This document shows, one piece after another, positions 1-53,867 of a DNA stretch of 53,867 nucleotides (position 1 is the stretch's first letter; the number at the start of each line of letters is the position of its first letter). Origin of the DNA: a virus; IMG/VR virus record IMGVR_UViG_3300032265_000458, positions 1 to 53,867 of that record; one strand, 5' to 3'. The position numbers were made by a program, and so were the translations under genes. The notes beneath the pieces are model-generated. The model saw only the letters and a list, made by a program, of their open reading frames with translations, ran no database searches and was not told the DNA's origin.

Positions 1-2058
1 GGTGGTGTCCTATTATATGGTGCAACAAATAAATTGTTCCAGTGGGCGTCTTCTACTGCAGCGTGGACTTCTTCAGAACATATTGCTTTAGCATCTGGTA
101 AAAACTTATTACTGAATGGTTCATCATCAGGAACTATTACAGTAACTGCAACTGCTATTGCTGGAACAAATACATTAACATTGCCAGCTACAACTGGTAC
201 TTTAGTTACTACTGGTGATACTGGTACAGTTACCAACACCATGTTAGCTGGTTCTATTGCTGTAAGTAAAATTACTGGTCTGGCTACTTCTGCTACAACT
301 GATACTACTAACGCATCAAACATCACTAGCGGTACATTACCAAATGCACGTTTAAGTGCTGTGCCAAATAGTGCGTTGGCAAACAGTTCTCTTACTGTTG
401 GTACAACTTCTATTGCGTTGGGTGCAGCTAGCACAACTCTTGCTGGTTTAACTTCTGTTACTTCTACAAGTTTTGTTGGCGCACTAACTGGTAACGCTTC
501 AACTGCAACTACTTTACAAACACCAAGAAATATTGCTGGTGTTGCTTTTGATGGTAGCGCAAACATTGCAATCCCAGTAGCTAACTTATCCGACGTAAGC
601 ATAACTACTCCAGCAAATAATCAATTATTGGTATATAACTCTACTACTGGTAAGTGGACAAATACTTCTGGTATTACTGGTCCAACTGGTCCAACTGGTC
701 CAACAGGATTAACTGGTCCAACTGGTCCAACTGGTGCGGTTGGTCCAACAGGTACTGCTGGTACTATTGCTGTTGGAACAGTAACAACAGGTGCTGCTGG
801 TACAAGCGTAACTGTTACAAATAGTGGAACTGTTAATGCTGCAACATTAAACTTTACAATTCCACAAGGTGCCACTGGCGCAACAGGTCCGACAGGTTCT
901 ACTGGTGCTGCAGGTGCAACAGGTGGTACTGGTCCAACAGGTCCAACTGGTCCTGCTGGTACTAACGGCTCTGCAGGTGCAACAGGTGGTACTGGTCCAA
1001 CAGGTCCAACTGGTCCTGCTGGTACTAACGGCTCTGCTGGTCCAACTGGTGCTCCTGGTCCAACAGGTGCTGCTAGTACCGTAGCTGGTCCAACTGGTGC
1101 TCCTGGTCCAACTGGATTAACAGGTCCAACTGGTCCTGCTGGTCCAACAGGTCCAACAGGTGCTGCTAGTACCGTAGCTGGTCCAACAGGTCCAACAGGT
1201 CCAACTGGTACTAACGGCTCTGCTGGTCCAACTGGTCCTGCTGGTACTAACGGCTCTGCTGGTCCAACTGGTCCGACAGGTCCAACAGGTCCAACTGGTC
1301 CGACTGGTGCTGCAGGTACTGGTGCTAATCAATCACTCAATACTAGTAACGCAGTATCTTTCGCTGGTGTTACATCTCCTTATTTTGCAGGAACTACAAC
1401 ATCAGGAACTCAATTAGCAGGAAGCTATGGTGGTTCTGGCAACTGGAATACTGACTTTTCAAACGTAACTGCAGAACGATATGCTTATGTTGGTGATATT
1501 CCTGGTGGTTCATATAATCCTGGTGGAACTTGGTGGTTCCAAGAAGATATGCGACACACCAATAGCTCAAACTTATGGGGAACTCAAATAGCTTGGGGTT
1601 GGGAAGATAACTATAACAGATTATGTCAGCGAAATATATCTGGTGGAACATGGACAGGTTGGGTTGAATATTTAAATACAGGTGGACGGACATTTAGTGG
1701 AAATTTAACAATATCAGGTGCATATACTGCATATTCAGATGAAAGATTAAAGAAAGACTGGTCAACTTTATCAACAAGTTTTGTTGATGAATTAGCATTA
1801 GTTAAATCAGGTACATATACTCGTATCGATACTGATGAACGACAAGTTGGTATATCTGCTCAAAGTTTACAGCTAATACTTCCAGAAGCAATTAAAGATG
1901 ATGGTGAATATCTATCAGTTAATTATGGAAACGCTGCAATGGTTGCTGCAGTAGAACTTGCTAAAGAAGTGGTAACATTAAAGAGTATAGTGGAATCTCA
2001 AAATTCTCGTATAGCTAATCTAGAGCTTATGTTATCAAAATTAATCGGAGACAAATAA
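1..2058 (+). CDS. Tail fibre protein, collagen-like, with C-terminal S74-type chaperone domain (5' partial)
   Basis: The frame is open from base 1, so the start lies outside the window; the TTG at 34 is only the first internal start codon. The product is a receptor-binding fibre or fibre-associated protein. An N-terminal part rich in Thr, Ala and Gly is followed by long Gly-Pro-Thr triplet tracts (about bases 679-760 and 868-1325), typical of collagen-like trimeric phage fibres. After a receptor-tip-like region comes a C-terminal S74-type intramolecular chaperone: SDERLKKDW at bases 1736-1762, then a GISAQ segment and a predicted coiled-coil end. In that family the chaperone trimerises the fibre and usually cleaves itself off at the Ser of the SD motif. 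The gene overlaps the next by the TAATG at 2056-2060. Fibre identity is well supported; the receptor is unknown. Confidence 0.88.
679..1325 (+). repeat. Collagen-type Gly-Pro-Thr coding repeats
   Basis: Nine-base units close to ggtccaact/ggtccaaca are repeated many times, in two blocks separated by a non-repetitive stretch at about 760-868. Longer units also recur, such as the segment encoding GTNGSAG. They encode the collagen-like shaft of the fibre and could expand or contract by recombination. Confidence 0.85.
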
Positions 2059-2387
2059 TGTCAGAAATATCATTTACAATTGAACCTGCTAGTGTTAGTG
2101 TTGTTAGTAATAATAACATGGTTAATGTGGTTAAACAGATTACTTATGAGATAACTGGTGTTCTTGGTGATCGTAAATATTCTATTATGCAAAATGCGAT
2201 TATGCCAGACCCAACAGAAACTGGATTTATCGCCTTTGCAGATATATCTAAAGAAAATATGATTGCGTGGATTGAATCGCATGATACTAAGTTGACTGAT
2301 GCAAAATCTATTATTGAAACTGAACTAAACAAACCTGTATTAACACATAAAAGTTTACCTTGGGCAGCTGAATTAGAGGCGATTTAA
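2058..2387 (+). CDS. Small conserved phage protein, DUF7936-like
   Basis: A 109-residue soluble protein with alternating beta-like segments and an acidic second half (AWIESHD, TDAKSIIETEL), ending in a conserved-looking PWAAELEAI tail. It starts at the ATG overlapping the fibre stop codon, so it is translationally coupled to the fibre. From memory it resembles small proteins placed after tail-fibre genes in many phages (DUF7936 family), but I cannot verify this. A structural or fibre-assembly role is inferred from position only. Confidence 0.6.
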   Translation: MSEISFTIEPASVSVVSNNNMVNVVKQITYEITGVLGDRKYSIMQNAIMPDPTETGFIAFADISKENMIAWIESHDTKLTDAKSIIETELNKPVLTHKSLPWAAELEAI

Positions 2388-2411
2388 AGCTACTGTTAAA
2401 GGATATATAAT
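2383..2411 (+). promoter_or_regulatory. Possible sigma-70 promoter, TTTAAA-17-TATAAT
   Basis: TTTAAA at 2383-2388 and TATAAT at 2406-2411 are 17 bp apart, ahead of the oxygenase gene at 2442. This is the weakest of the series: the -35 matches 4 of 6 bases and the G that precedes the -10 in the other sites is absent. Confidence 0.4.
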
Positions 2412-2441
2412 AGACGGTAACTAAAAGGATAAGGATATATT

Positions 2442-3008
2442 ATGCGTGGTGAATGGGTTTATAATGAGAAGTTTTATACACCAGAAGTGTGTGATAAAAT
2501 TGTTGAATATGCGCTTAAAATTGAACCAGAAAAACCAACTCTTGGATTTGATGGTTCGGTAACTGATGATAGTTATCGAAGAAGTGCTATTCGTTGGATC
2601 CACCAGAACAATCCAGATTTACAGTTTTTGTTTAGAGATTATTGGGCATTTCTTATATCAATTAATAAAGATTGGTTTGGTTTTAATATTAACCAATTAC
2701 CATATTTGCAGTTTACTGAATATGATGCAGAGTACGAAGGTGAATATAAATCTCACCAAGATGTGTTTTGGATAAATGATTCACCAAACCATAGAAAAGT
2801 TACAATGATTATTCAGTTAAGCGATGAGAATACATATACTGGCGGAGATTTGATTTTAGAAAATTGTTCTGAAGCTCCACCAGAAAAGATTAGAAACCAA
2901 GGAACCGTAATTACGTTTCCGTCTTTCGTTTATCATAGATTAACTCCAGTAACATCTGGGAAACGATATAGTTTAGTTGGTTGGTTCGAAGGACCAAAAT
3001 TTACATAG
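2442..3008 (+). CDS. 2OG-Fe(II) oxygenase (prolyl-4-hydroxylase-like)
   Basis: A 188-residue predicted non-haem iron dioxygenase. The family uses Fe(II), O2 and 2-oxoglutarate to hydroxylate a protein or small substrate. Visible features: H105-Q-D107 as the HxD iron ligands, distal H165 in FVYHRLTPV, and R175 in the KRYSLVGWF strand for 2-oxoglutarate binding. GGDLILE fits the core beta helix. The start ATG has AAGGATAAGG upstream. It sits between fibre genes and the neck gene gp13, so it could modify a virion or host protein; the substrate is unknown. Such genes are common in environmental T4-like phages. Confidence 0.85.
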   Translation: MRGEWVYNEKFYTPEVCDKIVEYALKIEPEKPTLGFDGSVTDDSYRRSAIRWIHQNNPDLQFLFRDYWAFLISINKDWFGFNINQLPYLQFTEYDAEYEGEYKSHQDVFWINDSPNHRKVTMIIQLSDENTYTGGDLILENCSEAPPEKIRNQGTVITFPSFVYHRLTPVTSGKRYSLVGWFEGPKFT

Positions 3009-3017
3009 AGAGATAAA

Positions 3018-3758
3018 ATGGCTATTGTTAATTCAAGAGAAACTTTAAAACAATATGCTCTAAGAGCATTGGGTGCACCTGTGCTTGAGATCAACGTAGA
3101 TGATGATCAGTTAGAAGATCGTCTTGATGAATCTCTTGAATACTGGAGACAATATCACTATGATGGTATTGAAAGAATGTACATGAAACATCAAATTACA
3201 CAAGATGATATTGATAACAAATATATTCCTATCCCTGATTTAGTCTATGGCATAACACGTGTTATACCAGTTACAAATACAACATCATCTAAGAATCTAT
3301 TTGATTTACAGTATCAACTTCGTTTACACGATCTGTATGATTTGACTTCAGTGTCTATTGTTTATTTTAAAAACATAATGTCACATATCGCACTATTAGA
3401 CTTTGAATTAAATGGTCCGCAGAATTTTAGATTTAATCGCTTACAAAACAGATTGTATATTGATATCGATTGGACATGGGAAGTTACAGTAGGATCGTTT
3501 GTTGTAGTTGAATGCTATCGTGCTTTAGATCCAGATACTTTTACAAGAGTTTGGAATGAATCGTGGTTTAAAAAGTATACCACTGCATTGTTTAAACGTC
3601 AGTGGGCAATCAACATTAAAAAATTCTCTGGTATTCAACTTCCAGGTGGCGTAACTCTTGATGGCGATAAATTATATGATGAAGCCACTACAGAAATTGA
3701 TAAACTAGAAGATGATTTACAGAATAAATCGGCTCCATTAGAATTCTTCATGGGTTAA
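3018..3758 (+). CDS. 13: Neck protein gp13
   Basis: A homologue of T4 gp13, which with gp14 forms the neck that closes the filled head and lets the tail attach. The N-terminal region has the typical ETLKQYALRALGAP segment followed by acidic LEDRLDESLEYWRQYH. The 246-residue length is somewhat shorter than T4 gp13 (about 309). It has an AGAGAT ribosome-binding site and is followed after one base by gp14, in the T4 order 13-14-15. Confidence 0.93.
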   Translation: MAIVNSRETLKQYALRALGAPVLEINVDDDQLEDRLDESLEYWRQYHYDGIERMYMKHQITQDDIDNKYIPIPDLVYGITRVIPVTNTTSSKNLFDLQYQLRLHDLYDLTSVSIVYFKNIMSHIALLDFELNGPQNFRFNRLQNRLYIDIDWTWEVTVGSFVVVECYRALDPDTFTRVWNESWFKKYTTALFKRQWAINIKKFSGIQLPGGVTLDGDKLYDEATTEIDKLEDDLQNKSAPLEFFMG

Positions 3759-3759
3759 C

Positions 3760-4755
3760 ATGACCACTACAAATGTTTATTTTTCTCACGGAACTAAGAA
3801 TGAGCAGTATCTTGTAGAAGATTTGATCATTGAATCGTTACGCATGTATGGTAATGAGGTAATGTATATTCCAAGAACATTAGTTTCTAAAGATGAAATT
3901 CTTGGAGAAGATCGTCTAAGTAAATTTACTTCATCATTTCCTATTGAGATGTATTTTGAAAACGTAGACTCTTTCGCTGGACAGGGTGCGTTTATTCAAA
4001 AGTTTGGTTTAATGATGGAACAGACTGCAACATTAGTTGTTGCACGTAGACGTTGGGAACAGTTCGTTGGTCGTTATGGAGTCACTACTATTCCCAATCG
4101 TCCATGCGAAGGAGATCTAATTTATTTTCCTTTAAGCAAAGGTTTATTTGAAATTAAATTCGTTGCTCACCAAGATCCATTCTATCAACTTGGTAAACTT
4201 TATGTTTATAAATTACAAGTAGAGTTGTTTCAATATTCTTCTGAGGCTATTGATACTGGTAATAAAGATATTGATGTATTTGAGTCGCTTAAGACTTTAA
4301 ATATAAATCCAACCAGAAATATTCATGGAGAAGTTGGAACTATTACTTTGACCAATCCAGGAATAAATTATACTTCAGCACCAACGATTACATTTATATC
4401 ATCTAGTGGTAGAGGTGCATCTGCCATAGCAACTGTTGCCAATGGTAGAGTAACTAATCTAACACTTACGTCAAGTGGTACAGGATATGCTACTGCTCCT
4501 GTATTATCTTTCACTGGCGGTGACGGAACTGCTGCAGAAGCTATATCAACTGTTATTATTAATAATGATAAAGCAGCGGATTCATTCGGCGATAATACTA
4601 AGTTTAAAACCGAAGCAGCTGGAATATTATTCAATGCAAATAACCCATTCGGTGAAGTTCAATCAATTCCAACACCAGTTGTTATTCCATCATATAATGT
4701 GGACTCAACTGCTACCACAACAGATTCAACAACAACTACAACGGACATAGTATAA
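3760..4755 (+). CDS. 14: Neck protein gp14 with extra repeat domain
   Basis: A homologue of T4 gp14 (neck/head completion). Residues 1-180 hold the conserved core: YFSHGTKNEQYLVEDLI at the N terminus and a ...MMEQTATLVVARRRWEQF segment near 90-110. Residues about 195-270 form an extra insertion of two beta-type repeats, each ending in a G-Y/N-Y-x-x-A-P hydrophobic motif. The same repeat type occurs in the sheath protein gp18 of this window. A Thr/Ser/Asp-rich tail follows. The total of 331 residues exceeds T4 gp14 (about 256), and the insertion explains most of the excess. Confidence 0.92.
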   Translation: MTTTNVYFSHGTKNEQYLVEDLIIESLRMYGNEVMYIPRTLVSKDEILGEDRLSKFTSSFPIEMYFENVDSFAGQGAFIQKFGLMMEQTATLVVARRRWEQFVGRYGVTTIPNRPCEGDLIYFPLSKGLFEIKFVAHQDPFYQLGKLYVYKLQVELFQYSSEAIDTGNKDIDVFESLKTLNINPTRNIHGEVGTITLTNPGINYTSAPTITFISSSGRGASAIATVANGRVTNLTLTSSGTGYATAPVLSFTGGDGTAAEAISTVIINNDKAADSFGDNTKFKTEAAGILFNANNPFGEVQSIPTPVVIPSYNVDSTATTTDSTTTTTDIV

Positions 4756-5699
4756 TGGCAAAACAAACAATTCTTTTAGGTACAGGTGCTAATAGCGGAA
4801 CTGGTGATCCAATAAGAACAGCATTTACAAAAGTAAATAGTAATTTTACAGAACTATACAATTCAGTGGCAGCAATTCCTGCTGCTCAGGTTCCATCTGA
4901 TTGGAACGCTTCATCTGGTCTTTCTCAGATTTTAAATAAACCATCTATTCCTGCAGCTTATACGTTACCAACTGCAAGTACTACTGTTCTTGGTGGAGTT
5001 AAAGTTGATGGAACTACAGTTACAATTAATGGTAGCGGAGTGATTTGTGCGTTTGCCGATGCTAATACATTAAGTGGAACTACTTTAGCATCTAATGTTA
5101 CATTATCATCTCTTACTGCAGTTGGTGTATTGACAAACCTTAGTGTTACTAATCCTATTGCTGGTAGCGTTACTGGTAATGCTGGTACAGTGACCAATGG
5201 AGTTTATACAACGGGAAGTTATTCAAATCCTTCTTGGCTTACATCTTTATCTTACAGCAAGTTGCTTAGTGCTCCTACGTTAGCAACTGTTGCTACCACT
5301 GGTGCTTATGCTGATGTAACAGGTAAACCAACTACATTTACGCCACCTATCGCAACTACAGCTGCCATTGGAGGTGTTAGAGTTGATGGTACTAGTATTA
5401 CAGTTGATGTAACTGGGTTAATAGCTACACCTGCGTCTGGACACAATCACAATGCTACTAGTTTACAAGGAACTACTTTAGCAACTGGTGTTGTAAATTC
5501 TTCGCTAACTTCAGTTGGAACTTTAATATCGCTAAACGTAGCGGGACCCACTGTAGTTACCAATGGTATTTTTAGAATGCCAAGTTTCACAACAACAGCT
5601 AGAAATGCGTTGACTGCCGTAAATGGTGATGTTATTTACAATAGCACTTTAGGTAAATTCCAAGGTTTTGAAAATGGTGCGTGGGTTAATTTAATTTAA
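4755..5699 (+). CDS. Virion-associated fibre-like structural protein
   Basis: A 314-residue Thr/Ser/Gly/Val-rich protein. It opens with a segment seen in T4-like marine phage structural proteins (ILLGTGANSGTGDP, then AFTKVNSNFTELY near 25-37). Low-complexity beta-rich repeats follow (GVRVDGTSITVDVTG, a near copy of GVKVDGTTVTINGSG). It ends in FQGFENGAWVNLI, a motif common at the ends of short fibre or decoration domains. It starts at an ATG overlapping the gp14 stop and has no counterpart between gp14 and gp15 in T4. A tail-fibre or decoration role is inferred. Confidence 0.7.
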   Translation: MAKQTILLGTGANSGTGDPIRTAFTKVNSNFTELYNSVAAIPAAQVPSDWNASSGLSQILNKPSIPAAYTLPTASTTVLGGVKVDGTTVTINGSGVICAFADANTLSGTTLASNVTLSSLTAVGVLTNLSVTNPIAGSVTGNAGTVTNGVYTTGSYSNPSWLTSLSYSKLLSAPTLATVATTGAYADVTGKPTTFTPPIATTAAIGGVRVDGTSITVDVTGLIATPASGHNHNATSLQGTTLATGVVNSSLTSVGTLISLNVAGPTVVTNGIFRMPSFTTTARNALTAVNGDVIYNSTLGKFQGFENGAWVNLI

Positions 5700-5700
5700 T

Positions 5701-6447
5701 ATGTTAAACAATCAAGTATTTTATCACGGTATAATTAGAAAAACTATCGTTGGGTTTGGTAGTTTGTTCAGCAACATTTATATCGATCGAAATCAAGGTG
5801 ATTCTGTAACTGGTACAACTATACAAAGAGTTCAAGTTCCACTGGCATATGCTCCAAAAGAAAAATGGTTAGTTCGTTTGGACTCAGATCCAAATTTAGA
5901 AAATAATACCTATGTAACTCTACCAAGAATGTCTTTTGAGATTACTGGTTACACATACGATGCTTCTCGTAAAACTAATCGTATGTCTATGGTTACTGCT
6001 GGCACTGGAAGCATATCACAAAATAAAGTGTTTAGTCCAGTCCCTTATAATATCGATATATATTTGTATATACTTACGAAAACACAGGAAGATGGTCTTC
6101 AAATTTTAGAGCAGATTCTTCCAACTTTTACGCCTGAGTATACTCTTCAAATTAAACAAGTTGATGAGATGGGAATTACAACACCATGTCCAGTTATTTT
6201 AAATAGTGTAACTGTTCAAGATGATTATGATGGTGATTTTCAAACTCGTAGATTTGTTACACATACGATTAGTTTTACAATTAAAACTTCTATATTTGGT
6301 GCCACTACAAATCAAGGTGTTATTTCCAAGGTTGACGCCAATATTGGAAATAATGAAGATTTTAGTCACCCGAATCAAGTGTATAGCGCACAGGGTGATG
6401 TTACCAATGCAACAGTATCATCTGAGAATTGGTTAGATAACTTTTAA
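5701..6447 (+). CDS. 15: Tail sheath stabilizer and completion protein gp15
   Basis: A homologue of T4 gp15, the hexameric terminator that caps the tail and connects it to the neck. The N terminus FYHGIIRKTIVGFGSLFSNI and the SFEITGYTYD region are characteristic. 248 residues compares with about 272 in T4. It begins one base after the previous stop. The next gene is the large terminase, 2 bases downstream. Confidence 0.93.
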   Translation: MLNNQVFYHGIIRKTIVGFGSLFSNIYIDRNQGDSVTGTTIQRVQVPLAYAPKEKWLVRLDSDPNLENNTYVTLPRMSFEITGYTYDASRKTNRMSMVTAGTGSISQNKVFSPVPYNIDIYLYILTKTQEDGLQILEQILPTFTPEYTLQIKQVDEMGITTPCPVILNSVTVQDDYDGDFQTRRFVTHTISFTIKTSIFGATTNQGVISKVDANIGNNEDFSHPNQVYSAQGDVTNATVSSENWLDNF

Positions 6448-6449
6448 TT

Positions 6450-8030
6450 ATGGCACAAATTTATAATGCTAATTCCAATTTAAAAGCTGCTGGTGTTCAA
6501 GTTCAATTTACACCAGAGCAAGTTCAAGAGTATATAAAATGTTCTCAAGATTATATTTACTTTATTGAAACGTATTGTCAGATCGTTTCATTGGATCATG
6601 GTTTAATTCCATTTAAGTTATATGAATGTCAGAAGAAGAAATTAAAAGTTATCCACGAGAACCGTAAGGTTATCCTTATGGAAGGTCGTCAGCAAGGTAA
6701 GACGACTACGTCAGCAGCATATATTGTTTGGTATACCATATTCCAAGAAGCCAAAACTGTGGCGATCCTTGCTAACAAAGCAACTGCTGCAAGAGAAGTT
6801 TTAAATCGTTATCAGTTAATGTATGAACATTTACCAATGTGGTTGCAACAAGGTGTTGTCACTTGGAACAAAGGTGACGTAGAATTGGAAAACGGTAGTA
6901 AAATATTTACTTCTGCCACTACTCAATCTGGTATTCGTGGTAAGTCTGTTAACTTATTATACGTTGACGAAACTGCCATTATTCCAAATACAGTTGCTGA
7001 AGAATTCTTTACTTCAGTTTATCCGACTATTTCGGCTGGTGAAACAACAAAGATTCTTTTATCTTCAACACCATTGGGTTATAATCACTTCTGGAAATTC
7101 TGGAATGATGCTGAAAATAAAAGAAACGATTTCGTTCCATTGTTTATTCCTTATTGGGAAATTCCTGGACGTGATGCTGCTTGGGCAGAAACCCAAAGAA
7201 AAATGCTGGGTGAACTTAAATATAACCAAGAGGTTATTTGTAAATTCCTTGGATCAAGTCTTACACTTATTAATGCTGATGTTATTGCAAAGATGTCATT
7301 GGCAGTTCCAGTCTTTAGTAAAGATGGTTTAGACATTTATGATCATCCGCAAAAAGATAATACATATGTTATAGTTGCTGATACGGCACAGGGTGTTGGT
7401 GGAGATTACTCTGCTTTTACTATTGTTGATATTACTGAAGTTCCATATAAACTGGTCGGTAAATATAGAAGAAATGATATTAGTCCTCTTTTATATCCAA
7501 ACGTAATTCATCAAGTTGCTGTTAAATTTAACATGGCGTTTGTTTTAGTTGAAACTAATCATAGTGAGCAAGTTCCATATATTTTACACAATGAATTAGA
7601 GTATGAGAATCTAGTATTTGTACAAAGATCTACAGGGTTTCAAACAGTTACAGGTGGTTTCGGTGGAGGTAATACTCAATTAGGAGTAACTACTGATAAG
7701 AAAGTTAAAAGAACTGGTTGTCATAACTTTAAATCACTGGTCGAAGAAGGTAAGTTAATTATTCAGGATCCAGAAGTTATCTCTGAAATATCAACTTTTA
7801 TTGAAAAAACTGGAACTTATAAAGCTGATGATGGGTATAATGATGACTTAGTTATGTCGTTAGTCTTGTTTTCATGGCTAACTTCTACCAGTTATTTCAA
7901 AGACCTAAATAATGTTAACCTTAGACAAATAATGTATGACAAAAAGATCAAAGCTATTGAGGAAGAATTAACCCCATTTGGCTTTTTTGATAATGGAGAT
8001 ACCCGAGAACCCGAGCCATTGAATTTCTGA
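6450..8030 (+). CDS. 17: Terminase large subunit gp17
   Basis: The packaging motor ATPase and headful nuclease. The N-terminal ATPase has a Walker A-type GRQQGKTT at residues 79-86 and Walker B LLYVDE ending at D173-E174, followed by a coupling motif region (LLSSTPLG near 203-210). The C-terminal RNase H-like nuclease begins with VADTAQGVGGDY, with D311 as the first metal ligand; DDLVMSLVL near the end supplies later acidic residues. 526 residues against about 610 in T4. No gp16 gene is seen between gp15 and gp17. Confidence 0.96.
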   Translation: MAQIYNANSNLKAAGVQVQFTPEQVQEYIKCSQDYIYFIETYCQIVSLDHGLIPFKLYECQKKKLKVIHENRKVILMEGRQQGKTTTSAAYIVWYTIFQEAKTVAILANKATAAREVLNRYQLMYEHLPMWLQQGVVTWNKGDVELENGSKIFTSATTQSGIRGKSVNLLYVDETAIIPNTVAEEFFTSVYPTISAGETTKILLSSTPLGYNHFWKFWNDAENKRNDFVPLFIPYWEIPGRDAAWAETQRKMLGELKYNQEVICKFLGSSLTLINADVIAKMSLAVPVFSKDGLDIYDHPQKDNTYVIVADTAQGVGGDYSAFTIVDITEVPYKLVGKYRRNDISPLLYPNVIHQVAVKFNMAFVLVETNHSEQVPYILHNELEYENLVFVQRSTGFQTVTGGFGGGNTQLGVTTDKKVKRTGCHNFKSLVEEGKLIIQDPEVISEISTFIEKTGTYKADDGYNDDLVMSLVLFSWLTSTSYFKDLNNVNLRQIMYDKKIKAIEEELTPFGFFDNGDTREPEPLNF

Positions 8031-8042
8031 AAGTGGGTTTTC

Positions 8043-8050
8043 AATAAATA
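8043..8050 (+). promoter_or_regulatory. Candidate late promoter box AATAAATA upstream of gp18
   Basis: AATAAATA is one mismatch from the T4 late box TATAAATA recognised by gp55-containing polymerase. It lies about 80 bp before the gp18 start. The sequence between contains the alternative hairpins listed separately. Confidence 0.4.
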
Positions 8051-8076
8051 AATTAGTGCTTTCAAGTGCTCCTCGA

Positions 8077-8102
8077 AGCAAAACCTTTTGCTTTTAGCAA
8101 AA
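8077..8102 (+). promoter_or_regulatory. Competing hairpins in the gp18 leader
   Basis: AGCAAAA (8077-8083), CC, TTTTGCT (8086-8092), TTT, AGCAAAA (8096-8102). The central TTTTGCT can pair with either flanking copy, giving two mutually exclusive 7-bp stems 29 bases before the sheath gene. An RNA-stability or processing role is possible; no terminator-like T run follows the second stem. Confidence 0.4.
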
Positions 8103-8131
8103 CAGAATAACATGTAATAAGGAGAATTACA

Positions 8132-10318
8132 ATGCCTTTTCAACTTAGTCCAGGTGTTGCAGTTGTAGAAAAAGACTTCACATCGATCGTCCCAGCTGTT
8201 GCGTCATCTACTGGTGCTTTCGCTGGAACATTCCAATGGGGTCCAGTTCTTTCACCTGTAACCATCAACTCAGAGAACAATCTAGTCCAACGTTTCGGCA
8301 AACCAGTCGATGCCAATGCTCAATCGTTTTTCACAGCTGCAAACTTTTTAAATTATACCAACAATATGTTGGTGACACGTGTAGATACTGAAAACCATAG
8401 AAATGCGGTTTCCTCAACATCAGGATCTATTACAACTGCATCTATCAGTAACGCTGGTACTGGATATCGTGGCTTACCTACCGTGACGATTAGTGCACCA
8501 AATATTACTGGTGGTCTACTAGCAACAGCAACTGTTACACTATCTGGTGGTACTGTTACAGCTGCCACTGTTGCCAATGGTGGTACTAGTTACTCTACTG
8601 CAACTATTACTTTTAGTGCACCTCAAGTTTCTGGTGGTGTAACAGCTACTGGTACTGCAACTATCGCTAGTGGTGTTATTACTGGTATCGTTGTTGTAAA
8701 TGCTGGTTCTGGATATACAACTGCTCCAACCTTTACAATTACTTCGGCATCTGGAACTGGCGCAACTGCTGGTACGGTAACTGTTACTGGTTCAGTTATT
8801 AGTGGTATTGTTATGGGATTCCGTGGCACTGGTTATACTACTGTTCCAACTATTACTATTGGGACACCAGCAAGTACTGGTGGTACTGGTACTACTGCTA
8901 CTGCAACTGCAACTATCACTGTTGGTGGCGTATTAATTAGAAATATTGACGACTATCAAGCAAATTGGATTGATGGTGAAGGTGTTGTTGGTCAATTTGC
9001 TGCTAAGTATCCTGGAACTCTAGGCAATTCATTTACAGTTTCTACTTGCGATAGCGCAGCAGCTTTTGCTACTTGGGATTACATAGATTATTTTGATTCT
9101 GCTCCAGGTACTTCTTCATATGCAGCTAGCGTTTCTGGTGTTAATGATGAAATGCACGTTATCATTATTGACGACGATGGTCGTTGGACTGGTACTCCTG
9201 GTAGTGTTTTGGAAAAATTTGCTTATGTTTCTAAAGCATCTGATGGTACTAAATCTGATGGTACTAATAATTATTACAAAGATGTAATTAATTCTCGCTC
9301 ACAGTATGTATGGTGGACTGACCATCATGCATCAGGAACTAACTGGGGTGGTCCTGCAGCAAATAAAACTTATGCTCAAGTTGGTAACGTAACAATGCCA
9401 CTATCTGGTGGTGTAGATGATTTGAGCGCAACTGATGGACAATTAATGAATGCTTGGAATTTATATGCTGATGATCAAGCATATGACATCTCTTTACTAC
9501 CTATTGGTAAAGCAAGCCCAACAGTGGCAAACTATGTAATTGCTCTTGTAGAATCTCGCAAAGATTGTATCGCATTTATTTCTCCTGAAGATAAAACTAC
9601 TGGTGAAATTTTAATCAGTGGTCCAGGACAAGCAAGCGTTACTGATGATATTATTGCTTATCGCAATATGTTGAGTAGCAGTTCTTATGCTGTTCTTGAC
9701 TCTGGTTACAAATATCAATACGATCGTTACAACGACAAATATCGTTGGGTTCCATTCAATGGTGACGTTGCTGGTTTATGTGCTCGCACTGATTACACTA
9801 ACGATCCATGGTGGAGTCCAGGTGGTTTGAATCGTGGTCAAATCAAGAACTGCTTGAAGACTGCTACTCAATTACCTAAGACTGATCGTGACGATCTTTA
9901 CAAAGCTGGTATTAATCCTTGCGTAATGTTCCCAGGAGAAGGTACTATCTTGTTTGGAGATAAAACTCTACTAAGCAAGCCAAGCGCATTTGATCGCATT
10001 AACGTGCGTCGTTTGTTTATCGTTCTTGAAAAGGCGATTGCTACTGCTGCTAAATATCAATTGTTTGAATTCAACGATGGTTTCACTCGTGCTCAGTTTA
10101 AGAACTTAGTCGAGCCATTCCTACGTGACGTTCAAGGTCGTCGTGGTATCACTGACTTCGTTGTTAAGTGTGATGACTCTAATAACACTGGAGAAGTTAT
10201 AGATCGCAATGAATTTGTCGCAGACATCTTCATCAAGCCAGCTCGCTCTATTAACTTTATTACTCTTAACTTTGTTGCTGCTCGCTCTGGAATTAATTTC
10301 AGCGAGATCGGTGGCTAA
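8132..10318 (+). CDS. 18: Tail sheath protein gp18
   Basis: The contractile sheath subunit. The N terminus LSPGVAVVEKDF and the FAGTFQWGPVLSPVTI segment are typical. The C-terminal part (from about residue 520) is the conserved sheath core with PWWSPGGLNRGQIKN and an FLRDVQGRRGI-like segment. Residues about 90-270 carry an insertion of four beta repeats of the form GxGYxxxPTxTI, shared with gp14. This brings the length to 728, against about 659 in T4. A strong ribosome-binding site (AAGGAG, 8119-8124) precedes the ATG. Confidence 0.95.
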   Translation: MPFQLSPGVAVVEKDFTSIVPAVASSTGAFAGTFQWGPVLSPVTINSENNLVQRFGKPVDANAQSFFTAANFLNYTNNMLVTRVDTENHRNAVSSTSGSITTASISNAGTGYRGLPTVTISAPNITGGLLATATVTLSGGTVTAATVANGGTSYSTATITFSAPQVSGGVTATGTATIASGVITGIVVVNAGSGYTTAPTFTITSASGTGATAGTVTVTGSVISGIVMGFRGTGYTTVPTITIGTPASTGGTGTTATATATITVGGVLIRNIDDYQANWIDGEGVVGQFAAKYPGTLGNSFTVSTCDSAAAFATWDYIDYFDSAPGTSSYAASVSGVNDEMHVIIIDDDGRWTGTPGSVLEKFAYVSKASDGTKSDGTNNYYKDVINSRSQYVWWTDHHASGTNWGGPAANKTYAQVGNVTMPLSGGVDDLSATDGQLMNAWNLYADDQAYDISLLPIGKASPTVANYVIALVESRKDCIAFISPEDKTTGEILISGPGQASVTDDIIAYRNMLSSSSYAVLDSGYKYQYDRYNDKYRWVPFNGDVAGLCARTDYTNDPWWSPGGLNRGQIKNCLKTATQLPKTDRDDLYKAGINPCVMFPGEGTILFGDKTLLSKPSAFDRINVRRLFIVLEKAIATAAKYQLFEFNDGFTRAQFKNLVEPFLRDVQGRRGITDFVVKCDDSNNTGEVIDRNEFVADIFIKPARSINFITLNFVAARSGINFSEIGG

Positions 10319-10320
10319 GA

Positions 10321-10328
10321 GCTAAATA
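10321..10328 (+). promoter_or_regulatory. Candidate late promoter box GCTAAATA upstream of gp19
   Basis: GCTAAATA matches TATAAATA at six of eight bases and lies 25 bp before the tube gene, with AAGGAG between. The spacing allows a short leader carrying the ribosome-binding site. Confidence 0.4.
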
Positions 10329-10353
10329 GAGAAAAGAACAAGGAGAAATATAA

Positions 10354-10947
10354 ATGGCAAATATTGCTGATTTTAAAGCCCAGATGATTGGTGGCGGTGC
10401 TCGCCCAAATCAATTCCGTGTTGAACTAACATTCCCATCATTCGTACCACTAGGTATCATTGCTGGTCAACGTGCTCAGTTCTTATGTAAGTCTGCTCAG
10501 TTACCTGCGTCCACTATTGAGAACATCGCTGTTCTTTTTAAAGGTCGTCCAGTAAACTTTGCAGGTGAACGTAATTTCGCACCTTGGACAGTTTCGATAT
10601 ATAATGATACGACTTTTAATATCCGTAATGCTTTTGAACAATGGCAAGCTGGTATTCAAAGTTACAGTACTACCGATGGAAGAACAAATCCACGTGACTA
10701 TCAAGTAGACTTACAAGTCCACCAATTAGATCGCAGTGGAGCTACTATTAAGTCTTACAAATTTGTTGACGCTTTCCCAACCAACATTGGTCCAATCGCT
10801 TTAGATTATGACCAACAAAATGCAATCGAACAGTTTGATATTGAATTTCAATACAACTTCTTTACTTCGAATGCAACTGAAGGTGGTGGCTTCAATCTTA
10901 ATGTTAGCGTTGATACTCCGATTGGTAGCTTCCCTCTACCAGTTTAA
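10354..10947 (+). CDS. 19: Tail tube protein gp19
   Basis: The major tail tube subunit that polymerises on the baseplate and is surrounded by gp18. The N terminus ADFKAQMIGGGARPNQFRV and the internal FEQWQAGIQSY and RDYQVDLQVHQLDR segments are characteristic of T4-like gp19. 197 residues compares with 163 in T4; the additional C-terminal segment is Gly/Asn-rich. The ribosome-binding site AAGGAG is 8 bases upstream of the start. Confidence 0.95.
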   Translation: MANIADFKAQMIGGGARPNQFRVELTFPSFVPLGIIAGQRAQFLCKSAQLPASTIENIAVLFKGRPVNFAGERNFAPWTVSIYNDTTFNIRNAFEQWQAGIQSYSTTDGRTNPRDYQVDLQVHQLDRSGATIKSYKFVDAFPTNIGPIALDYDQQNAIEQFDIEFQYNFFTSNATEGGGFNLNVSVDTPIGSFPLPV

Positions 10948-10968
10948 TTTAAACTTGAAAACTTAATT

Positions 10969-12552
10969 ATGAATATTCTTGGATTTGAAATAAAAAGGAA
11001 AGATTCATCACCAGCTATAGCGTCTGTAACAAGTCCTATTACTGATGATGGATCTACAGTTGTATCTTCATCTGCGACCAGCTATTATGGCATGGTCATG
11101 GATATGGATGCGACTATTAAAAATGAAAACGAACTTATCCGTCGTTATCGTGAAACAGCAATGTATATGGATTGCGATTCAGCAATTGAAGACATTGTTA
11201 ATGAATCGATAATTGCAGAGTCTGATGATCAGTCAGTTAAAATTAACTTAGATAAAGTAAAATTATCTGAGCCAATTAAAAAGAAAATCATTACTGAGTT
11301 TGATGAGATTCTTCGCTTATTGGATTTTGAACGTAAAGGACATGATATCTTCCGTCAGTGGTATATTGATGGTAGAAATTATTATAATGTTCTTGTTGAT
11401 CCAAAACAACCTAAATTAGGTATTCAAGAATTACGTATTATTGATCCACGAAAAATTCGTAAGATCAAAGAAGTTGAAAAGAAACGCACCGAAAAAGGTG
11501 TAGACATTTCAATCGATAAAGCTGAGTATTATATTTACAACGACAAAGGTATTACTGAGTCTGCTGTAAATGGCATAAAGATGTCGCTAGATTCAGTCGT
11601 TTACACACCATCAGGTAGCGTAGACCAAGGTACTGGTATGATGATGTCTTATTTGCATAAAGCAATTAAGCCAACTAACCAGTTAAAGATGATTGAAGAT
11701 GCGGTAGTTATCTACCGTATTTCACGTGCTCCTGAGAGACGTGTGTTTTATGTTGACGTAGGTAACCTACCGAAACTAAAAGCTGAGCAGTATGTAAATG
11801 ATATCATGAACAAATTCCGTAACAAGATTGTTTATGATGCCACTACTGGAGAGACTCGTGATGATCGTCGTCACTTGTCAATGATGGAAGATTTCTGGAT
11901 GCCACGTCGTGAAGGTGGTAAAGGAACTGAAATTACAACTCTTCCAGGTGGACAAAATCTTGGAGATATTGCAGATATTCAATATTTCCAACGTAAGTTA
12001 TATCAAGCACTTAATGTGCCAATAAGTCGTTTAGAATCTTCTTCTGGATTTGCTCTAGGACGTAGTACTGAAATAAGTCGTGATGAAATTAAATTCATGA
12101 AGTTTATTTGGAGACTGCGTAAGAAGTTTTCTTCAATGTTCAGTGGTTGCTTAAAGGTTCAGTTAATTGCAAAGGGTATTCTTACCATTGAAGACTGGGA
12201 AGCAATTGAGCAAGCAGTTCAATATGACTTCCAGCAAGATAATCATTTCGCTGAGTTAAAAGATAATGAGTTGATAATTCAACGCATTACTGCATTACAA
12301 CAATTAGATCCATACATTGGACGTTATTATTCTTCTAAGTGGGTGCGTAAGAATGTGCTTATGCAAACTGATGAAGAGATTACAGAGATGGACAAAGAGA
12401 TGGTGTTGGACAAACAGAAAGCATTGGACGATGCTGCCCAACAGGGTACTATCGCTGGTGTTACTCAAGTTGCCCAGCAACAACATTTAATGGATAATGG
12501 TATGGGTGGGGATGAAGATTCACCAAACCCAGAACAAGGAGATAAGAAGTAA
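10969..12552 (+). CDS. 20: Portal protein gp20
   Basis: The dodecameric portal through which DNA is packaged. Conserved T4-type segments include YRETAMYMDCDSAIEDIVNE near 55-75, the DPRKIRKIKEV region near 160, a YQALNVPISRLES block near 343-355, and a C-terminal Gln/Asp-rich tail. 527 residues against 524 in T4. It overlaps the start of the next small core gene by the TAATG at 12550-12554. Confidence 0.96.
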   Translation: MNILGFEIKRKDSSPAIASVTSPITDDGSTVVSSSATSYYGMVMDMDATIKNENELIRRYRETAMYMDCDSAIEDIVNESIIAESDDQSVKINLDKVKLSEPIKKKIITEFDEILRLLDFERKGHDIFRQWYIDGRNYYNVLVDPKQPKLGIQELRIIDPRKIRKIKEVEKKRTEKGVDISIDKAEYYIYNDKGITESAVNGIKMSLDSVVYTPSGSVDQGTGMMMSYLHKAIKPTNQLKMIEDAVVIYRISRAPERRVFYVDVGNLPKLKAEQYVNDIMNKFRNKIVYDATTGETRDDRRHLSMMEDFWMPRREGGKGTEITTLPGGQNLGDIADIQYFQRKLYQALNVPISRLESSSGFALGRSTEISRDEIKFMKFIWRLRKKFSSMFSGCLKVQLIAKGILTIEDWEAIEQAVQYDFQQDNHFAELKDNELIIQRITALQQLDPYIGRYYSSKWVRKNVLMQTDEEITEMDKEMVLDKQKALDDAAQQGTIAGVTQVAQQQHLMDNGMGGDEDSPNPEQGDKK

Positions 12553-12764
12553 TGACTGATACTACTAGAGATTTAATTCAAGCTATCGCTGCTGGCGATG
12601 CTACAAATACACAGAATGCGTTTAACCTAGCTATGGCAGATAAAATTTCTGCGCAGTTAGAAACATTACGTGCTGATGTTGCAAAAAATATGTTTAATAC
12701 TCCTGAATCAGAACCAACTGAAACAGTAGAAGCAGAAGAAACAGTAGAAACAGAAGAAGAGTAA
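12552..12764 (+). CDS. 67: Small acidic prohead core protein (gp67-like)
   Basis: A 70-residue protein with an N-terminal helix (DLIQAIAAGDATNTQNAF) and a strongly acidic tail (EAEETVETEEE). Size, acidity and position directly after the portal gene match T4 gp67, a core protein cleaved by gp21 during prohead maturation. The assignment rests on synteny plus composition. Confidence 0.72.
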   Translation: MTDTTRDLIQAIAAGDATNTQNAFNLAMADKISAQLETLRADVAKNMFNTPESEPTETVEAEETVETEEE

Positions 12765-13309
12765 TGCATTACTATCAATTAAAATCTTTGTTGAAGAAAC
12801 CTAACGTCGTTGAAAGCGTTAGATCTTATCTACAGCTTATTGAAAAGACTACAGACAATAAAGTTTTAATTAATGGCATCGAAACAGAATTTGAAACTAT
12901 CGAAGAAGCAAGAAAATATATTAGAGACGATTATAATACACATCAACTGGCTGATAAAATAGCAAAAGATACTTATCAAGATATATCAGAAAATACAGTT
13001 GCCAGTATAATTAAAGAACATCATGATATTAAAGTTACAGATACGTTAATAGAATCATACATCGAACTTGCTTCTTCAAATATTTTTAGTGTTGACCCTG
13101 TTGTTCAGAAGATTCGCTCTCTGAATAAACTAGATGAAATGGTGGAAGGAAAAATCCATTATAAACTAGATGATTCATCTATAGTCGCAATAAACGAAGA
13201 TACTCAAGAACAACTAAATAGTATATTGGTAAATCAACCAGAAATAGTTGAACTCATGAGAGAGTCAAAAGATAACTTCTTTTATGTAGTTAACAAAATT
13301 AAGGAATAG
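12764..13309 (+). CDS. Hypothetical protein in the gp68 position
   Basis: A 181-residue, largely helical, charged protein lying between gp67 and gp21, where T4 encodes the core protein gp68 (141 residues). It starts at an ATG overlapping the gp67 stop. Residues 30-55 (LINGIETEFETIEEARKYI) and 58-120 are Lys/Glu/Asp-rich. No motif identifies it, so a prohead core role is inferred from position only. Confidence 0.6.
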   Translation: MHYYQLKSLLKKPNVVESVRSYLQLIEKTTDNKVLINGIETEFETIEEARKYIRDDYNTHQLADKIAKDTYQDISENTVASIIKEHHDIKVTDTLIESYIELASSNIFSVDPVVQKIRSLNKLDEMVEGKIHYKLDDSSIVAINEDTQEQLNSILVNQPEIVELMRESKDNFFYVVNKIKE

Positions 13310-13311
13310 AA

Positions 13312-13770
13312 ATGGCTGTCACAAAGACCATCATTAAAAATACAAACCAAGAGACCATCGTTAAAGTTGGTGGTACTGCAGGATCTGCTACTATTAGTTT
13401 AGCAACTGATTGTTTAGCTGCTACTCAAGCATTGGATGGTGCTACTCAAACTGTTGATATTATCTCAGCGCAATTTGGTGGATTGTTATCTTCAGGAATT
13501 ACTATTGTTCGCAACGCAGTTCCTGTATTAGCCTTTGCTCCAGAAAATTCTGGAATCTTTGATTTTGAAGGTATGGGGCATAGAGATAATGTTCAGAATA
13601 CTAAAGATCTTGTTGTAACAGTATCAGGTGCTGAGGCTCATATCTATATAACTTTACGTAAAGTTGGTGGATACGCTTCTACAGTTGAAACTGCTGTATA
13701 CGGTCAATACGATGACAATACTCGAGTTGGTGCTTCTACCACTATGAGTGGTTCTCCAGATAAGGTATAA
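13312..13770 (+). CDS. Probable virion structural protein between core and protease genes
   Basis: A 152-residue Thr/Ala/Val-rich protein with beta-type composition and no signal peptide (opening AVTKTIIKNTNQETIVKVGG). T4 has no gene between gp68 and gp21 that matches it. Tight spacing (2 bases on each side) puts it in the head operon. A decoration or head-associated role is possible; I do not recognise the family with certainty. Confidence 0.6.
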   Translation: MAVTKTIIKNTNQETIVKVGGTAGSATISLATDCLAATQALDGATQTVDIISAQFGGLLSSGITIVRNAVPVLAFAPENSGIFDFEGMGHRDNVQNTKDLVVTVSGAEAHIYITLRKVGGYASTVETAVYGQYDDNTRVGASTTMSGSPDKV

Positions 13771-13772
13771 AA

Positions 13773-14426
13773 ATGAAACTAATCAGAGAAGTCGTAGAAC
13801 ATACAAATTGTATCGTTGAAGAAAAGATCGGTAAAGGTAAGCAGTACTTTATCGAAGGTGTATTTCTTCAATCAGATATTACTAATCGTAACAAACGCAT
13901 GTATCCAGAACATATCATGGATAAAGAAGTCGGTCGTTACATGGAACAATGCGTACGCCAAAATCGTGCCTACGGTGAACTTGGTCATCCAGAAAACCCA
14001 TCTATTAACTTAGATCGTGTTTCACATATGATCGTTGATCTCCGTAAAGAAGGTACTAATTATATTGGTAAGGCTAAAATTCTTGATACTCCAATGGGAC
14101 AAATTGCACGTGGTCTTTTAGATGGTGGTGCAAATCTCGGTGTATCTAGTAGAGCACTTGGATCTCTCCAGATGAATAAAGAGGGTGTTCAAGTGGTACA
14201 GGATGATTTTATGCTGTCTACGGCAGCTGATATTGTCGCTGATCCATCCGCTCCAGATGCCTTTGTAAAAGGTATTATGGAAAGTCGTGAATGGGTATTT
14301 GTTAATGGAAAGTTTGTGGAGAAACATATTGATGAAGTTAAGTCTTTTATTAGAAAGACTTCATCTAGAAATCTAACCGAAGCGAAATTAATCGCTTTCC
14401 AAAATTTTCTGAGCAAAATCAGATAA
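13773..14426 (+). CDS. 21: Prohead core protease gp21
   Basis: A serine protease of the herpesvirus-assemblin-like fold that cleaves scaffold, core and capsid proteins during T4-type maturation. Visible motifs: the catalytic His in GELGHPENP (H72) and the nucleophile Ser in GVSSRALG (S124/S125). 217 residues against 212 in T4. It lies directly before the scaffold gene gp22, as in T4. Confidence 0.94.
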   Translation: MKLIREVVEHTNCIVEEKIGKGKQYFIEGVFLQSDITNRNKRMYPEHIMDKEVGRYMEQCVRQNRAYGELGHPENPSINLDRVSHMIVDLRKEGTNYIGKAKILDTPMGQIARGLLDGGANLGVSSRALGSLQMNKEGVQVVQDDFMLSTAADIVADPSAPDAFVKGIMESREWVFVNGKFVEKHIDEVKSFIRKTSSRNLTEAKLIAFQNFLSKIR

Positions 14427-14440
14427 ATAATAAATAAATA
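14422..14440 (+). promoter_or_regulatory. Overlapping late promoter boxes upstream of gp22
   Basis: GATAAATA (14422-14429), AATAAATA (14429-14436) and AATAAATA (14433-14440) overlap between gp21 and gp22, each close to TATAAATA. The AGGAG ribosome-binding site follows at 14456-14460. Confidence 0.45.
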
Positions 14441-14467
14441 TAGAAACATCCTGTTAGGAGATTAAAG

Positions 14468-15478
14468 ATGTCATTAGAACAAAAAATTGCTGCCCTTCTC
14501 GCCGAGTCAAAAACTGCCCAGTTATCTGAGCAAGTTGCTGAAATCGAAGAGACAGAAGTATCCGAAGAAGTAGTAGCTGAAGAAGCTGCTAAGCCAACCA
14601 ATGCTCCAGCTAACCCTGACAACGCTAGAAATAACGTTGACAACGAAGATGAAGCTACTAAAGGCACTTCTAAAACCAAGAACGTAGTTAACAAAGATGA
14701 AGCTGCTGGCGAAACAAGCAATATCGCTTCTGTTGCTAAAGAGCCTAAATCTGCTACCAATGTTAAAGAAGATATCGATGCACTTATGAATGGTGAGGAT
14801 CTCTCAGAAGAGTTCCGTACTAAAGCTACAACCATTTATGAAGCTGCAGTTATGACTCGTGTTGCTGCTGAAGTATCACGAATCGAAGAAGAATTCGATG
14901 CGAAACTTGAAGAAGCTATCGCACAGAATCAAGAGGGACTTGTTGAAAAAGTTGATGGATATCTTAGCTACATAGCTGAGGAGTGGATTACACAGAATGA
15001 AATAGCCCTTGAGCACGGTATGAAGTCCGAAATCCTAGAAGGATTTGTTGCTGGACTAAAAGGTCTTTTTGAAGAACACTATATCGATATTCCTGAAGAG
15101 AAATTCGATGTTGTTGGTCAGATGGAAGAACAAGTTGCAGAACTTGAAGCAAAACTAAACGAACAGTTGGCTGCCAATGTAGAGTTGAATAAAACTCTTG
15201 CTGAAGCAAAGCGTTCTGAAATCGTTGCAACTGCATGTGAAGGTTTAACTGACACTCAAGTTGAAAAACTGCAAGGTCTAGCTGAAGAATTGTCTTATGA
15301 AGATGTTGAAACTTTCTCTAAGAAAGTAACTACTATTCGTGAGAACTACTTCACTACTAAAGCGCAAGCTGATGTTGAGTCCGTAGTAACAGATGCTCCA
15401 GTAGAAATTTTGACCGAGACAACTAAAAACGTTGATCCACAAATGGCCAAATATCTATCCGCATTAACTCGTAAATAA
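14468..15478 (+). CDS. 22: Prohead scaffolding core protein gp22
   Basis: The major internal scaffold that shapes the prohead and is degraded by gp21. The 336-residue protein is very rich in Glu, Ala and Lys. It has a predicted coiled coil over about 215-260 (QMEEQVAELEAKLNEQL) and a C-terminal MAKYLSALTRK that fits the T4-like family. T4 gp22 is 269 residues; the extra length is mostly an acidic low-complexity region at 25-100. It is flanked by gp21 and gp23 as in T4. Confidence 0.92.
   Translation: MSLEQKIAALLAESKTAQLSEQVAEIEETEVSEEVVAEEAAKPTNAPANPDNARNNVDNEDEATKGTSKTKNVVNKDEAAGETSNIASVAKEPKSATNVKEDIDALMNGEDLSEEFRTKATTIYEAAVMTRVAAEVSRIEEEFDAKLEEAIAQNQEGLVEKVDGYLSYIAEEWITQNEIALEHGMKSEILEGFVAGLKGLFEEHYIDIPEEKFDVVGQMEEQVAELEAKLNEQLAANVELNKTLAEAKRSEIVATACEGLTDTQVEKLQGLAEELSYEDVETFSKKVTTIRENYFTTKAQADVESVVTDAPVEILTETTKNVDPQMAKYLSALTRK
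15470..15477 (+). promoter_or_regulatory. Candidate late promoter box CGTAAATA upstream of gp23
   Basis: CGTAAATA overlaps the end of gp22 and matches TATAAATA at six of eight bases, 25 bp before the capsid gene. T4 also has a strong late promoter for gene 23. AAAGGA at 15489-15494 supplies the ribosome-binding site. Confidence 0.4.
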
Positions 15479-15502
15479 ATTTAAATTTCAAAGGAATCCC
15501 AA

Positions 15503-16765
15503 ATGTTGAATCGTCAAGATCTATTAAAAAAGTGGGCACCTGTACTAGACAGTACTGATGCTCCATCAATCAAAGAACAGTATCGTCGTGAAGTTACTGC
15601 TGTTCTATTAGAAAACCAAGAACGTGAAGGTGCTAAGTCTGCTGAAGCCCTTTTCGAAACTGCTCCAGCTAACGCTGGTGGTGCTGGTATCGCCTTAGGT
15701 GCTGCTGGTTCTAACGCAAGCATGGCTGGTTACGATCCTGTGCTTATCGCATTGGTACGTCGTGCAGCTCCACAACTTATCGCTTATGATATCGCTGGCG
15801 TTCAGCCAATGACTCAGCCAACTGGTTTGATCTTCGCAATGAAGAGCAAGTATACTAGCCAAGGTGGTACTGAAGCGTTGTTCAACGAAGCAAACACTGC
15901 ATTCTCTGGTGCAGCATCTCCTGCTCACGCTGGATCTAACCCAGAAACTGGTACTTATACTACTGGTACTGCAATGACTACAGCTACTGCTGAAGATTTG
16001 ACTTTTGCTCAGATGGCTTTCTCTATCGAGAAGACAACTGTAACTGCTCAGACTCGTGCTTTGAAAGCAGAATACACTGTTGAACTTGCACAAGACTTGA
16101 AAGCAGTTCATGGTCTTGACGCTGAAGCTGAATTAAGCAACATCCTTTCAACTGAAATCACTTCAGAAATCAATCGTGAAGTAGTTCGTACTGTTTACTC
16201 AGCAGCTAAAGCTGGTGCTGAAGTTGGTACTGCTACTCAAGGTACTTTTGACCTTGACGTTGATTCAAATGGTCGTTGGTCTGTTGAGAAGTTCAAAGGT
16301 CTATTGTTCCAAATCGAACGTGAAGCCAATGCGATTGCTCAGACTACTCGTCGTGGTCGTGGTAACTTCATCATCTGTTCTTCAGATGTTGCTTCTGCTC
16401 TAGCAATGGCTGGTGTTCTTGATTACGCTCCTGCGTTGTCTACTAGCTTGAATGTTGACGAAGCATCTACTACTTTTGCTGGTGTTCTAAACGGCAAGTA
16501 CAAAGTATATGTTGACCCATATTCAGCAAACCAATCTTCTACTCAGTTCTTCGTAACTGGTTACAAAGGTTCTTCAGCGTTTGATGCTGGCTTGTTCTAT
16601 TGCCCATACGTTCCATTGCAAATGGTTCGTGCAGTTGACCCATCCAACTTCCAACCTAAAATTGGTTTCAAGACTCGTTACGGCATGGTTGCAAACCCAT
16701 TCACTAGCTTGTCTTCTGGTACTAACATCTATTACCGTAAGGTTGCTGTTACTAACTTGATGTAA
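15503..16765 (+). CDS. 23: Major capsid protein gp23
   Basis: A HK97-fold major capsid protein of the T4 type, 420 residues (T4: 521). The N-terminal 52 residues form a delta-like propeptide ending in L50-F51-E52, which fits the gp21 cleavage rule (L/I)-x-E. After that come a Gly/Ala-rich segment, the ALVRRAAPQLIAYDIAGVQPM region typical of T4-like capsids, and a C-terminal PFTSL...NIYYRKVAVTNLM. It is followed by a strong terminator. Confidence 0.96.
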   Translation: MLNRQDLLKKWAPVLDSTDAPSIKEQYRREVTAVLLENQEREGAKSAEALFETAPANAGGAGIALGAAGSNASMAGYDPVLIALVRRAAPQLIAYDIAGVQPMTQPTGLIFAMKSKYTSQGGTEALFNEANTAFSGAASPAHAGSNPETGTYTTGTAMTTATAEDLTFAQMAFSIEKTTVTAQTRALKAEYTVELAQDLKAVHGLDAEAELSNILSTEITSEINREVVRTVYSAAKAGAEVGTATQGTFDLDVDSNGRWSVEKFKGLLFQIEREANAIAQTTRRGRGNFIICSSDVASALAMAGVLDYAPALSTSLNVDEASTTFAGVLNGKYKVYVDPYSANQSSTQFFVTGYKGSSAFDAGLFYCPYVPLQMVRAVDPSNFQPKIGFKTRYGMVANPFTSLSSGTNIYYRKVAVTNLM

Positions 16766-16805
16766 TTTGTTATTAAGTTAGAAACCTACGTAAGATAGGT
16801 ATTTG

Positions 16806-16839
16806 AAAGGGAGGTCTTCGGATCTCCCTTTTTTTCTTT
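16806..16839 (+). terminator. Intrinsic terminator after gp23
   Basis: An 11-bp stem (AAAGGGAGGTC, 16806-16816, with 16821-16831; one G-T wobble) is closed by a stable TTCG tetraloop (16817-16820). It is followed by a T-rich tract to 16839. It ends the head and tail transcription unit. Confidence 0.93.
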
Positions 16840-16846
16840 ATAAATA
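16839..16846 (+). promoter_or_regulatory. T4-type late promoter TATAAATA
   Basis: An exact TATAAATA followed by CTATT, which from memory also agrees with the extended T4 late-promoter consensus. It sits directly after the gp23 terminator and only 5 bases before the ATG at 16852. The expected start site, about 6-7 bases past the box, falls on or next to the start codon. Confidence 0.75.
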
Positions 16847-16851
16847 CTATT

Positions 16852-17379
16852 ATGACTACAATCTCTCACGTTCCAACAGACATCTCTCCATTATCGCCTA
16901 ATGGATTCATGTTCAATATTCAGAAATTACCAAACGTAACTTTCTTTTGTCAACAAGTTAATCTACCAGGAATCACTTTGGGTACTCCTGAGTTCATTAA
17001 CCCATTTGGTACTGCTCCAATTCCAGGAGACAGTTTAACCTATGACACATTACAAGTTCAATTTTTGGTTGATGAAAAGATGGATAATTATCGTGCAATC
17101 TATAATTGGATTGTTGCTTTAGGTTTCCCTGAAACTTATGCACAGTATACAACTTTCTTATCTCAGGCTGACGCTTTAACTACTTCAGAACTTGCAAAGA
17201 ATTTCTCTGATGCAACATTATCCATTCTTGATGGATCTAACAACACTGTTGCAAACTTTTCATTTCATGATATGTTCCCAATGTCTATTGACTCTCTATC
17301 CTTTCAATCAACTAGCCAAGACGTGCAATATTTAATAGGTAACGCAACATTCCGTTACGCATACTACAAATTTGTTTGA
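16852..17379 (+). CDS. Tail tube-like protein (gp19/gp54-type paralogue)
   Basis: A 175-residue protein with the hallmarks of the tube fold: an N-terminal NGFMFNIQKLPNVTFFCQQV segment, a PIPGDSLTYDTLQVQFLVDE beta hairpin, a YNWIVALGFPETYAQY helix and a C-terminal Ser/Thr-rich strand pair. It is distinct from the main tube gp19 at 10354. A T4-like gp54 (tube initiator) or other tube-family role is possible. No ribosome-binding site is visible before the ATG. Confidence 0.7.
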   Translation: MTTISHVPTDISPLSPNGFMFNIQKLPNVTFFCQQVNLPGITLGTPEFINPFGTAPIPGDSLTYDTLQVQFLVDEKMDNYRAIYNWIVALGFPETYAQYTTFLSQADALTTSELAKNFSDATLSILDGSNNTVANFSFHDMFPMSIDSLSFQSTSQDVQYLIGNATFRYAYYKFV

Positions 17380-17404
17380 CAATAATATGAGTTTGTAGTA
17401 TAAT
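17376..17404 (+). promoter_or_regulatory. Consensus sigma-70 promoter for uvsY-uvsW
   Basis: TTGACA (17376-17381), a 17-bp spacer ending in G, and TATAAT (17399-17404). The -35 overlaps the stop codon of the tube-like gene. The GGAGG ribosome-binding site follows before the ATG at 17425. Confidence 0.92.
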
Positions 17405-17424
17405 GTTTACATTATGGAGGTATT

Positions 17425-17862
17425 ATGACTTTAGAAGAATTGCAAAACTCGTGGGACATTGATTGTCAAATAGATGATAACTATCTTGGCGAAACTGCCA
17501 CTGCCACACCAAAATTACACGCTAAGTATCTAAGGGTACTTGTCAATATCAAACTCAAACATACTAAGTTTGGTTCTGATTACAACATCCTACGCAAAAA
17601 TAAATTCCGTCACTATCGTGGAGAACTTTCACGTGATGAATTAGTAGCACTTGGTTGGGAACAATGGCAAGGTGTTAAACCTTTGAAGAATGAGATGGAT
17701 GAATTTCTTCAAGGAGATAGCGACCTAAATACCATGAGAGTTAAATTAGATTATCTTGAAACGATGATATATTTTCTCGAGTCGGTTCTTGGTCAAATCA
17801 AAGCACGTGATTGGCAACTCAAGACTCATGTTGAATGGAAGAAGTTTCTAGCAGGGATGTAA
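17425..17862 (+). CDS. uvsY: Recombination mediator UvsY
   Basis: A homologue of T4 UvsY, which helps UvsX displace the single-stranded-DNA-binding protein and load on ssDNA. 145 residues (T4: 137). The N-terminal WDIDCQID, the HAKYLRVLVNIKLK helix and a C-terminal helix (TMIYFLESVLGQIKARDWQL) fit the family. It is transcribed from a consensus promoter and overlaps uvsW by TAATG. Confidence 0.9.
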   Translation: MTLEELQNSWDIDCQIDDNYLGETATATPKLHAKYLRVLVNIKLKHTKFGSDYNILRKNKFRHYRGELSRDELVALGWEQWQGVKPLKNEMDEFLQGDSDLNTMRVKLDYLETMIYFLESVLGQIKARDWQLKTHVEWKKFLAGM

Positions 17863-19343
17863 TGATTATTAAAATTGAAAAACTTGATGAGGTATTTGTA
17901 CGTGTGTTTTCTGATGGAAGTGTTGAGCAAGAGATATCAGACTTCTTTACGTATGAATATCCAGGTGCTAGATTCACTCCACAATTTAGAGCAAGACTCT
18001 GGGATGGAAAAGTTCGTCTATATGATCAAGTAAGAAAAACTCTTTATGTTGGTCTTGTTAAATACGTTGAAGATTTTGCAGCGAACAATGGTTATCAAGT
18101 TGAGTATCTTAATCAAGTTCTGCATACAAATAATATTACCAGCGAATCAGTTCAGTTATTTGCAAAAGCACTTGACCCACATGGTCGTGGTAAACCGATT
18201 GAAATTCGTGACTATCAAATAGAAGCAGTAACAACTGCTCTCGCCAAAGAAAGAACTTTGCTTCTTTCACCTACCGCATCTGGTAAATCATTTATCATCT
18301 ATACAATTATGCGTTGGCACTTGCTTGCTAAACGTAAGTGTATTATTATTGTACCAACTACTTCTTTAGTTGAACAACTCTATACTGACTTTGAAGATTA
18401 TTCATCTGCCAATAGATGGAGTGTAGATAATCATGTGCAGAAACTTTATAGTGGGTTCACTAAAGATATTACCAAAGATGTTTTAATCACTACTTGGCAA
18501 TCAGTATACCTACAACCTAAAGCGTGGTTCAAACAATTCAATGTAATCTTTGGTGATGAAGCCCATCAGTTTAAAGCCAAGTCGCTTTCTACAGTTATGG
18601 AAAAATTGGTTGATGTGCGTTATAGAATTGGAACAACTGGAACTTTAGATAACAAAAAGATCCATAAGTTAGTTCTTGAGGGTATGTTCGGTCCAGTGCA
18701 TAGAGTTACTACCACTAAAGCATTGATGGATTCCGAAAGACTTGCTCAACTAAATATTACATGTATTGTTTTGAAATATAATGAAGAGATTCGTAAAGGA
18801 CGAAAAAACAACACTTACCAAGAAGAAATGGATTGGCTTGTATCTTGTGAACCAAGAAATAAGTTTATTCGAAACTTGGCGACTAATTCATCTGGTAATA
18901 CGCTGGTACTATTTCAATACGTTGAAAAACACGGCAAAGTCCTGTACGAACTTATTAAGGATAAAGTCCATGAAGACCGAAAAGTATTTTTTGTCTACGG
19001 AGGAACTGAGACCATTGATCGTGAATCAATTAGACATATCACTGAGGGAGAATCAGATGCTATCATTGTTGCATCTTTTGGCACATTCTCAACTGGCATT
19101 AATATACCTTCGCTTGAGAACATTGTTTTTGCATCACCGTCTAAGAGTAAGATAAGAAACTTACAATCAATCGGTCGTGGGTTACGTTTAAAAGATGGCA
19201 AAACTGAATGTAAGTTGTTTGATATATCTGATGATTTGCATTGGAAGTCTTGGAAGAACCACACGTTGAATCATGCAGCAGAGCGTTATAAAACTTACGC
19301 TGAAGAACAATTCGAAATTAAACTTGTAGAGGTAAACCTTTGA
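17862..19343 (+). CDS. uvsW: Superfamily 2 helicase UvsW
   Basis: A homologue of T4 UvsW, which unwinds R-loops and branched DNA and ends origin-dependent replication. Start ATG 17862 overlaps the UvsY stop. Motif I TASGKS has K142, the DEAH box is at D232-H235, and motif VI has QSIGRGLRLKDGK. 493 residues (T4: 503). A short N-terminal DNA-binding domain precedes the helicase core (DYQIEAVTTAL). The downstream LSm-like gene starts within its last codons. Confidence 0.94.
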   Translation: MIIKIEKLDEVFVRVFSDGSVEQEISDFFTYEYPGARFTPQFRARLWDGKVRLYDQVRKTLYVGLVKYVEDFAANNGYQVEYLNQVLHTNNITSESVQLFAKALDPHGRGKPIEIRDYQIEAVTTALAKERTLLLSPTASGKSFIIYTIMRWHLLAKRKCIIIVPTTSLVEQLYTDFEDYSSANRWSVDNHVQKLYSGFTKDITKDVLITTWQSVYLQPKAWFKQFNVIFGDEAHQFKAKSLSTVMEKLVDVRYRIGTTGTLDNKKIHKLVLEGMFGPVHRVTTTKALMDSERLAQLNITCIVLKYNEEIRKGRKNNTYQEEMDWLVSCEPRNKFIRNLATNSSGNTLVLFQYVEKHGKVLYELIKDKVHEDRKVFFVYGGTETIDRESIRHITEGESDAIIVASFGTFSTGINIPSLENIVFASPSKSKIRNLQSIGRGLRLKDGKTECKLFDISDDLHWKSWKNHTLNHAAERYKTYAEEQFEIKLVEVNL

Positions 19344-19801
19344 ACGAAGAACACTTTATACTTGTTAAACTAATATCTGGTGAACAAGTAATGGCTATTC
19401 TCGAGCAAGAGACAGGGACAGACATTGATATTGTTTTTCCAATGCTAATTAGACTCTTCCCACAATTCGATAGTAATGGTTCAAGAGAACATGTTACTGC
19501 AACGCCATTCTCACATTTCGCTGACGATGCGCATCTAACTATTAACAAGAATAGTATTATCTTTGTTAAAAATCTAAACCCTGCAATGGTTCCACATTAT
19601 CTACGTTTAGTAGCACAGGAAAATGATAGGGTGTTTTTGAATCAAGATAAGCAAGAAAAGACCAAGCTAACTTGGGGTGATACTGCTGCAGGGAACAAAC
19701 AGATAAATGATAAATTAAAGAAGTTAGCTGAAGCCATCGCTGGCGATTCTACTGAGGAAGAAATCAAAGTTCTTATCGAAGGAAACGATACAGTACATTA
19801 A
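19340..19801 (+). CDS. LSm/Hfq-like small protein (first of two)
   Basis: A 153-residue protein starting at TTG 19340 with AGAGG 7 bases upstream, overlapping the uvsW stop. The N-terminal half fits an Sm-like beta fold: FILVKLISGEQVMAILEQE then an FPMLIRLFP segment. The same LxTGEQ/LxSGEQ start occurs in the 96-residue protein at 35649. The C-terminal half is helical (KKLAEAIAGDSTEEEIKVL). RNA binding is inferred from the Sm-like pattern; no experimental counterpart is known to me. Confidence 0.68.
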   Translation: MNEEHFILVKLISGEQVMAILEQETGTDIDIVFPMLIRLFPQFDSNGSREHVTATPFSHFADDAHLTINKNSIIFVKNLNPAMVPHYLRLVAQENDRVFLNQDKQEKTKLTWGDTAAGNKQINDKLKKLAEAIAGDSTEEEIKVLIEGNDTVH

Positions 19802-19902
19802 ACTCATTTCATCAAACCCAACACTGTTATTTTACATGTGTGTCAAATTTATGTCAAGTATAATTACGCTTGCAAAAATGCAAAGAAGTTTATGAAATTT
19901 AT

Positions 19903-19931
19903 TTGACATTATTGCTCGTTTGTAGTATACT
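19903..19931 (+). promoter_or_regulatory. Sigma-70 promoter for gp55
   Basis: TTGACA (19903-19908), a 17-bp spacer ending in GTAG, and TATACT (19926-19931). It lies 29 bases before the GTG start of gp55. Upstream, 19802-19902 holds a small TTGCA/TGCAA hairpin near 19870 and no ORF. Confidence 0.85.
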
Positions 19932-19960
19932 TATTGAATCGAGTGTGAAAAGGAAACGTA

Positions 19961-20518
19961 GTGGCAAATTACATCAACAACGCTGAATTCTTAGCAGCTA
20001 TCAAAGAATACAAATTAAAAATAAAAGAAGCTGAGGAAGCAGGGTTTCCCAAACCACAGATTCCAAATTACTTGGGTGAGTGCATCTTAAAAATTGCAAA
20101 TCACCTTTCATATAAACCCAACTTTATTAATTATAGTTACAAGGATGATATGATCCTCGATGGTATCGAGAACTGTATCAATTACTTTGACAACTTTGAT
20201 CCCGATAAAAGTAGCAACCCATTCGCTTACTTCACTCAAATTATTTACTATGCATTCTTGCGAAGAATCTCCAAAGAAAAGAAACACTCGTATATTAAAA
20301 ACAAACTAATTCAAGATATGCATTTTGATTCGTTTGATATACAAGAGCATGATGAAGACGGACAGTATCACAATGCTTACATAGATTTTATGCAACAGAA
20401 TAGTACATTCGATGATTCCTTTATTGCTAAAAAGAAATTAAAAGTTAAAAAGAAAAAATCTAATTTGGATGATTTTATTGAAAGTGATGATGTCGAACCC
20501 CCTTCAAGACTTTATTAA
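19961..20518 (+). CDS. 55: Late-transcription sigma factor gp55
   Basis: The divergent sigma-family factor that directs host RNA polymerase to TATAAATA late promoters together with the gp45 clamp. 185 residues, same as T4. The conserved part is NPFAYFTQIIYYAFLRRISKEKK (about residues 86-108), the sigma region 2-like helix, preceded by DGIENCINYFDNFDPDKSS. Start GTG 19961 has AAAGGAAA upstream. Its own promoter is early or middle type, as expected for a late activator. Confidence 0.94.
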   Translation: MANYINNAEFLAAIKEYKLKIKEAEEAGFPKPQIPNYLGECILKIANHLSYKPNFINYSYKDDMILDGIENCINYFDNFDPDKSSNPFAYFTQIIYYAFLRRISKEKKHSYIKNKLIQDMHFDSFDIQEHDEDGQYHNAYIDFMQQNSTFDDSFIAKKKLKVKKKKSNLDDFIESDDVEPPSRLY

Positions 20519-21704
20519 GCAAATGCATATTAGTCATTCCTTTGGCGACCTAGCATTTCCAGTACGTAGAAGAAAAAAGAGCAAAGTCTCTAAAAGAACT
20601 TTGAAGCATTATACATGGGATGCCTCAGACAATATGTTTAATTTACCAAAATTGATGAAACCAAAAATGATTGATAACGCAAACCCAAATAGCAACCAAT
20701 TATATCAGCAAGATATGCCACAACAAGATCAAAAGATTTTTCTCGGTGTATCTGATATTGATGATCTAATTACAGCTGAACTTCTTAAGCGTCGTTTCGA
20801 TACTAATCAAAGAACTATTCATCGTGAAACCACAGTTCTTTGTAATCGTGAACAATGGGCAGATTGGGCAGAAGCAAGATTCCCAAATGATCTGTACATA
20901 CAAGGTAATTCTTCCAATGGTGTTATTATTGAAGCTGGTACAAACAACTTTAGTAAATTTGATGTGAATTCAAACTCAACTACTGTTCGTTCATTCGGTG
21001 ATACAGTTTATGCTGATTGCATGATTACTTTAATCGAAGCAAGTTTTGATATTGTGACTTCTCATATCGAATGGGTTTATGGTTCAGATGGCAACTCTGT
21101 TAATGTTCCACTGAATCGTGATCGTTTACCTGTTGATGAGATGTACCCATTCCTCAATGGTGAATTGTTAAACGATTACTACGAACGCTATATGGCATCT
21201 TCAGCAAATATTCTTTTGTTGATTGGTCCACCAGGAACTGGTAAGACTTCTTTTATCCGTGGTCTACTTGCGCATACAAACTCCTCAGCTATTGTTTCAT
21301 ATGACTCAGCTATTCTTGAGAAAGATGGTTTCTTTGCTCGCTTTATTGAGAGTGATGACAACGTGATGGTTCTTGAAGACAGTGATGCATTCTTAAAGTC
21401 ACGTAGTGATGGTAACACAATGATGCATCGATTCCTAAACGTGGGTGATGGTCTTGTTACAACTAAAGGTAAGAAGATGATTTTCTCCACAAACCTTCCA
21501 TCTATTCGTGACGTTGACTCAGCGTTAACTCGACCAGGAAGATGTTTTGATATCCTTACATTCAATCCATTGACTCAAGAACAAGCAGAGAAACTTGCCA
21601 AGAAACTTGGAGCAAACATTGGTGACCAGAAAGAATGGTCTGTTGCTGAGATTTTCAATAAACAAACTCACCGACCAAAGGAACGAAAGGTTGGATTCCT
21701 ATGA
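20490..21704 (+). CDS. AAA+ ATPase (phage family of unknown function)
   Basis: About 404 residues from ATG 20490, the second of two adjacent ATGs (20487 and 20490) inside the end of gp55. An upstream ATG at 20469 is also in frame, so the start is uncertain. Walker A GPPGTGKTS covers 246-254 (K252), Walker B VMVLEDSD is near 292-299, and there is a sensor/Arg-finger region SALTRPGRCFD. It resembles BCS1/ClpX-type AAA+ domains. The N-terminal 240 residues are a separate unknown domain. It is conserved with gp55 in environmental T4-like phages by my recollection; the role is unknown. Confidence 0.82.
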   Translation: MSNPLQDFIKQMHISHSFGDLAFPVRRRKKSKVSKRTLKHYTWDASDNMFNLPKLMKPKMIDNANPNSNQLYQQDMPQQDQKIFLGVSDIDDLITAELLKRRFDTNQRTIHRETTVLCNREQWADWAEARFPNDLYIQGNSSNGVIIEAGTNNFSKFDVNSNSTTVRSFGDTVYADCMITLIEASFDIVTSHIEWVYGSDGNSVNVPLNRDRLPVDEMYPFLNGELLNDYYERYMASSANILLLIGPPGTGKTSFIRGLLAHTNSSAIVSYDSAILEKDGFFARFIESDDNVMVLEDSDAFLKSRSDGNTMMHRFLNVGDGLVTTKGKKMIFSTNLPSIRDVDSALTRPGRCFDILTFNPLTQEQAEKLAKKLGANIGDQKEWSVAEIFNKQTHRPKERKVGFL

Positions 21705-21871
21705 TTCGTGTAAGAGTAATTCTGGCAGAAGGGCAAATGCTAGAGGGTGAGTTTGAAGACTTTGATGCTCTTACCTTTTGGATTTTGAAGCAGTCTATTA
21801 ATATTAGAACCATGGAGATTGATGTTGAAAATAGCGATAATAACCGACCAGCATTTTGGTGCGAGGAATGA
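21701..21871 (+). CDS. Small overlapping ORF, 56 residues
   Basis: ATG 21701 overlaps the stop of the AAA+ gene by ATGA, and the stop at 21869-21871 lies inside the gp47 gene. The product begins MIRVRVILAEGQMLEGEFED and has a FWILKQSINIRTMEIDVE segment; the alternating pattern suggests a compact alpha/beta protein. Overlaps on both sides fit a coupled small gene. Unknown function. Confidence 0.55.
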   Translation: MIRVRVILAEGQMLEGEFEDFDALTFWILKQSINIRTMEIDVENSDNNRPAFWCEE

Positions 21872-22880
21872 TAGTCAAGCATTCTTAGACTTTCAAGAAA
21901 AATTTTATGATAATATTTTCTTTCCTACTTTGGACGATAATAACATTGAATGTGTTCTTGTCCTTGGTGATACTTTTGACAGACGAAAGTATGTAAACTT
22001 CTACGCACTTGATCGTGCAAAGACTATGTTCTTCAATAAACTTGAAGAGCGTGGTATAACTGTTCATATGCTGGCAGGTAACCACGATACTTATTTTAAA
22101 AATACAAATGAAGTTAACTCTCCTGACTTATTGTTGCGAGAGTATAATAACATAAATGTTATTGATAGCCCAACGAATATAACCATATCTGATACCGAGA
22201 TATGCATGATGCCTTGGATCTGTCCTGATAATTATGAAGACAGTATTAAAACAATGGCAGACTCTCAAGCTGAAATATGCATGGGGCATTTTGAAATAGC
22301 AGGGTTTGCAATGCACCGAGGAATGGAAAGTCATGAAGGATTGGGCAAGAACCTGTTTGAAAAATTTGATATGGTTTTTAGTGGGCATTACCATCATCGT
22401 AGCAGTGATAATCATATCTTTTATTTGGGCAATCCCTACGAACTCACATGGCAAGACTATAACGATCCCCGAGGATTCCACTTGTTCGATCTTGACACAA
22501 GAGGACTTGAGTTTATTCAGAATCATTATACAATGTTCAAACGGATCGAATACAACGACAAAGAAGTCGAGCCAATCAATTTAGATGAACTTGAATTAAA
22601 AGATACGTTTGTGAAGTTAGTTGTTGTCAATAAAACCGACTATTATAAATTTGACAAATTTACACAAAAGCTGTATAATAAAGGTTGTCATGAAATCAAA
22701 ATTATTGAAGACATGTCAGAGTTTGAAGATGGTGAGATCAGTGAAGAAATTAATCTTGAAGATACTATGAATGTTTTGTCAAATTATGTTGACTCTATTG
22801 AAACAGATGTTGATAAAGAAAAGGTAAAGACCTTTATGAAATCTCTTTATACGGAAGCAATTAACTTAGAGGTGGAATAA
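21822..22880 (+). CDS. 47: Recombination nuclease subunit gp47 (SbcD/Mre11-like)
   Basis: The nuclease half of the T4 gp46/47 complex, which resects DNA ends. Metallophosphoesterase motifs: D9-x-H11 in ITDQHFG, GDTFDR, GNHD near 89-92 and SGHYHHR. ATG 21822 was chosen (GGAG at 21814-21817), although TTG 21819 or 21825 are alternatives. 352 residues (T4: 339). It overlaps the small ORF before it and the small gene after it, and an internal consensus promoter lies near its end. Confidence 0.93.
   Translation: MLKIAIITDQHFGARNDSQAFLDFQEKFYDNIFFPTLDDNNIECVLVLGDTFDRRKYVNFYALDRAKTMFFNKLEERGITVHMLAGNHDTYFKNTNEVNSPDLLLREYNNINVIDSPTNITISDTEICMMPWICPDNYEDSIKTMADSQAEICMGHFEIAGFAMHRGMESHEGLGKNLFEKFDMVFSGHYHHRSSDNHIFYLGNPYELTWQDYNDPRGFHLFDLDTRGLEFIQNHYTMFKRIEYNDKEVEPINLDELELKDTFVKLVVVNKTDYYKFDKFTQKLYNKGCHEIKIIEDMSEFEDGEISEEINLEDTMNVLSNYVDSIETDVDKEKVKTFMKSLYTEAINLEVE
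22651..22679 (+). promoter_or_regulatory. Perfect sigma-70 promoter inside gp47
   Basis: TTGACA (22651-22656), a 17-bp spacer ending in G, and TATAAT (22674-22679), fully within the gp47 coding sequence. It would add transcription of the 105-residue gene and gp46 starting at 22880 and 23194. Confidence 0.85.
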
Positions 22881-23197
22881 TGCAACAACTAGAGATTCAA
22901 TATTTCTTTCCATTAACAGAACAAGTTCCACTTGATTTAGATTTTAAACCTTGCGAAGAACACGCTAAAAAGTTACAAGAAGAACGATGGAAAAATTCTG
23001 TAACTATGACAGCAGGTATGGGATTGATGGTTGGTAATGGTGGAACTACTTGGACTACTATCTCGAATAACCTTGGATCACCATCCTTTACTATTAATGT
23101 AGATGCTATGCCTATTACTGTTATTTCTAAAAAGAAACCCAACTTTATAATGAGATTCATTTATAAGTCTATGGGTATGAAATGGAAGAGTGAATGA
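22880..23197 (+). CDS. Hypothetical protein between gp47 and gp46
   Basis: A 105-residue protein with an N-terminal beta segment (LEIQYFFPL), a helix rich in Lys and Glu, a Gly/Met-rich centre (AGMGLMVGNGG) and a basic, aromatic C terminus (FIMRFIYKSMGMKWK). It overlaps gp47 by one base (TAATG) and gp46 by ATGA, so it is translationally coupled to both. T4 also has small genes here (47.1, 46.1). Function unknown. Confidence 0.7.
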   Translation: MQQLEIQYFFPLTEQVPLDLDFKPCEEHAKKLQEERWKNSVTMTAGMGLMVGNGGTTWTTISNNLGSPSFTINVDAMPITVISKKKPNFIMRFIYKSMGMKWKSE

Positions 23198-24906
23198 TCG
23201 TATTTAAAAGTATAGAGTGGAAGAATTTTTTATCCACTGGAAACTCAGCAAATAAAGTATTACTAAACAAATCAGCAACTACTTTAATCATTGGTAAGAA
23301 TGGTGAAGGAAAGAGCACAATCTTAGATGCATTGTGCTTTTCATTGTTTGGGAAACCATTCCGTAGTATCAATAAGAATCAGTTGATTAACAGTATCAAT
23401 CAAAAGAATTGTTTAACTACTTTAGAGTTTTCTATAGGTTCGAAAGACTATAAAATAGTACGTGGAATAAAGCCGAATATATTTGAAATTTGGTTAGATG
23501 GTGTTATGCTCAATCAAGATGCAGCATCTCGTGATTATCAAAAGGTTCTTGAACAACAAATCCTTCGATTAAACTACAAGACCTTTACGCAGGTAGTTAT
23601 CCTCGGCTCAGCTTCCTTCGTACCTTTCATGCAGTTATCAACTAACCAACGTAGAGATGTTATTGAAGATATTCTTGATATTAGAATTTTCTCTACAATG
23701 AATCAACTCTTGAAGGAACACGCACAAGGGACTAAAGATGAAATTACCAGAATCGAATCTCAAATTAGTCAGGCTAAGACTCAAGTCGAAGCGCAGAATA
23801 CAATCATCAAAGCAATTACCGAAGCAAAAACAACTGCAATCGAAAACATCTTATCAAAAGTTTCTGCTAATACTAATGAAATTCTACAGGCAGAGAGCGA
23901 GATCGAATCTATCCTTTCGCAGATCAATACTCTTAAAGCAAGCATCGATGACAAAGACACTATATCTGAAGACATTGACAAAGCCAAGTCCCTCAAGTCC
24001 AAATTGCTCCAGAAGATCGAAACTTGCGAGCACCACACAGAGTTTTTTAGCGAACACGATGTTTGTCCATCGTGTAACCAAGATATCGCAGAGGAATACA
24101 AAGAGAACATTATCAAAGATCTTAATTCGAAAATGTTGGATAACAACTCAAAGATTGAAGAACTCGAATCCGTACTCACAAATCTCAATGCGTCGCTATC
24201 GCAAATTAACAAAGTGGTTGGGCAAATTACCGACAAGAACATTGAGTTATCTACAAGGAACTCTACTGTCACCTTACTCAACAAACAAATCCGTGAACTT
24301 GAAGCTGAGACCAAAAGGGTTGAATCTGACACAACTAACATCGATGAAGAGAAGACTAAGTTAAAATCGTTGGCAGAAAATGCTTTACAGAAATTAACTG
24401 ATAAAGCTGAACTTCATAAAACAAAACAGTTGGAAGAAGTGGCTGCAGTTCTTTTAAAAGATACAGGAATCAAAACTGCTATTATCAAAGAGTATCTTCC
24501 TGCCATGAACAAGTTGATCAACAAGTATCTTAACGCAATGGATACTTACATCCACTTTGAACTTGATGAAGCATTCAATGAAAAGATTCGTTCTCGTTTC
24601 CGTGATGAGTTTACCTACGCAAGTTTCTCTGAAGGTGAGAAGATGCGTATTGATTTGGCAATTCTCTTTACATGGCGCTCTATTGCAAAGATGAAAAACT
24701 CTGTCAATACTAATCTACTTTTACTTGATGAGATTTTTGATTCATCACTAGACACAGCTGGAACTGATTACTTCCTTAGTCTGATGAATACCTTGGGCGA
24801 TAAATCCAACATCTTTGTTATCTCGCACAAAGGCGACCAACTATTTGATAAGTTTAGGTCGGTTGTAAAATTCGAGAAGAGAAACGACTTCTCTGTAATC
24901 GTCTAA
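23194..24906 (+). CDS. 46: Recombination ATPase subunit gp46 (SbcC/Rad50-like)
   Basis: The SMC-like partner of gp47. Walker A GKNGEGKST is at 34-42, long coiled-coil arms run either side of a zinc hook CPSC at 291-294, the signature region YASFSEGEKMRIDLA is near 471-485, and Walker B LLLLDEIFDSS is near the end. 570 residues (T4: 560). It ends at a promoter-bearing intergenic region. Confidence 0.95.
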   Translation: MIVFKSIEWKNFLSTGNSANKVLLNKSATTLIIGKNGEGKSTILDALCFSLFGKPFRSINKNQLINSINQKNCLTTLEFSIGSKDYKIVRGIKPNIFEIWLDGVMLNQDAASRDYQKVLEQQILRLNYKTFTQVVILGSASFVPFMQLSTNQRRDVIEDILDIRIFSTMNQLLKEHAQGTKDEITRIESQISQAKTQVEAQNTIIKAITEAKTTAIENILSKVSANTNEILQAESEIESILSQINTLKASIDDKDTISEDIDKAKSLKSKLLQKIETCEHHTEFFSEHDVCPSCNQDIAEEYKENIIKDLNSKMLDNNSKIEELESVLTNLNASLSQINKVVGQITDKNIELSTRNSTVTLLNKQIRELEAETKRVESDTTNIDEEKTKLKSLAENALQKLTDKAELHKTKQLEEVAAVLLKDTGIKTAIIKEYLPAMNKLINKYLNAMDTYIHFELDEAFNEKIRSRFRDEFTYASFSEGEKMRIDLAILFTWRSIAKMKNSVNTNLLLLDEIFDSSLDTAGTDYFLSLMNTLGDKSNIFVISHKGDQLFDKFRSVVKFEKRNDFSVIV

Positions 24907-24959
24907 TAGGTAAAGTGATACCAAACCTCCTAAAGTGATAACCTATTGTTTTAGGGGTT
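24905..24959 (+). promoter_or_regulatory. Overlapping alternative RNA hairpins after gp46
   Basis: AATAGGT (24905-24911) can pair with ACCTATT (24941-24947). A second stem, AACC+CCTAAA (24924-24934, one bulged T) with TTTAGGGGTT (24950-24959), competes for the same region. The decamer TAAAGTGATA occurs twice, at 24911-24920 and 24931-24940. The second hairpin is followed by a weak T tract (ATTTTC), so it may act as a terminator after gp46. Confidence 0.5.
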
Positions 24960-24994
24960 ATTTTCTCCATTAGAATCAACGAGTTACAAACCCC

Positions 24995-25023
24995 TTTACA
25001 AATAATCAGAACTCCTGTATAAT
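24995..25023 (+). promoter_or_regulatory. Sigma-70 promoter, TTTACA-17-TATAAT
   Basis: TTTACA (24995-25000), 17-bp spacer ending in G, TATAAT (25018-25023). It precedes the small gene at 25050 with AGGAG at 25037-25041. Downstream of the -10, AGTTTTATT resembles the AGTTATT seen at other TTTACA-type sites. Confidence 0.9.
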
Positions 25024-25049
25024 AGTTTTATTGAATAGGAGAATTGCTT

Positions 25050-25235
25050 ATGTGGGATGATTTTAATGACTTTGAGTTGGCTCAGCTGGCAGGTCAATAT
25101 GGTATTGAAGACTCTCTGATCTTTGCAGGAGACCTTTCGTTGTTAAATCGCAACGAAATTGAGAGTCTGTTGACTCAAATCGAGTACGATGATGCTTTTT
25201 TACTTGACAATAAATCAGAACCAGCGTATAATTGA
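25050..25235 (+). CDS. Small acidic hypothetical protein
   Basis: 61 residues from ATG 25050 (AGGAG 8 bases upstream); the upstream TTG at 25044 is rejected. It is highly acidic (WDDFNDFELAQLAGQYGIED) and ends before the CobT-like gene, with which it shares promoter context. The last part of the gene contains a perfect promoter. Function unknown; it could be a partner of the downstream VWA protein. Confidence 0.65.
   Translation: MWDDFNDFELAQLAGQYGIEDSLIFAGDLSLLNRNEIESLLTQIEYDDAFLLDNKSEPAYN
25204..25232 (+). promoter_or_regulatory. Perfect sigma-70 promoter overlapping the end of the small acidic gene
   Basis: TTGACA (25204-25209), 17-bp spacer ending in G, TATAAT (25227-25232). The -10 overlaps the stop codon region of the preceding gene. 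It would give a leader of about 20 bases for the VWA gene at 25259. Confidence 0.9.
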
Positions 25236-25258
25236 GTCTTGAGAATAGGAAATATATA

Positions 25259-27451
25259 ATGAAAATGAACTTGAGAACTAATGCAGTCGATCTGTCAGCC
25301 AAGTTGCTGGCTACCGAAAACCTTAGTGTGCGTCGTGCAAGAACACGTACCGCATCCTTTGATATCAAATCCCGTGTACTAACCATTCCTATGTGGAAAG
25401 AAATGACTCCTGAAATTGAGGGGATGTTGGTTGGTCACGAAGTGGGTCATGCTTTGTATACTGGTGATGAGTATACAGTTCCTATCCGTGAAAATCCAAA
25501 AATGATGTCGTACCTCAACGTGCTTGAGGATGTACGCATCGAGAAACTCCTTAAACGTAAATATCCTGGTATCCGTAAAACGATGCTCGAGGGTTATCGT
25601 CAACTTAATGAACGTGACTTCTTTGGTGTTGCAAACTCACACCTAAGAACCATGAACCTAATTGATCGTATCAATTTATATTTCAAAGCAGGATTTTCTT
25701 GTGGTGTAACATTCACCTCTGAAGAAAAACCCTTTGTTGTTCGTGCTGAGAAAACCGAACTTATTGAAGATGTAATTCAGTTGGCTCATGATATCTACGG
25801 ATACTCAATGGAGCAAGCACGTAAACGTATTGAGATGATGGGTGATGAAGAAGAAATAGAAGATGAAGTTGACGAAAACGATCCTGACGACAATTATGAA
25901 TACGAAGATTCTGATGACCTAGATGATGAAGATGACGATGGTGATTTTGATGATCGCACTGAAGACGAGAAAGCTGAAGATCAAAACAGTGACATCGAAA
26001 ATGGTAAGCCACCTAGTTCTGGACCAAAACAAAATCCTGAAGAAAAGAAACAAGAACAAATTGACAAAGAGTTGGAATCAATAACCGACAAGACTCTTGA
26101 AGAAAATCTTGCGCAACTTGCCGATGATTCTACTGAGTACATGTATCATACTCTTGATTCAAGATTTATGATTGATCCTATTGTTCCTTACAAAACAATT
26201 TTATCTGACGTAGCTGAGAATTATGTACGTTGTGAACTTCCAGTTAAACCGATTGACTCATTTAACAGCGATGCAAGTCGTATTGTGAGTTATCTCAATA
26301 AAGAATTTGAGATGAAGAAGTCTGCCACGATGTATAAACGTGCCACTACTTCAAAGATCGGTTCTTTGGATATGAAGAAAGTTTGGTCTTACAAGTTAAA
26401 TAATGACTTGTTCAAACGAGTTACATCTTTCCCACAAGGTAAGAATCACGGTATGGTTATGCTTGTTGATTGGTCAGGTTCAATGGACATGTCTTTGGAA
26501 GATACCGTAAAACAGTTTATTACTTTGGCTATGTTCTGCCGTCGTGCTCAAATTCCTTATCGTGTATTTTTGTTTAGCAGTCAATATGATATCGGATTGA
26601 CCACAATGGATATGCGTGAAAAAATGAATTTGCGTTATAGGGAATTGGCTGATACCAGTACGCTGAATAACTGTATGACTAATATGGCTTTGTTGGAAGT
26701 GTTTCATGATAAAATGACAAACATGGAATTCAATAATATGTGCAAGTATTTGATTGACATTAACATGTTCAGACATTCCAAGCATGGTGAATATCACACT
26801 GGTGGGACACCACTTAATGAAGCACTATCATATATGGTTGAGTTTATTCCAAAATTCAAGAAGCAATATAACATTGAAAAAATGTCCTTTATTACTTTAA
26901 CCGATGGTGAGGGTGGTGCATTATATCCAACTGCTCATTATGGTATGGAAGATACAAGACGTGAAGACTGTCCTACTCCTGAAGCACCTCATGCATCACG
27001 TAGGATTAATCTAAAACACTTTTTACAAGATCCTATTACAAAGAAAGCGTATCCTATTCAACGCAATGGCTCTGTGCAAACTAATGCTATTTTGCAAATG
27101 ATTAAAGATCGTTATCAAGTAAACACTGTTGGGTTTTATATTGTGCCAAATACACGTCGTTACTTATCCAGTGCAGTTAGATCAAATCTGCCATTATTTA
27201 CAGGTAGCGATTATGCTATGATTGAAGAATGGCGTAAAGAGTTTCGTGCAAATGGGTTTGCATCGGTCAAGAATGCTGGTCGTGATGACTTGTTTATCAT
27301 ACCGCAGAATCGTATGACTATTGCAGACGAAGAATTGGAGATCGCTCAGAAGCAAACTGCAAAGCAGATTGCAAAGACGTTTACCAAGCATATGACTGGA
27401 AAGAAGACCAGCCGAGTCCTCCTAAACCAGTTCATAGGGATCGTTGCGTAA
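25259..27451 (+). CDS. CobT-like VWA protein with HExxH motif
   Basis: 730 residues from ATG 25259 (AGGA 8 bases upstream; the earlier TTG at 25232 is not preferred). Three parts are visible: an N-terminal metalloprotease-like motif GHEVGHAL (H60-E-V-G-H64); a very acidic low-complexity linker at about 195-245; and a C-terminal von Willebrand factor A domain with MIDAS motif D404-W-S-G-S408. CobT-type proteins also have an acidic stretch before a VWA domain and work with the CobS AAA+ ATPase; a CobS-like gene follows. In the cobalt chelatase CobT assists metal insertion, but the HExxH motif suggests a peptidase or remodelling role instead. The family assignment is solid; function is inferred. 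Confidence 0.8.
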   Translation: MKMNLRTNAVDLSAKLLATENLSVRRARTRTASFDIKSRVLTIPMWKEMTPEIEGMLVGHEVGHALYTGDEYTVPIRENPKMMSYLNVLEDVRIEKLLKRKYPGIRKTMLEGYRQLNERDFFGVANSHLRTMNLIDRINLYFKAGFSCGVTFTSEEKPFVVRAEKTELIEDVIQLAHDIYGYSMEQARKRIEMMGDEEEIEDEVDENDPDDNYEYEDSDDLDDEDDDGDFDDRTEDEKAEDQNSDIENGKPPSSGPKQNPEEKKQEQIDKELESITDKTLEENLAQLADDSTEYMYHTLDSRFMIDPIVPYKTILSDVAENYVRCELPVKPIDSFNSDASRIVSYLNKEFEMKKSATMYKRATTSKIGSLDMKKVWSYKLNNDLFKRVTSFPQGKNHGMVMLVDWSGSMDMSLEDTVKQFITLAMFCRRAQIPYRVFLFSSQYDIGLTTMDMREKMNLRYRELADTSTLNNCMTNMALLEVFHDKMTNMEFNNMCKYLIDINMFRHSKHGEYHTGGTPLNEALSYMVEFIPKFKKQYNIEKMSFITLTDGEGGALYPTAHYGMEDTRREDCPTPEAPHASRRINLKHFLQDPITKKAYPIQRNGSVQTNAILQMIKDRYQVNTVGFYIVPNTRRYLSSAVRSNLPLFTGSDYAMIEEWRKEFRANGFASVKNAGRDDLFIIPQNRMTIADEELEIAQKQTAKQIAKTFTKHMTGKKTSRVLLNQFIGIVA

Positions 27452-27460
27452 TTGCAACGA
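27441..27460 (+). promoter_or_regulatory. TCGTTGC/GCAACGA hairpin upstream of the CobS-like promoter
   Basis: A 7-bp stem TCGTTGC (27441-27447) with GCAACGA (27454-27460) and a 6-base loop spans the stop codon of the VWA gene. The same stem occurs at 36095-36114, and a related one at 51248-51267, each before a TTTACAATAAT-type promoter. No T run follows, so it is not a standard terminator. Confidence 0.6.
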
Positions 27461-27474
27461 CTTGAAGAAAGTGC

Positions 27475-27503
27475 TTTACAATAATTCAGCTTTAGGGTAT
27501 AAT
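27475..27503 (+). promoter_or_regulatory. Sigma-70 promoter for the CobS-like gene
   Basis: TTTACA (27475-27480), 17-bp spacer ending in G, TATAAT (27498-27503), followed by AGTTATT. The first part of the spacer (ATAATTCA) is identical at 36158-36165 and one base different at 51289-51296. Confidence 0.92.
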
Positions 27504-27559
27504 AGTTATTGTAGAGTGGTGATTCGTTATTTTTATTATGAAAGAAAGTGAGATTTTAG

Positions 27560-28732
27560 ATGGCTAAGATTACAGAAGAACAGAAACAGGTTTTTGAAGG
27601 TAAACTCTTCACGATGTTTCCAGATGCAAAAACTAAAGGTGAAGTAACACGTGCGCAGTTGCTTGAGGTACGTGAGAAACATAAAATTGATTATCACCCA
27701 TTGTGGCTGATGAAGACACCTATCGGTCGTGGTTTATACGCACTTGATGGTGGCAAGGCTCAAACAGTGGTAGTAGGAAATACTGTCCGTAAAGTAGAAC
27801 AGAAACAAATGGAATCATTTACCGTAGACTATTCAAATACAAAATCATTGATCCCTCAGAAAGATCCTAACTTTGTTCCATTTGGTAACTACACCGATCT
27901 AGACAGCATTATCAAAGCAGGTATTTTTTACCCTGCATATGTCAGTGGACCGACAGGTAATGGCAAGTCTACTATGATTGAACAGATTTTTGCCAAACAC
28001 AAACGTCCACTAATTCGTGTTAACCTTAACATGATGACTGACGAAGAACAACTTATCGGCTCCAAAACATTGGCAGATGGTAACGTAGAAATTATTGAAG
28101 GACCAGTTCTTATCGCTATGCGTACTGGCTGTGGTTTGTTGCTTGACGAGATTGACGCTGGTGCTGCAAATACTTTGCTTTGCTTGCAACCAATTCTTGA
28201 GGGTAAACCTTATTACTTCAAACTCAAGAACGAAGTTATTATTCCCAAAGAAGGATTTAATATCTTTGCAACTGCAAACACTAAAGGTAAGGGTAGCGAT
28301 GATGGTCGTTACATTGGTACCAACGTACTCAACGAAGCATTCTTGGAGCGATTCGCTGTTACGTTTGAGCAAGATTATCCAAACGCTAAGATTGAGAATA
28401 AGATTATTCAGAACCTAATGCAAACATACAACTGTTTAAATGTTGAGTTTGCAGATAACCTTGTGAGGTGGGCTGAAGCAATTCGTCGCACCTTCGAGGA
28501 TGGTGGTGTGGACGAGACGATTACAACACGTCGTATGATCCATATCGTTCGGGCATTTGCAATCTTCAAGGAAGAGAAGAAAGCTGTGGAACTTTGCTGT
28601 AATCGTTTCGACATTGCAACTAAGACTGCATTCTTAGACCTCTTTGAGAAAGTCTGCAATCCTGCTCCTGAAGTTGTTGTAGCTGAGGAACCACCTATTG
28701 CAAACCCTGCAACAGATGAAGTTCCATTTTAA
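27560..28732 (+). CDS. CobS/MoxR-like AAA+ ATPase
   Basis: A 390-residue MoxR-family AAA+ protein annotated as CobS in many T4-like cyanophages. Walker A GPTGNGKST is at 130-138 (K136) and Walker B LLLDEIDA at D196-E197. The region NLNMMTDEEQLIGSKTL is typical for the MoxR/CobS group, and the arginine-finger/sensor part includes ETITTRRMIHIVRAF. The N-terminal 100 residues form a CobS-type small domain. Its partner is the VWA protein just upstream. In host enzymes this pair inserts cobalt or remodels a target; here the target is unknown. Confidence 0.88.
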   Translation: MAKITEEQKQVFEGKLFTMFPDAKTKGEVTRAQLLEVREKHKIDYHPLWLMKTPIGRGLYALDGGKAQTVVVGNTVRKVEQKQMESFTVDYSNTKSLIPQKDPNFVPFGNYTDLDSIIKAGIFYPAYVSGPTGNGKSTMIEQIFAKHKRPLIRVNLNMMTDEEQLIGSKTLADGNVEIIEGPVLIAMRTGCGLLLDEIDAGAANTLLCLQPILEGKPYYFKLKNEVIIPKEGFNIFATANTKGKGSDDGRYIGTNVLNEAFLERFAVTFEQDYPNAKIENKIIQNLMQTYNCLNVEFADNLVRWAEAIRRTFEDGGVDETITTRRMIHIVRAFAIFKEEKKAVELCCNRFDIATKTAFLDLFEKVCNPAPEVVVAEEPPIANPATDEVPF

Positions 28733-28733
28733 T

Positions 28734-28762
28734 TTGACATTTAACCAAAACTGTAGTATAAT
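28734..28762 (+). promoter_or_regulatory. Consensus sigma-70 promoter
   Basis: TTGACA (28734-28739), 17-bp spacer ending in GTAG, TATAAT (28757-28762), just after the CobS-like stop codon. It shares the TGTAGTATA(A/C)T element with the uvsY and gp55 promoters. It drives the gene at 28793. Confidence 0.93.
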
Positions 28763-28792
28763 ACTATTATTGACTTGAAAGAGAAACTTATT

Positions 28793-29230
28793 ATGAAAAC
28801 CCAAAACACTGTAACAGTGAAAGCATTTGCTGATTTATCCAAAGCCCAGAAAGCATTCTGTGTCCGTATCCTCGATGTATGCCCTGAGTATGCATCTGAA
28901 GCGAACTTGACTTGGAAGCAACTGTTGGCTGGATACTTTATGTTGAAAGAACAACGTAGCACTACTAATGAGAAACTTGGTTTCCCAATGTGGCTACAGA
29001 AAACCCAGATCGTTGGACGTGGCACATATCAAATGCCATGGCCATCGGCAGAAGAACTTGCTGTGTATCATGCACAGAAGTCCACTCCTGTCGTAAAAGT
29101 TGCTAAGGTTAAACAACCTAAAGCAAAAGTATCGGCTCGTCTGCAAAAGATTGTTGATCAATCCCCTGTGCATGACGCTGATGTGGAAGACTTTAATGCC
29201 ATCTTGAAAGAGAACGGTATTACTGTCTGA
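28793..29230 (+). CDS. Hypothetical protein, Lys/Ala-rich C terminus
   Basis: 145 residues from ATG 28793 (GAAAGAGAAA upstream; the TTG at 28775 is rejected). The first 80 residues look like a compact helical domain (LSKAQKAFCVRILDVCPEYA, then GRGTYQMPWPSAEELAVY). A basic linker (VAKVKQPKAKVSARLQK) and a short acidic helix follow. It forms a single-gene unit bounded by a consensus promoter and a terminator. The basic linker hints at nucleic-acid binding; I do not recognise the family. Confidence 0.65.
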   Translation: MKTQNTVTVKAFADLSKAQKAFCVRILDVCPEYASEANLTWKQLLAGYFMLKEQRSTTNEKLGFPMWLQKTQIVGRGTYQMPWPSAEELAVYHAQKSTPVVKVAKVKQPKAKVSARLQKIVDQSPVHDADVEDFNAILKENGITV

Positions 29231-29236
29231 CTTTGT

Positions 29237-29273
29237 GGGAGGATGGCTTTGCCATCGCTATCCTCCCTTTTTT
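29237..29273 (+). terminator. Intrinsic terminator
   Basis: GGGAGGAT (29237-29244) pairs with ATCCTCCC (29260-29267), with an additional small hairpin GATGGC/GCCATC possible inside the loop, followed by TTTTTT (29268-29273). Confidence 0.9.
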
Positions 29274-29303
29274 AATGATGGTATATTATGGAGTTATTAC
29301 AAC

Positions 29304-29564
29304 ATGTCTAAACAAGACCTTCTATTGAAGCACCTACAAGCTGGTAAAGCATTTACAGCAAAGCAGATCTCTGCATCTTTTGGTATTGCACAACCTGCAA
29401 GCACCATCCGTAACTTGCGTGAGCAAGGCTACTGTGTTTACTCAAACACCACAACTTTGTCCACTGGTAAAGTTGCAACTAAGTATCGCATCGGTAAACC
29501 TAGCAAGCGTATGCTGGCTATCGCTTACAGCGTTGCTGGTACTGACGTATTTGTACGTGCTTAA
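29304..29564 (+). CDS. Small winged-helix DNA-binding protein
   Basis: 86 residues from ATG 29304 (GGAG at 29290-29293; the longer frame from 29235 would run through the terminator and is rejected). The sequence KQDLLLKHLQAGKAFTAKQI followed by FGIAQPASTIRNLREQGYCV fits a winged helix-turn-helix; a beta wing (TTTLSTGKVATKYRIG) follows. Probably a transcriptional regulator. It is bounded by terminators on both sides. Confidence 0.72.
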   Translation: MSKQDLLLKHLQAGKAFTAKQISASFGIAQPASTIRNLREQGYCVYSNTTTLSTGKVATKYRIGKPSKRMLAIAYSVAGTDVFVRA

Positions 29565-29573
29565 TTGAGTTCA

Positions 29574-29609
29574 CATCTGGATATTCTTAGCAGTATCCAG
29601 ATGTTTTTT
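29574..29609 (+). terminator. Intrinsic terminator
   Basis: A perfect 10-bp stem CATCTGGATA (29574-29583) with TATCCAGATG (29594-29603), loop TTCTTAGCAG, and T6 at 29604-29609. Confidence 0.95.
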
Positions 29610-29623
29610 ATTATGGAGATTTG

Positions 29624-29959
29624 ATGGCATCGAAAGACGCAGTTAAAAAGTCCCAAACAGCTACGACTGGTGGGCGAAAATTTGATGGTAACAAACTTCA
29701 ATATGGTTTGTTACCTCCACTTGCTTTAAAAGCAACTGTGGAAATTCTGACATTTGGTGCGGAGAAATACGAACCAGATAATTGGAAGTTTGTTCCTGAC
29801 TCAAAACGCAGATACTTTGACGCAATGCAAAGACATCTTTGGGCATGGAAAGAGGGAGAGCAAAACGATCCCGAAACTGATAAGAATCACTTGGCACATG
29901 CAATGTGTTGCCTAATGTTTCTGTATGAACATGATGTTAAATATAGTTTGGAGAAATAA
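29624..29959 (+). CDS. DUF5664-like dATP/dGTP diphosphohydrolase domain protein
   Basis: 111 residues from ATG 29624 with GGAG 5 bases upstream. The core GRKFDGNKLQYGLLPPLAL, then LTFGAEKYEPDNWKFV and HLWAWKEGE...D...NHLAHAMCCLMFLYE, is the conserved all-alpha pattern of a phage family named dATP/dGTP diphosphohydrolase N-terminal (DUF5664), related to MazG-type enzymes. The Glu/Asp/His residues are candidates for metal binding. It may adjust the nucleotide pool; activity is not shown by sequence alone. Confidence 0.78.
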   Translation: MASKDAVKKSQTATTGGRKFDGNKLQYGLLPPLALKATVEILTFGAEKYEPDNWKFVPDSKRRYFDAMQRHLWAWKEGEQNDPETDKNHLAHAMCCLMFLYEHDVKYSLEK

Positions 29960-30276
29960 TGTTTAAAGAAATCTCTGCAATTCTTCTAGGATGGGTTGCC
30001 CTTATTGTAGTTGGTATGTTTGGTAGTTTCTATGCTTACCAATACTTTGCTCCGAAATATCGAGCAGTGGATAATCAAGTATTCAAACAAAGCGAACAGT
30101 ACAATGATGGTATGATTCGTGATCTAGAAAATCTACAGCTTGAGTATATTAATGCAGATAAAGACCACAAAGATGCGCTTCGTGCTATCGTTCTTCATCG
30201 GTTCTCTGTTTATCCAGAAGATAAGATGCCACCAAACCTTCGTAATTTTTATATCTCTTTGAAAGCTGGTCATTAA
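29959..30276 (+). CDS. Small membrane protein with N-terminal anchor
   Basis: 105 residues. A single transmembrane helix at about 6-28 (ISAILLGWVALIVVGMFGSF) is followed by a charged helical domain ending DKMPPNLRNFYISL. It starts at an ATG overlapping the previous stop (TAATG) and ends directly at the lipoprotein gene, so the two probably act together at the cell envelope. Function unknown. Confidence 0.72.
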   Translation: MFKEISAILLGWVALIVVGMFGSFYAYQYFAPKYRAVDNQVFKQSEQYNDGMIRDLENLQLEYINADKDHKDALRAIVLHRFSVYPEDKMPPNLRNFYISLKAGH

Positions 30277-30756
30277 ATGAAAAAACTATTATTGGTATTA
30301 CCTCTTATTGCTGTGTTATCTGCTTGCGACGATCGTCCAAATAGTCGTCAAATTGAAGCTGCCAAGCAAGAAGAAATGCAACTACAAGCAGTTCAACAAG
30401 TTGGCATGCCAGCCATTGTTAACTTTGCCGAGAAGCGTATGTTCAAAGACATCCTTGAGTTGCGAGATAAGAATGTTCCCACTACAACTTACTTGGTTGG
30501 TATGAATAATCAATTGACTAAGGTATGTGACTCTATTGGCTACGGCTTGCCTTATGCTACACAATATACAAATCCACAGATGCGTGTTGGTAGTCAGAAT
30601 GGTGTAGTAACTTTACCTCAAGCAGATCCAAATGGATTGTACAGCCCAGCTTCGGCTGATGGCACTTGGGTTCTTTGTGTTGACCACAAAGATGGTAAAG
30701 CAAAACCTATTTACATTGAGCCACGTATTCTCGTGAGCCCATTTGCTTTACAGTAA
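30277..30756 (+). CDS. Predicted lipoprotein
   Basis: 159 residues with a type II signal peptide: a basic start MKKLL, a hydrophobic core and lipobox LSAC with Cys17. The Asp-Asp following the Cys suggests inner-membrane retention if the host follows the +2 rule. The mature part has two Cys (CDSIGYG and VLCVDHKDG) that could form a disulphide. Together with the preceding membrane protein it may affect host envelope or superinfection; this is inference. Confidence 0.78.
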   Translation: MKKLLLVLPLIAVLSACDDRPNSRQIEAAKQEEMQLQAVQQVGMPAIVNFAEKRMFKDILELRDKNVPTTTYLVGMNNQLTKVCDSIGYGLPYATQYTNPQMRVGSQNGVVTLPQADPNGLYSPASADGTWVLCVDHKDGKAKPIYIEPRILVSPFALQ

Positions 30757-30764
30757 AAATAAAC

Positions 30765-30793
30765 TTGACAGATATACGGTTGTGATGTATAAT
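30765..30793 (+). promoter_or_regulatory. Consensus sigma-70 promoter for gp45
   Basis: TTGACA (30765-30770), 17-bp spacer ending in G, TATAAT (30788-30793), 29 bases before the clamp ATG with TGGAGAAAT as ribosome-binding site. Confidence 0.94.
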
Positions 30794-30821
30794 CTATTAT
30801 GTATTTAAAATGGAGAAATAA

Positions 30822-31475
30822 ATGAAATTAAGTAAAGAAACAGTAGCAGTAATTAAGAACTTTGCTGGTATCAACAGCAATCTACTTTTGAAGACTGGTA
30901 ATAAACTTGCCACGATCTCTGGTCAAAAGAACGTAATGGCTGACGCCACTGTGGCAGAAACATTCCCTGACTTTGGTATCTATGATCTCAATGAGTTTCT
31001 CGGTGCGATGTCCGTATTTGAAGATCCTGATTTGGAATTTAGTGAGAAGTATGTAACAATCAAATCTGGCGGACGTAGTATTAAATATTTTGCTGCTGCA
31101 GCAGAAGTGTTGACTGCTCCATCCAAGGCGATTACATTCCCTGAAGCAGAAGTAAACTTCAGCATTACTGGAGAACAGTTGGACTTTATTCGTAAGACAG
31201 CTGGAGTATTGAGTAGCGAAGACGTATCTATTGTTGGTAATGGTTCTTCCATTGTTGTTAAGGTGGGTAATAAATCTAACGCAACATCAAATACTTTTGA
31301 CGAGTCTGTAGGAACAACTGATAAAAACTTCAAAGTTAATTTGAAAGTAGAGAACCTAAAGATGCTTCCAGGTGATTATGCTGTAAGTATTTCTAGCAAG
31401 AAGATCTCTCGCTTTAAAGGTAATGGCGATTTGGTTTACTACGTAGCAGTTGAAGCAGATTCTACATTTGAATGA
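30822..31475 (+). CDS. 45: Sliding clamp gp45
   Basis: The trimeric processivity clamp for gp43, and coactivator of gp55-dependent late transcription. 217 residues (T4: 228). The N-terminal LSKETVAVIKNFAGINSNLLLK is the typical opening of T4-like clamps, and the C-terminal strands ISRFKGNGDLVYYVAVE fit. It heads the replication operon gp45-44-62-regA, here interrupted by extra genes. Confidence 0.94.
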   Translation: MKLSKETVAVIKNFAGINSNLLLKTGNKLATISGQKNVMADATVAETFPDFGIYDLNEFLGAMSVFEDPDLEFSEKYVTIKSGGRSIKYFAAAAEVLTAPSKAITFPEAEVNFSITGEQLDFIRKTAGVLSSEDVSIVGNGSSIVVKVGNKSNATSNTFDESVGTTDKNFKVNLKVENLKMLPGDYAVSISSKKISRFKGNGDLVYYVAVEADSTFE

Positions 31476-32125
31476 AAAGAACTGATTGCTTTGTAACTCC
31501 AGTTTGGGTTGTTGATAATTTACCCATCGACAACTCAACACTAATTGACCATGCACATCTTCTACGCCACAAGAATCCTGAGAAACGTAATCCCGAAGCA
31601 TATCAAACTATAAATGTATTGAAGTGGAAAAGTTACGATCTAGGAACAGTTGAAATACTTGCTGTGCCTGAATTAAAAAAGTTAATTGAATTGGTTTATA
31701 CTTACGCAATCATGTGTTTTGCTGAGATGAATCCCAGAGAAAATGCTAAACTTGAATTACAAGATATATGGTATAACATTTATGATATTGGTGTTGATTT
31801 AGAATCTCACGTACATCCTGGAAATTGTATATCAGCGACTTATTATATTAAAGCGCAAGATAAATGTGGAGACTTTGGGATAGCAACTACTGATAGATCT
31901 ATTTCCTATCAGTATAGTCCGAAGTTCTTTAAAGACAGAAATGAACTTACAAGTGTTAAGCAATTTTTTAAAGCTGTACCAAATTCGTTAATTATTATTC
32001 CTTCCAATGTTATGCATTGGGTCACTCCCAATAAGTCTAATGAAGAACGAATTTCAATATCATTTAATTTTAAAGTAACAGGTGATAACAAGTTTCCACC
32101 TAACCATAGATTATTTAAACAGTAA
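31472..32125 (+). CDS. 2OG-Fe(II) oxygenase, TIGR02466-like
   Basis: 217 residues, ATGA-overlapping the clamp gene. The motif ESHVHPGNCISATYYI supplies iron ligands H113 and/or H115, with distal H182 in SNVMHWVTP and 2OG-binding R193 in ERISISFNF. This pattern matches the TIGR02466 putative 2OG oxygenase family common in marine phages. It is placed inside the T4 clamp operon between gp45 and gp44. Substrate unknown. Confidence 0.85.
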   Translation: MKRTDCFVTPVWVVDNLPIDNSTLIDHAHLLRHKNPEKRNPEAYQTINVLKWKSYDLGTVEILAVPELKKLIELVYTYAIMCFAEMNPRENAKLELQDIWYNIYDIGVDLESHVHPGNCISATYYIKAQDKCGDFGIATTDRSISYQYSPKFFKDRNELTSVKQFFKAVPNSLIIIPSNVMHWVTPNKSNEERISISFNFKVTGDNKFPPNHRLFKQ

Positions 32126-32140
32126 CTTTGAAAGTATATT

Positions 32141-33100
32141 ATGATTGATTCACGTGATAACCATTTTTTGTGGGTAGAGAAGTATCGCCCACAAACTATT
32201 GATGAGTGTGTGCTACCTGAAGCACTGAAGAAAACATTCAAAGATTATATTGCACAAGGTAACTTACCCACATTCCTGTTTACAGGAACTGCTGGTGTAG
32301 GTAAAACTACTGTGGCAAAGGCATTATGCCAAGAAGTTGGTGCAGACTTTATTATGATTAACGGATCTGAGGAAGGTCGTTCAATCGATACTCTCAGAAC
32401 TACAATCAAGAACTTTGCATCAACTATCTCATTGACTGATTCGAAGAAAGTTGTAATCATTGACGAAGCAGACTATATGAATGCGGATTCAATTCAACCT
32501 GCTCTCCGAGCATTTATCGAGCAGTTCTCAAGCAACTGTTCTTTTATCTTTACTTGTAATTTTAAAAACCGAATCATTGAACCACTCCACAGTCGATGCG
32601 CTGTTGTAGAGTTTAAGATTGACTCTGCACAGAAACAAGAGATTGCTGCGACATTCTTTAAGCGTGTTGTTCAAATTCTAAAACAAGAGAACATTGAGTT
32701 TGATTCTAAAGTAGTGGCAGAACTTATTACTAAATACTTTCCTGACTACCGTAGGATTCTAAATGAACTACAAAGGTATTCTGTCTCTGGTAAAATTGAT
32801 ACAGGTATTCTTTTAAATGCAAGTGCTGAATCTTACAAACAACTTATCAAAGACTTAAAGGATAAAAACTTTTTGGCTGTTCGTTCATGGGCAGGTAAGA
32901 ATGCAGAGCATGGTGCAGCACCTTTGTTCAAAGAACTTTATGATAATGCTATTCAGTATATGGAACCTACCACGATTCCACAACTTGTTTTAGTATTGGC
33001 AGACTATCAATATAAAGCAGCATTCGTAGCTGACCAAGAGATAAATATTATGGCAGCATTAACAGAGGTAATGGCTAACTGTAAATTTAAAAATGTCTGA
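32141..33100 (+). CDS. 44: Clamp loader ATPase gp44
   Basis: The large subunit of the clamp loader (RFC/DnaX family). Walker A GTAGVGKTT covers 49-57 (K55), Walker B has DEAD at 108-111, and the SRC arginine-finger motif is at 151-153. 319 residues, same as T4. It opens with WVEKYRPQTIDECVLP, diagnostic for the family. It ends 8 bases inside the next gene. Confidence 0.96.
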   Translation: MIDSRDNHFLWVEKYRPQTIDECVLPEALKKTFKDYIAQGNLPTFLFTGTAGVGKTTVAKALCQEVGADFIMINGSEEGRSIDTLRTTIKNFASTISLTDSKKVVIIDEADYMNADSIQPALRAFIEQFSSNCSFIFTCNFKNRIIEPLHSRCAVVEFKIDSAQKQEIAATFFKRVVQILKQENIEFDSKVVAELITKYFPDYRRILNELQRYSVSGKIDTGILLNASAESYKQLIKDLKDKNFLAVRSWAGKNAEHGAAPLFKELYDNAIQYMEPTTIPQLVLVLADYQYKAAFVADQEINIMAALTEVMANCKFKNV

Positions 33101-33440
33101 GTTTCTTTACATACTTTTTATTTGGGTTTTTGGTTTCATCGCAGGTTGGATGGGACGAGAGAAACACGCAATCAACCAAGTTAGAAAGATGCGAGAAAGT
33201 GGACTAGTTCCTGAAGTTGTTACTGCTGAATATTTGGAACAACAAGACTTTATTCCAATTATGATTGAGCATGATAAGGGTATGTTTTTTGTTTATAATA
33301 TAAAAGACAAATCGTTCATGGCGCAAGGTAGAACTAAACAAGAACTGGAAAAGAATCTTGCAAAGAATTTCCCAGACAAGAAATTTGCAGCCTTACCTCA
33401 AAACTTGAAAGAAGTAGGTTTTGATAATGACACCATTTGA
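33093..33440 (+). CDS. Membrane-anchored hypothetical protein
   Basis: 115 residues with one N-terminal hydrophobic helix (EFLYILFIWVFGFIAGWMG) and a soluble domain with a FIPIMIEHDKGMFFVYNIKD beta hairpin. It overlaps both gp44 and gp62, so expression is coupled to the clamp loader. Not present in T4 at this site. Unknown role. Confidence 0.7.
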   Translation: MSEFLYILFIWVFGFIAGWMGREKHAINQVRKMRESGLVPEVVTAEYLEQQDFIPIMIEHDKGMFFVYNIKDKSFMAQGRTKQELEKNLAKNFPDKKFAALPQNLKEVGFDNDTI

Positions 33441-33807
33441 TTTTATAAAGGCAATTAATACCACCAAAGAAAACTTATTTGTAGACCCTCAAGCCAAGAA
33501 GGACTACAATGCATGGATGGTTAATCGAGGATTGTCTCAATTCTCAGATACCGTTATGCATGCTAATGAGATGAATTTCCACTACACCATTCCAAAAGAA
33601 TGGCAATTTTCATTTTTGCTAAATAGTATACCCAAGAAGAATCGTTTCAGTAAGTGGGCTAAAAAAGAAGCCAGTACTGACGATATGAAATTGGTCATGG
33701 AATATTATAACTATTCTAGAGAAAAAGCAAGGCAAGTTTTAACAATTTTGCCAAATGAACAATTGAATATGATAAAAGAAAAATTATATAAAGGTGGAAA
33801 ATCATGA
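33427..33807 (+). CDS. 62: Clamp loader small subunit gp62
   Basis: 127 residues from ATG 33427. The opening TPFDFIKAINTTKENL and the KDYNAWMVNRGLSQF region match T4-like gp62; the C-terminal part is shorter than T4 (187 residues). It pairs with four gp44 subunits in the T4 loader. It overlaps the preceding gene by 14 bases and regA by 4 (ATGA). Confidence 0.9.
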   Translation: MTPFDFIKAINTTKENLFVDPQAKKDYNAWMVNRGLSQFSDTVMHANEMNFHYTIPKEWQFSFLLNSIPKKNRFSKWAKKEASTDDMKLVMEYYNYSREKARQVLTILPNEQLNMIKEKLYKGGKS

Positions 33808-34223
33808 CTATTGAAATGGTATATTATGATTGGACTCCTGAGTCAATGCTTGAAGTGACGTTACATGAACCAGATAACTTCTTAAAGGTTCGTGAAACAT
33901 TAACTCGAATCGGTATTGCATCCAGGAAAGAAAACAAACTATATCAATCTTGCCATATACTACATAAGCAAGGTAGGTACTTTATCGTTCACTTCAAAGA
34001 ACTATTTGCGTTGGACGGTAAAGAATCGAATATCACTGCAGGTGATATTGAGCGTAGAAATGCAATCGCAGGTTTGCTGCAGGATTGGGATCTAGTGAAG
34101 ATCCTAAATAATACGCAAGCAGATCAGAAAGCATCTCTGTCGCAAATTAAGGTAGTCTCTTTTAAAGAGAAAAACGAATGGGAACTTGTTCCCAAATACA
34201 ACATAGGAAAGAAACTGAAATGA
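33804..34223 (+). CDS. regA: Translational repressor RegA
   Basis: The RNA-binding protein that represses translation of many T4 early mRNAs, including its own operon. From residue 15 (MLEVTLHEPDNFLKVRETL) it aligns with T4 RegA, through LYQSCHILHKQGRYFIVHFKE and EWELVPKYNIG. 139 residues (T4: 122); the extra 14 N-terminal residues come from using ATG 33804 with AAAGGTGG upstream, while M15 (33846) is an alternative start. Confidence 0.94.
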   Translation: MTIEMVYYDWTPESMLEVTLHEPDNFLKVRETLTRIGIASRKENKLYQSCHILHKQGRYFIVHFKELFALDGKESNITAGDIERRNAIAGLLQDWDLVKILNNTQADQKASLSQIKVVSFKEKNEWELVPKYNIGKKLK

Positions 34224-34441
34224 TTAAAATTGAACTGAGTATTGATGAATGTAATATGATTCTTCGTGTATTGGGTAAGCATCCATTTGAAGAAGTTGTA
34301 TCTGTTATTAACAAAATTAAAGAGCAAGGCGAACCGCAAGTCGAAGCGATTGTGAAAGCCCAGCAAGCAGAAGCAGCAACTACTGAAGCTGTTGCAACTA
34401 CTGAAGCTGTTGCAACTACTGAAGCTGTTGTAGCTGCATAA
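34220..34441 (+). CDS. Small protein with TTEAVA repeats
   Basis: 73 residues from ATG 34220, overlapping the RegA stop by ATGA, with AGGAAAG upstream. The first 45 residues (IKIELSIDECNMILRVLGKH, then EVVSVINKIKEQGE) form a small helical domain. The C terminus is a low-complexity tail of three perfect copies of an 18-base repeat encoding ATTEAV. Function unknown. Confidence 0.7.
   Translation: MIKIELSIDECNMILRVLGKHPFEEVVSVINKIKEQGEPQVEAIVKAQQAEAATTEAVATTEAVATTEAVVAA
34376..34429 (+). repeat. Three perfect 18-bp tandem repeats
   Basis: The unit gcaactactgaagctgtt occurs at 34376-34393, 34394-34411 and 34412-34429. It is in frame and encodes the C-terminal tail of the small protein; copy number could vary by slippage. 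Confidence 0.95.
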
Positions 34442-34450
34442 AGAATTCAC

Positions 34451-34550
34451 CTTAGGACCACTAAGTTACGAATCGTTGGTAAAGCTGTCAGTACGTTAAG
34501 CTGTCGCTGGAACCAGTAACCAGCATTAACCGACATGCCTTCGGGGTGTC
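34451..34550 (+). promoter_or_regulatory. Structured leader upstream of the Hsp20 gene
   Basis: Between 34442 and 34581 there is no ORF. Visible are a CTTAG/CTAAG hairpin (34451-34465), a Cys-Trp-like CTGG/CCAG inverted repeat near 34507-34515, and a TTCG-tetraloop hairpin at 34532-34550 (7 pairs, one wobble, one bulged G). AGGAG precedes the ATG at 34582. Not a recognisable tRNA. It may be a structured 5' leader or small RNA. Confidence 0.4.
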
Positions 34551-34581
34551 AAATTTATAACTCGCTTAATAGGAGAAACAC

Positions 34582-35073
34582 ATGACTGATTTCAATATCG
34601 GTAAAATCGCATTTGGTCCATCGTTCAAGGACTTCGACAAATTCTTTGTCGGTTTTGAAGATTCTGCAAAGCAATTCCAAGCATTGCATGACGATCTTAC
34701 AAAAAACATTCCCAACTATCCACCATACAACATTCGTAAGAATGATGAAAACTCGTACACAATCGAAGTAGCAGTAGCTGGTTTCGGTGAGTCTGAGATT
34801 GATGTAACCATTGATGGTGGCAAGTTGATTGTTAAGGGTAATGTTGATGCAGCCACTGATGCTCTAGAAGATAACTTCTTGTTCAAAGGTATCGCTACTC
34901 GTGCATTTACTCGTGCTTTTGCTATCGATGATCATATCGAAGTGAAGAATGCAGAACTATTCAATGGTATGCTTAAGATTGCTTTGGAGCGTATGGTTCC
35001 AGAAAATCAGAAACCAAAGAAAGTTCCAGTAAAGACTGCTGGTAAAAAAGAATTCTTGACTGAGGCAGAATAA
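34582..35073 (+). CDS. Small heat shock protein Hsp20
   Basis: 163 residues with an alpha-crystallin domain at about 50-140. The opening strand YNIRKNDENSYTIEVAVAGF is typical, GGKLIVKGNV follows, and the A-F-T-R-A-F-A-I/V-L-type strand is seen as ATRAFTRAFAIDD. Hsp20 genes are widely found in T4-like cyanophages, where they may help fold phage proteins. It is preceded by a structured leader and TAGGAG. Confidence 0.93.
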   Translation: MTDFNIGKIAFGPSFKDFDKFFVGFEDSAKQFQALHDDLTKNIPNYPPYNIRKNDENSYTIEVAVAGFGESEIDVTIDGGKLIVKGNVDAATDALEDNFLFKGIATRAFTRAFAIDDHIEVKNAELFNGMLKIALERMVPENQKPKKVPVKTAGKKEFLTEAE

Positions 35074-35074
35074 C

Positions 35075-35182
35075 ATGACTAACATTTTAAAATCCATTAA
35101 GGGATTTGTTATGGAAGTTATTGAATGCATCCAAGAAGCAAAGAAGCTACAAGCACAGGAGCACACAAAATGGCATTCCTGA
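35075..35182 (+). CDS. Tiny ORF, 35 residues
   Basis: ATG 35075 begins 1 base after the Hsp20 stop; the stop TGA is at 35180-35182. The product MTNILKSIKGFVMEVIECIQ... is a single amphipathic, partly basic helix. It overlaps the next small ORF by 13 bases. Spacing supports a coupled gene, but no family is recognised. Confidence 0.5.
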   Translation: MTNILKSIKGFVMEVIECIQEAKKLQAQEHTKWHS

Positions 35183-35316
35183 AATTGATTAGTAAATTAT
35201 TTCCAAAACAACAATCATCTCTTGAACAATTTATCGTAAGTAAACGACCACTCAATGCAGCAGATGTAGAGCATTGGACTCGTAGATATTACGAAGGTCA
35301 AGCAAGGGGATTATAA
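35170..35316 (+). CDS. Small basic protein, 48 residues
   Basis: ATG 35170 has AGGAG (35158-35162) 7 bases upstream. A basic, amphipathic N terminus (AFLKLISKLFPKQQSSLEQF) is followed by a DVEHWTRRYYEGQARGL helix. It resembles small phage/proteobacterial proteins with a D-V-E-x-x-x-R pattern (DUF3563-like), but this is uncertain. It overlaps the next ORF by one base. Confidence 0.55.
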   Translation: MAFLKLISKLFPKQQSSLEQFIVSKRPLNAADVEHWTRRYYEGQARGL

Positions 35317-35396
35317 TGTGTAATTGGATTCCAATGACCGATGATGATTGGGATTGGGTAAACGGTAAAACACCAGCACCTAAACCAACCAAGTAA
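35316..35396 (+). CDS. Possible 26-residue ORF
   Basis: It starts at an ATG overlapping the preceding stop (TAATG) and encodes a Trp/Asp-rich segment (WIPMTDDDWDWVNG) with a Pro/Lys tail. Coupling geometry supports translation, but the length makes it uncertain. Confidence 0.4.
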   Translation: MCNWIPMTDDDWDWVNGKTPAPKPTK

Positions 35397-35407
35397 TCGT
35401 AGCAAAT

Positions 35408-35429
35408 AGGGGGACTTTCGGGTTCCCCT
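35408..35429 (+). terminator. Hairpin, possible weak terminator
   Basis: AGGGGGAC (35408-35415) pairs with GTTCCCCT (35422-35429), one wobble, 6-base loop. No T run follows (AAATATTTG), and its right arm overlaps a late-type box at 35427. Termination is plausible but weak. Confidence 0.4.
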
Positions 35430-35434
35430 AAATA
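35427..35434 (+). promoter_or_regulatory. Candidate late promoter box CCTAAATA
   Basis: CCTAAATA is two mismatches from TATAAATA, ending 6 bases before the ATG at 35441. The geometry repeats that at 16839: hairpin, box, then an ATG with no ribosome-binding site. Confidence 0.4.
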
Positions 35435-35440
35435 TTTGTT

Positions 35441-35647
35441 ATGATGAAAAGTAAGATATCCAAAGATTTGATTTCCTTCGTCACGATTCGTCGTGGGAAC
35501 TGGATCATGAAAATTTCTGTATATCGAACTAAAGAAGTATTAGTATTGGCTCAACATTATTTTGAGATTGAACGATTCATTGTGAATCAATTTACAAACC
35601 AAGAAGAAGCAGCAGCGTTTCTTGATATGCTAGCAAGCGAGGATTAA
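35441..35647 (+). CDS. Small hypothetical protein
   Basis: 68 residues from ATG 35441. An internal ATG at 35507 (GTGGGA upstream) would give a 46-residue protein starting MKISVYRTKEVLVLAQHYFE. The C-terminal part FIVNQFTNQEEAAAFLDML looks like a small conserved domain. No ribosome-binding site precedes the first ATG. Function unknown. Confidence 0.58.
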   Translation: MMKSKISKDLISFVTIRRGNWIMKISVYRTKEVLVLAQHYFEIERFIVNQFTNQEEAAAFLDMLASED

Positions 35648-35648
35648 T

Positions 35649-35939
35649 ATGACAGTAAGAGTATTTAAATTAGTAACAGGCGAACAACTCATTAGCAAGA
35701 CAACTGATACAAGCGAAGGTTATAAGTTAGATAAACCTGCAGAGATTCAACTACAACAAACTGACAAAGGTGTTGGTGTTGGAATCGCTCCATATATGCC
35801 ATACGCCAGTGGTGATGTACTACTTCATCGAACAGCAATTGTTTCGGAGGGACTGCCCGAAGTCCACATGGAGAACGAATATAGTAGGATCTTTGGCTCA
35901 GGGATTCAGCTGACTACCGTAAACTCCCTAACCCGATAA
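35649..35939 (+). CDS. LSm/Hfq-like small protein (second of two)
   Basis: 96 residues. It opens with VRVFKLVTGEQLISKTTDTS and has a KPAEIQLQQTD strand and a PYMPYASGDVLLHR segment. This fits an Sm-like fold and matches the LISGEQVMA opening of the 153-residue protein at 19340. The ATG lies one base after the previous stop and the gene is closed by a strong terminator. RNA binding is inferred only. Confidence 0.68.
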   Translation: MTVRVFKLVTGEQLISKTTDTSEGYKLDKPAEIQLQQTDKGVGVGIAPYMPYASGDVLLHRTAIVSEGLPEVHMENEYSRIFGSGIQLTTVNSLTR

Positions 35940-35945
35940 CCAAAT

Positions 35946-35971
35946 AACCCTACCCCGAGTAGGGTTTTTTT
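35946..35971 (+). terminator. Intrinsic terminator
   Basis: A perfect 8-bp stem AACCCTAC (35946-35953) with GTAGGGTT (35959-35966), loop CCCGA, T7 at 35965-35971. A degenerate copy of the same hairpin, without the T run, occurs at 36118-36138. Confidence 0.95.
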
Positions 35972-36151
35972 ACGTCCAGAAACCCGCAAACCAACCTGAA
36001 TCCGTCCGATTCTGACTCTCCAGAACGTCCTTGGAGGAGTTTGCAGTCACAGGGGTAGCCAAACCCTTACCCTACCCTCCCAGAGACCCCTAGATCGTTG
36101 CAAAAAAGCAACGAAATAACCCTACGCCAAGTAAGGGATTGAAAATAGTTC
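35972..36151. other. Non-coding region with inverted repeats
   Basis: No ORF is supported here. It holds an AGGGGT (36051-36056) / ACCCCT (36086-36091) inverted repeat, a C-rich run CCCTTACCCTACCCTCCC near 36064-36081, the TCGTTGC/GCAACGA hairpin (36095-36114) and a degenerate copy of the upstream terminator hairpin (36118-36138). It appears more GC-rich than its surroundings. It leads into the promoter at 36152. Confidence 0.6.
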
Positions 36152-36180
36152 TTTACAATAATTCACTTTTCAGGCATAAT
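36152..36180 (+). promoter_or_regulatory. Sigma-70 promoter, TTTACA-17-CATAAT
   Basis: TTTACA (36152-36157), 17-bp spacer beginning ATAATTCA and ending in G, CATAAT (36175-36180), then AGTTATT. It is the same module as at 27475 and 51283. Confidence 0.85.
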
Positions 36181-36211
36181 AGTTATTATGATGATGAGAA
36201 AAGGAACTAAA

Positions 36212-36421
36212 ATGATAGTCGTGAAAACAAAAAGTCAGCTACGTGCTGAAACTGAAAAGCAGTTGAAGTCATTCCTCCGTAAAGGTGGTTCGATTGAAGT
36301 TGTTAAGGCTCGCAAAGCACCGAAGCAAACTATGACCTGCAAAAATTCTCGTGGGTTTGTTGTTGGAACTTCGGGTTTCGCAAACGGTATGCCGAAGAAG
36401 TCTACTTTTAGTTTAGCTTAA
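36212..36421 (+). CDS. Small basic hypothetical protein
   Basis: 69 residues from ATG 36212 (AAAGGAACT upstream; earlier ATGs at 36188-36196 are too close to the transcription start). Lys/Arg-rich: TKSQLRAETEKQLKSFLRKG, then VVKARKAPKQTMTCKNSRGF. Such basic small proteins occur in other T4-like phages by my recollection. Nucleic-acid binding is possible. Confidence 0.68.
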   Translation: MIVVKTKSQLRAETEKQLKSFLRKGGSIEVVKARKAPKQTMTCKNSRGFVVGTSGFANGMPKKSTFSLA

Positions 36422-36437
36422 TTTTAGGAGATCATAA

Positions 36438-36812
36438 ATGTCTGAATTCAAATCTTGGGAAGAAATGACTGCGTTGGAACAAGCCCAGTGTACTTACTCT
36501 GATTTTCATAAAGATGCTTATGGGTTTCGTCCACGCAATGACATCAGTACTTGGACACTTGAAGACTTCGACAAGGAGTTCGCTGTGTTTGCTCGTGTGT
36601 GTGAAGAAAATCGCATCCAAGAAGAAGCAGCAGAAGCTGAAGCAATTGTTCGCTTTGAGGATCGTGTAACTAATCTTATGCACACTGGAACTAATCGTGA
36701 ACGTGTTATTGCTTGGCTTATGGATGCTGAGGGTGTCAATGGCGACTTCGAGTATTTCTGTTTCACGCAGGGTCTGCCTTATCGTTACTTCAAAGAAATG
36801 GAAGTAGCGTGA
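36438..36812 (+). CDS. Conserved phage hypothetical protein (SWEEM-LEQAQC type)
   Basis: 124 residues. The N-terminal SWEEMTALEQAQCTYSDFHK followed by DAYGFRPRND is a signature of a widespread small phage family of unknown function. A helical, acidic middle (EEAAEAEAIVRFEDRV) and a C-terminal DAEGVNGDFEYFCFTQGLPY follow. AGGAG is 8 bases upstream and ATGA overlaps the next gene. Confidence 0.72.
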   Translation: MSEFKSWEEMTALEQAQCTYSDFHKDAYGFRPRNDISTWTLEDFDKEFAVFARVCEENRIQEEAAEAEAIVRFEDRVTNLMHTGTNRERVIAWLMDAEGVNGDFEYFCFTQGLPYRYFKEMEVA

Positions 36813-36997
36813 GAGTCTTTCAAGAAACAACTGACTGGAAAGAGCACAATGCTCCTAACCATATCTATTATACAAGTGATGGTAAAAGTAAAATCTACGC
36901 ATTTTATAATACAATAACAGGTAAGGTTACAAAATTTAAAAACCCAATACGTTGGGATATGCGATATAGAACATTTAAGGAATTGAAACACAAATGA
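36809..36997 (+). CDS. Small hypothetical protein, 62 residues
   Basis: A basic, aromatic protein (YYTSDGKSKIYAFYNTITGK) overlapping both neighbours by ATGA. It is translationally coupled to the DNA ligase gene. Unknown family. Confidence 0.65.
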   Translation: MRVFQETTDWKEHNAPNHIYYTSDGKSKIYAFYNTITGKVTKFKNPIRWDMRYRTFKELKHK

Positions 36998-38304
36998 ATA
37001 TCAATACTTTTCTCGAGAGTCTTGCGAATAACAATTCTCGCAATTTCAAAATTGAACAATTAAACGCAAATAGCAATAACGAAACTCTGCGTGAAGTTGT
37101 TCGCTTGGCTCTCGATCCTTTTACACAGTTTTACATCCGTAAGATCCCTGCGTATACACAAACGATGAAAATAGATTTTATGACATTGCCAGAAGCAATG
37201 AATCAACTATTTACTTTATCTTCTAGATCACTTACTGGTAACGCTGGTATCAGTCATCTTAAATTCATTTTAGAGTCTTGCTCAGCAGATGATGCTAAGG
37301 TTATTGAACGAATCATCGCAAAAGATTTAAAATGTGGGGTTGATACATCAACTGCCAATAAAGTTTGGATGGGATTGATCCCAGAATATCCTTGCATGCT
37401 TTGCTCACCATTTGAACAGAAGTTAGTGGATAAAATTAAATTCCCTGCTTATGCTCAAATGAAGATGGACGGTATGCGATTCAACGCAATCGTTCGTGAT
37501 GGTAAGTGTGAATTTAGGAGTAGAAATGGCAAAGAAATTTTATTACTTGGCAATTTGGAGCAAGAGTTTATTTCTCTTGCTGGTATTGTTGATTGTGTTT
37601 TTGATGGTGAACTACTTGTAATGGATGACGACAGTTGTCAGTTTATGGATCGTCAAACTGGTAATGGTATCCTCAATAAAGCAAATAAGGGAACTATCTC
37701 AGCTGTAGATGCAGCAAAGGTTCATGCTTCTGTTTGGGATAGGATTCCTTATGTTATGTTTGAGACTGGCTATTGCGCAACTCCATACTCAACAAGGTTC
37801 TCAGTTCTTGAGAAGATTGTAAATGAACAACCAGCTAAAGGAAAAAAGATCTGGGCTGTGACTTCAACTATTGTTGAAACCTTGGATCAGGCTCAAGAAA
37901 TTTTCCAAGATTATTTGTCTTCAGGTTACGAAGGTATCATCCTTAAAGATGGTAATGGAGTCTGGGAAGATAAACGTAGCAAGACTCAGATCAAATTCAA
38001 GGGAGAACTTGAGTGTGATCTAAAGATTGTTGCAGTGGAAGAAGGTAAAGGTAAGGCTGCAGGAATGCTTGGTGCAATTGTTTGTGAATCTGCCGATGGA
38101 GTTGTAAAGGTTTCTGTTGGTTCTGGTTTCAATGATTTGCAACGCAAGAATTACTGGGCTGAAAATTTAGTTGACAGAATAGTAGCTATCAAGTATAATA
38201 GTAGAATAAAGAATAAACAAGGTGAAGATAGTTTATTCCTTCCAGTTTTTATTGAACTTCGTGATGATAAAGATATTGCAGATAATTCAAAGGATATAAA
38301 ATGA
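36994..38304 (+). CDS. 30: ATP-dependent DNA ligase gp30
   Basis: Seals nicks during replication and repair. The adenylation lysine is K157 in KMDG (QMKMDGMRF). Motif III (VFDGELLV), motif IV (EGIILKDG) and motif V (KIKFKGELE-like KTQIKFKG) are visible, with an OB-fold C terminus (VSVGSGFND). 436 residues against 487 in T4. Its last 140 bases carry a perfect sigma-70 promoter. Confidence 0.95.
   Translation: MNINTFLESLANNNSRNFKIEQLNANSNNETLREVVRLALDPFTQFYIRKIPAYTQTMKIDFMTLPEAMNQLFTLSSRSLTGNAGISHLKFILESCSADDAKVIERIIAKDLKCGVDTSTANKVWMGLIPEYPCMLCSPFEQKLVDKIKFPAYAQMKMDGMRFNAIVRDGKCEFRSRNGKEILLLGNLEQEFISLAGIVDCVFDGELLVMDDDSCQFMDRQTGNGILNKANKGTISAVDAAKVHASVWDRIPYVMFETGYCATPYSTRFSVLEKIVNEQPAKGKKIWAVTSTIVETLDQAQEIFQDYLSSGYEGIILKDGNGVWEDKRSKTQIKFKGELECDLKIVAVEEGKGKAAGMLGAIVCESADGVVKVSVGSGFNDLQRKNYWAENLVDRIVAIKYNSRIKNKQGEDSLFLPVFIELRDDKDIADNSKDIK
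38171..38199 (+). promoter_or_regulatory. Perfect sigma-70 promoter inside the ligase gene
   Basis: TTGACA (38171-38176), 17-bp spacer ending in G, TATAAT (38194-38199), inside the ligase coding sequence. It would drive the small genes from 38301 on. Confidence 0.85.
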
Positions 38305-38666
38305 AAGTAGCAATCAATACATGTTTCGGTGGATTTGGTATTTCAAATGATGCATTTGAAATACTATTAACACGCAAGGGTATCGCTTTTGAAAAAGCAG
38401 AAGCGAAATTTAAAATTGGTAATGACCACTTTGACTATTACCACGCTGGTCATGCAGGTAGCGATGACCATTATATTGACACGTATTCCTTTTATGAAGA
38501 TCGTTCGGATCCAGATTTGATCGCAGTCATTGAAGAGATGGGTGAAGAATCATGGGGCTGGGCTGCAGAGTTAAAGATTATTGAAGTACCTGATGATATC
38601 AAGTGGCACATCGATGAGTATGATGGTCGTGAACATGTAGCAGAAGATCATAGGACTTGGTATTAA
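38301..38666 (+). CDS. Conserved phage hypothetical protein
   Basis: 121 residues, opening VAINTCFGGFGISNDAFEIL, a signature shared by a group of small phage proteins. A rather acidic and aromatic second half follows (EEMGEESWGWAAELKIIEVP). It starts at an ATGA overlap with the ligase stop. No catalytic motif is clear. Confidence 0.7.
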   Translation: MKVAINTCFGGFGISNDAFEILLTRKGIAFEKAEAKFKIGNDHFDYYHAGHAGSDDHYIDTYSFYEDRSDPDLIAVIEEMGEESWGWAAELKIIEVPDDIKWHIDEYDGREHVAEDHRTWY

Positions 38667-38668
38667 TT

Positions 38669-39196
38669 ATGAATAGAAAACTAGACGAAGCACTCTGTGC
38701 AAAGTATCCGCTAATCTTTAAAGATCGCAATGAGAATATGATGCACACAGCCATGTGCTGGGGTTTCTCACATGGTGATGGTTGGTATAATATCATTGAT
38801 ACTCTTTGTGGTTTATTGACAAGCGATTATCGTAGCGCAAAAAGTCGTTATGAACATCTTGTAGAAATTGGTGTTGGTAATGTTCTTTATGGAACAAAAA
38901 CAGTAACGCAAGAAGCGATTGACGAAGCCAAAGTAAAATTAGATGAAGAATCAACTAAGGTTCCAGTTGCTGTTCAAGTAAAAGAAAAGTTTGGTGGGCT
39001 GCGTTTCTATGTGCAAGCAGCAACAGATAAACACTATAACTACATTAATTTCGCAGAGTCAATGAGTTATCGTACTTGCGAACAATGCGGTGCTCCAGGT
39101 AAAACTTATACTGATGGTTGGCATCGTACTTTGTGCGATATCCACGCAGAGATGGCTGGCAAAACTGAAGAATATGAGTATGAGGAGAATGAATAA
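38669..39196 (+). CDS. Conserved phage protein with Zn-ribbon-like Cys motif
   Basis: 175 residues from ATG 38669. The N-terminal part has a GFSHGDGWYNIIDTLC segment; the C-terminal part has C-E-Q-C-G (CEQCGAPGK) with further Cys/His in HRTLCDIHAEM. Together these suggest a small zinc-binding domain (C-x2-C...C-x2-H). A VKEKFGGLRFYVQ segment is shared by related phage proteins. Function unknown. Confidence 0.7.
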   Translation: MNRKLDEALCAKYPLIFKDRNENMMHTAMCWGFSHGDGWYNIIDTLCGLLTSDYRSAKSRYEHLVEIGVGNVLYGTKTVTQEAIDEAKVKLDEESTKVPVAVQVKEKFGGLRFYVQAATDKHYNYINFAESMSYRTCEQCGAPGKTYTDGWHRTLCDIHAEMAGKTEEYEYEENE

Positions 39197-39564
39197 TGTT
39201 TTACGGTAAAGATATGGTTGAAGAAAACTTTGACATTCTCCTAAAGAAATTGGGAGAACAAGAATTGTTTCTATTTGAACCAATGCCAAATTATAAAAAT
39301 GGTGAACGATGGACTGATGAATTTCGTATTCGTGATGGTCATACTAAACTCGCTGATGGTTCTTGGGTAACTATTATTAAAGTAACTACATGGGTTGAAA
39401 AACTCAAGAAAGATACTGTAGAGTTGTATGAACAAAATCAAAAACGATATGGTGAGATTGAGTTGTTGAAACAACAACGATATGAAATGGAATATGGATT
39501 GCGAGTTGCTGAAAAAGCATTGAAAAACTCGCTGGCTTTAACTAAGGAGATGATTAATGAGTAA
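39196..39564 (+). CDS. Hypothetical protein with coiled-coil C terminus
   Basis: 122 residues, one-base overlap with the previous gene. A small mixed N-terminal domain is followed by a long helix (ELYEQNQKRYGEIELLKQQR...) predicted as a coiled coil. It overlaps the next gene by 8 bases. Unknown. Confidence 0.65.
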   Translation: MFYGKDMVEENFDILLKKLGEQELFLFEPMPNYKNGERWTDEFRIRDGHTKLADGSWVTIIKVTTWVEKLKKDTVELYEQNQKRYGEIELLKQQRYEMEYGLRVAEKALKNSLALTKEMINE

Positions 39565-39862
39565 GTATGTTTTGGTTGACGCATTAATTCAATATCGCAT
39601 GCGTTATATAATTGAAGTACCTGATAACCATAACGATGGTGAGTATCCTTGTACTGCTGAACAGTGGGCAGCTGATACAGTTACGTCAGAAGAATACGTT
39701 GAGTTTTCTCAACTGTATCTTGGAGAAACAATTCTAAGCACTCGTGAGATTGCCAAGGAAGAAATTATTCCACTATGCGATCAAGATAATGAATACCTTA
39801 GTACATGGACTGATGAACAGAAAATGAATTTAGTAACACCGATTGGTTATAAAGGCGACTAA
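39557..39862 (+). CDS. Hypothetical protein, 101 residues
   Basis: An acidic protein with a mixed alpha/beta pattern (KYVLVDALIQYRMRYIIEVP). AAGGAG lies upstream. It is followed immediately by the exonuclease gene. Unknown family. Confidence 0.65.
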   Translation: MSKYVLVDALIQYRMRYIIEVPDNHNDGEYPCTAEQWAADTVTSEEYVEFSQLYLGETILSTREIAKEEIIPLCDQDNEYLSTWTDEQKMNLVTPIGYKGD

Positions 39863-39863
39863 C

Positions 39864-40436
39864 TTGTTTATTCTTGATATTGAAACTCTGGGTATTGAAT
39901 CAGATTGTGCCATCTTATCGGTGGCACTAATTCATTTTGAACCAGCAAACCAACCTACCTACAAAGATCTACTTGATGAAGCATGCTTTGTTAAGTTAAA
40001 TGCCAAAGATCAAGTAGACAGGTTGCATAGAACTGTATGTCAAGATACACTTGAATGGTGGAAGAAAATCCATCCATATATTCGTCAAGTTAGTTTTGAT
40101 CGCTCACCAGATGATTTACTTGCAGAAGATGGCATTGCAATCCTTAAGAAATATATTGCAAAGTATCCAGACTCTGACAAGAAAACTTTCTGGACACGTG
40201 GTTCGTTGGATCAAATGGCAATGGATTCGTTATGTGTTAAACTTGACATAAAACCCCTAGCAGGGTATAATATGTATAGGGATGTGAGAACAGCCATTGA
40301 TTGTTTCAGTGGTTCGACTAATGGCTACTGCGCTGTAGACCATCCAACATTCCAAAGAGCAGAGGTTATCAAACATCACCCTGTTCATGATTGTGCTCTC
40401 GATGCTATGATGTTAATGTACTGGAAAGAAAATTAA
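39864..40436 (+). CDS. dexA: DexA-like 3'-5' exonuclease (DEDD superfamily)
   Basis: 190 residues from TTG 39864 (AAAGG 8 bases upstream; an earlier TTG at 39843 is possible). The DnaQ-type motif I is FILDIETLG, with D and E as metal ligands, and motif III is HDCALDA (H-x4-D) near the C terminus. An RGSLDQMAMD region lies between. It resembles T4 exonuclease A (DexA, 227 residues). A perfect promoter for gp43 lies inside. Confidence 0.85.
   Translation: MFILDIETLGIESDCAILSVALIHFEPANQPTYKDLLDEACFVKLNAKDQVDRLHRTVCQDTLEWWKKIHPYIRQVSFDRSPDDLLAEDGIAILKKYIAKYPDSDKKTFWTRGSLDQMAMDSLCVKLDIKPLAGYNMYRDVRTAIDCFSGSTNGYCAVDHPTFQRAEVIKHHPVHDCALDAMMLMYWKEN
40243..40271 (+). promoter_or_regulatory. Perfect sigma-70 promoter inside the exonuclease gene, for gp43
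   Basis: TTGACA (40243-40248), 17-bp spacer ending in G, TATAAT (40266-40271), inside the exonuclease coding sequence and 165 bases upstream of the polymerase start. Confidence 0.87.
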
Positions 40437-42922
40437 TGCAATTTTATACTCATGTATTTCCTTGGGGCAACAAAATGCTGGTCAGGGGATATGAGAATGA
40501 TAGACCCTTTAGCAGAAAAATAGATTTCTTCCCAACTCTTTATGTAACATCAAATAAAGAAAGTAAGTGGAGAACACTTGACGGACAAGTTGTTGATGAG
40601 ATTAAGCCAGGAACCATTAAAGAAACACGTGAATTCGTGGATCGATATAAAGAGGTTGCTGGCTTTCAAGTTTATGGCAACACTAATTATGTTCACCAAT
40701 ACATCAGTGACACATATGAAAGTGATATTCGTTTTGACATGGAGAAGATTAAAGTCTTCACTATCGATATCGAAACTGCAGTTGAAGATGGGTTTCCTGA
40801 TGTAAGACGTGCCAGCGAAGAAGTTCTTCTCATCACAATTAAAGACAGTCAATCTAAACAGATCGCTACCTTTGGTACACGATCGTTTGAAAACAACAAC
40901 AAACAAGTCACCTATGTTCAGTGTAATAATGAACAACATATGCTCAAGGAGTTTATGATTTGGTGGCAACAGAATTATCCTGATGTTATCACAGGTTGGA
41001 ACACAGGGTTCTTTGATATTCCATATCTACTTAAACGTATTACCAATGAACTTGGTGAAACAATCGCATCTAAGTTTTCTCCATGGGGTATTATCAATGA
41101 ACGTAAGATTTTTGTTATGGGTAAGGAAGAAACATCATATGATGTTCAAGGTATCTCACAACTTGATTACCTAGATCTGTATAAGAAGTTTACTTATCAG
41201 AAACAAGAATCATATCGTCTTGACTTTATCGCAAGTGAAGAACTTGGCGATGCCAAGAAAGAAAATCCAGGTGATTCTTTCAAAGAGTTTTATACCAATC
41301 ACTGGCAAAAGTTTGTTGAGTACAACATTCATGACGTAGAGTTGGTTGATAAACTTGAAGACAAGATGCGTCTGATTGAACTTTGTTTGACTATGGCGTA
41401 TAATGCCAAGATCAATTATGAAGATGTGTTCTCTCAAGTACGTATGTGGGATGCTATTGCTTACAATCATTTGCGTAAGAAGAAGATTGCTATTCCGCAT
41501 AACAATCGTTCCAGCAAAGCAGAAGCATTTGAAGGTGCGTTCGTTAAGGATCCTATCGTTGGTCTACATAAGTGGGTTGCTTCGTTTGACTTGAACTCAT
41601 TGTATCCTCACTTGATTATGCAGTATAACATTTCACCAGAGACATTGACATCTGAAAAGATTCCTTGTAATGTTGAGAAACTTTTAAAGCAAGAAATTGA
41701 TACCACGTATGTTAAGCAACGTGACCTTGCGCTGACTGCAAATGGTTGGACATATACTAAAGAATACAAAGGGTTCTTACCTGAACTCATGGAGAAGATG
41801 TATACAGACCGAAGCAAATTCAAGAAGCAGATGTTAAAAGCTGAACAGGAATATCAGAATGATAAATCCAAGAAACACTTACTCAAAGATATCTCTCGCC
41901 TGAACAACCTTCAGATGGCAATGAAGATTGCTTTGAACTCAGCTTATGGTGCATTGGGTAATCAGTATTTCCGATACTTTGATATCCGTATGGCTGAAGG
42001 TATTACTACGTCAGGTCAACTGTCTATTCGTTGGATGGCTAACGAGTTTAATCGTTACATGAATAAAGCATTGAAGACAGAAGGTAAAGACTTTGTTATT
42101 GCCATCGATACAGATTCGATTTATCTAACACTTGAAGAACTTGTTGAAAGAACTTGCGAAGGTAAGACTGACGAACAAAAGATCAAGTATATGGATAAAG
42201 TTTGTGAAGATATCTTCCAACCTTTTATTGATCAAACATATCAAAAATTAGCAGACTATATGAATGCGTATAGTCAAAAGATGCAAATGAAACGTGAGGT
42301 ACTTGCAGATAAAGCAATCTGGACTGCTAAGAAACGATACATATTAAACGTACACAATTCTGAAGGAGTACAGTATGCGCAACCTAAACTCAAAGTTATG
42401 GGCTTGGAGATGGTCAAGTCGAGTACACCTGCTGTTATTCGCAACAAACTTAAAGATTCGATACAAGTTATTCTGCAGGGCAGCGAGACAGCACTTCAAG
42501 CGTACATAATGAAATTCCGTGAGGAGTTTAACAAACTTCCACTGGAGGACATTGCTTTCCCACGTGGTGTGAACAATCTAAAACAATATACAGGTTCTCC
42601 CATCTACACAAAGGGAACACCGATTCATGTAAGAGGTTCATTACTTTACAATCATCACATCAAACGTATGGGATTGGAAAAGAAGTATGAGCCAATTAAA
42701 GAAGGTGAGAAGATTCGATTTGTATATGTCAAGAAACCAAACCCATTTAATGAAGATGTGATTGCATTCCCGCAAGCATTGCCAAAAGAATTTGGTCTGC
42801 ATGAATTTATTGATTATGATTTGCAATTTGAAAAGACTTTCTTAGATGCTGTTCAGATTGTTATTAAATCATTGGGATGGAACGTAGAACATAAAGCATC
42901 ATTGGAGGATTTCTTTGGATAA
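40436..42922 (+). CDS. 43: DNA polymerase gp43 (family B)
   Basis: The replicative polymerase. Start ATG 40436 overlaps the exonuclease stop (TAATG); the earlier in-frame ATG at 40391 is rejected. Exonuclease motif I D111-I-E113; polymerase motif A D385-L-N-S-L-Y-P; motif B K497...NS-A-Y504-G; motif C D558-T-D560. 828 residues against 898 in T4. The C-terminal tail ending in LEDFFG is the probable clamp-binding peptide. Confidence 0.97.
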   Translation: MQFYTHVFPWGNKMLVRGYENDRPFSRKIDFFPTLYVTSNKESKWRTLDGQVVDEIKPGTIKETREFVDRYKEVAGFQVYGNTNYVHQYISDTYESDIRFDMEKIKVFTIDIETAVEDGFPDVRRASEEVLLITIKDSQSKQIATFGTRSFENNNKQVTYVQCNNEQHMLKEFMIWWQQNYPDVITGWNTGFFDIPYLLKRITNELGETIASKFSPWGIINERKIFVMGKEETSYDVQGISQLDYLDLYKKFTYQKQESYRLDFIASEELGDAKKENPGDSFKEFYTNHWQKFVEYNIHDVELVDKLEDKMRLIELCLTMAYNAKINYEDVFSQVRMWDAIAYNHLRKKKIAIPHNNRSSKAEAFEGAFVKDPIVGLHKWVASFDLNSLYPHLIMQYNISPETLTSEKIPCNVEKLLKQEIDTTYVKQRDLALTANGWTYTKEYKGFLPELMEKMYTDRSKFKKQMLKAEQEYQNDKSKKHLLKDISRLNNLQMAMKIALNSAYGALGNQYFRYFDIRMAEGITTSGQLSIRWMANEFNRYMNKALKTEGKDFVIAIDTDSIYLTLEELVERTCEGKTDEQKIKYMDKVCEDIFQPFIDQTYQKLADYMNAYSQKMQMKREVLADKAIWTAKKRYILNVHNSEGVQYAQPKLKVMGLEMVKSSTPAVIRNKLKDSIQVILQGSETALQAYIMKFREEFNKLPLEDIAFPRGVNNLKQYTGSPIYTKGTPIHVRGSLLYNHHIKRMGLEKKYEPIKEGEKIRFVYVKKPNPFNEDVIAFPQALPKEFGLHEFIDYDLQFEKTFLDAVQIVIKSLGWNVEHKASLEDFFG

Positions 42923-43469
42923 TATTAAAGTAATTCGCACAGGACTTAACGTCACAAAAATACTTTCACAACTCAAACAGTATAAATCTGATTGGGGTGC
43001 TGAGACAAAGATTGATGGAACTTCCAACGTACATAAAGATTTTGGTTTTCCTGTTCTTGCAGCTGGCGTATTACAGTTGGTAATGGGTGCAGTAACTAAG
43101 GTTGGAGATTATGTTGGCGATTCTGAGGTATCAGTAAAAACTCCAGCATATGACAGACACACAGAAGTTGTAGGATTTATGAAGAGACATTTCCACAAAC
43201 ACGATCGTTGTGGGTTTTTATCACTACCAGTTGGTGGCGCAGTTGGTAAGCATATTGATGTGGGTAGCTACTATCAAACTCGAGATCGTTATCATTTATC
43301 CATTGCAGGTAGATACAAATATATGGTAGGTGATGAAGAATACATAGTAGAACCAGGAACTTTGTTGTGGTTCAATAATAAGTTATTGCATGGAACAGAG
43401 AATGTTGGGAATGAGGTTAGGATTACATTTGTATTTGATGTTCCTCACAATAAAAAGAATCCAAAATAA
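42915..43469 (+). CDS. Aspartyl/asparaginyl beta-hydroxylase-like oxygenase
   Basis: 184 residues from TTG 42915 with GGAGG 6 bases upstream, overlapping the polymerase stop. The cupin core RYHLSIAGRYKYMVGDE and PGTLLWFNNKLLHGTENVG matches the Asp/Asn hydroxylase family. Probable residues: H113-I-D115, distal H159 and R169 for 2OG. Target protein unknown. Confidence 0.83.
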   Translation: MDNIKVIRTGLNVTKILSQLKQYKSDWGAETKIDGTSNVHKDFGFPVLAAGVLQLVMGAVTKVGDYVGDSEVSVKTPAYDRHTEVVGFMKRHFHKHDRCGFLSLPVGGAVGKHIDVGSYYQTRDRYHLSIAGRYKYMVGDEEYIVEPGTLLWFNNKLLHGTENVGNEVRITFVFDVPHNKKNPK

Positions 43470-43471
43470 AG

Positions 43472-43500
43472 TTTACAAAAATACAAATATCGTGTATAAT
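43472..43500 (+). promoter_or_regulatory. Sigma-70 promoter for thioredoxin-uvsX
   Basis: TTTACA (43472-43477), 17-bp spacer ending in G, TATAAT (43495-43500), just after the oxygenase stop and 18 bases before ATG 43519. Confidence 0.93.
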
Positions 43501-43518
43501 TAATCTACTGGAGAATAA

Positions 43519-43770
43519 ATGAAAGCATTAAAATTTTATACTGAATGGTGTAGTTCTTGCAAACTACTATCTCAAACTATTGAAAAAGCTGGCGATAAAA
43601 TCACAGTAGAAGTTGAAGATGTGAATATTGATACTTGTGGATCTCGTTCATCTGAATATTATATTCGATCTATTCCAACAATGGTACTACTCAATGATGA
43701 GGGTAAAGAAATAAAACGTCAAACTGGCAATATGGACGAAAGAACATTGCTAGCATTCCTGAAAGGATAA
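43519..43770 (+). CDS. Thioredoxin-like protein
   Basis: 83 residues with redox motif W-C-S-S-C (Cys at 11 and 14) and the cis-Pro region SIPTM. Compact thioredoxin fold (LKFYTEWCSSCKLLSQTI). It could supply reducing power to a phage or host ribonucleotide reductase. It stands directly before uvsX. Confidence 0.9.
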   Translation: MKALKFYTEWCSSCKLLSQTIEKAGDKITVEVEDVNIDTCGSRSSEYYIRSIPTMVLLNDEGKEIKRQTGNMDERTLLAFLKG

Positions 43771-43771
43771 C

Positions 43772-44842
43772 ATGAGTATTTTAGATAAAATTAAAAAGAA
43801 CACAACGATCAAAGATTCGGCTGTGCTTAATGTTTCAAAGTTCTTCACAAAGAAGGATATGATCCCAACGTCAGTACCAGCAATCAATATTGCTTTGTCT
43901 GGTCGTCTTGATGGCGGACTTACCCCAGGAATTACAATGTGGGCTGGTCCATCAAAGCATTTTAAAACTGCTTTCAGTTTGTTGATGGCAAAATCTTACA
44001 TGGACAAATATGAAGACGCTGCTTTATTGTTTTATGACTCTGAGTTTGGTACTCCTCAGTCTTACTTCGATAGTTTTGGGATTGACACCAGTCGAGTTGT
44101 CCATACTCCCCTTACTGATGTTGAGCAATTAAAATTCGATATTATGAATCAGCTACAGAGTGTTGAACGTGGCGATCATTTGATTATTGTTATTGATTCG
44201 ATTGGTAATTTGGCTTCAAAGAAAGAAGTTGAAGACGCACTTGATCAAAAGTCTGTTGGCGATATGACTCGTGCAAAACAGATGAAGTCATTGTTCCGTA
44301 TGGTAACACCGCACTTGAACTTAAAAGATATTCCGATGGTTGTTGTGAACCATACATATATGGAGATCGGTATGTTCCCTAAAGCCATCGTTGGTGGTGG
44401 AACTGGTGCCATGTATTCAGCAGATAATGTATACATCCTTGGTCGTCAACAAGAAAAAGAAGGTACTGAAATTGTTGGATATAACTTTATTATTAACGTA
44501 GAGAAGAGTCGTTATGTTCGTGAAAAATCTAAAATTCCTGTTACTGTATATCATGATGGTGGTATTAGCCGTTGGTCAGGTCTGCTTGATATTGCACTTG
44601 AATCTGGACATGTGGTTAAACCTTCCAATGGCTGGTATTCTAAAGTAGACATGGAGACTGGTGTTATTGAAGACAAGAAGTATCGTGTCAAAGATACAGA
44701 TACAAAAGACTTCTGGATGCCAGTAATGATGCAAAAGTCTTTCGTTGAGTTTGTAAAGAGTAAGTATCAAATCGGCTCAACTGATATCCTTAGAAACGAG
44801 GACATCGAAAAAGAATTGGCTGCAATTGATGACGAAGAATAA
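43772..44842 (+). CDS. uvsX: Strand-exchange recombinase UvsX (RecA-like)
   Basis: 356 residues (T4: 391). Walker A is GPSKHFKT (59-66, K65), the variant form typical of UvsX. The Walker B region is LIIVIDSIGN (about 126-135) and an L2-like segment AIVGGGTGAMYSA follows. It acts with UvsY encoded at 17425. It overlaps the next gene by 14 bases. Confidence 0.95.
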   Translation: MSILDKIKKNTTIKDSAVLNVSKFFTKKDMIPTSVPAINIALSGRLDGGLTPGITMWAGPSKHFKTAFSLLMAKSYMDKYEDAALLFYDSEFGTPQSYFDSFGIDTSRVVHTPLTDVEQLKFDIMNQLQSVERGDHLIIVIDSIGNLASKKEVEDALDQKSVGDMTRAKQMKSLFRMVTPHLNLKDIPMVVVNHTYMEIGMFPKAIVGGGTGAMYSADNVYILGRQQEKEGTEIVGYNFIINVEKSRYVREKSKIPVTVYHDGGISRWSGLLDIALESGHVVKPSNGWYSKVDMETGVIEDKKYRVKDTDTKDFWMPVMMQKSFVEFVKSKYQIGSTDILRNEDIEKELAAIDDEE

Positions 44843-45170
44843 CTTATTCAAATATGTTGTTGTAGAAAATCGCAACAATGGACATGATGCGATAAAGTTG
44901 ACAGAAAGTCCATTTGATGGTATAATTTATGAATATGGTAAGGTTTCGTTTGAAGAAAATGAAGAAGAGTCATCTTTGCATATCAAATTTGATTATGAGA
45001 TTATAGACTACAATAATAAAGTCCTTACCGATACCAAACCCTTCGAGAAATATATTGGAGACATTCTTCAAGAACTTCTACACGAAGGTGTAGCAAAAAA
45101 CAATTTAACGTACACAGGTGGTGTTGATGAGAATAGAACAGGCGATCTTAGCGAACCTGATTCACAATGA
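44829..45170 (+). CDS. Conserved hypothetical protein between uvsX and gp41
   Basis: 113 residues from ATG 44829 (TTG 44826 also possible). An FKYVVVENRNNGHDAIKLTE beta hairpin is followed by FDGIIYEYGKVSFEENEEE; acidic overall. Genes of this type occupy the same place in other T4-like phages by my recollection. Its coding sequence carries a perfect promoter that can transcribe gp41. Confidence 0.7.
   Translation: MTKNNLFKYVVVENRNNGHDAIKLTESPFDGIIYEYGKVSFEENEEESSLHIKFDYEIIDYNNKVLTDTKPFEKYIGDILQELLHEGVAKNNLTYTGGVDENRTGDLSEPDSQ
44898..44926 (+). promoter_or_regulatory. Perfect sigma-70 promoter inside the gene before gp41
   Basis: TTGACA (44898-44903), 17-bp spacer ending in G, TATAAT (44921-44926), entirely inside a coding sequence, 201 bases upstream of the gp41 start. 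Confidence 0.87.
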
Positions 45171-46521
45171 AGAATTTTGCCGTAAGGTAGTTCCTCATCT
45201 GAAGAAAGAATACTTTAGCGATAGAAAAGAATTAACCGCAGTAAAGATACTTTTAGATTTTTTTGAAAAGTATAACAAGCCAGCAACGCAAGAAATCCTA
45301 TCAATTGAGATTGGTAACATTAGCGGACTAACAGATAAAGAAGTTCCCGAGTATCAGAAGTTTGTCACAGAATTAAACAAGACAGAAACTAATGATGAGT
45401 GGTTGCTTTCTGAGACAGAGAAGTTTTGTAAAGACAAGGCAGTTTATAATGCAATCCTGCAATCAATCAAGATTATTGAAGGTAATGACAAGGTTCATCA
45501 GAAAGATGCGATTCCTTCTATTCTGTCTGATGCATTGGGTGTTTGCTTTGATAATCATGTTGGTCATGATTATATTGAAGATTCAGATGCTCGTTTTGAT
45601 TTTTATCACAGGGTGGAAGAGAAGATTGCTTTCGACTTGGACATGTTCAACAAAATCACCAAAGGTGGACTCTCAAGAAAGACTCTGAACATAGCACTGG
45701 CAGGAACTGGGGTTGGTAAATCTTTGTTTATGTGTCACGTTTCTGCTGGTGCTTTGATGCAAGGTAAGAATGTTTTATACATTACCATGGAGATGGCTGA
45801 GGAAAGAATCGCAGAACGTATTGATGCGAACTTACTTAACCTAACCATGGATGAATTGAAAGTAGTTGACAAAGATATCTTTGATACACGTCTGGGTAAA
45901 GTTGCTGCCAAGACTACAGGTAAGTTGGTGGTCAAAGAGTATCCAACTGCAGGTGCTCATGCTGGTCACTTCAGAGCATTGCTTGAAGAGTTGAGGATGA
46001 AGCGAGAGTTTACTCCTGATATTATTATGATTGACTATTTGAATATTTGTGCAAGCCAACGAATGAAGATGAGTCATGGTGTAAACTCTTATACATATAT
46101 CAAGAGTATTGCTGAAGAACTGCGTGGTCTTGCAGTTGAACATAATGTTCCAATTATTTCAGCAACTCAAACAACTCGATCTGGTTTTACAAACTCAGAT
46201 CCAGGATTGGAAGATACGTCAGAGTCATTTGGTTTACCAGCGACAGCTGACTTTATGTTTGCGTTAATTAGCAATGAAGAACTGGAAGGATTGAACCAGA
46301 TTATTGTTAAGCAGTTAAAGAATCGCTACAACGATCCAAGTTATTACAAGCGATTTGTTATTGGTATTGATAGATCAAAGATGAAGTTATATGATGTTGA
46401 ACTTTCTGCTCAAGAAAATTTGACAGATACTGGTAGTAAAGATGATAAACCAATCTTCGATAAAAGTGATTTCGGCAAACGAATACATAGTGAAGAGAAG
46501 TATGGTGGATTTAAGTTCTAG
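45127..46521 (+). CDS. 41: Replicative helicase gp41 (DnaB-like)
   Basis: 464 residues from ATG 45127 (AGGTGG upstream; the earlier GTG at 45118 is possible). The RecA-like ATPase has Walker A GTGVGKS (K198) and Walker B FTPDIIMIDYLN. The N-terminal part (IEQAILANLIHNEEFCRKVV) is the DnaB-type helical domain. T4 gp41 is 475 residues. No gp61 primase or gp59 loader is seen in this window. Confidence 0.94.
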   Translation: MRIEQAILANLIHNEEFCRKVVPHLKKEYFSDRKELTAVKILLDFFEKYNKPATQEILSIEIGNISGLTDKEVPEYQKFVTELNKTETNDEWLLSETEKFCKDKAVYNAILQSIKIIEGNDKVHQKDAIPSILSDALGVCFDNHVGHDYIEDSDARFDFYHRVEEKIAFDLDMFNKITKGGLSRKTLNIALAGTGVGKSLFMCHVSAGALMQGKNVLYITMEMAEERIAERIDANLLNLTMDELKVVDKDIFDTRLGKVAAKTTGKLVVKEYPTAGAHAGHFRALLEELRMKREFTPDIIMIDYLNICASQRMKMSHGVNSYTYIKSIAEELRGLAVEHNVPIISATQTTRSGFTNSDPGLEDTSESFGLPATADFMFALISNEELEGLNQIIVKQLKNRYNDPSYYKRFVIGIDRSKMKLYDVELSAQENLTDTGSKDDKPIFDKSDFGKRIHSEEKYGGFKF

Positions 46522-46530
46522 GAGAAAGAT

Positions 46531-47841
46531 ATGACAGTAAAAGTTATTATTGCTAAACAAAAATTTGATTGTAAACATCTGATGGGTCAGTTTGTTGACG
46601 AGAATCATTTTGATTTTCTTGTTGATGAAGACTGTGATGTTTACATGCCAGAGATTCCAGGATCACCTGAATTAACTGGAAGTGAAGAAAGAATCGTATT
46701 GAAGTTTCGTAAGAACTTTTTTACACAAGAACAACAAGACCAAGCGTATGCTGGTCTACGTGAAGCAGCAACCGAAACACAAAATCGTGGAGCTGCAGCT
46801 GGACCACGTGGTGAGAAGTTGGGTAATCGTGAATGGGTCACTGAGTATGAGTACGACATGGTGGAACATTTTCTAGATCCAAAGAATAGTTTGGACGGAG
46901 ATCCTGTTGCTGAAATTCGTGCACGACATGTTGGTAAACCACCATCACCATCTAATCGCAATAATGTTTGGTCAATCGATCGTGTCAAGAAAGACAAGTT
47001 TGTATTTGAAGATTGGGTCAACCGAGTTAAAGATCTTTCACTTCCTGAACAAAAGAAAGAAGCCAAGTATGTTGCCGATAAACTAATCTGCGCAACTACT
47101 TACGCTAACTCTGTATACTCTGGTATTGCTGGATGGTTTGATCGTTACCCACGTATCCCTTATGGTCGTGCTACTTCGTATACCTCAAGGAATCCTGAGA
47201 AGTTTGCTATGTCATATCCTTTCTTACAGCACTTGTCTGAAGGATTTAAAGAATTACTTCCTCAGCGATTCGCAGCACAGATGGAAGCAGCAAGCAAAGT
47301 TGATCCAAGGTTCTTAGTTCCAAATACTCCATTCACAACAGTAACTGTTAATAAAACCTTTAGAACTGCAGCACACTATGACGTGGGTGATTTAAATGCA
47401 GGGTTGTCTAATCTTTTAACTTTGTCACCAGATGGAAAATATACTGGCGCATATCTAGTAGCACCTGAGTATCGTATTGCTGTTAATCCACGTCCAGGTG
47501 ATTTGCTGTTGATTAATAATCACGAAGTAATGCATGGTAATACACCTATTGTTTGTGAAGAAGGTTCTGAGCGTATTTCATTGGTAGTTTATTTCCGTGA
47601 GAAAATGCTTGAACTTGGTTCGTTTGAATATGAAAACTGTCGTTATGATTTTGTTGAACATCGTAGACGTAATCACGAGCATCCAATGTGGCAAAAACTT
47701 TGGAATGGTGTATCAGAATCTATGTGGACTAGTCAAGAATGGTATGATTACTGCGAAGAAAAACTAGGTAAAGACGAGTTAATTAAATATCATCCAAAGT
47801 CGCAAGCATTGAAGAATGGCTTGGAAGAATTTTTCGGTTAA
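46531..47841 (+). CDS. TET/JBP-like 2OG-Fe(II) dioxygenase
   Basis: 436 residues. The C-terminal half (about 270-370) closely follows the TET/JBP pattern: a TTVTVNKTFRTAAHYDVGD strand with H282-x-D284, an ARG-binding/GNLL-like LSNLLTLS segment, GAYLVAPEY, RPGDLLLINNHEVMHGNTP with distal His (H331 or H335), and R348 in ERISLVVYFREKM. TET/JBP enzymes oxidise 5-methylcytosine or thymine in DNA. The N-terminal 200 residues are a separate domain of unknown type. The adjacent gene looks like a glycosyltransferase, suggesting that the hydroxymethyl group is sugar-modified. No cytosine methyltransferase is seen in the window. Confidence 0.8.
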   Translation: MTVKVIIAKQKFDCKHLMGQFVDENHFDFLVDEDCDVYMPEIPGSPELTGSEERIVLKFRKNFFTQEQQDQAYAGLREAATETQNRGAAAGPRGEKLGNREWVTEYEYDMVEHFLDPKNSLDGDPVAEIRARHVGKPPSPSNRNNVWSIDRVKKDKFVFEDWVNRVKDLSLPEQKKEAKYVADKLICATTYANSVYSGIAGWFDRYPRIPYGRATSYTSRNPEKFAMSYPFLQHLSEGFKELLPQRFAAQMEAASKVDPRFLVPNTPFTTVTVNKTFRTAAHYDVGDLNAGLSNLLTLSPDGKYTGAYLVAPEYRIAVNPRPGDLLLINNHEVMHGNTPIVCEEGSERISLVVYFREKMLELGSFEYENCRYDFVEHRRRNHEHPMWQKLWNGVSESMWTSQEWYDYCEEKLGKDELIKYHPKSQALKNGLEEFFG

Positions 47842-47849
47842 GGAATATA

Positions 47850-48857
47850 ATGTCATTACATGAATTTTTAGGTGAAGAAAGATTGCTGGAATGGTTCTAT
47901 ACAAAGAACTCCCTCAATCTTGGAAAACGTGTTGGTTACCGTAGGGTCTCGGGTAAGATTGGTTTAACCAACAAAGAGAATGGTGTTCGTGGTGCTTGGG
48001 TGGAGAAACGTGTTGCTCTATTCAAGAACATGCTTGACTTTGGTCATAGAATTATTCCACTATCTGAACCAACTGATGCTACATCTGATGATGGCTTTAC
48101 ATCATTTGATACTTACCAAGAATGTGATGTTCTTATGCTTGAGTTTGGTGGAACTAATTTACAGTTCTATCAAAAGTATTGGGATAAAACTGTTGAGATG
48201 ATTAAGGCTCATAAGGGTCGTGTAATCTTTTTGAATGATGATCCAGATCTACCTTTCCTTTGGGAACTTTTGCCAGATGAAGATTGGTCACGTTGGACAA
48301 TTGCTGCCAATGCAACCAACTGTGCTGAAGTAGCAACGATTCTAAAGTGTCCTATCCATTCAACTACAGTTGATTTACCAATGGCTTCAGGTATGGAGTT
48401 TGCTAAGTTTCATGGTGGAACTATTGGAAAGATAATTTATATTGGTCGTCCAGGTGGTAGAACCAAATACTTCAAGATATTCACGTCTTCTCGTTATCTT
48501 CAAGTTGCAGGTAAAGAAGCTGAGTGGGAAGACTTTGACGCACTTACTATTTTACCAAACCCACAGCAACGAGATCGTCGTAAATTCTATCAAGACTTTT
48601 ATGGGTGTCTTGCAGTATATGATGACAAACATAAAAAATCTGGTTGGAGAACTGGTCGTGCTTATCATGCTCTTTATGCTGGTATTCCTGTCTGTGCTCC
48701 TGCAGGTAACAATGGTTTAAATTGGTGTTATCCATGTGATACTAAGGAACATCTAGATAAGTTTGCAAGTTATTCTGAAGAGATCCGTCAGGCTATTTGG
48801 CAGAAACAAAAAGCCATTGTTGAAAAGACAGGTAAAGTTGATCCCCTAATTCTATGA
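47850..48857 (+). CDS. GT-B-like glycosyltransferase
   Basis: 335 residues. The N-terminal half has a Rossmann-like pattern (YQECDVLMLEFGGTNLQ, then GRVIFLNDDPDLPF). The C-terminal half carries GKIIYIGRPGGRTKYFKI and the nucleotide-sugar-binding signature region GRAYHALYAGIPVCAP (about 269-284), typical of GT-B glycosyltransferases. It follows the TET/JBP-like gene after 8 bases and overlaps the HAD gene by ATGA. A DNA-base glycosyltransferase is the preferred reading; a protein or glycan GT remains possible. Confidence 0.7.
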   Translation: MSLHEFLGEERLLEWFYTKNSLNLGKRVGYRRVSGKIGLTNKENGVRGAWVEKRVALFKNMLDFGHRIIPLSEPTDATSDDGFTSFDTYQECDVLMLEFGGTNLQFYQKYWDKTVEMIKAHKGRVIFLNDDPDLPFLWELLPDEDWSRWTIAANATNCAEVATILKCPIHSTTVDLPMASGMEFAKFHGGTIGKIIYIGRPGGRTKYFKIFTSSRYLQVAGKEAEWEDFDALTILPNPQQRDRRKFYQDFYGCLAVYDDKHKKSGWRTGRAYHALYAGIPVCAPAGNNGLNWCYPCDTKEHLDKFASYSEEIRQAIWQKQKAIVEKTGKVDPLIL

Positions 48858-49306
48858 TAGTTTCCTATGATATTGACGGAGTCCTTGCAGCCCAACCCCC
48901 ACCAAATGAAAAGAAATGGGGTAGGATGAATGGAACAGAACGTAAGGCAAGGAAGGAATTTCTTATAGATTGGTATACCAATGCCGAGAATCTAATCCAA
49001 CCAGCTGAAACCACCTTCCACGCTATTTCTGCAAGAAAACGAGAACCCAGAGTCTATGAAGTCACAAAAGACTGGTTGAATAAATATTATCCTGAGAGAG
49101 TAATTTCATTCCATTTATTGGGTGAATCTAGGTCTGTAGCCAATGTGGTAGCTTATAAATCCAATAAGGTTTTAGAACTTGGTGTAAGTAGGCATTACGA
49201 AGACAATAAAAAAGTTTTACGAGGTATGCGGAAGATCCTTCCTATCGATATTGAACTATATTTCTGGGAAAGGGGAATGGATCTACCGATACCTTTTATC
49301 AAATAA
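48854..49306 (+). CDS. HAD-like phosphatase domain protein
   Basis: 150 residues opening with SYDIDGVLA, the HAD motif I (D6-x-D8-G). A possible motif II is in AISARKREP and a motif III/IV region in KSNKVLELGVSRHYEDNKK. The family includes nucleotidases and phosphatases. Overlapping the glycosyltransferase gene suggests a shared task, for instance nucleotide-sugar or modified-nucleotide handling. Substrate not evident. Confidence 0.72.
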   Translation: MIVSYDIDGVLAAQPPPNEKKWGRMNGTERKARKEFLIDWYTNAENLIQPAETTFHAISARKREPRVYEVTKDWLNKYYPERVISFHLLGESRSVANVVAYKSNKVLELGVSRHYEDNKKVLRGMRKILPIDIELYFWERGMDLPIPFIK

Positions 49307-49315
49307 AGGTGTTTC

Positions 49316-50005
49316 ATGAAGTATATCCAAACCTTAGATTTTGATTTTGTGGAATTCCTCAATTTCGAGGACAGACCATTTCGTGCAAAATTCATACCAG
49401 CCAAAGTCTGGAATGATTTAGACAATTATAAGAATGATGCTATCGGCTTGAGGAACTACTTCAAGAAGTGGCGTTTTTCCATTGTATGGCATTCTGAAAA
49501 GAAACCAACAACTCAAATATCAGTCGGTGGTGGTTACTATCCAGACAAAGGCTGTTCTGAACTAGATATATGGACTAGTCCAGACACAGACTATAACCAT
49601 CATAAGTTTACCGATGCATCATGGAAAAGGTTCAAGTATAGAACTATTCAAGTAGCCATGCATGAACTTATTCACTGTAAACAATATTACGGTAAGCCAG
49701 AAGAATACTGCGCCAGCAAGGTGTACTATTCTAAAACTGGAATAAATCGAATAGATGATAACAGAGATTATCATGCTGGTCGAGATGAGATTGAGGCATA
49801 CGCTAACTGTGTATACTTAGACTTTAGAACTAAACGTCCAACAGTTCCAATCGCTGAACTAATCCGCCACGCAAAAACCTATAAGGTTTCAAAAACACTG
49901 TCAGGGATCCAAAAGATCTTCCGCACAGATCGTCATAATGAGGTTATCCCTCTACTTCTCCGTAAGATCCTAGTCTGGGAAAGAAAGTACAACAAATATA
50001 CTTGA
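49316..50005 (+). CDS. Putative zinc metallopeptidase (HExxH)
   Basis: 229 residues. The motif VAMHELIHCKQYY gives H116-E-L-I-H120, and RDEIEAYANCV (E158/E160) supplies a possible third ligand, as in gluzincin/SprT-like enzymes. The N-terminal domain is of unknown type. It could cleave a host protein or act in virion assembly. It may share a transcript with the upstream HAD gene. Confidence 0.65.
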   Translation: MKYIQTLDFDFVEFLNFEDRPFRAKFIPAKVWNDLDNYKNDAIGLRNYFKKWRFSIVWHSEKKPTTQISVGGGYYPDKGCSELDIWTSPDTDYNHHKFTDASWKRFKYRTIQVAMHELIHCKQYYGKPEEYCASKVYYSKTGINRIDDNRDYHAGRDEIEAYANCVYLDFRTKRPTVPIAELIRHAKTYKVSKTLSGIQKIFRTDRHNEVIPLLLRKILVWERKYNKYT

Positions 50006-50013
50006 CCTAAATA
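50006..50013 (+). promoter_or_regulatory. Candidate late promoter box CCTAAATA
   Basis: CCTAAATA overlaps the stop codon of the metallopeptidase gene and lies 25 bases before ATG 50039, followed by an AT-rich segment. Confidence 0.4.
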
Positions 50014-50038
50014 TACAATAATAATAATTGGAATATTT

Positions 50039-51247
50039 ATGGCTAAGATAGCAAATGAGTTAGACCTGAGAGCGATTCAGGCTAAACTCACTCCTGCTGC
50101 CAAGAAAGAATGGAAGGTTATCTGTGCTGGTCTTTCAGACGTACAGGAAGCAGTTCTAAAGAAACTCTGGCAAACCCCAGCAGTCACCTGTTGTATATAC
50201 ACAGGTAGCGTTACCTTTAGAATAGGAACTGGTTCTGTAAAGGGAATGGCTATTTCCCCTGCAGGATTCAAAACTTCATTCTCCCCAAAGGGAACAACTG
50301 CTTCTGATATATTCTTAAAAAAATATGATAGAAGTTTCGCTGTAACTTCCACAGAGAAGTTTATTATTACATGCGCATTTTATTTTCTGATCCATGCTCC
50401 AGATAGAGTTAAAACTGAATCTGATAAGACAGAAGCGTCAGAAGGACAACAAGTCTTAGCAACACAAGCAGCATTAAAAGCACTTGTTAAAGAGTATGGT
50501 GAGATTCGTTTAAAGATTGGTGACAACTCTTACAACGTAGATGAGTTCTCACAATACACTGCTGGTCGTCCAAAAGCAGATGCTACTTTCAAATATAAAG
50601 GTGTTGACGTTGTTTGGCTATCACTTAAGAAGGGTGGTAAACCAGCTGACTGGCAACAATATGGTGGTAGTGCTGACCTTGGAATTGTTGGTGGAGATGT
50701 GACTAAGTTTCCAGATATTAAATTATTTGCAGATAATATCACTAAAGTCTTTGAGGCACTTGGTGTTTCAAAAGGTAAGAACGGTAAATATGATTTTAAT
50801 TCTTTGGATAAAGGATCTTACTTTGGAATGCCATTGAAGAATCATATGGTAGCATGTAAAGTTATGTATGGAAAAGACTTCGGTCCAAAGTTTGGAATCA
50901 ATAATTGTAACGTATGCGTTGATGGTGATTTAAAATTCATCAAAGCCAGAGGAAGTAATGAATTTGAATTGGGTGGACAATATCACATAAGTGTCAATCC
51001 CTATGAATTCAAAAGCCCAAAATTCCCAAAGTACGATCCAGCCGATCTTTATGCTCCAGTTCTTTTTGTGACCAAAGCACAGAACGTAAACCAGATAGGA
51101 TTTGATCATGCTAGGTTTTATATTTGGCCACAGAACGTACCTGCTAAAAAAGGTATCCAAAACCTAGATGAGTCGCTAAATACTATTGCTGGTAAGAATA
51201 AATCGGCTCTGGCAGCTATGGCTACTAAATTCCTCCCCTCAAAATAG
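50039..51247 (+). CDS. Hypothetical protein with PD-(D/E)XK-like motif
   Basis: 402 residues. The central region GRPKADATFKYKGVDVVWLS holds D181 followed by S195-L-K197, compatible with a nuclease core of the D-(x)n-(S/E)-x-K type. Helices lie upstream and a beta-rich C-terminal region with aromatic residues downstream. A late-type promoter box precedes it. A restriction-type or ejected nuclease is possible but unproved. Confidence 0.6.
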   Translation: MAKIANELDLRAIQAKLTPAAKKEWKVICAGLSDVQEAVLKKLWQTPAVTCCIYTGSVTFRIGTGSVKGMAISPAGFKTSFSPKGTTASDIFLKKYDRSFAVTSTEKFIITCAFYFLIHAPDRVKTESDKTEASEGQQVLATQAALKALVKEYGEIRLKIGDNSYNVDEFSQYTAGRPKADATFKYKGVDVVWLSLKKGGKPADWQQYGGSADLGIVGGDVTKFPDIKLFADNITKVFEALGVSKGKNGKYDFNSLDKGSYFGMPLKNHMVACKVMYGKDFGPKFGINNCNVCVDGDLKFIKARGSNEFELGGQYHISVNPYEFKSPKFPKYDPADLYAPVLFVTKAQNVNQIGFDHARFYIWPQNVPAKKGIQNLDESLNTIAGKNKSALAAMATKFLPSK

Positions 51248-51267
51248 TAGTTGTTTTTACGCAACTA
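51248..51267 (+). promoter_or_regulatory. TAGTTG/CAACTA hairpin upstream of promoter
   Basis: TAGTTG (51248-51253) pairs with CAACTA (51262-51267); the loop contains TTTTTACG. Position relative to the promoter at 51283 matches the hairpin before the CobS-like promoter (14-15 bases). Confidence 0.5.
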
Positions 51268-51282
51268 GGGAATAAATAGTTC

Positions 51283-51311
51283 TTTACAATAATCCAATTA
51301 TAAGGTATAAT
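51283..51311 (+). promoter_or_regulatory. Sigma-70 promoter, TTTACA-17-TATAAT
   Basis: TTTACA (51283-51288), 17-bp spacer beginning ATAATCCA and ending in G, TATAAT (51306-51311). It is the third copy of the hairpin-promoter module. Confidence 0.9.
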
Positions 51312-51337
51312 AGTCTTATGGTTGGAATGTTAGTCTT

Positions 51338-51345
51338 TATAAATA
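51338..51345 (+). promoter_or_regulatory. T4-type late promoter TATAAATA
   Basis: An exact TATAAATA 28 bases before ATG 51374. Together with the early-type promoter at 51283 it gives the right-end cluster two modes of expression. Late expression fits packaging of the products into the capsid. Confidence 0.7.
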
Positions 51346-51373
51346 AAATTATAACTTTATAGATGGGTAAATA

Positions 51374-52579
51374 ATGAAATCATTCCAGTCTTTTTTAAAA
51401 GAAGAAGCCGAAGCCGAAGCCGAAGGCACGAAATTAAAGCACATCACTCATCCTGAGGATCGTCCTTTAATGCATGGTCACGAAGGTTTCGAGCATGCTC
51501 ATGGCGCATTGACCCATGCGCACGAACACATGAAAGCTGGTAAGAATAACGCAAACCTTACTACAAAGTACGACGGATCACCAGCTGTGGTTTTCGGTAC
51601 TCATCCAAAAAATAAGAAGTTCTTTGTTGCTTCTAAGTCTGCATTTAACAAAGATCCAAAAATCAATCATACTGATGCTGATATTGATAAAAATCATGGT
51701 CATGCTCCAGGTCTCGCAGATAAATTAAAAGCTGCACTACACCACCTACCAAAAGTAACACCAAAGGGTAAAGTATATCAGGGTGATATTATGCACTCTG
51801 AGGGTGATGTTCAACACGATAAGAAAAAAGGAACTGCTTCCTTTACACCAAACACCATCACTTACACTGCGCATGGCGATGAAGCCAAGAAAGCTGCAAA
51901 GGCAAAAGTAGGTGTTGCGGTTCATACCCAATACCATGGTAAAGACATTCAATCGATGTCTGCTCACCACGAAGTTAATCATGATGAGTTTGGTCAGCAT
52001 CCTGATGTTCACCACCACGATGCTAGCTATGATACTAGTACAGTTAATCATTCTCAAGCTAATCAAGATGAATTCCATAAGCACATGAATGCTGCGAAAG
52101 CGATTCATGATGAACATGGATCTAAAATGTATAACGCTGTGCACCCAAGTCACAGTGGTGATAGTGGTCATCTTGCTACATACATTAACTCAACTGTTAG
52201 AACCAATAGCACTCCAAACGTAAAAGGTTTTAAGGCACATCTTCAAGCCCATCACGATAAACAAGTTGCTGGTGTTAAGACTGAGAAATCCCAAAACGCT
52301 AAACGTGAAAAGGGTAATGAAGAACTTGCCCACGTTGAAAAGAATAAATCTCATTATGAGAATGTATTGAATGCTCATAATCACTTGGCTGCTGCAAAGA
52401 ACACTTTAGTTAAATCTTTGGAGAGTGGACATAGCAATTATGAACATCATATCGAAGGTAAAGAATCCAAACCAGAAGGTTTCGTTATTAACCATGAACA
52501 CAATGGTAAAACAGAACCATCTAAACTTGTGAATCGTGCTGAGTTCGCAAGATCTAACTTGTTAAAGGTGCGTAAATGA
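51374..52579 (+). CDS. DUF6267-like nucleotidyltransferase (RNA/DNA ligase-like), capsid-targeted candidate
   Basis: 401 residues, unusually His-rich. Superfamily motifs of covalent nucleotidyltransferases: motif I K65-Y-D-G68, motif IIIa-like VYQGDIMH (134-141), motif IV E368-G-F-V-I and motif V K383-L-V-N. From memory this matches DUF6267 proteins of cyanophages (KWDG type). The N terminus MKSFQSFLKEE shares M-K-S/T-F with the next two genes. It resembles the T4 capsid-targeting sequence, with L-x-E where gp21 would cut (FLKE). A late promoter precedes it. Substrate unknown. Confidence 0.75.
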   Translation: MKSFQSFLKEEAEAEAEGTKLKHITHPEDRPLMHGHEGFEHAHGALTHAHEHMKAGKNNANLTTKYDGSPAVVFGTHPKNKKFFVASKSAFNKDPKINHTDADIDKNHGHAPGLADKLKAALHHLPKVTPKGKVYQGDIMHSEGDVQHDKKKGTASFTPNTITYTAHGDEAKKAAKAKVGVAVHTQYHGKDIQSMSAHHEVNHDEFGQHPDVHHHDASYDTSTVNHSQANQDEFHKHMNAAKAIHDEHGSKMYNAVHPSHSGDSGHLATYINSTVRTNSTPNVKGFKAHLQAHHDKQVAGVKTEKSQNAKREKGNEELAHVEKNKSHYENVLNAHNHLAAAKNTLVKSLESGHSNYEHHIEGKESKPEGFVINHEHNGKTEPSKLVNRAEFARSNLLKVRK

Positions 52580-53622
52580 AATCGTTTAAATCTTTCTTAA
52601 CTGAAGAAGAACTCTACGAACAGGTATTGGTCGAGAGTGCTGACGATGCTACCAAAGAACATGGCGTTTCAAATAACACCAAAGGTGTTCTACATGAACT
52701 TCTAGTTGGTAAGCATTTAAATAATGGTAAGCATTTAGAGACTCACAAAAACGAACACAACGAAACACCTGAGCAGGCGCATGATCGTTTGAAGTCAGCA
52801 GTTCATCCAAACGATTATAAGCGTATTGACTCCAACGCTAAGTCTGCTGCTGGTCACATTAAGAAACATATTGAAACTACTCATCCAGGACATGCTGTGC
52901 ATGGTGTTCATTGGACTTCAAAACCTGGAGATACCGAAAAAGTAACTGGTCATAAAGCAACACAGAAAGATGATTCATCTGATGTTTATGTTTCTACCAA
53001 GCATCCTAAGACTGGTAAAGTAACTCATCATGGTGTAAGTTTAAAAGTTAGCGACCAGTCAAGTAAGAACATTCCTTCTTCAAGTCTTGGTATGGAATCT
53101 GGTGGGTCAAAAGCCAAAGAACATTTTGCTGCTCACAAGGCAGATATTGTTAAAGCGCATCCCCAGCTGGCTGGCAAAAATAAAGAGCAACGTAAAGAGA
53201 TCGCCAAAGCAGATCCTAAGATGCATGCTGATGTTAAAGAACGTAACAAAGTATTACTACATAAGGTTGCCCATAGTCATGCTGCTGAATTGCAGCACCA
53301 TCTAGATTCTGGTAATCATGAGCACGTAGTTAAGCATATCCGTGAAGTTCTTCATGCTCATAAAACACCTGCTCAAGAAGCTGGACATAGTTTTATCAAG
53401 CACACAACATATCAAACTGCTAAAGGTGTTCAACACCATGCCAGTAACCCAAGTGAAGACCATGAGCATATCCTCAAAGATCATAAGAATCTTTCAGTAA
53501 AATCTAGCGGTGGTTCGGTTCACTTCTATCACAAAGACAAAAAGTTTGCTTCTCAAGCCCACAAGTTGGATTCACAAAGTGATCCACTGAGTTCATTGAA
53601 GAGCGCAGGAAAGGCTGTATAA
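52576..53622 (+). CDS. His/Lys-rich PD-(D/E)XK-like protein, capsid-targeted candidate
   Basis: 348 residues, ATGA-overlapping the previous gene. The N terminus MKSFKSFLTEEE has the capsid-targeting-like motif with L-T-E. The pattern E41 (VLHELLVGK), D136 (SSDVYVS) and S155-L-K157 (HGVSLKVSD) fits a PD-(D/E)XK nuclease core, though it is not conclusive. The rest is rich in His, Lys and Asn. If packaged, it could enter the cell with the DNA. Function not proven. Confidence 0.65.
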   Translation: MKSFKSFLTEEELYEQVLVESADDATKEHGVSNNTKGVLHELLVGKHLNNGKHLETHKNEHNETPEQAHDRLKSAVHPNDYKRIDSNAKSAAGHIKKHIETTHPGHAVHGVHWTSKPGDTEKVTGHKATQKDDSSDVYVSTKHPKTGKVTHHGVSLKVSDQSSKNIPSSSLGMESGGSKAKEHFAAHKADIVKAHPQLAGKNKEQRKEIAKADPKMHADVKERNKVLLHKVAHSHAAELQHHLDSGNHEHVVKHIREVLHAHKTPAQEAGHSFIKHTTYQTAKGVQHHASNPSEDHEHILKDHKNLSVKSSGGSVHFYHKDKKFASQAHKLDSQSDPLSSLKSAGKAV

Positions 53623-53867
53623 TGAAAACATTTAAAGGTTATCTTGATAGCTGTGTAAAAGAAGAAGTAGAACAGCACCACGCATTAGCATTTGGTCGCA
53701 TGAACCCAATTACTTCTGGCCATGAGGCAGTAGTTAATAAATTGCATTCAGTTGCCAAAGAACATAATGCTACTCATAGTCTTGTAGTTTCTCATAGCCA
53801 AGATGCTAAGAAGAATCCTTTATCTGCTGAACAAAAAGTTAAGCACGCTAAACACGCATTCCCTGGA
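53622..53867 (+). CDS. NMNAT-like nucleotidyltransferase (3' partial), capsid-targeted candidate
   Basis: 82 codons to the window edge. After a capsid-targeting-like start (MKTFKGYLDSCVKEE), ALAFGRMNPITSGHEAVV carries the N-terminal (T/H)-x-G-H motif (TSGH) of the nicotinamide-nucleotide adenylyltransferase/cytidylyltransferase superfamily. ATG 53622 overlaps the previous stop (TAATG). If it completes, it would make NAD+ or a related adenylyl product. The missing C-terminal part (ISSTxxR motif) is needed to confirm. Confidence 0.75.
   Translation, partial: MKTFKGYLDSCVKEEVEQHHALAFGRMNPITSGHEAVVNKLHSVAKEHNATHSLVVSHSQDAKKNPLSAEQKVKHAKHAFPG

Follow-up and report, generated by a model that had tools for sequence, protein, structure and literature searches.

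In the kinetoplastid base J pathway, JBP1/2 converts thymine in DNA to 5-hydroxymethyluracil (5hmU), to which a separate glycosyltransferase (GT) attaches a sugar (PMC6449724). Thymidine hypermodification in phages M6, ViI and phiW-14 relies on dUMP hydroxymethylase, 5hmdU DNA kinase and amino acid:DNA transferase (ADDT), and in ViI, of the Ackermannviridae group, it begins from 5hmdU (PMC6449724). A 5-methylcytosine (5mC)-type phage TET has been shown to be active (Burke 2021, cited in PMC11404850). In phage T4, the hydroxymethyl group arises on dCMP in the system formed by gp42 and the DNA glucosyltransferase BGT. Phage TETs with neighbouring GTs, the TAGT (PF20691) systems, were reportedly predicted by Iyer in 2013.

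Here we describe a linear, T4-like phage fragment, the whole of which (53,867 bases, henceforth referred to as the window) was analysed. The original prediction read a TET-like gene and the GT gene that follows it as a DNA base hypermodification pair, and this reading is supported by the results below, with the chemistry of the virion DNA remaining inferred. The features concerned are as follows.

45118..46521, + strand: DnaB-like replicative helicase, T4 gp41-like (Pfam DnaB_C, 66 bits)
46531..47841, + strand: TET/JBP-family Fe(II)/2-oxoglutarate dioxygenase, 436 aa (Pfam Tet_JBP, phrog_24024, fold)
47850..48857, + strand: GT-B glycosyltransferase with a T4 BGT-like predicted fold, 335 aa (AlphaFold, VIA, profile alignment)
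48854..49306, + strand: small protein of 150 aa, HAD-like by its motifs (DIDGVL, SARK, K102 and YEDN)

Like the base J system (JBP1/2 and JGT), the window combines a TET/JBP-family dioxygenase with a separate GT, but it does so with another TET subfamily, in a phage setting, with a BGT-like GT and with an extra HAD gene; JGT belongs to another GT group. Because substrate and sugar rest on inference, membership of the module in the base J pathway is unproven. With T4 gp42 and BGT the window shares a predicted BGT-like GT-B fold, equivalents of D100, R191, R195 and R269, and modification genes placed near uvsX-40-41; unlike in T4, the hydroxymethyl group is proposed to be made on DNA by the TET, and the GT differs from T4 BGT in lacking a PF09198 match, in having His in place of E272 and in its probable base, 5hmU. 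The 5mC-TET of Burke 2021 and the Melnitz-type TETs with an HhaI-like methyltransferase are likewise phage TETs adjoining base-modifying enzymes, also in T4-like phages, whereas the window clade has no C5-methyltransferase and a distant TET lineage. The thymidine hypermodification systems are approached by sister phages, whose GT-HAD slot is occupied by ADDT together with a P-loop kinase (a shared 5hmU intermediate is inferred); the window instead has GT and HAD, and its 5hmU would come from TET acting in DNA. Finally, the TAGT systems also pair a phage TET with a neighbouring GT, but the window GT has no TAGT match and a BGT-like fold. Novelty lies in a family of BGT-like GTs that the databases searched do not contain, in the conserved trio of TET, GT and HAD, and in the swapping of partners after a common TET.

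Genomic setting

The window terminase is about 49% identical to cyanophage terminases. DNA polymerase, UvsX, a small gene in the gp40 position and the gp41-like helicase are followed by tightly packed TET, GT and HAD genes, and given the T4 gene order 42 - b-gt - segA - uvsX - 40 - 41, modification genes share a neighbourhood in T4 and the window phage. Where the sequence leaves room for it, nearly all close T4-like relatives have the helicase immediately 5' of TET; it is a conserved upstream anchor of the module that stands outside the chemistry. Elsewhere in the window, an aspartyl/asparaginyl beta-hydroxylase-like protein (42915-43469; PF05118, 26.9 bits) lies between DNA polymerase and UvsX, and two further 2OG-oxygenase-like ORFs were seen (2442-3008 and 31472-32125). 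Downstream of the module are a 229-aa protein with a HELIH motif and no convincing family match (49316-50005) and a 402-aa protein matching phrog_13937, of unknown function (50039-51247). A match to phrog_6059, labelled queuine tRNA-ribosyltransferase, was only weak (25.7 bits) and was set aside.

A TET/JBP-family dioxygenase

The Pfam Tet_JBP model matched the 436-residue protein with 82.3 bits (cut-off 34.9, E 2.9e-23) and phrog_24024 matched it with 524 bits. Searched against the PDB, a profile of its family found human TET2 (E 1.5e-5), with H282-x-D284 and H335 aligned to TET2. The AlphaFold model (pLDDT 81) has the TET-type double-stranded beta-helix fold, and its closest relative by VIA was TET2 (Z 19.7), followed by CMD1, NgTET1 and CcTet (Z 17-20), with ALKBH3 as the next family (14.0). 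H282, D284, H335 and R348, the presumptive metal triad (HxD...H) and 2OG-binding Arg, were invariant across 20 homologues. The best sequence and fold matches are therefore TET proteins, as had been predicted, and H282-x-D284 and R348 stand as the core residues named beforehand; the distal His that had been placed in HEVMHGNTP is present and aligns to TET2, but the motif holds two His and the invariant one is H335, not H331. Overall, as judged from profiles and the predicted structure, 46531-47841 is a member of the TET/JBP dioxygenase family, and its oxidation of a DNA pyrimidine 5-methyl group is inferred. A chance ORF or decayed gene is excluded by a dN/dS of about 0.07-0.17 together with strong conservation (against relative L002, TET has dN 0.05 and dS 0.35).

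TET relatives in DLP6, Cr30 and S-CBWM1 (GenBank KU682439.2, KF301602.1 and MG450654.1) are labelled 'SNF2 DNA repair protein'. The label is evidently wrong, and we rejected it as a misannotation of a Tet_JBP protein.

A glycosyltransferase with a predicted BGT-like fold

The GT gene begins 8 bases after TET, exactly where the original prediction had it. The 'GT-B signature' ascribed to its product was a guess from the sequence, inasmuch as no model in Pfam, PHROG or NCBIfam names the protein, but the predicted fold is indeed GT-B. Among 50,697 phage records in GenBank no relative of the GT reached E 0.01, and a scan of genome contigs gave a single one, in a MAG contig that also carries phage-like genes. 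PF09198, the T4 BGT family, matched neither the window GT nor 17 relatives (T4 BGT control, 325 bits), the TAGT model PF20691 did not match the window GT in the Pfam search, and the GT profile gave only chance matches to PDB sequences.

The AlphaFold model (pLDDT 82.6, pTM 0.83) has a GT-B fold which, when re-aligned by VIA, matched T4 BGT with Z 20.4-20.8 (1j39: 20.8 over 294 residues at 3.4 A); the next of the other families listed was TarM (16.9), and T4 alpha-glucosyltransferase reached about 15.8. Ranking by Foldseek E-value mixed BGT with the protein glycosyltransferase Gtf3, which was the top single match. Since the best re-aligned match is a DNA glucosyltransferase, the fold matches are not limited to lipid or protein GTs; such a limitation would have told against the original prediction. 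Aligned by hhalign with a profile of seven BGTs, the GT profile scored 35.8 over 287 columns, compared with at most 23.4 in 60 column-shuffled controls.

The residues with roles in T4 BGT comprise the catalytic D100, R191, R195 and R269, and the donor-site E272; D100A is named in a structure-entry title among the BGT fold matches. In the profile alignment D131, R200, R204 and R270 of the GT correspond to D100, R191, R195 and R269, respectively; of 72 homologues, with identity down to 33%, 70-72 keep these residues. E272 is replaced by H273, a His in 71 of the 72, which warns that a sugar donor other than UDP-glucose may be used. The conserved catalytic Asp suggests that the GT may be an inverting transferase. 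By alignment and structural modelling, then, the GT is a GT-B enzyme with a BGT-like fold in which the putative catalytic residues are conserved; its sugar and DNA substrate are inferred.

TET, GT and HAD form a conserved module

The HAD-like gene was correctly predicted to overlap the GT gene (the overlap is 4 bp) and it belongs to the module. Its assignment rests on motifs because the protein had no match in Pfam, NCBIfam or PDB sequences; DIDGVL, SARK, K102 and YEDN are kept in 11 homologues, and it is the probable phosphatase of the module, with no substrate assigned. TET lies immediately 5' of GT in 67 of 80 GT loci and HAD follows GT in nearly all of them. The other loci are mostly truncated or reordered, with exceptions that include a TET-less phage and an orphan GT contig (L271/L339) in which neither TET nor HAD was seen. 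With a Tet_JBP E-value of 2.9e-23 and TET beside GT in 67 of 80 loci, the observed pair is far beyond chance. Reordered modules (ParB-GT-HAD-TET and ParB-TET-GT-HAD, with TETs of other subfamilies) occur in non-T4-like phages, and all three genes are under purifying selection (dN 0.02-0.20, dS 0.33-3.0). From these comparisons the trio is a conserved module, retained across unrelated phages despite shuffling.

Several neighbourhoods depart from this arrangement. A SulP-like sulfate transporter gene follows GT in L003, L004 and L088 (e.g. L004:4567-5679), before HAD where HAD is visible, and a ParB-N domain protein, a possible targeting factor, adjoins the trio in the non-T4-like L250, L253, L257, L267, L281 and L336. 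In L046 (2685-4031) the TET slot holds a Glycos_transf_1 (GT4-like) glycosyltransferase, a third type of partner. In phage C48C1 (L112:6902-10349) an unclassified protein of 344 aa and a UDP-galactopyranose mutase come after TET, which suggests a galactofuranose-bearing base. TET, TAGT, a HAD-like phosphatase, a nucleotidyltransferase and an APH-like kinase are consecutive in Synechococcus phage S-CBWM1 (L113:3729-7921), placing sugar-nucleotide supply beside TET; the PF20691 match there is 40.6 bits, and that in Cr30 is weak.

Which base is modified

The main alternative is that TET oxidises 5mC to 5-hydroxymethylcytosine (5hmC) and the GT glycosylates 5hmC, with the methyltransferase either supplied by the host or belonging to a type that went unrecognised. 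In its favour, 5hmC is the substrate of T4 BGT, and T4-like Melnitz-type phages couple TET with an HhaI-type C5-methyltransferase, which lies immediately 5' of TET in 61 of 62 loci. TET D287 (the HxD+3 residue) aligns with TET2 N1387 and is presumably equivalent to NgTET1 D234, a cytosine-contact position. Since Asp is found here in both the window-type and the Melnitz TETs, the active-site residues do not favour thymine, and we discarded them as a non-discriminating substrate test. Activity of a phage TET in cytosine hypermodification is moreover established (Burke 2021, cited in PMC11404850), and a mispair with G is required before T4 BGT will glucosylate 5hmU in duplex DNA (PMC4111573).

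Against 5hmC, the C5-cytosine methyltransferase model PF00145 matched in none of 35 window-type records, among which DLP6, Cr30, C48C1 and S-CBWM1 are complete isolates and nine are contigs about 100-168 kb long, while the Melnitz control was positive. Most of the records, including the window, are fragments, so that such absences are evidence and not proof. In the TET tree the Melnitz-type TETs form a distant, separate and fully supported clade. Further evidence comes from the sister phages: in most close relatives GT and HAD are missing, and the slot after TET is taken by a glutamine amidotransferase, a GNAT/amidoligase-like protein, ADDT (PF18724, 85 bits) and a P-loop kinase (PF18751, Ploopntkinase3, 43 bits). 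ADDT, present in these phages and absent from the window and the GT-type records, matches Ackermannviridae proteins. As the TETs linked to ADDT cassettes are nested in the tree among those linked to GT, the same enzyme has switched partners. The kinase is not diagnostic of 5hmU, because Melnitz phages carry a homologue of it beside the C5-methyltransferase. The cassette found across L008-L081 (e.g. L025:7299-10943), in which the same TET precedes a GATase, a GNAT/amidoligase-like protein, ADDT and the kinase, reads as a TET-initiated amino-acid hypermodification cassette. In phage Melnitz-3 (L129:4010-8090) the C5-methyltransferase and TET are followed by a 427-aa unknown protein and a P-loop kinase like that of the ADDT cassette, which hints at 5hmC phosphorylation.

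The TET-less phage bears on the same question. A single divergent phage on two contigs with identical GT (L277/L278; GT 33% identical to that of the window) has the arrangement GT-HAD-HMUDK_hel-TS, with no Tet_JBP match in the 47.7-kb record; a search for further relatives of its GT returned the same phage only. Next to GT and HAD is a protein with the helical domain of 5hmdU DNA kinase (PF18723, 91 bits), and the thymidylate synthase (TS) homologue has Asn at the position of T4 dCMP hydroxymethylase Asp179, the residue that decides between dCMP and dUMP (PMC6400193). An ORF taken as the Cr30 TS in this comparison proved to be the wrong, reductase-like one and is left out of account. The TS homologue being of the dUMP type, GT and HAD sit there where 5hmU is probably made, and in the window TET would replace the dUMP hydroxymethylase. 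The TET-GT records, near-full-length ones included, yielded no TS homologue (among the TET phages searched, only Cr30 has one), which leaves TET as the only visible source of the 5-hydroxymethyl group. Taken together, the missing C5-methyltransferases, the thymidine-hypermodification cassettes of sister TETs and the TET-less phage make glycosylation of 5hmC unlikely. Thymine, which the original prediction had offered as a possible substrate, is strengthened as the most likely substrate of TET, if only by indirect comparative evidence; the likely product is a base-J-like sugar on 5hmU, the sugar being inferred.

If thymine is the substrate, its hydroxylation and glycosylation might be confined to a small number of sites, where the product would be a mark with a directed or regulatory role and not a general protection. 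The ParB-N domain proteins adjoining the trio in some phages hint at site-directed action, and base J in trypanosomatids amounts to about 1% of T (PMC6449724), but no ParB neighbour is present at the window locus and M6, ViI and phiW-14 modify T in bulk (PMC6449724), so that we consider a sparse mark distinctly unlikely. That the GT is merely a neighbour of TET and has as its target not DNA but a lipid, a small molecule or a protein is very improbable: it belongs to no sequence family, the GT-B fold is common to many enzymes and Gtf3 heads the Foldseek ranking, but T4 BGT is well ahead of all others in VIA, the BGT catalytic Asp and Arg residues are conserved, TET-GT-HAD is kept through rearrangement and transfer among unrelated phages, and the TET-less phage with GT and HAD has another likely source of hydroxymethylpyrimidine.

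Proposed pathway and implications

We consider it probable that the trio is a post-replicative base modification module with a likely protective role; thymine as the substrate, the sugar, the role of HAD and protection itself are inferred. In the pathway that we propose, TET would act on a pyrimidine of the phage DNA, thymine being the most probable one, and hydroxylation of its 5-methyl group would then give 5hmU. The BGT-like GT would then move a sugar from a nucleotide-sugar to the new hydroxyl to give glycosyl-5hmU, which would be base J if the sugar were beta-glucose, and the HAD protein may serve the glycosylation step, perhaps by removing phosphate from a sugar phosphate or a nucleotide phosphate. 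Shielding of phage DNA against host restriction or other nucleases would be the likely purpose. A broader proposal, on which the evidence leaves us evenly divided, is that a widespread set of phages makes base J, or the same base with a different sugar, by way of TET-made 5hmU and a BGT-like GT of an undescribed family with HAD, and that TET-made 5hmU is a shared entry to exchangeable thymine modifications (GT-HAD or ADDT/kinase), replacing the dUMP hydroxymethylase of the M6/ViI type.

The question of the phage TET substrate now becomes simply testable. If the proposal is true, a DNA glycosyltransferase family is missing from the databases searched, and thymine-directed TETs and 5hmU glycosyltransferases would serve as reagents for 5hmU mapping. 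Phages would then possess a base-J-like pathway, the viral counterpart of trypanosome base J, and a TET route to thymine hypermodification without an altered nucleotide pool.

Follow-up and report, generated by a model that had tools for sequence, protein, structure and literature searches.

Three consecutive genes at the right end of a phage genome share an N-terminal leader, which, judging from its sequence, is a real, non-random and mechanistically interpretable feature that works like the internal protein (IP) system of T4. The genome belongs to an aquatic, as yet uncultured T4-like bacteriophage (an IMG/VR virus record of 53,867 bases, the whole of which is called the window here). We consider it likely, by analogy with T4, that the three genes constitute a late operon of capsid cargo of the T4 IP type, which would be processed by the prohead protease gp21 and then injected. 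Packaging of their products in the capsid of this phage is considered likely, and we infer their ejection and enzymatic function. The features under discussion are collected in Table 1.

Table 1. Positions of the leader-bearing genes, their motifs and the head genes in the window
Feature	Position	Strand	Remarks
gp21 prohead protease	13773..14426	+	Pfam Peptidase_S77, E 8e-38; phrog_207 head maturation protease
gp22 scaffold	14468..15478	+	Pfam T4_CASP, E 2e-72; LAE at residues 11-13
gp23 major capsid protein	15503..16765	+	Pfam Gp23, E 8e-136
T4-type late promoter core TATAAATA	51338..51345	+	exact match, 36 bases 5' of gene 1 start
Gene 1	51374..52579	+	401 aa, MKSFQSFLKEEAEAEAEG; predicted CTS leader and DUF6267 body
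Gene 1 leader MKSFQSFLKE	51374..51403	+	F4, F7 (targeting); L8, E10 (cleavage), as predicted
KYDG, motif I-like	51566..51577	+	residues 65-68; K65, D67, G68 invariant in 30 homologues
EGFV, motif IV-like	52475..52486	+	residues 368-371; E368, G369, V371 invariant in 30 homologues (PEGxV)
Gene 2	52576..53622	+	348 aa, MKSFKSFLTEEELYEQVLVE; predicted CTS leader and novel body
Gene 2 leader MKSFKSFLTE	52576..52605	+	conserved in 19 homologues
Second L-x-E site LVE	52627..52635	+	gene 2 residues 18-20
Gene 3	53622..53867	+	82 aa, MKTFKGYLDSCVKEEVEQ; ORF open at window end; predicted CTS leader and NMNAT/cytidylyltransferase
Gene 3 leader MKTFKGYLDS	53622..53651	+	F4, Y7, L8 kept; S replaces E10

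Pfam and PHROG profiles recognised a T4-type head module in the window, consisting of tail sheath, portal gp20, gp21, gp22 and gp23, and the gp21 gene named in an earlier note on this DNA is indeed among them. The window gp22 is presumed to be the docking partner for the leader in the prohead core. The gp23 protein carries its L-x-E site (LFE) at residues 50-52, ahead of the conserved Gp23 domain; since the L-x-E sites of gp22 and gp23 lie close to the T4 cleavage positions, they fit the usual specificity of gp21. The same gp23 is about 60-62% identical to gp23 of T4-like phages of Prochlorococcus, Synechococcus and Pelagibacter, which places the window phage near Kyanoviridae. The protein encoded at 34-2058 has collagen repeats, carries an endosialidase chaperone domain (Peptidase_S74) at its C terminus and is probably a tail fibre.

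The N termini read MKSFQSFLKEE in gene 1, MKSFKSFLTEE in gene 2 and MKTFKGYLDSC (MKTFKGYLDSCVKEE) in gene 3, with aromatic residues at positions 4 and 7 in all of them. The L-x-E site that the earlier note had reported in the first two products lies at residues 8-10 (FLKE and FLTE), gene 2 having a further one downstream, and gene 3 has S10. The common motif, also reported there, proved unique to these genes among the plausible gene starts of the window. A loose pattern recurred at just three other starts on the + strand, namely two short TTG frames and a thioredoxin-like gene (MKALKFYTEW). From the column frequencies of 437 annotated cyanophage genes, the pattern at positions 2, 4, 7 and 8 is expected by chance at 0.0015 per gene, and the background of E at position 10 is 7.6% of starts.

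In the T4 record, IPI starts with MKTFKEF, and IPII and IPIII both start with MKTYQEFIAEA, in agreement with the IPIII start (MKTYQEF) given in the earlier note. According to a T4 review (PMC9026906), residues 1-10 of IPIII are enough for packaging, and mutants of this capsid targeting sequence (CTS) indicate that positions 4 and 7 weigh most in targeting and positions 8 and 10 in processing, D at position 10 stopping processing with targeting kept; foreign proteins fused to the T4 leader were packaged and then delivered. The window leader agrees with the CTS at these four mutation-mapped positions (aromatic 4 and 7, L/I8, E10), except for S10 of gene 3. Genes 1 and 2 thus have, at the sequence level, what marks CTS-bearing internal head proteins of the T4 type. 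Gene 3 has the residues for targeting and not that for processing, and is claimed as targeted cargo, not as a processed internal protein; from the T4 result with D10, the prediction is that its product enters the capsid but escapes cleavage there.

The resemblance to IPI, IPII and IPIII covers the ten-residue leader with aromatic residues 4 and 7, aliphatic residue 8 and E10 (the last in IPII and IPIII), the constant length of this leader before a divergent body, and the presence of a gp21-type protease and a gp22-type scaffold in the same genome. Moreover, the second site of gene 2 at residues 18-20 recalls the longer propeptide of IPI, which has a comparable ITEA stretch at 17-20. On the other hand, the T4 proteins are small and basic, whereas the window bodies are large enzyme-like domains, encoded consecutively in one operon, and gene 3 lacks the cleavage glutamate. 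The ADP-ribosyltransferase Alt of T4 is likewise a head-packaged enzyme that undergoes gp21 processing and, once ejected, acts on the host, but it starts with MELITELFDED instead of an IP-type leader and its body is unrelated. A pattern scan of the annotated T4 genes returned IPI, IPII, IPIII, the 54-aa gp61.1 and gp38, the last being a tail-fibre assembly protein whose fit to the loose pattern counts against the capsid-targeting reading. The gp61.1 gene (L010, NC_000866, 18966-19130, minus strand; MKTFKEFIKEDMVAGDS) has a complete leader, and its product may be an overlooked fourth internal protein of T4.

The leader is widespread in relatives and behaves as a module. In 162 related loci, the pattern was found on 251 of 2631 sense ORFs versus 7 of 3080 antisense ORFs, and five of these seven belong to one real NMNAT-like gene family. 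The search of relatives suggested in the earlier note placed the motif on at least five unrelated bodies: DUF6267, NMNAT-like, gene 2, Cys-rich DUF6321 and HAD-like, the HAD-like label being assigned by eye without a Pfam match; a sixth cluster is of low complexity and less certain. Although position 10 had been left out of the search pattern, E10 was found in 46/49 DUF6267, 26/29 NMNAT, 20/20 gene 2, 4/5 Cys-rich and 3/3 HAD-like leaders, far above the cyanophage background. DUF6267 orthologues carry the leader in Melnitz and C48C1 and lack it in P-RSM6, Syn1 and S-SZBM1, corresponding to at least two gains or losses on the DUF6267 tree, whose long branches blur the exact number. In cyanophage isolates, the DUF6267 gene adjoins the NMNAT-like gene or sits one small gene apart, and this adjacency together with a single PHROG profile covering both suggests an old association. 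The nearest relative of the region has consecutive leader-bearing genes for DUF6267, gene 2, Cys-rich, NMNAT and a second NMNAT-like protein; amid them is a leaderless Dps/ferritin-like gene (L107 7757-8200; PF00210, E 2e-21).

With regard to gene 1, its 30 homologues have F4 and F/Y7 in 30/30, L/I8 in 30/30 and E10 in 29/30. The leader of constant length is followed by a linker of 5-15 aa in nine different lengths and then by the conserved body, an arrangement with the look of a removable propeptide. The body matches Pfam PF19782 (DUF6267) with E 6e-106, a family for which no mention was found in the literature searched. The motifs of ATP-dependent ligases and covalent nucleotidyltransferases (KxDG, EGxV and a late lysine) are all present; K384 is invariant in the 30 homologues and is assigned to motif V by position alone. 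The AF2 model of gene 1 has pLDDT 86, and RNA ligases were its top matches in the fold search (E at least 0.2, none below 0.001, not significant), while a PDB sequence search with gene 1 gave no match. Our best guess is that the body is a ligase-family nucleotidyltransferase, which these motifs and the model make fairly probable.

The 19 homologues of gene 2 all have K2, F4 and E10, together with F/W7 and L/I/V8 (19/19 each), and at the second site E20 is invariant and L18 is kept in at least 90%. The gene 2 body gave no accepted match to Pfam, PHROG or PDB sequences; scattered Pfam matches were incoherent and were disregarded, and no homologue was found among phage isolates at the sensitivity of the search. 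The AF2 model is moderate (pLDDT 73), and its best fold match is HinP1I (E 0.03, probability 0.66, TM 0.27; not significant). D136 is invariant among the homologues, with SLK close by. From the model, the body is tentatively taken as a possible PD-(D/E)xK nuclease, which we doubt more than we believe. Since the fold matches of genes 1 and 2 are not significant, their enzyme names are kept tentative. In both models the leader has low pLDDT and the body is folded.

Gene 3 matches phrog_3041 (E 2e-21), phrog_3462 NMNAT (E 0.003) and Pfam CTP_transf_like (E 5e-4), and has the (H/T)xGH signature as TSGH at the start of the domain, so that on its sequence it is very likely a nucleotidyltransferase of the NMNAT/cytidylyltransferase family. 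E10 is kept in 26 of 29 leader-bearing homologues, and the leader of the window gene 3 looks like a fusion of the start of a Cys-rich gene with the NMNAT gene. Among the enzyme labels given in the earlier note, NMNAT-like is therefore upheld by profiles and ligase-like by motifs with a weak fold match, and nuclease-like is reduced to a weak fold match.

The three genes are arranged head-to-tail with overlaps of 1-4 bases (ATGA, TAATG), as in a single operon. The exact late promoter that the earlier note had placed upstream is there, but TATAAATA occurs twice in the window versus 4.4 copies expected in a shuffle control; because this count is below chance, the site alone is no proof and its position is supportive only, and we dropped it as stand-alone evidence. 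The second copy (16839-16846) lies right after gp23 and ahead of a gene at 16852. The gene upstream of the cluster (50039-51247) was rejected as a member, being leaderless and unmatched to the neighbouring genes of cyanophages.

Virion proteomes were scored against the genomes of three cyanophages, S-CREM2, S-SZBM1 and S-SCSM1, with the tables of S-SM1, S-PM2 and Syn9 outside the count. In S-CREM2, the strict motif is carried by gp6 (SAM hydrolase), gp13, gp14 (APH-like kinase) and gp154 (cytidylyltransferase). Each of these four appears in the virion list, which comprises 52 of the 219 genes (P=0.003, and P=0.0004 once recognised structural proteins are removed; the numbers are small and the strict pattern was set after the candidates had been seen), and no gene outside the list has the strict motif. 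Replication proteins, among them SSB, RecA and NrdA, are also missing from the list. By a rule derived from T4 (aromatic 4 and 7, aliphatic 8, E10, small register shifts permitted), 6 of 10 motif genes versus 121 of 709 others in the three pooled genomes encode virion proteins (P=0.003); this rule also caught S-CREM2 gp30, which was undetected in virions and is probably unrelated. In these genomes the motif is enriched in virion proteins and does not behave as a general start of non-virion proteins, an alternative that the earlier note had raised.

By mass spectrometry, NMNAT-like proteins were detected in virions of S-CREM2 (MKNFSSFLTEA), S-SZBM1 (gp140, MRFRQFIIEA) and S-SCSM1 (ORF91, MKSFLQFLKEA), while the leaderless DUF6267 protein gp141 adjoining S-SZBM1 gp140 was undetected. 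The S-SM1 cytidylyltransferase was also reported from virions (PMC3037559), and the S-CRM01 kinase, cited as a virion protein, starts with MISFDQFLSEK. These cyanophage NMNAT/cytidylyltransferases (T4-GC190; S-SM1, S-SZBM1, S-SCSM1, S-CREM2) are virion-detected homologues of gene 3, lie beside DUF6267 in Kyanoviridae and have the leader in 3/3 proteomes checked. They differ in that the published accounts, as far as their text was available, mention neither a leader nor an entry route, and the Syn1 copy has no leader. The small leader-bearing proteins S-SZBM1 gp191 and gp192 and S-SCSM1 ORF30 were undetected by virion mass spectrometry; gp191 (L002 32311-32628) and ORF30 (L182 4215-4535) are homologous, about 105 aa long (MKSFKSFLSESVNISGDFNG, MKTFKQFMSESVNISGDFNG), and are candidate small internal proteins. 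The virion-detected, Cas9-like S-CREM2 gp12 (L007 7704-10313) has LRFASFMAEA from about residue 17.

The capsid-targeting reading of the earlier note is thus well supported by the IP-like start, the conserved CTS positions, the modularity of the leader and the leader-bearing homologues in purified virions. It is improbable that the leader does package these proteins for roles within the head, such as core assembly, DNA condensation or head-size control, with no enzyme delivery. T4 IPIII influences head assembly, and some relatives have long low-complexity NMNAT-linked ORFs unlike soluble enzymes; however, the same T4 review describes CTS cargo as ejected (PMC9026906 for both), genes 1 and 3 encode conserved domains that resemble enzymes and have catalytic motifs, and in S-CREM2 a SAM hydrolase and an APH-like kinase are among the virion proteins with the leader.

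Less probable still is that late proteins use this N terminus as an amphipathic helix for binding a membrane or a partner, unrelated to packaging. MKSFKSFL is amphipathic and was modelled as a low-confidence helix, but the near-invariant E10, L/I-x-E at the cleavage positions, the near identity with the T4 CTS and the co-occurrence of leader and virion detection speak against it. The motif is short, and two groups of proteome authors caution that abundant proteins may carry over through CsCl, so that a chance match or common phage start, combined with contamination by NMNAT-like proteins, might be suspected. This explanation is largely refuted by the contrast between sense and antisense ORFs, the confinement of the strict motif to the S-CREM2 virion list and the missing SSB, RecA and NrdA.

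If the three products are injected cargo, genes 1-3 would be transcribed late together with the head genes, as one promoter match suggests, and leader residues 4 and 7 would dock the products in the gp22-containing prohead core, as in T4. Cleavage by gp21 after L/I-x-E at residues 8-10 would then release the enzyme inside the head, and in gene 2 the conserved site at 18-20 may be cut in addition or as an alternative. The gene 3 product would be targeted and probably retain its leader. DNA would be packaged around the cargo, and the enzymes would reach the next host along with the DNA and act ahead of phage gene expression. In T4, IPI inhibits a type IV restriction enzyme, and infection of one E. 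coli strain requires IPIII (PMC9391042), which makes early counter-defence a fair expectation for the window cargo. Phages rebuild NAD against NAD-depleting defences, according to one report (PMC12774641), and an injected NMNAT would suit such a role. The best-fitting guess is that, in the first minute of infection, the enzymes protect or repair host NAD and nucleic acid.

CTS cargo is already known from T4. In the giant phage SPN3US, injected proteins likewise have propeptides removed by the prohead protease (PMC5694885, PMC7411985); this is another phage lineage, and the likeness concerns processing of the propeptides. Neither the present enzyme cassette nor a link between the leader and virion proteomes was found in the literature searched, and a joint search for 'capsid targeting' and 'cyanophage' matched only the T4 review PMC9026906, in whose available part cyanophage appears in a cited title alone. 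NMNAT-like enzymes have turned up repeatedly in studies of cyanophage virions, which did not decide between cargo and contamination; the ten-residue leader, with determinants mapped experimentally in T4, offers a mechanism and a sequence test for them. It also allows prediction of ejected proteins from metagenomic phage genomes, and makes DUF6267 and the gene 2 family candidate injected enzymes for testing against host defences. More broadly, aquatic T4-like phages of the Kyanoviridae type might run a general cargo system, in which an interchangeable leader loads a changing enzyme kit into the head, a proposal we hold at somewhat under even chances. If true, the kit would include ligase-like, nuclease-like, NMNAT-like, SAM hydrolase, kinase, HAD-like and Cas9-like proteins, perhaps also polyproteins cleaved by gp21, as pre-made tools of counter-defence and takeover working ahead of transcription, and the leader would predict virion cargo in thousands of uncultured genomes.

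Finally, three related loci (L105 5917-8616, L114 5917-8295, L128 1518-4913) contain NMNAT-like ORFs that are 790-1131 aa long and have extended tails of low complexity. These ORFs have internal leader-like segments, for example MKSYKEFLQGLDE or VKSFKFFTAEQ, which suggests capsid polyproteins cut by gp21. In addition, five consecutive genes of S-CRM01 (g127-g131, L181 205-4783), including those for a kinase and the cytidylyltransferase, all have the leader pattern at or close to their starts and are a candidate for another cargo cassette.
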